From positions 1 through 12,185 of the forward strand of contig WJIO01000096.1 in assembly GCA_014730235.1 (NCBI GenBank): a stretch of DNA of 12,185 nt, written 5' to 3'. The notes beneath the pieces were generated by a model, which was not told the origin of the DNA, searched no databases, and saw only the letters and a list, made by a program, of their open reading frames with translations. Position numbers and translations under genes: made by a program. Below, one piece after another: positions 1-12,185 of the stretch (the first letter of the stretch is position 1; the number at the start of each line of letters is the position of its first letter). The stretch comes from Candidatus Poribacteria bacterium (GTDB lineage Bacteria; Poribacteria; DTPJ01; WJIO01).

Positions 1-111
1 CATTTCATAGGTGACGTGTATAACCAGAAACGTCTCCATTCATCCCTGGGATATATGTCTCCCCAGGAATTTGAGAAGCAGATGGTAAAATCAAAAATAA
101 CACTGGATTAA
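1..111 (+). CDS. IS3-family transposase OrfB, 3' end (partial)
   Basis: This is the last 36 codons of an IS3-type DDE transposase; the gene starts outside the window. The reading frame opens at base 1 and ends at TAA 109-111. It contains YNQKRLHSSLGYMSPQEFE, the classic C-terminal signature of the IS3 OrfB integrase core (YN..R.H..LGY.SP.EFE). The protein would cut and join the element's ends during transposition. The catalytic Asp residues lie upstream and cannot be seen, so activity cannot be judged. The stop is followed within a few bases by what looks like the element's right end. Confidence 0.85.
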   Translation, partial: HFIGDVYNQKRLHSSLGYMSPQEFEKQMVKSKITLD

Positions 112-116
112 TTCAG

Positions 117-141
117 TGTCCGTTATTGGGGGTGCAGTCCA
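117..141 (+). repeat. Probable right-end terminal inverted repeat of the IS3-type element
   Basis: The stretch begins TGTCCGTTATTGGGGG and ends GTCCA, 5 bp after the transposase stop. This is the expected place for an IS3 right end, and the TGTCC...GGGG style fits many IS3-group ends. The left end lies outside the window, so neither the repeat nor a target-site duplication can be confirmed. Confidence 0.4.
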
Positions 142-193
142 ACTGTCCGGTTCTGTGGGAGCTGGGCGGAAACGTGCCTCAGTGATAGGGTAA

Positions 194-295
194 CGCGCCG
201 CCCTTCTACCCTGTCCTGATGAGTTTGAGGAGCACATGGTAAAATCAACCAAAAGTTTTGCAAATGTTATCAAACAGCGACAGGCAGCCAGTCTA
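194..295 (+). pseudogene. Degenerate second IS3-like transposase tail
   Basis: The 27 bases at 221-247 match the IS3 OrfB tail at 67-93 in 24 positions and encode DEFEEHMVKS against QEFEKQMVKS. The frame is closed by TAA at 191-193, and the expected RLHSSLGY part cannot be read in frame, so this is a decayed fragment. It lies about 150 bp beyond the first copy, just outside the probable IS right end. This suggests one related element inserted into or beside another. Its downstream end is uncertain because it runs into the antiparallel transposase remnant that ends at 270. Confidence 0.45.
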
Positions 296-785
296 TGACA
301 TCCACCTTCTGTGAAAGTGAGTAATTACGGGCATCTTCTACCGCTTTGATAATCAGTTCATGAAATATGATATGCACCATTTCTCCCATGGAAAGGTTAA
401 TATCCCGGGAGTATCGAAGCCATGAAAGAGCCATGTAATTGAGCATACAAACGCAGAGATGAGCAGATATTCCGCTGAAATGTCTCATATGGAAATCAGG
501 TAAACCAAGGCTTTGTTTGGCGTCCCTTATCACTGTTTCTATCTTCCATCTCTTACTATATTCCTCAATTATCCAGGGTCCATTGGCTTCCAGATTGTTG
601 GTCACTAACAGGAAATATTGTGGACTGCGTTTGGGCTCATATACAACCGTGGCATACACCCATCCGTATTTGGGAAGGTAGCAGCGGCCAATGTTGTGAT
701 ACCATACTCCTTTTCGAAAGGGAGTAGTGTTTTTATTTCCAGATTCCTGTTTATGAAAACAGCGATAGCGAAGGATGTTTTGTGT
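270..785 (-). pseudogene. IS4-like DDE transposase, C-terminal remnant
   Basis: The minus-strand frame is open from 785 to TGA at 270-272, about 171 residues. It contains EEYSKRWKIETVIRDAKQ, which fits the Y-(2)-R-(3)-E-(6)-K signature around the catalytic Glu of IS4-superfamily transposases exactly. It continues with LGL and a hydrophobic C-terminal helix. A GTG at 659 can act as an internal start, but homologous-looking sequence (KRGVWYHNIG-like, KYGWVYATVVYEP) continues upstream. The frame is stopped by TAA at 786-788, directly beside the stop of the esterase gene. The N-terminal half and the first two catalytic Asp residues are therefore missing, and the copy should be inactive. The family assignment rests on the YREK motif. 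Confidence 0.75.
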
Positions 786-788
786 TTA

Positions 789-1895
789 TTATTTTACCTC
801 GGCCCATGTTGATGCAAGCTTATTTTTTCTATCAATACTTGTAATAACTAGCTCTTCCGGCATTTCAAACAGCAAATTGTCTGAAAGGAACTGAATAGAT
901 TTATCTGCATAAAATTCATGTCCGCCGGTATGCTCCTCGTATATATGCTCTATTCCACGCTCCGTCATGACCTGATCTAAAGTCTGGGCTTCTTTGACAC
1001 TGACTATGCTATCTGACCTGCCATGTATAATCTTTATAGCTTCCAGTTGATATGGTTTCTGGAGGTATCGATCCAACTCACCATCTACAATTCCGGTGTT
1101 TAACCATTTATCCATAATTTCAGGTACTTCCTGTATTTTACCGTTTATTTTTTCATAAGGTCTGGCGACAAAGAATGGGGGATTATCGGGATCTGGGGAA
1201 GTACCTGCCAGATAACCATAAGCGGCCGTTGTCATCCAGAAAAGAGAATTCATATCTCCCCAATCTTCAGGTTCTACTGCGGCTGTTCCCCGTACCAAAT
1301 TTCTCATCCACTCACCGTTATTTTCATAGAAACCTCCCTGGGATACCACAACACTGAAAACATCAGGATATTTTATGGCTAGATACATGCTTCCGTGTCC
1401 ACCCATAGAATGTCCGGTAATACCACGACACCTTCTGTGGGGAATTGTCCGATACTTGCTATCAACATATTCAATTATATCTCTCGTTATATATCCCTCG
1501 TAATCTCCAATGGCTACTGAACTGTGGTAAAAACTACCGCTATACTTGTTGTTGCCGTCCACAAAAACAGCGATCATCTCAACGATTCTTCCACTTTTGA
1601 TCATGTTGTCCATAGAAGATCTAATAGAATCAACAGAACCTCCTGCGTTTCCACCATATCCATGAAGCATATAGAATGATGGGTAGCTTTTATCGCTGGT
1701 CTCATAGTCATGGGGTAGATATACGGCAAAGGAACGTCTTGCAGAATCACCCAGCAGATTACCTTCAAGGGATGGACTGTCTATTCTATCCCATACTATC
1801 TTGCCGTTCTGAGCTAAACTGATATGGGAAACAGAAAGTATTATGAAAAGACATAGCGCTATCCTCAGGATTGTGAAATTGTATTTTCGGACCAT
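789..1895 (-). CDS. Secreted alpha/beta-hydrolase esterase (esterase D / feruloyl-esterase type) with Trp-containing C-terminal tail
   Basis: This 368-aa exported serine esterase belongs to the putative-esterase family (PF00756: esterase D, feruloyl and acetyl esterases). It would hydrolyse ester bonds outside the cytoplasm; the substrate is unknown. Residues 1-28 form a signal peptide (basic start, hydrophobic 8-27, SLA before the likely cut). The fold is marked by YMLHGYGG (75-82), the nucleophile elbow GHSMGG with Ser163, a probable Asp295 in HGRSDS and His326 in HTGGH, so the catalytic triad looks complete. ATG 1895 is preceded by AAAGGAGA. The last 16 residues (353-368) carry the tail KLASTWAEVK shared with two other exported proteins here. 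The core resembles the esterase domain of the 962-aa protein upstream, including SPSLEGNLLGD. The stop abuts a transposase remnant, so a few terminal residues may have been lost. Confidence 0.85.
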   Translation of the reverse strand: MVRKYNFTILRIALCLFIILSVSHISLAQNGKIVWDRIDSPSLEGNLLGDSARRSFAVYLPHDYETSDKSYPSFYMLHGYGGNAGGSVDSIRSSMDNMIKSGRIVEMIAVFVDGNNKYSGSFYHSSVAIGDYEGYITRDIIEYVDSKYRTIPHRRCRGITGHSMGGHGSMYLAIKYPDVFSVVVSQGGFYENNGEWMRNLVRGTAAVEPEDWGDMNSLFWMTTAAYGYLAGTSPDPDNPPFFVARPYEKINGKIQEVPEIMDKWLNTGIVDGELDRYLQKPYQLEAIKIIHGRSDSIVSVKEAQTLDQVMTERGIEHIYEEHTGGHEFYADKSIQFLSDNLLFEMPEELVITSIDRKNKLASTWAEVK

Positions 1896-1945
1896 AACTT
1901 ACTCTCCTTTCTATTCTAATCTATTCTAAAAATCTAAATTTCCAT

Positions 1946-2223
1946 CTACTTTTTTATGGTCATCTTTTGTGTAGCCGAATATTTCCCGGTTTTAATTGAG
2001 TAATCGAATTTTAAGATTCTACCCATACTTTAATATTTCTTCTTCACATATCCCCAGCTTTCCACGCCACCCACTAGATAGATTTTGCCATTCAAAACAC
2101 AGGCATCGTGCATAATGGCTCTGGTAGATCCGTTCCTTTTGTCCATGTATGCCCTGCCAGGCACATATTCGCAATAAACAAGGTAGAAACAAAAAGAAAA
2201 CAGAAAAAATTTCTATATGACAT
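1946..2223 (-). pseudogene. Decayed secreted Kelch protein with FlgD-like tail remnant
   Basis: From ATG 2223, preceded by AAAGGAGC with a 7-nt spacer, a 64-codon frame runs to TAA at 2029. It encodes a signal peptide (residues 1-23, ending in CLAG) and then one Kelch repeat (ACVLNGKIYLVGG). It stops where the next blade should continue. In another frame, 2026-1946 encodes KTGKYSATQKMTIKK and a stop. This matches the very end of the 962-aa protein's FlgD-like domain (KAGDFTSIRKMTVKK). The two ends fit an ancestral signal peptide-Kelch propeller-FlgD-like protein that lost its middle and shifted frame. The 64-aa peptide may still be made and exported, but one Kelch repeat cannot form a propeller. 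Other readings of this DNA show no protein character. Confidence 0.65.
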
Positions 2224-2297
2224 GAACTTAGCTCCTTTATTGTAACCGTTAAAAAATGCTGTATCATTGCTTTAATTAAGTCATATACACCGCCTGG

Positions 2298-2353
2298 CCC
2301 CTTTATTAACGCGGATTATGATAGATTAAGCTAATTCCCCATTAATAAAGGGG
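2298..2353. repeat. Perfect 12-bp inverted repeat (CCCCTTTATTAA / TTAATAAAGGGG)
   Basis: The arms at 2298-2309 and 2342-2353 are perfectly complementary with a 32-nt spacer. A further GGGGGATCAAGGGGG stretch follows the right arm. The layout resembles the CCCCCTTTATTAA-type interspersed palindromes or miniature elements seen in several bacterial groups, but only one copy is present here. It lies between the end of the large esterase gene and the decayed Kelch gene. There is no T-tract, so a terminator is unlikely. Confidence 0.5.
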
Positions 2354-2409
2354 GATCAAGGGGGTTGTTTTAAACACATTTTTCATTTTTAACGATTTCT
2401 TTATTACAT

Positions 2410-2442
2410 GCTTGTAAGGTAGGATTTGCCCACCTTACAAGC
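2410..2442. terminator. Strong hairpin just downstream of the 962-aa protein gene; possible terminator
   Basis: GCTTGTAAGGT (2410-2420) pairs perfectly with ACCTTACAAGC (2432-2442). Two more GC pairs lie across a single mismatch and leave a 5-nt loop. The hairpin starts 24 bp after the minus-strand stop at 2467, a usual place for a transcript end. On the minus strand no U-run follows; the only T-run (TTTT) lies on the plus-strand side. It may therefore be an RNA-stabilising stem or an interspersed palindrome rather than an intrinsic terminator. Confidence 0.4.
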
Positions 2443-2466
2443 TTTTCCAAAAATAAACGATTATCT

Positions 2467-5355
2467 TTACTTTTTCACTGTCATTTTGCGAATGGAAGTA
2501 AAATCTCCAGCTTTTAAACAGTAAAAGTAAATTCCGCTGGCCGCTTCCTCACCGGTCTGATTTTTTCCATTCCAGTATATGGCTTTTGAACGGTCGGTAT
2601 ATATACCAGCGTTTTTGAGCCCCAGGTCCATGCTTCTGACAAGCTTTCCTGATGAGTTGTATATATTCAGTGAGACATGTGCGTTTTCGTTTAGCTGGTA
2701 GGGTATCCATGTTTCAGGATTGAAGGGGTTGGGATAGTTCTGAAGGAGGAGGGATCTATCGGGTATGATCTGTCCCAGCTTCATGTTTATCTTTACTACT
2801 GCGTCACGGATGCTTTCCGGCGTGATCTCATGTACCTGAGGGCCTGAGACTATACTGCCGTTGCTGCCCATTACAGTTATTTCCACAAAATCGCCTGATC
2901 TTACAACTGGGTTTCTGCTCAGGTCTGCGTAAGCTGTAGTGAAGTACCCGTTATAGTCAACAGCATCGGTGGCCATTTCACCGGTTCGCAGATTTCTTGT
3001 TACAACGGTGTAACTATACGCTAATTTGTTGCCCTTTACATTTCCGCTAATCACAAAGGCCCAGGCCTCATGGGGCATTGTAGGTGCAGCGTTTACAGGC
3101 GGTTCGTTTGTCCAGGCAGCCCCGGTAAAGGCGTAAGTTCCACCTTCAGGCACATTTACTATGTAGCCTTTCCCACCTTCTATTAAGAAGTTATTATGAA
3201 GCAAACCGGCGGTGTAGCCCACAAATTTCTTCTTAACTTCATCATATCTGATAACCACTGTAGCCGAAAGGGTTTCGGCGAAGGTCATGGCGTTATAAGG
3301 TGTGGTTGGCTGCAATGGCAGAGAGATCATGTTCAGACCCGGATTCAGGGTCGTGAAGAACACGTTGCTGGTGTCTCCTGAAACGTCAGTGGCCAGATGC
3401 CCTGAGAGATAGGCAAAAGCTATCCGCATCCTCTCAAACAACCTGTTGCGATGGCCTCCGGCGAATTCTTCGTACTCATGGTCTATGCCTGCGGCGTTGA
3501 GAGCTTCATGGAAGTTCTTTGTATAAATATGTGCTCCATATTCGTCAATATCCCCAGCATCCATATATATGCCGTTAAGAGAAGCTGCTTTATCGGGATT
3601 ATTGAGCATTATGGACACTACATCAGCTTCCAGGTACTTATTCCATACTTCTTCATTAATATCCGTTGATGGATACAGGAAGGGCATGTCCACATAGAAA
3701 GGTGGATTATCAAGGTTTGGCGCAAAGGCTGCGCTGGCGGCGTAAAAGATATTGGTATATACCTTTTCCTCTGACGGGCCTGTCATGCCGTCGGGATTTT
3801 CCGCTACAACAGCCGGTATTAAATCCGCAAAGAACTGACCATGCAATATTCCGCTTAAACTGGCTACCGCACCAAAGACATCAGGATACCTCAGGGCCAG
3901 TTTCATGCACCCGTATCCTCCAGCCGATTGACCGGCAATAGCACGACTGTTGCGATCCGGAATCGTCCGGTAATTGCTGTCCATGTAATTTACCAGATCC
4001 TGAACGATATAGTCTTCGTAATTTCCAGTCAGTTCCGAATTGTTGTATAAGCTGCCGCCGTAGGCATTATCTGCATTTGGCGTTACAACTATCATCTCGC
4101 TGATCTTTCCCTGGGCTATCAGTTCATCCATCATACCGGCAAAGCCGTTTTCCGGGAAATCAGGTGGTTCACCAAGACCTATGGCCTCGATTATATCCCA
4201 AACAGGGTCGCCTTTAGATATGTATTGTTTTTCAGTATCACCATAGCCATGCAGGAGATACACTACAGGATAGCGCTTGTTGGATGTCTCATAGCTGGGC
4301 GGCAGGTAGATTATCATATCCCTTTCAGCCGGGTCGCCCAGAAGGTTTCCTTCCAGGGATGGGCTGTAGATGGAGTCGGCGATCATACCTTCCATGTTGG
4401 GATCTGGCGGCGGTGGCGGCGTGGTAAGCTGTTCAACTACACCCAGCATATCCCTGGCTACCCATGATTCAGCGATTTTACCGTCAGCTATACGGTGGAT
4501 ACTGATTATTACAGTTGACACCTCGTTGCCCAGAGACGGTATTCCACCATAATCGGCAACCTGTTTTCCGGATAGTAAAGTATAGTTTACAACCTTATCA
4601 CCGGCAGCGACCTGCTTGTCAACCACAAATTCCAGATCGGAGAAAGCCGCGTGGAAACCTTCGATCATTACCTTGAAAGCTTCAGCACTGTCAATCCCGG
4701 GGGATGCAGGATCATGACGCAGGTGGTCGGGATGGTAAAGTTCATCCACAACACCAGTATTTCCATGCATCCAGACTTGGTTAATGGCTTTTCTGGATAT
4801 GGCCTTGTTGGTCTCAGGATCACCGGGATCGCCGGTTATAGGTGATGGATCACCCCATGTGTAGGTTTCCTTTGTAGCCGGAAAAACACCAAGCTGCTCC
4901 ATCATACCCATCATTTCGTTATTTTCCCATACTGCCACGATTTTGCCGTCAACGATCTGAGCTATGGATATTCCCGGTGTACAGGCAAAGTTGCCTGTGG
5001 GTGGAATTCCCATTAACTCACCTTCCTGAGTTCCGGTGAAGGTATACCGGAGGGCAACATATTCTCCCTCAGCGATAACGTCTTCAACCTCTACATGAAC
5101 ATCTGGTATAGCTGAAATATATGCCGCTAGACCCATTTTAATACCTTCTTTGGTATCAAAGGGCGGCATATTTCCGGCAAAGTCGTCCGAATATATCTCA
5201 TCCACAACGTCAATATTACCCTGGTTCCAGCCTTCATCATAGGCTCTCATGCGGACAGCTATATTTATTTCTTCCTGAGTAAGCTGAGCTATTGTGATTG
5301 CGATGAAAAGTAAACTGATCAACAGGGTTAAGACAAAATGCTTTTTAGATACCAT
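2467..5355 (-). CDS. Secreted multidomain protein: two SnoaL-like domains, PF00756-type esterase, FlgD-like C-terminal domain
   Basis: This protein is 962 aa from ATG 5355; the frame also opens 16 codons earlier, but AAGGAGG at 5363-5369 fixes the shorter start. Residues 1-23 are a signal peptide. Two tandem SnoaL-like/ester-cyclase domains follow at about 28-158 and 182-312 (AYDEGWNQGNIDVVDEIYSDDF; QVWMHGNTGVVDELYHPDHL; both end in DGKI.E/AVW). A Pro-rich linker spans 312-319. The esterase domain (about 325-656) has LLHGYGD, GQSAGG with Ser477, a likely Asp604 and His635 in AGGH. A beta-rich region (665-860) precedes a FlgD-like domain (869-962) that begins with NYPNPFNPETWIPY and ends KMTVKK. 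Such C-terminal domains serve in sorting or surface attachment in FCB bacteria; that role is inferred here. SnoaL folds include small-molecule cyclases and isomerases, but here they may only bind ligand. The esterase part is a paralogue of the 368-aa esterase downstream. Confidence 0.85.
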   Translation of the reverse strand: MVSKKHFVLTLLISLLFIAITIAQLTQEEINIAVRMRAYDEGWNQGNIDVVDEIYSDDFAGNMPPFDTKEGIKMGLAAYISAIPDVHVEVEDVIAEGEYVALRYTFTGTQEGELMGIPPTGNFACTPGISIAQIVDGKIVAVWENNEMMGMMEQLGVFPATKETYTWGDPSPITGDPGDPETNKAISRKAINQVWMHGNTGVVDELYHPDHLRHDPASPGIDSAEAFKVMIEGFHAAFSDLEFVVDKQVAAGDKVVNYTLLSGKQVADYGGIPSLGNEVSTVIISIHRIADGKIAESWVARDMLGVVEQLTTPPPPPDPNMEGMIADSIYSPSLEGNLLGDPAERDMIIYLPPSYETSNKRYPVVYLLHGYGDTEKQYISKGDPVWDIIEAIGLGEPPDFPENGFAGMMDELIAQGKISEMIVVTPNADNAYGGSLYNNSELTGNYEDYIVQDLVNYMDSNYRTIPDRNSRAIAGQSAGGYGCMKLALRYPDVFGAVASLSGILHGQFFADLIPAVVAENPDGMTGPSEEKVYTNIFYAASAAFAPNLDNPPFYVDMPFLYPSTDINEEVWNKYLEADVVSIMLNNPDKAASLNGIYMDAGDIDEYGAHIYTKNFHEALNAAGIDHEYEEFAGGHRNRLFERMRIAFAYLSGHLATDVSGDTSNVFFTTLNPGLNMISLPLQPTTPYNAMTFAETLSATVVIRYDEVKKKFVGYTAGLLHNNFLIEGGKGYIVNVPEGGTYAFTGAAWTNEPPVNAAPTMPHEAWAFVISGNVKGNKLAYSYTVVTRNLRTGEMATDAVDYNGYFTTAYADLSRNPVVRSGDFVEITVMGSNGSIVSGPQVHEITPESIRDAVVKINMKLGQIIPDRSLLLQNYPNPFNPETWIPYQLNENAHVSLNIYNSSGKLVRSMDLGLKNAGIYTDRSKAIYWNGKNQTGEEAASGIYFYCLKAGDFTSIRKMTVKK

Positions 5356-5362
5356 TAATTGG

Positions 5363-5369
5363 CCTCCTT
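5363..5369 (-). promoter_or_regulatory. Shine-Dalgarno AAGGAGG that fixes the start of the 962-aa protein
   Basis: AAGGAGG sits 7 nt before ATG 5355 on the minus strand. The upstream in-frame ATG at 5403 has no comparable site and would put 16 polar residues before the signal peptide. The downstream start is therefore preferred. Confidence 0.8.
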
Positions 5370-5517
5370 GGATAGATTTAGTTTTTACCTTTGGGTTCTG
5401 CAATCAAATATTTATATATAGACATCATCTCCTTCAAATGATTTGATAGGTAAATATGATATTGTTTACAAAAGCTTAGAATCTGAATGTAGGTTGGGTT
5501 GAGTCTAAAATTACTAT

Positions 5518-6207
5518 TTATATTTCACTCTTAATTTCACCCCAGACAACAGCAATCTTACCCTCAGGATCGACAGAGAATACCGCATCAGGAACATCAT
5601 CCCCGGTAACTGAGAAGTTGTCAAAATGAGCATCAGTGGCGGCTGTCACCCCAAAACCAGTGCCTCCATTGGGGCCGTTAGCGTTGGTATATTCCATCAT
5701 CAGCACATCGTCAACGTAGTATTTAAAGCTGTTTCCCTTAATTTCAGCTTTAAGGGTGTACCATGTGTCAATCTGCCAATCAAAGGGTGTTTCTAACAGG
5801 TTTCGATTTTGCATTAGTATAAAATCAGTAAAGTACGTTCGCAGTTTCTTCGCATTCACTCCGGGCGTTCCAAAGGAAAAATAATATCCGCTTTTACCCT
5901 TTATGAATCGAAGCCCTAAACCCGACTGCTCCCATAAGGCTGTGACTACATGCTGAGTTATCTTCATGTCAACCTGAACCGTGTAATCTTTCCAGTCAGG
6001 TCTATCCAGCACAAACATTATACCGCTTAAACCGCCAGCACCTTCAAGAATAGCGATGCCTCCTTCTACCTTCCAGTCGCCTCCTGCCCCTGTAGAAGCC
6101 AAGTGCCACTCGCCCATGTCCCCGTCGGATAGGTCATCAATGATTGTCCCGGCATAGGAACTGACGGCAAACAGTAAAAAGACTAATATTACTAAAGTTG
6201 TTTTCAA
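5518..6207 (-). CDS. Secreted concanavalin/LamG-like (DUF1080-type) domain protein with Trp-containing C-terminal tail
   Basis: This 229-aa exported protein has a signal peptide at 1-19 (cut near SSYA) and a single beta-sandwich domain at about 20-205. The domain begins DDLSDGDMGEWHLA and continues with WKVEGGIAIL, YTVQVDMKI, WYTLKAEIKG and YYVDDVLMMEY. This order is typical of concanavalin-like/3-keto-disaccharide-hydrolase-type sandwiches that bind or act on glycans. No catalytic residues can be assigned, so glycan binding is the safer guess. The tail 211-229 (SVDPEGKIAVVWGEIKSEI) matches the tails of the 368-aa esterase and the plus-strand Kelch protein. The start is TTG at 6207, preceded by AAAGGAG with a 6-nt spacer; no ATG fits. 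The gene lies between the sigma-propeller gene and the 962-aa protein on the same strand, with a 162-bp gap downstream, so separate promoters are possible. Confidence 0.75.
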   Translation of the reverse strand: MKTTLVILVFLLFAVSSYAGTIIDDLSDGDMGEWHLASTGAGGDWKVEGGIAILEGAGGLSGIMFVLDRPDWKDYTVQVDMKITQHVVTALWEQSGLGLRFIKGKSGYYFSFGTPGVNAKKLRTYFTDFILMQNRNLLETPFDWQIDTWYTLKAEIKGNSFKYYVDDVLMMEYTNANGPNGGTGFGVTAATDAHFDNFSVTGDDVPDAVFSVDPEGKIAVVWGEIKSEI

Positions 6208-6213
6208 ACCTTA

Positions 6214-6220
6214 CTCCTTT
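6214..6220 (-). promoter_or_regulatory. Shine-Dalgarno AAAGGAG supporting a TTG start
   Basis: AAAGGAG stands 6 nt before TTG 6207 on the minus strand, and the encoded protein begins exactly with a signal peptide (MKTTLVILVFLLFAV). This makes TTG the likely initiation codon. Confidence 0.7.
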
Positions 6221-6324
6221 CTTTGTATAAACATCCCCCCATGTTTTATTGAAATTTCAAAGGGCGCCAAAATCCTCCTTTACCCTATAAACCCATGAGC
6301 TTATATACCCACAAGCCCATAAAC

Positions 6325-8469
6325 CTATTTCCTTTCCACAAATCGTCCTGAATTGTTAGAAATTTTCAGTCTTGTTCCACCCATTTTGCCGCCAGCCCGA
6401 ATGACGGCATCGTATAGTCCGTTGGCCACAGGCTGACCGTATTCATCTTTGCCGTCCCAGTATGCGGCTTTTTCTTTGCTGGAGTAATCGCCAGCCGGTT
6501 GATAGCCAAGATGAAGGGTGCGGACAAGAGGACCATCGAATTTCAACCATTCGTAAATCTCTATAGTAACTTCAGCACCTTCTGATAAGCTGTAAGGAAT
6601 GCGGGTATCAGGGCCGGCTTTACGGGTCAGGGTTGGGTTAAAGGCTTTGAAGCCATATGGTTTGTCGGATTCGGCGTAGCCGATCCTGTTGGTGGTAAAA
6701 TAATCATAGCCGCTGTACCACATCCTGTATTTTTTGCCGTCAAATATTACGGCTGGCTTTTCCTGTACTCCCAGGTAATCCCATGATTCTTCATCGCCGG
6801 CTTGTAAAGCGATGATTGGCTGTTGAGTCCAGGTCATGCCGTCGGGACTGGTGGCAAAAACCAGTTTTGAGGCCGGGTATATTGTTGGATCTGATATGGG
6901 ATACCACATTATATATTCCACACCATTGAAGATGACATGAGGAGTTCCGTTGCCGTATTTCCCAGTCTGCCTTAAGACAGGATTGTCAGAATATGGCGTC
7001 CAGCTAATGCCATCACGACTGAAGGCCAGACTTATCTGACTTGCCCTCTTGCCTTTATTTTCTACTATTTCGTAATACCACATTTTATATTCGCCGCTGT
7101 CCCGAAGCACAGAGCATCCAATAATGTGTTTGTTATTCCAACCACCGTCTTCTCCGGATTTCATCACCGGGTTTCCCGAATATTTAGTCCAGTTAATACC
7201 ATCATGACTGAAAGCATATCCTAAATTGCAGGATGGCAGTCCCACATACCACAGATGGTATTGATTTCTATCCCGGAGAACATGGAAATAAAAGACACCC
7301 TTTTCATCCCATGAACCTTCAGGCCCATTTTCTAATACCGGGTTATTGTAATATTTATGCCAGTGGACACCGTCAGAACTTACAGCATAACCAACTCGGT
7401 ATCTGGATTCTGAGCCAAGGGCATAATTAGCTGCCCTGTACCACATTTTGAATTCTCTCCCATCAAATATTACATTGGGAGAAGAATGATCGTGGGAATC
7501 CCATCCCCCCAGAACACCAGCAGGCATGACCGGGTTAATAGGTTCTCCTTTGACTTCAGTCTGAGATAGGGTGTTGTAGTATGAATCGTAAAGCAAAACT
7601 TCAGTTTTAATGCTTCCGGTTTTATCCCGGCCCTGAGCAGTTCCCAACATGGTGTTTTTCGGTACATCCAGCACATCCACAGGTATCTCCCCAACTTCCG
7701 GTATTTTTATACTGGAATCCAGAGGTTGACCAAAAGGTTTAAATTCTAATTCCACCAGGTGGGGATTTGAATACAATCCAATGACGGCCAGGATGATGGC
7801 TGTGACAGAAGATAATCCCAGAGCTATTTTGGGCTTATCCAGAGATGGTTTTACCTTTATATTCTTAACTGTATCCAGAACTCTGAAGGTAAATCCAGCC
7901 TGTAACCTCTGGGATTCAAACTCTGTTTTTATATTGGATAAAATTTCCTCACGAAGTATTTCCCTGGCCTTAATGAGCCTTTTTCTGATGGCTGAGGGGG
8001 ATACTCCCACGAAATTTGCTATTTCTTCGCTGGTCATACCTCCCAGGTAATGCAGTGTAATTGCCTGCCTGTATATTTCCGGTAATATTTCAACCATATC
8101 CCGGATTTCATAATCGACCATTTGCTGATTATGAAATTCTATAGAATTTTCCTGTAAATCCTTGGATGATTTATCTTCGATATATTCATAGTCCGGTCGC
8201 CTGGAATGGCTACGTAGCCAATTGAGGCACATTCTGGTAGTTATACGATACAACCATGAAGCAAAACTATCCCAGCGTTTAAGAGTATGAAGTTTTTTGA
8301 AAGCCTGTATAAAAACTTCCTGGGCTATATCTTCTGCATCGTGAAAATTATTAAGCCTATCATAAGCCAGAGCGTATACACTTTCTCTATATTTATCCAC
8401 CAGAAAGCCAAAGGCAGACTTGTCACCATTAAGACTTTTATAGATAAAATATCCGTCTTCAGTTCGCAC
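6325..8469 (-). CDS. ECF sigma factor fused to a transmembrane helix, five-bladed beta-propeller and FlgD-like domain
   Basis: This 714-aa protein begins as an ECF sigma factor. Region 2 is at about 14-85 (FHDAEDIAQEVF; DSFASWLYRITTRMCLNW) and region 4 at about 122-176, with the helix-turn-helix MTSEEIANFVGVSPSAIRKR. A linker (185-205) leads to one membrane helix at about 214-233. The rest should lie outside the cytoplasm. It is a five-bladed propeller at about 315-600, marked by MWY/LWY at 342, 407, 463, 521 and 583 with repeated SxDGxxW..Y..NPV segments. That pattern resembles the GH43/GH32-type propeller superfamily. A FlgD-like Ig domain follows (about 608-705; YWDGKDEYGQPVANGLY). The likely role is a membrane-tethered sigma factor with its own sensor, perhaps for glycans; release by proteolysis is inference. 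The start is GTG 8469 with CAGGAG 6 nt upstream. No separate anti-sigma gene is visible. Confidence 0.85.
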   Translation of the reverse strand: MRTEDGYFIYKSLNGDKSAFGFLVDKYRESVYALAYDRLNNFHDAEDIAQEVFIQAFKKLHTLKRWDSFASWLYRITTRMCLNWLRSHSRRPDYEYIEDKSSKDLQENSIEFHNQQMVDYEIRDMVEILPEIYRQAITLHYLGGMTSEEIANFVGVSPSAIRKRLIKAREILREEILSNIKTEFESQRLQAGFTFRVLDTVKNIKVKPSLDKPKIALGLSSVTAIILAVIGLYSNPHLVELEFKPFGQPLDSSIKIPEVGEIPVDVLDVPKNTMLGTAQGRDKTGSIKTEVLLYDSYYNTLSQTEVKGEPINPVMPAGVLGGWDSHDHSSPNVIFDGREFKMWYRAANYALGSESRYRVGYAVSSDGVHWHKYYNNPVLENGPEGSWDEKGVFYFHVLRDRNQYHLWYVGLPSCNLGYAFSHDGINWTKYSGNPVMKSGEDGGWNNKHIIGCSVLRDSGEYKMWYYEIVENKGKRASQISLAFSRDGISWTPYSDNPVLRQTGKYGNGTPHVIFNGVEYIMWYPISDPTIYPASKLVFATSPDGMTWTQQPIIALQAGDEESWDYLGVQEKPAVIFDGKKYRMWYSGYDYFTTNRIGYAESDKPYGFKAFNPTLTRKAGPDTRIPYSLSEGAEVTIEIYEWLKFDGPLVRTLHLGYQPAGDYSSKEKAAYWDGKDEYGQPVANGLYDAVIRAGGKMGGTRLKISNNSGRFVERK

Positions 8470-8475
8470 TGTAAA

Positions 8476-8481
8476 CTCCTG
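8476..8481 (-). promoter_or_regulatory. Shine-Dalgarno CAGGAG supporting a GTG start
   Basis: CAGGAG lies 6 nt before GTG 8469. The encoded N-terminus MRTEDGYFIY aligns directly with MRTDDGGIIQ of the divergent sigma factor, which starts with ATG. This confirms the start. Confidence 0.75.
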
Positions 8482-8533
8482 ATGTTTAAATTCCTTTGTA
8501 TATAAGACACCGTAAAACTGAAAATAGTGAACT

Positions 8534-8858
8534 GAGTTTTATTTTTTTTGTTTTTTGGCTTGAGGATTCTGCTGAATCCATTAAGCATTATATCATTAGG
8601 GTAGACAATATTGCTGGATAATACTGTAGAATCCATCATCAAGGTGTCTCCTTTAATAATGCCGGACTTACGGAGAAACTCAAAGACTTCTGTCTCAATA
8701 ATGGCTATGCCTTCTTTACCTAAACGCTGTCTGAAGCGACATAAATAACTGGGATTCACAAAGTCAGATTTAATCATTGATGTGCTTCCTGTGGTTTTGG
8801 TATTATTTGAGATAACTGAAATATTCATCTCTATAATAACACTATTTATAGGAATCAC
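8534..8858 (-). pseudogene. DDE transposase fragment (IS5/ISNCY-like), truncated beside the sigma gene
   Basis: From GTG 8858 about 108 codons read as a transposase part. FRQRLGKEGIAIIETEVFEF is followed by GDTLMMDSTVLSSNIVYPND, the pattern around the first catalytic Asp of several DDE transposases (DSTVV.SNI.YP.D). The likeness ends around 8534 after a Lys-rich stretch. The open frame continues into the antisense of the sigma gene, but that part has no transposase character. An in-frame TGA lies just upstream of 8858. Both ends of the enzyme are missing, so it is inactive. Its break point is only about 65 bp upstream of the sigma start, so it has probably replaced or reshaped that gene's promoter region. 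Confidence 0.65.
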
Positions 8859-8871
8859 TATACCAAAAACA

Positions 8872-8895
8872 CAAAATCAGTGGACACGTAATTAG
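8872..8895 (+). repeat. Direct repeat, copy 1 (AAAATCAGTGGACACGTAATTAG)
   Basis: This copy agrees with 8952-8974 (AAAATCAGTGGATACTAATTAG) except for one substitution and a 1-base gap. The CAGTGGACAC core, read on the other strand as GTGTCCACTG, resembles IS3/IS481-type element ends. The pair may be relic element ends or operator sites between the two divergent sigma genes. Confidence 0.5.
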
Positions 8896-8951
8896 CTTTT
8901 CAAAGAACCTGGTAAATCAACCTGGTGCTTATCCTGACAAACTGCCTAATC

Positions 8952-8974
8952 GAAAATCAGTGGATACTAATTAG
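8952..8974 (+). repeat. Direct repeat, copy 2 (AAAATCAGTGGATACTAATTAG)
   Basis: This is the second copy of the repeat at 8872-8895, 80 bp away on the same strand. It lies about 130 bp upstream of the plus-strand sigma gene. The intergenic stretch 8859-9106 is otherwise AT-rich, and no promoter could be assigned with confidence. Confidence 0.5.
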
Positions 8975-9069
8975 TCAAGATTATAATATGATAAAGCTAA
9001 TTTAATAAACACCACACACATTTATCTACTACTTCAGAGAAATTTTTTAAAATTCCTGTCACAAATTAG

Positions 9070-9116
9070 CCGTTCGCGGGAACTAATAAGGGAAAGGAGT
9101 TAAAATATGCGAACGG
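9070..9116 (+). promoter_or_regulatory. Possible start-sequestering hairpin at the sigma-Kelch gene
   Basis: CCGTTCGC (9070-9077) is perfectly complementary to GCGAACGG (9109-9116), which begins at the G of the ATG. Pairing would enclose the Shine-Dalgarno AAAGGAG (9093-9099) in the loop and cover the first codons. It could reduce translation if the transcript starts upstream of 9070. An 8-bp stem with a 31-nt loop is modest evidence. Confidence 0.35.
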
Positions 9117-10897
9117 ATGATGGTGGAATAATACAGGATTGCCTCAACGGAAAACCGATTGCATTTGGGATCCTGGTGGATAAATACAAAACCGGAATAT
9201 ATGCTTTTGTATACAACGAACTTGGTAATTTCCACGATGCACAGGATGTGACCCAGGAAGTTTTCCTTCAGGCTTACTGCGGTCTGTGTAATTTGAGACG
9301 ATGGGAGAGCTTTTCCTTCTGGCTTTATCGAATAGCCCTTAATCTCTGCAAGAAATGGCGAAGAACCCAATCAAGGCGTCCTGATAAAGCTTTTATAGAA
9401 GATCATGATCCTGAAATGCGCGATTCTTCGCTTTCAGACTACCATCAGGAAAATCTAAATGAATCCCTCCAGGAATCGCTGGATTCACTACCCAAAGTTT
9501 ACCGGGAAGTGCTAATGCTCTACTACTTTGGCGGCATGAGCACTAGGGATATTGCCAGGGCAATCGGCATATCACCTGCGGCAGTCAGAAAGCGCATGAG
9601 CAGAGCGCGAGCGCAATTAAGGGTAGAAATGATTCCGGTGATGACTACAGCCTTTGATGGACAAAGATTGCAGGCCGATTTTACATTCCGTGTTGTGGAA
9701 GCTATCAAAGGCATAAAGATTCATCCCATGCCCCGAAATGCAGGGCTTCCCTGGGGCATGTCAATCGCTATTGGCATTGTTATCGCCGTCCTGGGGCTGA
9801 ACCCCCGCCTGAATATATTCAGCGATGTTTCTTTTTCCCATGAATCTCCCAGGTTGATAGAGTCGAAGGTATTAAAAACCGGGGAGATTCCTACAGAAAT
9901 AATTAATCTATCCGAAACATCAGTCATTTCCAGCAAACAAGGGAATAAGAATAATACAAGATCACAGCAAAATCTACAGAATGACCTCTCATGGGAAACT
10001 CATGATAAAATAGGGAAATGGGCTAAAAAAAGCGATATGCCCACTCCCCGAAGTGCCCTGGCAGCTAGTCTAGTGAGAGATAAGATATATGTTGTCGGCG
10101 GTATTTCTGTGAGTTCTGAATATATTCCGATTCAGGCTTTTCCCGCAGTAGAAGAATACAATCCATCTACAAATTCATGGATCAAAAGGGCTGACATGCC
10201 AACTACAAGAGCCGCCCTATCCACCAGCGTAGTAAACAATAAAATATATGCTATAGGAGGAGCTATTGGAGAACCTATGATAGCTCTTTCTTCAGTGGAG
10301 GAATATGACCCTGAAAGGGATGTCTGGACTAAAAAAGCTGATATGCACACTAAAAGGTGGATTCTGACTACCTGCGTGGTAAACGATAAAATCTATGCAA
10401 TAGGTGGGCATGTCTTAGGTGGCGGACAATATGCCACAGTGGAAGAGTATGATCCTGAGACGGATACCTGGACTAAAAAAGCTGACATGCCTACGCCAAG
10501 AGAGAACTTCTCAGCCAGTGTAGTAAATGGCAAAATTTATGCTATCGGTGGCTGGAATGACACTGATAAGACCCTTTCTGTAGTGGAAGAATATGACCCG
10601 AAAACGAACACCTGGGTGAAGAAAGCTGATATGCCTGATATCAGATGGGGTCATGGTACCTGCGTTCTGGATGACAGGATATACGTTATTGGCGGAGGCA
10701 ATGGATCCGGGATGCGTTATTCCAATGCACTGGAATATAATCCGTCTACAGATAAATGGAAGGAGAGTTTTCGTATCCACACTCCAGCGGTACAGTTAGC
10801 TACAAGTGCGTTTAATGGAAAAATCTATGCAATCGGTGGCTATAATGGCGAGAAAGCTCTCGGAACAGTAGAGGAATATTCTATTCACGATAGATAA
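9107..10897 (+). CDS. ECF sigma factor fused to a transmembrane helix and a six-repeat Kelch beta-propeller
   Basis: This 596-aa protein has an ECF sigma N-terminus. Region 2 is at about 14-85 (FHDAQDVTQEVFLQAY; ESFSFWLYRIALNLCKKW) and region 4 at about 122-176 (MSTRDIARAIGISPAAVRKR). A linker (FDGQRLQADFTFRV, 183-196) leads to one membrane helix at about 214-231. After a polar stretch come six Kelch repeats with KIYxxGG cores at residues 326, 379, 428, 476, 524 and 572, enough for a closed six-bladed propeller outside the membrane. Kelch propellers bind proteins or sugars, so a tethered sigma factor with a built-in sensor is inferred. ATG 9107 follows AAAGGAG. It is closest to the divergent sigma-propeller protein over the first 205 residues. 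The secreted Kelch gene follows after 15 bp, surely in the same operon. No separate anti-sigma gene is present. Confidence 0.87.
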   Translation: MRTDDGGIIQDCLNGKPIAFGILVDKYKTGIYAFVYNELGNFHDAQDVTQEVFLQAYCGLCNLRRWESFSFWLYRIALNLCKKWRRTQSRRPDKAFIEDHDPEMRDSSLSDYHQENLNESLQESLDSLPKVYREVLMLYYFGGMSTRDIARAIGISPAAVRKRMSRARAQLRVEMIPVMTTAFDGQRLQADFTFRVVEAIKGIKIHPMPRNAGLPWGMSIAIGIVIAVLGLNPRLNIFSDVSFSHESPRLIESKVLKTGEIPTEIINLSETSVISSKQGNKNNTRSQQNLQNDLSWETHDKIGKWAKKSDMPTPRSALAASLVRDKIYVVGGISVSSEYIPIQAFPAVEEYNPSTNSWIKRADMPTTRAALSTSVVNNKIYAIGGAIGEPMIALSSVEEYDPERDVWTKKADMHTKRWILTTCVVNDKIYAIGGHVLGGGQYATVEEYDPETDTWTKKADMPTPRENFSASVVNGKIYAIGGWNDTDKTLSVVEEYDPKTNTWVKKADMPDIRWGHGTCVLDDRIYVIGGGNGSGMRYSNALEYNPSTDKWKESFRIHTPAVQLATSAFNGKIYAIGGYNGEKALGTVEEYSIHDR

Positions 10898-10912
10898 GAA
10901 GGCGGTTTCAAT

Positions 10913-11908
10913 ATGAAAAACTATTCTATTTATGTAATAATACTAATAGGGTTCCATAGTTTATTTTCGGCCAGTTACGCGGATGAAGGAAAATGGGTAA
11001 AAAAAGCTGACATGCCTACTGCAAGATGGATTCTATCTACCAGTGTGGTAGAGAATAAAATCTATGCTATTGGAGGGCATAAAGAAGGTAATATAACACT
11101 ATCGAAATTAGAAGTATACGACCCAGAAACAGATTTGTGGGAAAAAAAAGCTGATATGCCTGTTGCTAGAGAGAACTTCTCCACCAGCGCAGTAAATGGC
11201 AAAATCTATGTTATTGGTGGATGGAATCCGATTAATAATACCTTATTTAGGGTAGACGAATATGATCCCAAAACAGAAACATGGACAAAAAAAGCTGATA
11301 TGCCTATCGCCAATTGGGGTTTCTCCAGCACTGAGCTTAATGGAAAGATATATGTCGTTGGCGGCGGAACAAATTCTTCGGGAGTATATGAGTATGACCC
11401 CGCCAGAGACAAGTGGATAGTAAAAGCTAATATGCCTACAGGAAGATGCCACGTGTCTATCAGTGCTGTCCATGGTAAAATCTATGCTATTGGAGGGTAT
11501 ATAGGCAATACTTTTTATCCCACGGTGGAAGAATATGATCCTGAAATTGACAAATGGAATAAAAAAGCAGATATGTCATTTCCGAGAGCTGGTTTATCTA
11601 CTGAAGCAATCAATGGAAAGATTTATGCTATCGGTGGTTATACGTTGAATCCTTGGGCGGTGTTTTCGATAGTAGAGGAATATAATCCCGAGACAGACAC
11701 CTGGAAAAGAAAAGCCGATATGCCTACGGCAAGAGGTACTTTATCTACCAGTATAGCCAATGGAAAGATTTACGCTATCGGTGGAGCTACAGCAGGTCTA
11801 AATGCTCTCACAACAATAGAAGAATACGAAACTGGATTTGAAGAAAAAAGCGTAGATTCGAAAGGCAAATTTGCCACTTTCTGGGGTAAGTTAAAAGTGA
11901 AGAATTGA
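10913..11908 (+). CDS. Secreted six-repeat Kelch protein with Trp-containing C-terminal tail
   Basis: This 331-aa exported protein has a signal peptide at 1-23 (hydrophobic 5-20, cut near SYA). Six Kelch repeats follow, with KIYxxGG cores at residues 49, 97, 145, 189, 236 and 284 and connecting segments of the EEYDPETDTWxKKADMPTAR type. Together they should close a six-bladed propeller. Blades 1-4 match blades 3-6 of the upstream sigma ectodomain in order, and blades 5-6 match its blades 1-2. This suggests a duplicated, circularly permuted copy. The tail 313-331 (SVDSKGKFATFWGKLKVKN) matches the tails of the 368-aa esterase and the 229-aa protein. ATG 10913 follows AGAAGGCGG and lies 15 bp after the sigma gene, so the two are co-transcribed. 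It could be a partner, competitor or structural relative of the sigma sensor; none of these is shown. Confidence 0.87.
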   Translation: MKNYSIYVIILIGFHSLFSASYADEGKWVKKADMPTARWILSTSVVENKIYAIGGHKEGNITLSKLEVYDPETDLWEKKADMPVARENFSTSAVNGKIYVIGGWNPINNTLFRVDEYDPKTETWTKKADMPIANWGFSSTELNGKIYVVGGGTNSSGVYEYDPARDKWIVKANMPTGRCHVSISAVHGKIYAIGGYIGNTFYPTVEEYDPEIDKWNKKADMSFPRAGLSTEAINGKIYAIGGYTLNPWAVFSIVEEYNPETDTWKRKADMPTARGTLSTSIANGKIYAIGGATAGLNALTTIEEYETGFEEKSVDSKGKFATFWGKLKVKN

Positions 11909-12020
11909 GTGACCTGAGTTTAGGTAAGAGACAATTGCAAACCGGGGATCAACTTTCTTGATCTGATGAAATTATAGGGGTAACAGAACTATAGATGCTA
12001 TAAGCCTTCTTCATCGAATC

Positions 12021-12050
12021 GGGAAATGGCATAGAGCTATTATATTTCCC
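12021..12050. repeat. Stem-loop between convergent genes (GGGAAAT / ATTTCCC)
   Basis: GGGAAAT (12021-12027) pairs with ATTTCCC (12044-12050), with a small inner ATAG/CTAT pairing. It lies in the 181-bp gap between the plus-strand Kelch gene and the minus-strand partial gene, where a bidirectional transcript end is expected. No T-tract follows on either strand. A second short hairpin (GATCAA-CTTTC-TTGATC) lies near 11948-11964. Nothing else was recognised in this gap. Confidence 0.3.
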
Positions 12051-12089
12051 TTGTGGTAGGTAATACCAATTTAAATAAATAAGGGATTA

Positions 12090-12185
12090 TTATTCTTTTC
12101 CCTGAATTTGCTTAATAACCCAAGGATATGCACACAATTCCCTGACTTTTTCTGCGTCATGGAAATACTCCTCCAGGGCTTCTGA
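12090..12185 (-). CDS. 3' end of an unrecognised protein gene (partial)
   Basis: The minus-strand frame is open from the window edge to TAA at 12090-12092, followed at once by a second TAA. The 31 residues (ending in AYPWVIKQIQGKE) are balanced in charge and look like a helical protein tail, but no family is recognised. A double stop and an open frame to the edge make a real gene likely. It converges with the secreted Kelch gene. Confidence 0.5.
   Translation of the reverse strand, partial: SEALEEYFHDAEKVRELCAYPWVIKQIQGKE

Follow-up and report, generated by a model that had tools for sequence, protein, structure and literature searches.

Three exported proteins encoded in the window, by which we mean the whole 12,185-nucleotide stretch of poribacterial DNA analysed here, share a C-terminal tail of about 15-19 residues with a conserved tryptophan (the W-tail). 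We consider it likely that this tail is a phylum-wide and phylum-specific candidate C-terminal sorting signal of Poribacteria, which are dominant sponge symbionts studied mostly through their genomes. It probably serves soluble proteins exported by Sec, for crossing the outer membrane or for staying on it. All three tails reported in the initial annotation translate as claimed. The first is carried by an esterase of the alpha/beta-hydrolase fold (368 aa, 789..1895, minus strand; Pfam Esterase, 5.3e-23) with a signal-peptide-like N-terminus, and reads SIDRKNKLASTWAEVK and stop (789..839, minus strand; profile match E 2.4e-6). The second belongs to an exported concanavalin/LamG-like protein (229 aa, 5518..6207, minus strand; Pfam PF21708/PF06439), which ends in SVDPEGKIAVVWGEIKSEI, that is SVDPEGKIAVVWGEIK followed by SEI and the stop (5518..5577, minus strand; E 2.6e-7). 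The third host is a Kelch beta-propeller (331 aa, 10913..11908, plus strand; Pfam Kelch), also with a signal-peptide-like N-terminus, ending in SVDSKGKFATFWGKLKVKN, that is SVDSKGKFATFWGKLK followed by VKN and the stop (11849..11908, plus strand; E 8.2e-6). Its propeller is predicted by AlphaFold at high confidence, and the tail lies outside it, disordered (residues 311-331, pLDDT <50).

The consensus first proposed describes a real motif, which can be refined to [AP]-V-[ED]-P-x-[GDN]-K-L-[AT]-[TS]-[TS]-W-[GA]-x-[IL]-K, then 0-5 residues, then the stop. Among 66 tails gathered under relaxed conditions, the constrained positions are V5 (61 of 66), K10 (60 of 66), L11, W15, [GAS]16, [IVL]18 and K19 (63 of 66), with 0-5 residues after K19 in 64 of the tails. 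As this set was partly picked with a W-anchored pattern, W15 and the positions directly following it are biased; V5 and K10 are free of that bias. The composition is polar and Lys-rich, and the periodicity is ambiguous as to secondary structure (about 80-85 degrees for conservation, about 160 degrees for the hydrophobic moment).

The three tails counted originally are all genuine, but they are part of roughly a hundred in the same genome (5.53 Mb, 451 contigs). A degenerate DNA pattern for the core, GK-[hydrophobic]-[APST]-x-x-W-[AG]-x-[hydrophobic]-K, written GGNAARNTNNCNNNNNNNTGGGSNNNNNTNAAR, had 39 matches there against none for the reversed pattern used as control, and the first 30 matches examined were all in frame, ending 0-9 codons ahead of a stop. 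With a profile built from 31 tails, 128 sites were found in this genome at E<=10 (best 1.2e-8). The core pattern was present in every one of 84 Poribacteria genomes (12-97 matches each), and the reversed control gave 0 in each. A stricter pattern returned at least 119 matches in at least 113 stretches of the GTDB representatives, nearly all of them in-frame C-terminal tails. Among the matches listed, and with record titles for all but the last 33 of these stretches, the tail is essentially confined to Poribacteria. The exceptions among the matches listed are five that are internal or sit in chance frames of very small size, four with non-poribacterial titles or an internal location, and one on a 'Deltaproteobacteria' contig (L096:2639-3651). 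This last one is the single match in a 4.0-Mb bin and sits on a 3.8-kb contig, whose esterase is 44% identical to that of the window; it reflects either mis-binning or transfer. Bacteroidota, the home of the classical type IX secretion system (T9SS), yielded 1 match across 148 genomes, and six genomes reached through outlying matches had exactly one each. Outside Poribacteria the tail is at chance level. Viral copies were also considered and rejected, the seven IMG/VR matches being one internal, non-C-terminal stretch of a single protein family.

The claim that the tail is common to unrelated exported proteins was borne out on a much larger set. In a proteome sample of 1.05 Mb from the window's genome and a second one (G003), in which some contigs were picked for holding tails, all 59 HMM matches were at the C-terminus. 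A signal-peptide-like N-terminus was found in 52 of 52 tailed proteins, versus 147 of 441 and 84 of 262 untailed ORFs (32-33%); because these calls come from a home-made rule and not from SignalP, the contrast carries more weight than the absolute figure. With such N-termini, the tailed proteins are expected to use Sec export. Nearly all lack a later transmembrane (TM) anchor (a later TM-like stretch occurs in 1 of 52) and a lipobox. A looser pattern added 14 further tails, and the three ORFs that carry the tail but no signal peptide resemble fragments or ORFs at contig edges. By BLAST, 158 tailed proteins fall into 21 mutually unrelated groups, and their Pfam domains are mainly LamG, but also Kelch, PD40, WD40, esterase, discoidin, cohesin, lamin-tail, CBM9, NPCBM and DUF4960. 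All 27 LamG ORFs in the sample carry the tail. The profile matches are thus spread over many folds, placed at the C-terminus and linked to signal peptides. A search for the tail marks the putative surface or secreted proteome of Poribacteria in one pass.

Among related proteins, the tail is also the most conserved part. Such proteins differ in amino-acid sequence by 17% in the tail, by 26% in the body and by 34% in the short, fast-evolving linker that precedes the tail; both the host protein and the linker change faster than the tail does. The synonymous difference at identical residues is 39%, 42% and 42%, respectively. With amino-acid divergence lowest in the tail while synonymous divergence is nearly equal throughout, the comparison points to purifying selection on the tail peptide and not on the DNA. 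In the AlphaFold model of a LamG protein the tail is a weak helix outside the domain (pLDDT 52-66). A Foldseek search with this model retrieved concanavalin-type receptor-binding and sialidase lectin domains. These represent the usual LamG fold and are uninformative on the tail.

C-terminal sorting tags are known as a kind, but this one belongs to a single phylum and has neither a TM helix nor a beta-sandwich. We found no NCBIfam or Pfam model covering it and no description of it in the open-access papers searched; matches of the NCBIfam models CFI-box and Firmicu-CTERM to two tailed proteins were discarded, being below cut-off and placed upstream of the tail. PEP-CTERM, LPXTG, MYXO-CTERM and GlyGly-CTERM are likewise short C-terminal tags on unrelated exported proteins, but they combine a motif with a TM helix and a basic cluster. 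The W-tail is polar, Lys-rich and without a TM helix, and the initial annotation was right to set it apart from LPXTG and PEP-CTERM. The peptides that load cargo into encapsulins and microcompartments resemble it in being short, linker-borne, possibly amphipathic and found on unrelated proteins; they act on cytosolic proteins, whereas W-tailed proteins have signal-peptide-like N-termini. Dockerins, too, are C-terminal docking elements on secreted proteins, but a dockerin is a calcium-binding duplicated domain of about 60-70 aa and the W-tail a single short peptide. These genomes encode both cohesin-domain proteins with a W-tail (L075:99-1832 and L120:1302-2894) and a dockerin-like C-terminus (L259:8060-9055).

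Another close parallel is the type A C-terminal domain of the T9SS (TIGR04183/PF18962), which is also found at the C-terminus of Sec-exported proteins of many folds, with a conserved lysine and hydrophobic residues near the end. It differs in being an Ig-like beta-sandwich of 70-100 aa, against 15-19 aa with a W-[GA]-x-[IL]-K core for the W-tail, which is disordered or weakly helical in models. Both occur in the window's genome, and once on paralogous esterases: a 978-aa esterase (2467..5403, minus strand), 37% identical to the tailed one over 317 aa, has no tail and ends in a type A sorting domain (TIGR04183, 30.3 bits, cut-off 23). The two elements look like alternative C-termini, as judged from this one pair. 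In Poribacteria, type A-like domains terminate in G/K-K-[MIL]-[AV], and the core of the W-tail starts with G-K-L-[AT]; the motif [GKR]-[KR]-[LMIV]-[ATVSM] occurs within the last 20 residues of 31 of 66 W-tails, 8 of 10 type A-like C-termini and 19 of 718 other ORFs. Type A domains escape detection by the tail profile, and a homology between the two elements is at most putative. In T9SS type A domains, a near-invariant lysine near the C-terminus is functionally important (PMC10994853).

The initial annotation had held that the tail does not fit the type IX domain. This stands for its sequence (TIGR04183 in 0 of 61 W-tailed proteins at E<=0.001), but the same genomes carry homologues of SprA, PorV and PorU. 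SprA-like proteins are found in 80 of 81 genomes, mostly as ORFs of about 2,000-2,300 aa and nearly all under the curated cut-off; the one in the window's genome scores 182, just below the cut-off of 200. PorV-family proteins are above cut-off in 23 of 23 genomes, with 13-25 copies (226 against a cut-off of 90 for PorV_fam in the window's genome), and PorU-like peptidases are present in 23 of 23, one in the window's genome passing with 460 bits (cut-off 420). The motor gene GldM was matched in 0 of 23 genomes, and no control genome was matched either. The T9SS-like set of the window's genome (SprA-like, PorU, PorV-family) is located at G000:C368:46643-53536 (L257:6643-13536), G000:C261 (L258:5789-12121) and G000:C164 (L260:928-1863). 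Elsewhere, ORFs of very large size whose C-terminal region is of the PorU type are directly followed by PorV-family genes (G000:C267:31225-32822, G015:C14:28166-29622, G019:C58:181387-182892), an arrangement resembling substrate-shuttle pairs. In 2014, Por-type C-terminal domains were noted in Poribacteria and the structural genes of that system were not found (PMC3909097), a statement that the homologues detected by our profile searches revise. The GspD secretin of the type II secretion system (T2SS) is above cut-off in 12 of 12 genomes. Having both a T9SS-like set and a universal GspD, Poribacteria have more than one outer-membrane route.

Co-occurrence with one processing or secretion gene had been proposed as a check. 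Among the neighbours in 113 loci no such gene is linked to the tail, and the neighbours belong to generic poribacterial families (PhyH, GFO/IDH/MocA, sulfatases). None of 72 W-tail genes adjoins a PorV-like gene, compared with 3 of 16 type A-like genes, some of whose regions had been selected because they hold PorU or PorV genes. In 7 of 14 regions, a stretch of 12-20 kb holds both a W-tail gene and GspD, and W-tails near GspD reach 5.2 per 100 kb vs 1.5-2.1 in unselected stretches; several of the seven regions are orthologous to one locus, and the enrichment therefore amounts to few independent cases. Gene linkage does not choose between outer-membrane routes. At L286:8249-14354 and its orthologues, two tandem GspD secretins of about 1,000 aa lie in a T2SS-like operon, and a W-tailed protein is encoded downstream.

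What had been proposed as a sorting, anchoring or secretion tag is a C-terminal element conserved across exported proteins with many different folds; we put its function forward as a candidate only. That it has no sorting role, and was spread by duplication or fusion of one LamG family and carried along, is highly improbable. LamG proteins do make up 71 of 97 tailed proteins, and 41 of 72 tailed genes adjoin another tailed gene; however, the 21 unrelated groups, a tail better conserved than the body at nearly equal synonymous divergence and its exclusive pairing with signal-peptide-like N-termini already contradict this account. We also find it improbable that the tail acts within the periplasm, either retaining proteins there or serving as a mark for a periplasmic chaperone or protease. 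Export does seem to apply to every tailed protein sampled, and Tsp/Prc-type tags do look like short C-terminal peptides, but most domains of the hosts are of the extracellular type (LamG, Kelch, cohesin, CBM, esterase), and a degradation tag is hard to reconcile with strong conservation on about 100 proteins per genome. The T2SS exports folded periplasmic proteins, has its secretin in all 12 genomes and lies near W-tails in half of the 14 regions. It is nevertheless unlikely that the tail is its recognition signal, as those seven regions are partly orthologous copies of one locus; the T2SS is common in phyla that lack the tail, and we know of no short C-terminal T2SS signal.

The candidate sorting signal could work as follows. 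Tailed proteins would be exported by Sec and would then fold in the periplasm, where a putative receptor may bind the exposed tail through Lys10, Leu11, Trp15, Gly/Ala16, Ile18 and Lys19, and either move the protein across the outer membrane or fix it on the surface. The tail would offer a handle for finding this receptor. One might speculate that the tail is instead a surface-docking peptide, on proteins that take another route outward and then bind a surface receptor, much as dockerin binds cohesin. The two tailed cohesin proteins (L075, L120) would make sense as surface scaffolds, and the L, W and I residues could form one helix face with flanking lysines; with no receptor found and no conserved neighbour gene in 113 loci, we regard docking as rather doubtful. 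A separate, undescribed route of outer-membrane delivery or surface attachment, neither T9SS nor T2SS and serving dozens to more than 100 proteins per genome, is a possibility that we entertain tentatively. The reading that we favour over the others, without giving it an even chance, is that the tail is read by a T9SS-like route, made of the SprA-like translocon, PorV-family shuttles and PorU-like peptidases, in which it would be a short alternative to the type A domain. In its favour, the same genomes carry these homologues, and a further signal type is not far-fetched, given that types A, B and C are known (PMC10202324) and that type B uses its own shuttles (PMC12618676). Near absence from Bacteroidota (1/148), no PorV adjacency (0/72), no beta-sandwich in the tail models, a tail profile that misses type A domains and the universal T2SS speak against it. 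On balance, the T9SS reading is weakly favoured. Together with the SprA, PorV and PorU homologues, the tail makes poribacterial delivery of proteins to the surroundings a testable question.

The window also encodes two ECF sigma factors joined through a TM helix to exported-type domains. One (6325-8469) carries a GH32-like domain and ends in a FlgD-like domain. The other (596 aa, 9107..10897, plus strand; Pfam sigma-70 r2/r4 and Kelch, one TM helix) has no tail; in the alignment its propeller ends at the point where the exported paralogue continues into its tail. Each of these fusion genes adjoins a W-tailed gene, but sigma factor-TM fusions were rejected as partners of the tail, such a gene being at most two ORFs away in only 3 of 66 tailed genes. 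A DDE transposase fragment of 129 aa is found at 270-659. In another region (L227:3851-8316) there are exported proteins whose repeats, e.g. QNGNSNFALINQMGNG, look similar to those of curlin.
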